From positions 1 through 8,008 of the forward strand of contig CALMGA010000166.1 in the NCBI GenBank assembly GCA_937863205.1: DNA of 8,008 nt, written 5' to 3'. Below are positions 1 to 8,008 of the stretch, piece after piece. Position numbers and translations under genes: made by a program. The notes below the pieces were generated by a model. It was given only the letters and a program-made list of their open reading frames with translations. It was not told where the DNA came from and searched no databases. Within the stretch, counting starts at the first letter, position 1. Each line of letters begins with the position of its first letter. The DNA is from an uncultured Beijerinckiaceae bacterium. Lineage in GTDB: Bacteria > Pseudomonadota > Alphaproteobacteria > Rhizobiales > Beijerinckiaceae.

Positions 1-1161
1 GCCCCTGAACACGGTGCGGGCCGGCAATGCCAAGGGCAGCGCCGCCGACCCGGGCCGCAGAACCGCGCCCTGGACGCGATCAACCCCGACTCGGTGATGC
101 CGCCGCCGACCGACCACGGCAGCGTGCCGCAGTTCTGGCAAAGTTTCTCCCTGTCGCACCGTCGCGTGCAGGAAGGCGGCTGGGCACGCCAAGTCAACGT
201 CACGGACTTCCCGATCTCCAAGGACATCGCATCCGTCAACATGAAGCTCGACGCCGGCGGCATTCGCGAGCTGCACTGGCACGTGGCCAACGAATGGTCG
301 CTGATGCTGCACGGCGCGGCGTGGCTCACCGCGCTCGACTATGACGGGCGACCCTACGTCAAGGACGTCAAGGCTGGCGACCTTTGGTACTTCCCCGAAG
401 GACTGCCGCACTCGATCCAGGGTCTCGGGCAGGACGGCTGCGAGTTCCTGCTCGTTTTCGACCAGGGCAGCTTCAGCGAGGAGGACACGACGCTGCTCAC
501 GGATTGGCTGATCCACACGCCGCGCGAGGTGGTCGCCAAGAACTTCGGGGTCACGCGGGATAGGCTCGCGCCCCTGGACGCCATCCCGCCGGGTGGGCGC
601 TACATCTTTCCCGCCCCGCTGCCGCTGCCGCTCGCGCAGGACCGCGCCGCGGTTGCCAAAAGCGCGGCCTCGCCGCTCGTCTTCGACTTCGCCATGATGG
701 ACATGCCGCCCACCAAGCAGAACGAGATGGGCACCATCCGCGTCGTGGACTCCGCCACCTTCGCGATCTCCAAGACCATCGCGATGTCCCACGTCACCGT
801 GAAGCCCGGCGCGTTGCGCGAGCTGCACTGGCACACCAACGCCGCGGAATGGCAGTACTACATCGCCGGCCGCGGACGGATGACGGTGTTCGCCAACAAG
901 TCGGACGCCCGCACCATGGACTTCGCCGCCGGCGACGTCGGCTACGTGCCGGTGACGCTGCCGCACTACATCGAGAACACGGGCGACACGGACCTCGTGT
1001 ACCTGGAGATGTTCAAGGCGCCGACCTACACCGACGTGTCGTTGAACCAGTGGCTTGCCAATCTCCCGCCCGAACTGGTCCAGCAGCACCTCTCGCTCGA
1101 TCCCGGGCTGGTGGCGTCGTTCCCGACGGCCAACAACGGGGTCGTGCCGAAGCGGGCCTGA
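1..1161 (+). CDS. oxdC: Oxalate decarboxylase, bicupin (5' partial, apparent frameshift)
   Basis: Mn-dependent bicupin that converts oxalate to formate and CO2. Counting from the GTG at 94, cupin 1 shows the ligand set HWH (61-63), Glu67 and His106, preceded by Arg58. Cupin 2 shows HWH (245-247), Glu252 and His291, with Glu305 matching the conserved second-site glutamate. The lid that is SENS in Bacillus subtilis OxdC reads SEED at 128-131; the catalytic Glu is kept. The C-terminal SLNQWLA block is typical of the family. The GTG at 94 is not the true start: homologous sequence continues upstream (GPQN...NPDS, bases 52-93), and before that the family-like stretch GNAKGSAADPG lies in another frame (bases 23-54). 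One missing base near 53-55 would join them. The true start and any signal peptide lie outside the window. The family is sure; whether the gene is intact is not. Confidence 0.93.
   Translation, partial: APEHGAGRQCQGQRRRPGPQNRALDAINPDSVMPPPTDHGSVPQFWQSFSLSHRRVQEGGWARQVNVTDFPISKDIASVNMKLDAGGIRELHWHVANEWSLMLHGAAWLTALDYDGRPYVKDVKAGDLWYFPEGLPHSIQGLGQDGCEFLLVFDQGSFSEEDTTLLTDWLIHTPREVVAKNFGVTRDRLAPLDAIPPGGRYIFPAPLPLPLAQDRAAVAKSAASPLVFDFAMMDMPPTKQNEMGTIRVVDSATFAISKTIAMSHVTVKPGALRELHWHTNAAEWQYYIAGRGRMTVFANKSDARTMDFAAGDVGYVPVTLPHYIENTGDTDLVYLEMFKAPTYTDVSLNQWLANLPPELVQQHLSLDPGLVASFPTANNGVVPKRA
50..58 (+). other. Apparent -1 frameshift site in oxdC
   Basis: Frame 2 reads a family-like N-terminal linker up to the codons for Asp-Pro-Gly (47-54). 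Frame 1 then reads Pro-Gln-Asn from base 55 onward. Adding one base in the GGG/CC run at 52-56 gives a continuous DPGPQN, a motif I remember from oxalate decarboxylases. It may be a real mutation or a homopolymer sequencing error. Confidence 0.6.
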
Positions 1162-1168
1162 GCGGGAG

Positions 1169-1184
1169 CAGGCTCGGCGGCCTG
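1169..1184 (+). terminator. Weak hairpin after oxdC
   Basis: CAGGC and GCCTG form a 5-bp stem with a 6-base loop, 8 bases after the oxdC stop. There is no T-tract, so an intrinsic terminator is doubtful. Confidence 0.2.
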
Positions 1185-1525
1185 AGAACTGGCTGTACGC
1201 CGACGCGCCGCGTGACCCGGGGCTGTGCGGGACCGGCTCGTCGCCTCCGAGGTAGCCGACAGGAGCAGTCCGTTGCAGCGCATCGTGCCGCCGAGCAGGC
1301 ACCTCAGGCCGCGCCTGCCCGTTTGGCGTCGCCAGCTGCCGGAACCACCAATCAGGTCGGCACCTGCGTACAATCAGCTTCGGCCTGCGATCAGCGAAGG
1401 ACACACCGGATTGCGACGACCGTTCCCCGCGCCCATCGTGCCGAACGCGGTCAGACCGGAAGCGGCCAAGACGCACCAATTTGATGATGACCTTGGCATA
1501 CAGCGGGCAAGGTACGATTGCTGCC
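1185..1525. other. Spacer between oxdC and the ene-reductase, no gene recognised
   Basis: Open frames cross this stretch, but none gives a protein I recognise, and they look like GC-driven open reading. An 11-mer, GCTGCCGGAAC, occurs at 1335-1345 and again at 1520-1530, where it forms the -35 part of the promoter. The first copy lacks a convincing -10. The 12-mer GTGCCGCCGAGC also occurs twice (1285-1296 and 1532-1543). This looks like a duplicated, partly decayed promoter region rather than coding sequence. Confidence 0.45.
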
Positions 1526-1554
1526 GGAACAGTGCCGCCGAGCCGCCGTTTGCT
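1526..1554 (+). promoter_or_regulatory. EcfG/RpoE2-type general stress promoter of the ene-reductase
   Basis: GGAAC at 1526-1530, a 16-base spacer, then CGTTTGCT at 1547-1554. This matches the EcfG consensus GGAAC-N16/17-CGTT exactly, and also the RpoE2 form GGAAC-N18/19-TT. It lies 87 bases upstream of the ATG at 1613. The flank ATTGCTGCCGGAAC is nearly identical to the one before the dehydrogenase gene. Confidence 0.7.
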
Positions 1555-1612
1555 CGCGCATCGGGTGGGCTGCCTCGGTTGGTCCACCGCACACCAGCAC
1601 GCGAGCCCCGCC

Positions 1613-2731
1613 ATGACGACCAGCCCGGTCCTGCAACCCTTCGTTCTCGGCGACCTCCGCCTCAAGAACCGCGTCGTCATGGCGCCGCTGACGCGCAGTC
1701 GCTCGTCCACGCAGGGCGTGCCGCCGTCCTTTGCCGCCGACTACTACGCCCAGCGCGCCAGCGCCGGCCTGATCGTGTCGGAGGCGACCAACATCTCGCC
1801 CCAGGCGGTCGGCTACGCCTTCACGCCCGGCATCTGGTCGGACGAGCAGGTCGAGCGCTGGCGGGACGTCACCGCGACCGTGCATGCCAACGACGGGCTG
1901 ATCTTCCTTCAGCTCTGGCACACGGGCCGCATCTCGCACCCCGACGTGCAGCCGGGCGGCGCAGCGCCCGTGTCCGCGTCGGCTATCAGGCCGGACGGTT
2001 CGGCTTTCACGGAGGCCGGTATGAAGGAGCACGTTACGCCGCGCGCGCTGGAGACCGACGAGGTCCCCGGCATCGTGGAGGACTACCGCCGCGCGGCCGA
2101 GAATGCCAAGCGCGCCGGCTTCGACGGCGTGGAGGTGCACTCCGCGAACAACTACCTGCTGGAGCAGTTCATCCGCGACTCGACCAACAAGCGCACGGAC
2201 CGCTATGGCGGTTCGGTCAAGAACCGCCTGCGCTTCCCGCTCGACGTGGTGCGCGCGGTAACAGAGGTTTGGGGCGGCGACCGCGTCGGCATCCGCATCT
2301 CGCCGGCGACGACGCAACCCGGCGGCACGCCGCTCGATGCCGACCCCAACGCGACCTACGGCGCATACGTCGACGCGCTAAGCGCCCTCGGCCTGCTCTA
2401 CATCCACACCATTGAGGGTGTGACGCAGCAGACCCGCGACGCGCCCGGCGGCGTCGACTTCGGCGAGTTGCGCCGCCGGTTCAAGGGTGCCTACATCACC
2501 AACAACGGGCTGACGCTGGACCTTGCCGAGCGCGAGCTGGCCGAGGGATGCGCGGACCTGTTCAGCTTCGGACGGCCATACATCGCCAATCCCGATCTTG
2601 TGGGGCGGCTCGCCACCGGCGCGCCGCTGGCCGAGGCGCCGAAGCCGTACTGGTACGGCGGCGGCGCCAACGGCTACTCCGACTGGCCCGGCATAAACGG
2701 GCCCGTCACGGTGCGCGGCCGGACGGGGTGA
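1613..2731 (+). CDS. Old Yellow Enzyme family ene-reductase (NemA-like)
   Basis: FMN-dependent, NAD(P)H-using TIM-barrel reductase, expected in the cytosol, that reduces activated C=C bonds of electrophiles such as enones and maleimides, and in some relatives nitro-esters. At 372 aa it has the usual family length. Visible motifs: MAPLTRSR (23-30) with the flavin-tuning Thr27; Gln100 and HTGRISHP (103-110); the substrate-binding pair His176/Asn179 in HSANNYLLEQF, with Tyr181 as the likely proton donor; RTDRYGGS (194-201); Arg228; SFGRPYIANPDLV (318-330) for FMN phosphate; and the C-terminal YGGGANGYSDWP signature. His/Asn resembles yeast OYE1 rather than the His/His of NemA and PETN reductase. 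The ATG at 1613 was chosen because the family N-terminus (LQPFVLGDLRLKNR) follows directly; the ribosome site is weak. It has its own stress-type promoter. The natural substrate cannot be told from sequence. Confidence 0.95.
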   Translation: MTTSPVLQPFVLGDLRLKNRVVMAPLTRSRSSTQGVPPSFAADYYAQRASAGLIVSEATNISPQAVGYAFTPGIWSDEQVERWRDVTATVHANDGLIFLQLWHTGRISHPDVQPGGAAPVSASAIRPDGSAFTEAGMKEHVTPRALETDEVPGIVEDYRRAAENAKRAGFDGVEVHSANNYLLEQFIRDSTNKRTDRYGGSVKNRLRFPLDVVRAVTEVWGGDRVGIRISPATTQPGGTPLDADPNATYGAYVDALSALGLLYIHTIEGVTQQTRDAPGGVDFGELRRRFKGAYITNNGLTLDLAERELAEGCADLFSFGRPYIANPDLVGRLATGAPLAEAPKPYWYGGGANGYSDWPGINGPVTVRGRTG

Positions 2732-2966
2732 ATACACCACGCGGTGATCCTTCCCCATCGAAGTGACCGATCAAAGACGTTGATGATCAGAGCTTCCTGG
2801 CCATATTGAATGGAAATCTGAACAGCCGCTTATCGGTCCCCGCCGCGGTGAGCGGACCTTGGAAGGGCGGCGCCTTTCTCTGTTAATCGTCCCGCCCTCG
2901 CGCAGGCCGGATGTGGAGGCAAGCGTTAACCTCAGCCCACAGGAGAGACGGGCCGGGTCAGAGCGA
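2732..2966. other. Convergent intergenic region, no gene recognised
   Basis: The ene-reductase and the DUF892 gene end facing each other here. Short inverted repeats occur, such as CCGCT at 2826-2830 with AGCGG at 2851-2855, but none has a convincing T-tract. The sequence is visibly less GC-rich than the flanking genes in its first 100 bases. Confidence 0.4.
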
Positions 2967-3614
2967 TCACAATTGCCGGGCGCCGCGCGCTGCCGGCGTG
3001 GCCGACGGCACCAGGGCCATAACGATTGCGATGCCGGCCGCCGCCAGTGCGAAGCCGGCTGCCGCGGTGCGTACCGGATGCAGCGCCGCCGTCGTGTGGA
3101 GCGCGGACTCTTCAGGGTAGGAGATCTTTCCCGCATCCGCGATGATGCGTTGGGCGAGTGCCGTGAGGGCGATGTCGATCTTCCGGGTCTCGGCCGAGGT
3201 CCGATCGAAGACGGCCATCGCGTCGCGGAGCCCGAGTGCCTTGGCATAGGCGCGCAACGTGCCATAGATCGAGATGTAGAAATGCGCCGCGACTTGGCCG
3301 CACCCGATGTTGGCGAGATCGCGCGTGGCGCGGCCGCCGGCTTTGGCGACCAGCGCCTTGTTGGCATCGGCAATGCCTTCCATTGCCTGGTCGGTCCGTT
3401 TCTCGATGCCGCGTCCGAGCGACCTAAGGATCGGCTCGAGCCGTTTGGCCTGGGTCAGGTTCAGCTTGCTGCCCGTTTTCAGCATTTGCTTGAGCTTGGG
3501 CAGGCTCGATGAACCGATGTTCTGCCGAGCCTGCTCGCCGCCCTGGTGGTGGGCGGCGTGGAGCAGCTGCAGGCCTTCAACGAACAGGTTAAGTAGGCGA
3601 GGGTCTTTGGTCAT
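2967..3614 (-). CDS. DUF892/YciF-like ferritin-like protein with C-terminal membrane anchor
   Basis: 215 aa, mostly alpha-helical. The core resembles the DUF892 (YciE/YciF) ferritin-like family: LFVEGLQLLHAAHHQGGEQ (10-28), AMEGIADAN (77-85), AAHFYISIYGTLRAYAKALG (109-128) and AETRKIDIALTALAQ (141-155). Against YciF as I remember it, several Glu/His iron ligands are missing: the EHYE of helix 3 reads AHFY here. Only Glu142 has an obvious counterpart, so iron binding is doubtful. After a short linker, residues 183-203 form one hydrophobic segment, which ordinary YciF lacks, so the helical domain is probably held at the inner membrane. The ATG at 3614 has GGAG seven bases upstream. An open frame continues further upstream, but without family similarity. 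Members of this family are often general-stress proteins, in keeping with the GGAAC promoter upstream. The molecular function is unknown. Confidence 0.8.
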   Translation of the reverse strand: MTKDPRLLNLFVEGLQLLHAAHHQGGEQARQNIGSSSLPKLKQMLKTGSKLNLTQAKRLEPILRSLGRGIEKRTDQAMEGIADANKALVAKAGGRATRDLANIGCGQVAAHFYISIYGTLRAYAKALGLRDAMAVFDRTSAETRKIDIALTALAQRIIADAGKISYPEESALHTTAALHPVRTAAAGFALAAAGIAIVMALVPSATPAARGARQL

Positions 3615-3640
3615 GGCTTGGCTCCGCGGGGCTTGCGCGA

Positions 3641-3669
3641 AGCAAGGCGCAGACGCGGGCAAGCGTTCC
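3641..3669 (-). promoter_or_regulatory. Possible EcfG/RpoE2-type promoter of the DUF892 gene
   Basis: On the minus strand GGAAC (3669-3665) is followed after 19 bases by TTGCT (3645-3641). It fits GGAAC-N19-TT but lacks the full CGTT. It ends 26 bases upstream of the ATG. TTGCT sits at the same distance as in the ene-reductase and dehydrogenase promoters. Confidence 0.4.
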
Positions 3670-3712
3670 CCACTGCCAATGCCACTATGTCGCGTCCGGC
3701 CGCGCACTGGCG

Positions 3713-4078
3713 TCAGCCAGCGCGTTCGGGGTGTCGCCGGCGGCGAGCGTGCAATGCGTCGAGCGCCACCACCGGGGCGACCGCCGCGGTGGCCAGTATG
3801 GTACGCGCTCGCTCGGGATTGCTGGACCTCGTGCCCGCGGCCAGCAGCGCGCCGTCGAGCATGTCGCCCGCGACCCGCGTCCACAGCCACGCTTGCGGAT
3901 CGTCCGCGGCCAGGATGAGGACGCCCGATGCAATCTCGCGAACCCCGAAAATCTGCAGCAGCCTCTCATACCCTTGCAGCCCGGCCGCCCGCGCGACAGC
4001 GCGGGGAGCCAGAAGCTCGGCCAAGCCAAGCCCGATGCCAAACCACGCCAAGCCGCGTGCCACGTCGGGAGACTTCAT
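3713..4078 (-). CDS. Small integral membrane protein of unknown function
   Basis: 121 aa. It has the pattern ARGLAWFGIGLGLAELLAPR (7-26), GVREIASGVLIL (45-56), PQAWLWTRVAGDMLDGALLA (61-80) and a last hydrophobic stretch (92-108), which suggests three or four membrane segments. I remember this layout from small membrane proteins (DUF4267-like) and from the N-terminal membrane part of alphaproteobacterial SRPBCC 'cyclase/dehydrase' proteins found in stress clusters. No catalytic motif is visible. The ATG at 4078 is preferred over the one at 4087 because GAAGGA (4092-4087) then sits at an ideal 8-base spacing; starting at 4087 would place the ribosome site on the start codon itself. It is followed 98 bases later by the DUF892 gene on the same strand, so the two may be partly cotranscribed. 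The family name is tentative. Confidence 0.7.
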   Translation of the reverse strand: MKSPDVARGLAWFGIGLGLAELLAPRAVARAAGLQGYERLLQIFGVREIASGVLILAADDPQAWLWTRVAGDMLDGALLAAGTRSSNPERARTILATAAVAPVVALDALHARRRRHPERAG

Positions 4079-4086
4079 CAGGAGCA

Positions 4087-4092
4087 TCCTTC
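4087..4092 (-). promoter_or_regulatory. Ribosome binding site deciding the start of the small membrane gene
   Basis: GAAGGA on the minus strand, 8 bases before the ATG at 4078. It overlaps the alternative ATG at 4087, which argues against that start. Confidence 0.55.
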
Positions 4093-4186
4093 AAAGCGAG
4101 ACAAGCGGATCGAGACTGGGATGATGGTGCCTGCCGGCGAGAGGGGTCGACCCATCATCCCTCGCGAGCGTTGATCAAGGCCAAGC

Positions 4187-4215
4187 CAGCAAGCGCCACG
4201 CAGCTAAGTTGTTCC
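4187..4215 (-). promoter_or_regulatory. Possible second GGAAC promoter of the small membrane gene
   Basis: Minus-strand GGAAC (4215-4211) is followed after 18 bases by TTGCT (4192-4188). It overlaps the upstream copy with a 15-base offset, so the gene may have tandem stress promoters. Confidence 0.35.
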
Positions 4216-4230
4216 GAACAAGTCGGTTCC
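4202..4230 (-). promoter_or_regulatory. Possible EcfG/RpoE2-type promoter of the small membrane gene
   Basis: Minus-strand CCGGAACCG, with GGAAC at 4230-4226, is followed after a 16-base spacer by ACTTAGCT (4209-4202). The divergent dehydrogenase promoter reads CCGGAACCG then ACTTTGCT at the same spacing. The implied leader to the ATG at 4078 is rather long, about 115 bases. Confidence 0.4.
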
Positions 4231-4304
4231 GGCTTGCCGCGCGCGCCGAACAACTATCATTTCATAACATACACTGCTCTTCATTCGAGTTTCTCATTGC
4301 TACC
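4231..4304. other. Centre of the divergent regulatory region
   Basis: No gene is seen between the minus-strand pair and the dehydrogenase operon. This AT-richer centre lies between the GGAAC promoters that point in each direction. Confidence 0.4.
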
Positions 4305-4333
4305 GGAACCGTTCCACCAGGCATGACTTTGCT
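4305..4333 (+). promoter_or_regulatory. EcfG/RpoE2-type promoter of the dehydrogenase-catalase operon
   Basis: GGAAC (4305-4309), a 16-base spacer, then ACTTTGCT (4326-4333). TTTGCTCG lies exactly as far from GGAAC as in the ene-reductase promoter, and ATTGCTACCGGAAC matches its flank at 13 of 14 bases. GGAAC is 80 bases upstream of the ATG. It also contains the short palindrome GGAACCGTTCC (4305-4315). Confidence 0.55.
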
Positions 4334-4384
4334 CGTTTCCAGAATCCGCTTAGCCGTCGCCGCCGCGACGTTGAGGAGCTCTCC

Positions 4385-5557
4385 ATGCGCGCACTCTGTT
4401 GGCACGGCAAGAACGACATCCGCTGCGACACCGTCCCCGACCCGACCATCGAGGACAGCCGCGATGTCATCATCAAGGTCACGAGCTGCGCCATCTGCGG
4501 CTCCGACCTCCACCTCATGGACGGGCAGATGCCGTCCATGAAGTCCGGCGACGTGCTCGGCCACGAGTTCATGGGCGAGGTGGTCGAGACCGGCAGCCCC
4601 AACCACAAGCTCAAGAAGGGCCAGCGCATCGTGGTGCCCTTCAACATCAACTGCGGCGAGTGCGCCCAGTGCAAACGCGGCAACTGGTCGGTATGCTTGC
4701 GCTCCAACCGCAACGGCGCCATGGCGGCGGAACTGTTCGGCTACCCCACCGCCGGCCTGTTCGGATACTCGCACATCACCGGCGGCTATGCCGGCGGTCA
4801 GGCCGAATACGTGCGCGTGCCTATGGCCGACGTCGCGCCCATGGTGGTGCCGGACGGCATGACCGACGAGCAGCTGCTGTTCCTGACCGACATCCTGCCC
4901 ACCGCTTGGCAGGGCGTGGAGCACGCCGAGGTGGGGGAAGGCGACACGGTGGCGATCTGGGGCGCCGGCCCGGTCGGGCTGTTCGCCGTGCAGTGCGCCA
5001 AGATCAAGGGTGCGGAGCGCATCATCATGATCGACACCGTGCCGGAGCGTATCGCGCTGGCCCGGAAGTTCGGCGCGACGGCCGTCATCGATTTCGAGAA
5101 GGAGCAGGTCTACGACCGCATCAAGGAGATCACCGGCGGCGCCGGCGCCGACAGCGTGATCGACTGCGTCGGCATGGAGGCTTCCGCCGGCCACGGCATC
5201 GCCAACGTCCTGTCGACCATCCAGGAGAAGATCACCGCGACGGAGCGCCCCTACGTGCTCAACGAGGCGATCCGCGCCGTGCGCTCCTGCGGCATCGTTT
5301 CCGTGCCGGGCGTCTACGGCAACCTCATCCCCGTCAACATGGGCGCGGTGGTGCAGAAGGGGCTGACGCTGAAGAGCGGGCAGACCCACGTGAAGCGCTA
5401 CCTCGAACCCCTCACCAAGCTGATCGGCGAGGGCAAGTTCGACACGACCTCGCTCGTCACGCACCGCAGCACCGACCTGACGCAGGGGCCGGACCTGTAC
5501 AAGGCGTTTCGCGACAAGAAGGACGGCTGCGTCAAGGTCGTGTTCAACCTCGCCTAG
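4385..5557 (+). CDS. Zinc-dependent alcohol dehydrogenase, formaldehyde dehydrogenase-like
   Basis: 390-aa medium-chain dehydrogenase of the cytosolic, glutathione-independent formaldehyde dehydrogenase-like group; it oxidises an alcohol or aldehyde adduct with NAD. Catalytic zinc ligands: Cys38 in CAICGSDLH (35-43), and His60 with Glu61 in GHEFMGEV, with Asp169 (TDILPTAWQG) as a likely fourth. Structural zinc: Cys90, Cys93, Cys96 and Cys104. The Rossmann motif GAGPVG is at 193-198, and Asp217 at the end of the second strand points to NAD rather than NADP. The ATG at 4385 has GAGGAG (4373-4378) six bases upstream, an excellent site. The catalase-like gene follows after 58 bases on the same strand with no clear terminator, so the two are likely cotranscribed from the GGAAC promoter. 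The family is sure; the substrate (formaldehyde, another aldehyde or an alcohol) is not. Confidence 0.94.
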   Translation: MRALCWHGKNDIRCDTVPDPTIEDSRDVIIKVTSCAICGSDLHLMDGQMPSMKSGDVLGHEFMGEVVETGSPNHKLKKGQRIVVPFNINCGECAQCKRGNWSVCLRSNRNGAMAAELFGYPTAGLFGYSHITGGYAGGQAEYVRVPMADVAPMVVPDGMTDEQLLFLTDILPTAWQGVEHAEVGEGDTVAIWGAGPVGLFAVQCAKIKGAERIIMIDTVPERIALARKFGATAVIDFEKEQVYDRIKEITGGAGADSVIDCVGMEASAGHGIANVLSTIQEKITATERPYVLNEAIRAVRSCGIVSVPGVYGNLIPVNMGAVVQKGLTLKSGQTHVKRYLEPLTKLIGEGKFDTTSLVTHRSTDLTQGPDLYKAFRDKKDGCVKVVFNLA

Positions 5558-5615
5558 CTCGCCATTGAGGCAAACCGGCGCGACTGCAGCGGAAGCTTGG
5601 GAGAGGGAAAACGAG

Positions 5616-6740
5616 ATGATTGAAACCTCCAATGCGCGCGCGAGGCGGGTCCCGCTTCGCTATGCCCCCACCATCGAGGCGCCGCAGCCCGACGAGGCGG
5701 AGGCGATCGCCGGCATCATCGACGCCATGACCAGGCAGAGCGAGGTCGTCGCCGGGCGCGAGAACCACGCGGTGCGCGCGTCGCACGCCAAGAGCACGGC
5801 CGTCGCGGTGGGCGAGCTGACGGTCGCACCCGGCCTGCCGCCGGAGCTGGCGCAGGGCCTGTTCGCCGCGCCCGGCCGCTATGACGTCGCCGTGCGCTTC
5901 GCCCAGGGGCCGGGCGAAACCCTGCCGGACAGGGTGTCGACCCATCGCGGCATGTCCATCAAGGTGTTCGGCGTCACGGGCGAGACGCTGCCCGGCCACG
6001 GCGACGCGACGCAGGACTTCCTCTTGGCGACGGGGGCGACCTTCCCGTCCGGCACGGCGCAGCAGTTCCTCAAGGACGAGAAGCAGATCCTCGCGGCGAC
6101 GAGGCTGCCCGAAAGCGTGCAGACCGGCGTGAAGTCCGCCGTGTCGGCGGTGGCGCGCGGCGCCAACGCGGCGCTGCAGGCGATGGGCGGCGGAAGCTCG
6201 AAAGCCGGCTTCTTCGGCCACCCCTTCAGCCATCCGCTAACCGACTCGTACCACAGCCAGGCGCCGATCCGCTTCGGCGAGCACGTCGCCAAGATCGCCG
6301 CCTTTCCCGTCGGCGCGGAGCAGCAGGCGCTCACCGGGCAGGAGGTCGACTTCAAATCGGACCCCGACGGCTTCCGCCACGCCGCGGTCGGCTACCTGCG
6401 CGACCACGACGCCGTGTTCGAACTGCGCGCGCAGCTTTGGACGGATGCTGCCAGCCAGCCGATCGAGGACACCTCCGTCGAGTGGAAGGAAGCGGAAACG
6501 CCCTACCTGACCGTGGCGACGATCCGCCTGCCGCGGCAGGACGCCGGCAGCGCCGAGCGCCGGCGCTACTTCGACGAGGTGATGAGCTTCCGGCCGGCGC
6601 ATTCGCTCGCCGCGCACCGCCCGCTCGGCTCGGTGATGCGGGCGCGGCTCAAGGTGTACGAGGCGTTGTCCGACTTCCGCCACCAGCTCAACGCGGTAGC
6701 GACGGAGGAGCCGGCCGACCCCTCGCGCATCCCGGCCTGA
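5616..6740 (+). CDS. Compact haem catalase-family protein
   Basis: 374 aa, much shorter than classical catalases (480 or more). It belongs to the catalase-like family (SrpA-type), which includes small peroxidases and poorly characterised members. The distal histidine is visible as His57 in RASHAKS (54-60), followed by the barrel strands VAVRFAQGP (91-99) and HRGMSIKVFG (110-119). The proximal haem tyrosine is Tyr348 in RLKVY, the R-x-x-x-Y arrangement of catalases, after the block HRPLGSVMRAR (334-344). Where catalases have the distal Asn in GNNTP, this protein has GDATQ (129-133), so efficient catalatic activity is doubtful and peroxidase or peroxygenase chemistry is possible. No signal peptide is seen, so it is probably cytosolic. 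The ATG at 5616 is preferred over 5565 because GAGAGGG lies just upstream. It is second in the operon behind the dehydrogenase. Confidence 0.9.
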   Translation: MIETSNARARRVPLRYAPTIEAPQPDEAEAIAGIIDAMTRQSEVVAGRENHAVRASHAKSTAVAVGELTVAPGLPPELAQGLFAAPGRYDVAVRFAQGPGETLPDRVSTHRGMSIKVFGVTGETLPGHGDATQDFLLATGATFPSGTAQQFLKDEKQILAATRLPESVQTGVKSAVSAVARGANAALQAMGGGSSKAGFFGHPFSHPLTDSYHSQAPIRFGEHVAKIAAFPVGAEQQALTGQEVDFKSDPDGFRHAAVGYLRDHDAVFELRAQLWTDAASQPIEDTSVEWKEAETPYLTVATIRLPRQDAGSAERRRYFDEVMSFRPAHSLAAHRPLGSVMRARLKVYEALSDFRHQLNAVATEEPADPSRIPA

Positions 6741-6798
6741 GGTGGACTTGCCCTGCACGCTACCGTGATTGGGTCGATGACATCCCGAAGGGACAACC

Positions 6799-7026
6799 AT
6801 GAGACGTCCCCTGATCGCGGCGCCCCTCCTCGGCGCGGCTGGCATCGCTCCGGCTCTTGCGGACGGCTCGCCACTGTTCGACGCGGCCTTTGTCAAGAAG
6901 GCGTTTGTCGGCGACCTGTTCGAACAGGAGGCCGAGCTTGCGCTCCAGCGGGCGATCAACCCGCGCCTCAAGGACTTCGCGCATGGCATGGTCAACCGCG
7001 CCGCCCTGGCGAAACGGGCAAACTGA
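6799..7026 (+). pseudogene. N-terminal fragment of a secreted DUF4142-type protein
   Basis: 75 codons from an ATG with AAGGGA a few bases upstream, 58 bases after the catalase-like gene, so it was probably the third gene of the operon. A clear Sec signal peptide (RR, a hydrophobic core, then ALA at 19-21 before DG) precedes FVKKAFVGDLFEQEAELALQ (31-50) and NPRLKDFAHGMV (54-65), which resemble the first helices of DUF4142, a periplasmic ferritin-like family usually 150-200 aa long. The similarity stops near residue 66, and the frame closes ten codons later where alpha/beta hydrolase sequence takes over. It may still yield a short secreted peptide, but not a complete domain. The DUF4142 assignment is by pattern and moderately sure. 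Confidence 0.65.
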
Positions 7027-7179
7027 AGCTGCCGGTGCTGGCGCTGGGCGGAACGTCGAGCTTCTTCGTGCCGATCGCGGGGGGCGATGCTGGGCGAGGT
7101 CTTTAGGCAGGTCGAGGTCGGCGCCATCCCGAGCTGCGGCCATTGGCTCGCCGAGGAGAACCCGGCCGCCCTGCTTTAA
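7011..7179 (+). pseudogene. C-terminal remnant of an alpha/beta hydrolase, frameshifted
   Basis: Frame 3 reads ETGKLKLPVLALGG from 7011. After the six-G run at 7079-7084, frame 1 reads AMLGEVFRQVEVGAIPSCG and then HWLAEENPAALL, stop at 7177-7179. Together these match the last part of epoxide hydrolase/haloalkane dehalogenase-like proteins: the K-L-x-x-P-V-L-A-L-G-G strand, and the catalytic histidine in CGHW (codon 7141-7143). Removing one G from the run restores the frame. The N-terminal two thirds, with the nucleophile, are absent; in their place lies the DUF4142 fragment. It cannot be an active hydrolase as it stands. The family is well supported; the exact left boundary is uncertain (about 6990-7011). 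Confidence 0.75.
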
Positions 7180-7725
7180 GCGTTATCCGCTTTTCTCCGC
7201 TGAGCGGGGCGGTCCCTCGGAGCTTGCCTTCCACGGGTCACGCCTGGGCGCACCGCATCGCTGCTTTCATCAACCGACTGGCTCATGGATGAAGCAGCTT
7301 TTGGTGCGCTGGCGGAACGCAGCCGAGTGCCCCAGGGCTTGTTGCGCGCGGTTGATGTTGCGGCGGGTGGTACGCGACGAGCTCGGCATCAGCAATATAC
7401 CACGATGAGCACGTGAACGTCCGCTCTCTCACTTTTGCTGTCCGGAACCAGCCATTCCGTTTTCGGCCATCCATTGCCGTAGATCAGCTGGGCGTCTGTG
7501 CGCCCGAGTCTGTCGCTCACGCGTGCAAAGACGCTTTCTGAAGCTGACGTTCAGACATCGGCGCGGTCCAAGGTGCGGCGTGGACGCGTCCTAATCGATG
7601 CCGACATTGCGTACGGTACCGGGCACAACGATTCGTCGGCGCACCGTTGGGGATCGATTCATGTCCGAGCCTGTTGAATCGACCTCAACGTAAACTGTTC
7701 GGCAATCCGGCAAAAAGGATTTCAC
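7180..7725. other. Long intergenic stretch, no gene recognised
   Basis: About 545 bases without a recognisable protein or RNA gene. Short open frames occur on both strands (for example 7283-7474 minus), but they have no convincing ribosome site or family pattern. A plus-strand stretch around 7283-7405 (starting MDEAAFGALAERSRVPQG) looks mildly coding-like but was not identified. GGAAC at 7314 and 7444 lacks TT at the right distance. The last third contains nested short inverted repeats. Confidence 0.5.
7593..7659. repeat. Nested imperfect inverted repeats
   Basis: AATCGAT (7593-7599) plus GCCGAC (7600-7605) face GTCGGC (7635-7640) and ATCGATT (7653-7659). Inside lie the palindrome CGGTACCG (7614-7621) and a CAACG/CGTTG pair (7626-7630, 7645-7649). 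The centres do not coincide, so this may be chance, a leader structure or an old element end. Confidence 0.3.
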
Positions 7726-8008
7726 ATGAGCAAGGAACAAAACCTCGAGACGACGAAGAAGCTCGGTGAAGCCATATCAAGCGGTGACCTGCAGGCATTG
7801 CACAACATCTTCTCGGCAAATGTCGTCGAGCATGATCCGGCCCCTGGTCAGGGCAAAGGACCTGATGGATACATCAAGTTGTTCACAATGATGCGCACCG
7901 CATTTCCCGACCTCAAGGTCACCGTCGAGCATATCGTTCAAGACGAGACTAATGTTGCCATGGCGTACAAGATCCACGGCACGCACAAGGGCGACTTCAT
8001 GGGCATCG
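7726..8008 (+). CDS. SnoaL-like ester cyclase / NTF2-fold protein (3' partial)
   Basis: 94 complete codons before the window ends. The sequence fits the SnoaL-like polyketide cyclase/ester cyclase family, whose members share an NTF2-like cone fold and often act on small hydrophobic substrates or have no known substrate. Visible family features: an N-terminal helix with AISSGDLQALHNIFSANVV (16-34); EHDPAPGQGKGPDGY (35-49), which carries the usual HD pair; then FTMMRTAFPDLKVTVEHIV (52-70) and HGTHKGDFMGI (84-94). Full-length members are usually 130-150 aa, so roughly the last third is missing. AAAGGA (7714-7719) six bases before the ATG supports the start. Codon use is clearly less GC-rich than in the genes before it, which suggests a different origin. 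No GGAAC promoter is seen upstream. Confidence 0.88.
   Translation, partial: MSKEQNLETTKKLGEAISSGDLQALHNIFSANVVEHDPAPGQGKGPDGYIKLFTMMRTAFPDLKVTVEHIVQDETNVAMAYKIHGTHKGDFMGI

Follow-up and report, generated by a model that had tools for sequence, protein, structure and literature searches.

The PhyR/NepR/EcfG partner switch is established for its family of regulators. Published EcfG consensus sequences carry GTT (PMC3892343, PMC6599016, PMC4814048). Promoters of Methylobacterium extorquens, a species which together with its sister species provides many of the orthologues in our comparison sets, are given as GAAC-N16,17-C/GGTT (PMC4814048). The EcfG regulon of Sphingomonas melonis Fr1 is described with the motif GGAAC-N17-20-GTT, and lists among its top genes a catalase and a Zn-dependent alcohol dehydrogenase, whose sites score low there (8.83 and 6.61, at a cut-off of 10; PMC6599016). 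In Sphingopyxis, 14 types of −10 box are reported (PMC7083833).

The window, i.e. the whole stretch of 8,008 nucleotides that was analysed, would represent an oxidative and aldehyde stress gene cluster of an uncultured Beijerinckiaceae-like alphaproteobacterium. It resembles the EcfG/RpoE2/SigT (ECF15) systems in the −35 sequence GGAAC, in TT placed at N18/19, in the proximity of these sites to start codons, in stress-type genes downstream, and in the presence of an ecfG-nepR/phyR locus in the closest relative found. The −35 and the spacer are as in M. extorquens, while the consensus base before TT, G in that species, is mostly C in the window. CGTT occurs only at position 1526, C precedes TT elsewhere, and GCT follows TT, directly or after one base, in all five sites.

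On both strands of the window 17 GGAAC pentamers were found, and five of them (5/17) are followed by TT at N18 or N19. They begin at 1526 and 4305 on the plus strand, and at 4230, 4215, and 3669 on the minus strand. All five had been placed before named genes in an earlier note; they are present at the positions claimed there and are intergenic, and the window contains no further GGAAC-N18/19-TT site. Each is directed at its gene, with the onset of GGAAC 55-143 bases before the start codon. The five sites fall within 1,896 non-coding bases, and none is located in the coding DNA of the window. The comparison with shuffled sequence suggested in the earlier note came out in favour of the sites, as dinucleotide shuffles of the intergenic segments gave a mean of 0.30 sites against the five observed, and 0/500 shuffles reached five.

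The first plus-strand site (1526..1554, GGAAC-N16-CGTT-TGCT, −10 TT at 1549-1550) precedes by 87 bases the ATG at 1613 of an ene-reductase gene (Oxidored_FMN; 1613..2731, plus), whose top NCBIfam match, under the cut-off, is N-ethylmaleimide reductase. The second (4305..4333, GGAAC-N18-TTTGCT) lies 80 bases before the ATG at 4385 of a zinc-dependent alcohol dehydrogenase gene (4385..5557, plus; top NCBIfam match glutathione-independent formaldehyde dehydrogenase, under the cut-off). This gene is followed by one for a catalase-family protein (5616..6740, plus), with which it presumably forms an operon. Pfam and NCBIfam scans of the latter protein returned no match; on Methylorubrum extorquens plasmid pME152, a “catalase family protein” shares 66.8% identity with it and is encoded near an HWE kinase, dps, and msrA. 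On the minus strand, the site at 3641..3669 (GGAAC-N19-TTGCT) is 55 bases before the ATG at 3614 of a DUF892 gene (2967..3614; the family scan covered 2967-3611). The remaining two are arranged in tandem, at 4202..4230 (GGAAC-N18-TTAGCT) and 4188..4215 (GGAAC-N18-TTGCT), 143 and 128 bases before the start at 4087 of a gene for a small protein (3713..4087, minus) with a weak DUF4267 match under the curated cut-off.

The EcfG-type −35 GGAAC is present in 5/5 sites, as is TT at N18/19, equivalent to N16/17 when counted to the four-base box. A C/GGTT −10 box is found at 1526 only (CGTT), and the other four sites read ACTT, ACTT, GCTT, and CCTT. We scored the sites with a matrix derived from nepR/phyR sites, these being positional homologues of known targets rather than mapped promoters, collected on both strands of the 600-base regions that precede NepR in 40 loci. 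The highest value was obtained for 1526 (14.5 bits), followed by 4305 (12.8), 3669 (9.6), 4230 (7.5), and 4215 (6.4). In the closest relative, the medians among the matches listed were 10.1 bits for upstream sites and 7.3 bits for coding hits.

This relative, an uncultured Beijerinckiaceae metagenome-assembled genome (G001), was identified by protein identity in a search that took in 48 genomes. It shares 83% identity with the window in the dehydrogenase, 84% in the ene-reductase, 82% in the DUF892 protein, and 70% in the DUF4267-like protein, for which two other genomes are slightly nearer (75 and 72%). A search with the DUF892 protein and the ene-reductase among 299 relatives of G001 revealed none nearer than G001. 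NepR was found in 41 of 60 G001 relatives, G001 counted in. In G001 itself, nepR adjoins an ECF sigma factor gene and a divergent phyR, whose product carries both PhyR sigma-like domains and the receiver domain.

Use of the motif was further assessed in the G001 genome. Of 209 motif matches the first 100 were listed, and the loci inspected derive from 98 of these, two mirror-repeat hits on C184 being left out; loci of the window orthologues, of nepR, and nine loci chosen for TTGCT were added. Among the matches listed, TT at N18/19 accompanies 47/82 GGAAC located upstream of genes, a class that is approximate because genes were called by a simple codon-usage script which may trim starts, versus 41/316 coding GGAAC, or 37/299 when loci selected for GCT are removed. 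Sites assigned to neither class (15/103 of the N18/19 sites among the matches listed) were excluded from the Fisher test; one of these, the DUF892 site, was entered by hand in the pool used for GCT below. The difference between 47/82 and 41/316 indicates that the motif seems to be in promoter use in G001, within the limits set by the simple gene caller and by the choice of loci around hits. Taken by themselves, raw counts of GGAAC-N18/19-TT over whole genomes say little, because the backwards control exceeded the motif in 5/5 genomes.

Conservation at orthologous genes is most extensive for the dehydrogenase. Counting everything within 300 nt upstream (the non-coding subset gives different counts), GGAAC-N18/19-TT was found in 39/80 orthologues and N18-20 in 62/80. 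Spacers of 8-17 and 22-30 occurred in 0-3/80 each, N21 in 11/80, and the backwards control in 0/80. The position of GGAAC varies by clade (−59 to −216), and so does the spacer, which suggests turnover of the promoter with the motif retained. This dehydrogenase promoter is thus conserved over many species. For the ene-reductase, GGAAC-N18/19-TT precedes the gene by no more than 300 nt in 11/30 loci, and in several of them it stands at −78 to −80. The opposite strand has the motif in 4 loci and the backwards control gives 2/30; no GGAAC was found upstream of the closest ene-reductase orthologue, that of G001 (L191). Among DUF892 relatives the motif is present in 6/30. In G001 (L125) the DUF892 site reads GGAAC-N19-TTGCTTCG, with GGAAC and the spacing conserved, and a stretch of 40 bases of the leader (3611-3669), which starts just ahead of the −10 and runs to the start codon, is identical between G001 and the window. 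An RNA hairpin can be folded in this leader, yet it overlaps the −10, and we make no claim for it. Only 2/30 DUF4267-like loci carry the motif. One of them, the G001 orthologue (L157), has an upstream GGAAC-N18-TT site with TTCGCT at a distance that differs from that in the window.

Ordinary EcfG-type promoters on at least three units, with GCT lying outside the element as a local coincidence noticed post hoc, are the explanation that we consider quite probable. The earlier note had assigned RpoE2/EcfG-type promoters to several transcription units, and this is supported for the dehydrogenase, DUF892, and ene-reductase units, while it is not supported for the tandem site at 4215 and is in doubt for the small gene. 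To judge from the sequences compared, an EcfG-type promoter is likely at the dehydrogenase and DUF892 units, moderately supported at the ene-reductase, and doubtful at the DUF4267-like gene. Several observations count against EcfG promoters, namely that four of the five sites are without the consensus −10 box and have C before TT, that the motif also occurs on the opposite strand in 15/80 dehydrogenase upstream regions, that the G001 ene-reductase is not preceded by GGAAC, and that few DUF892 and DUF4267 relatives carry the motif. Transcription of the ene-reductase, the DUF892 gene, and the dehydrogenase with the catalase-family gene would begin at promoters of the EcfG (ECF15, RpoE2, SigT) type, from start sites expected downstream of the boxes listed above. 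GGAAC would be contacted by region 4 of EcfG and TT at N18/19 by region 2. Phosphorylated PhyR would pull NepR off EcfG and in this way switch the promoters on, the regulators presumably being encoded in the window's own genome as well. General stress response control is accordingly likely for these three units in an uncultured relative of Methylobacterium.

At the tandem pair a different explanation has to be weighed. The GGAAC at 4215 overlaps a perfect dyad, TTGTTC-C-GAACAA (4209-4221), and further arms, AGTTGTTC and GAACAACT, are located at 4207-4214 and 4248-4255. In total, three GAACAA half-sites lie in 4207-4255, between divergent genes, and this segment is a possible operator. The site at 4215, and perhaps that at 4230, may thus be by-products of repeated GAACAACT half-sites that serve a local regulator, an explanation to which we assign a little less than an even chance. 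The matrix scores are consistent with this, as 4215 scores lower than the median that coding hits reach by chance in G001 (among the matches listed) and 4230 is near it, and so is the rarity of the motif at DUF4267 loci. Against it, GGAAC-N18-TT is also present upstream of the G001 orthologue, family scans of the window disclosed no regulator gene, and six-base dyads with short gaps exist elsewhere in the window too. For the tandem pair, an operator and a second promoter are equally good explanations, and 4215 is probably no separate promoter.

For the triplet GCT next to TT to be common to all five window sites, one intervening base has to be tolerated. The tails are TTTGCT at 1526 and 4305, TTGCT at 3669 and 4215, and TTAGCT at 4230. 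A scan for the pattern GGAAC-N16..22-TTNGCT gave 3 matches versus 0.06 expected. Five random TT sites share some triplet at offset 0 or 1 in 1e-5 of draws when only intergenic TT are sampled, and in 5.5e-5 when all TT are. If the tandem pair is taken as one, which leaves four sites, the values are 2.75e-4 and 5.15e-4. In the window, GCT at these offsets follows 15/165 intergenic TT, the five sites counted in, and 9/341 coding TT. The promoters at 1526 and 4305 are alike in 29/42 bases, and other pairs in 14-19.

The earlier note had suggested that GCT is a shared extension of the −10 in a local stress regulon, and this was not borne out by homologous promoters, from which the triplet is nearly absent. 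It occurs in 2/78 nepR/phyR sites of relatives, in 3/39 dehydrogenase sites, and in 0/10 ene-reductase sites. For distinct DUF892 and DUF4267 sites the counts are 1/6 and 1/2, with G001 as the carrier each time. G001 sites among the matches listed have GCT in 5/47 upstream and 1/37 coding cases, or in 6/48 when the DUF892 site is added. The nine loci chosen for TTGCT inflate the coding control, which is 3/41 with them and 1/37 without them; the upstream count is the same. The pooled rate, including the G001 DUF892 site but otherwise leaving out the DUF892 and DUF4267 orthologue sets save their G001 members, is 11/175. It differs from 5/5 in the window with Fisher values of 3e-6, or 3e-5 for four units, uncorrected for the choice of the triplet, which was picked after inspection of the sites. 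Since GCT is seldom kept in related promoters, its position beside TT is probably a local coincidence. This coincidence would have been aided by the likeness of the 1526 and 4305 promoters and by the strongly conserved DUF892 leader. A role of GCT as a general part of the EcfG element is not supported by the homologues compared.

A true local variant, in which (C/G)TT(N)GCT, or in a wider sense CTTG, is the −10 favoured in this lineage or by one of its EcfG paralogues and sets a small sub-regulon of aldehyde and oxidative stress genes apart from the CGTT core of nepR and phyR, is in our opinion unlikely. It would account for GCT in 5/5 window sites, for its retention at the G001 DUF892 gene and in the TTCGCT of the DUF4267 orthologue, and for the 5/47 upstream versus 1/37 coding sites in G001 (matches listed, loci picked for GCT removed). 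GGAAC-N18-TTGCT is also found 58 bases upstream of dps on pME152 (L314, 7739, minus strand), a further GCT bearer. In addition, GCT in the pool remains slightly above background at TT (11/175 versus 16/657 and 763/24,584 other TT; Fisher 0.016 and 0.026), although the pool falls to 9/173 once the two sites contributed by the DUF892 and DUF4267 orthologues in G001 are taken out. The triplet is lost in most dehydrogenase and all ene-reductase orthologue sites, and the G001 dehydrogenase site reads CCTTGGCACG. Throughout the G001 genome GGAAC-N18-20-TTGCT occurs 9 times, fewer than the 15 of its backwards control. GCT at the DUF892 gene carries no separate signal, because it is inside the 40-base stretch that is identical throughout.

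The base before TT is the other feature that would fit such a variant. In nepR/phyR sites (n = 75) G takes this place in 60 and A in 13, with a single C and a single T, whereas C is found in 4/5 window sites, in 12/23 dehydrogenase representatives, and in 8/10 ene-reductase sites. The dehydrogenase value is not clearly above the local TT background (234/666, Fisher 0.12) and may mean relaxed constraint. Recognition by some other ECF sigma factor, one whose −10 is of the CTTG type, is very unlikely, for although C before TT and G after TT (12/23 each) in dehydrogenase representatives and a separate N20 class would agree with it, the frequency of C is not clearly above background, the −35 and spacing are the same as those of EcfG, the S. 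melonis study (PMC6599016) places low-scoring catalase and Zn-alcohol dehydrogenase genes in the EcfG regulon, and −10 boxes vary, as in Sphingopyxis (PMC7083833). A sigma-70 −35 reading of CTTGNC was also considered and is not adopted here. C versus G before TT, in these targets and in nepR/phyR sites, poses a small testable question on −10 preference among EcfG paralogues.

The N20 class, GGAACTTGGCCGTA...TT, is conserved in Methylorubrum and others, where GGAAC precedes the dehydrogenase gene by about 80 bases (e.g. L005, L008, L009, L010, L014, L018, and L019). It may be a promoter of another ECF sigma factor.

Family scans of the window also disclosed a gene for a bicupin oxalate-decarboxylase-family protein. 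At 6799-7026, a short DUF4142 match just under the cut-off (75 aa, positions 3-44 of 138) looks truncated. DUF892 and ene-reductase genes adjoin, as they do in the window, in three loci of relatives (L126, L127, and L130, in G079, G092, and G002), and the ene-reductase copy beside DUF892 is broken in G079 and G092.
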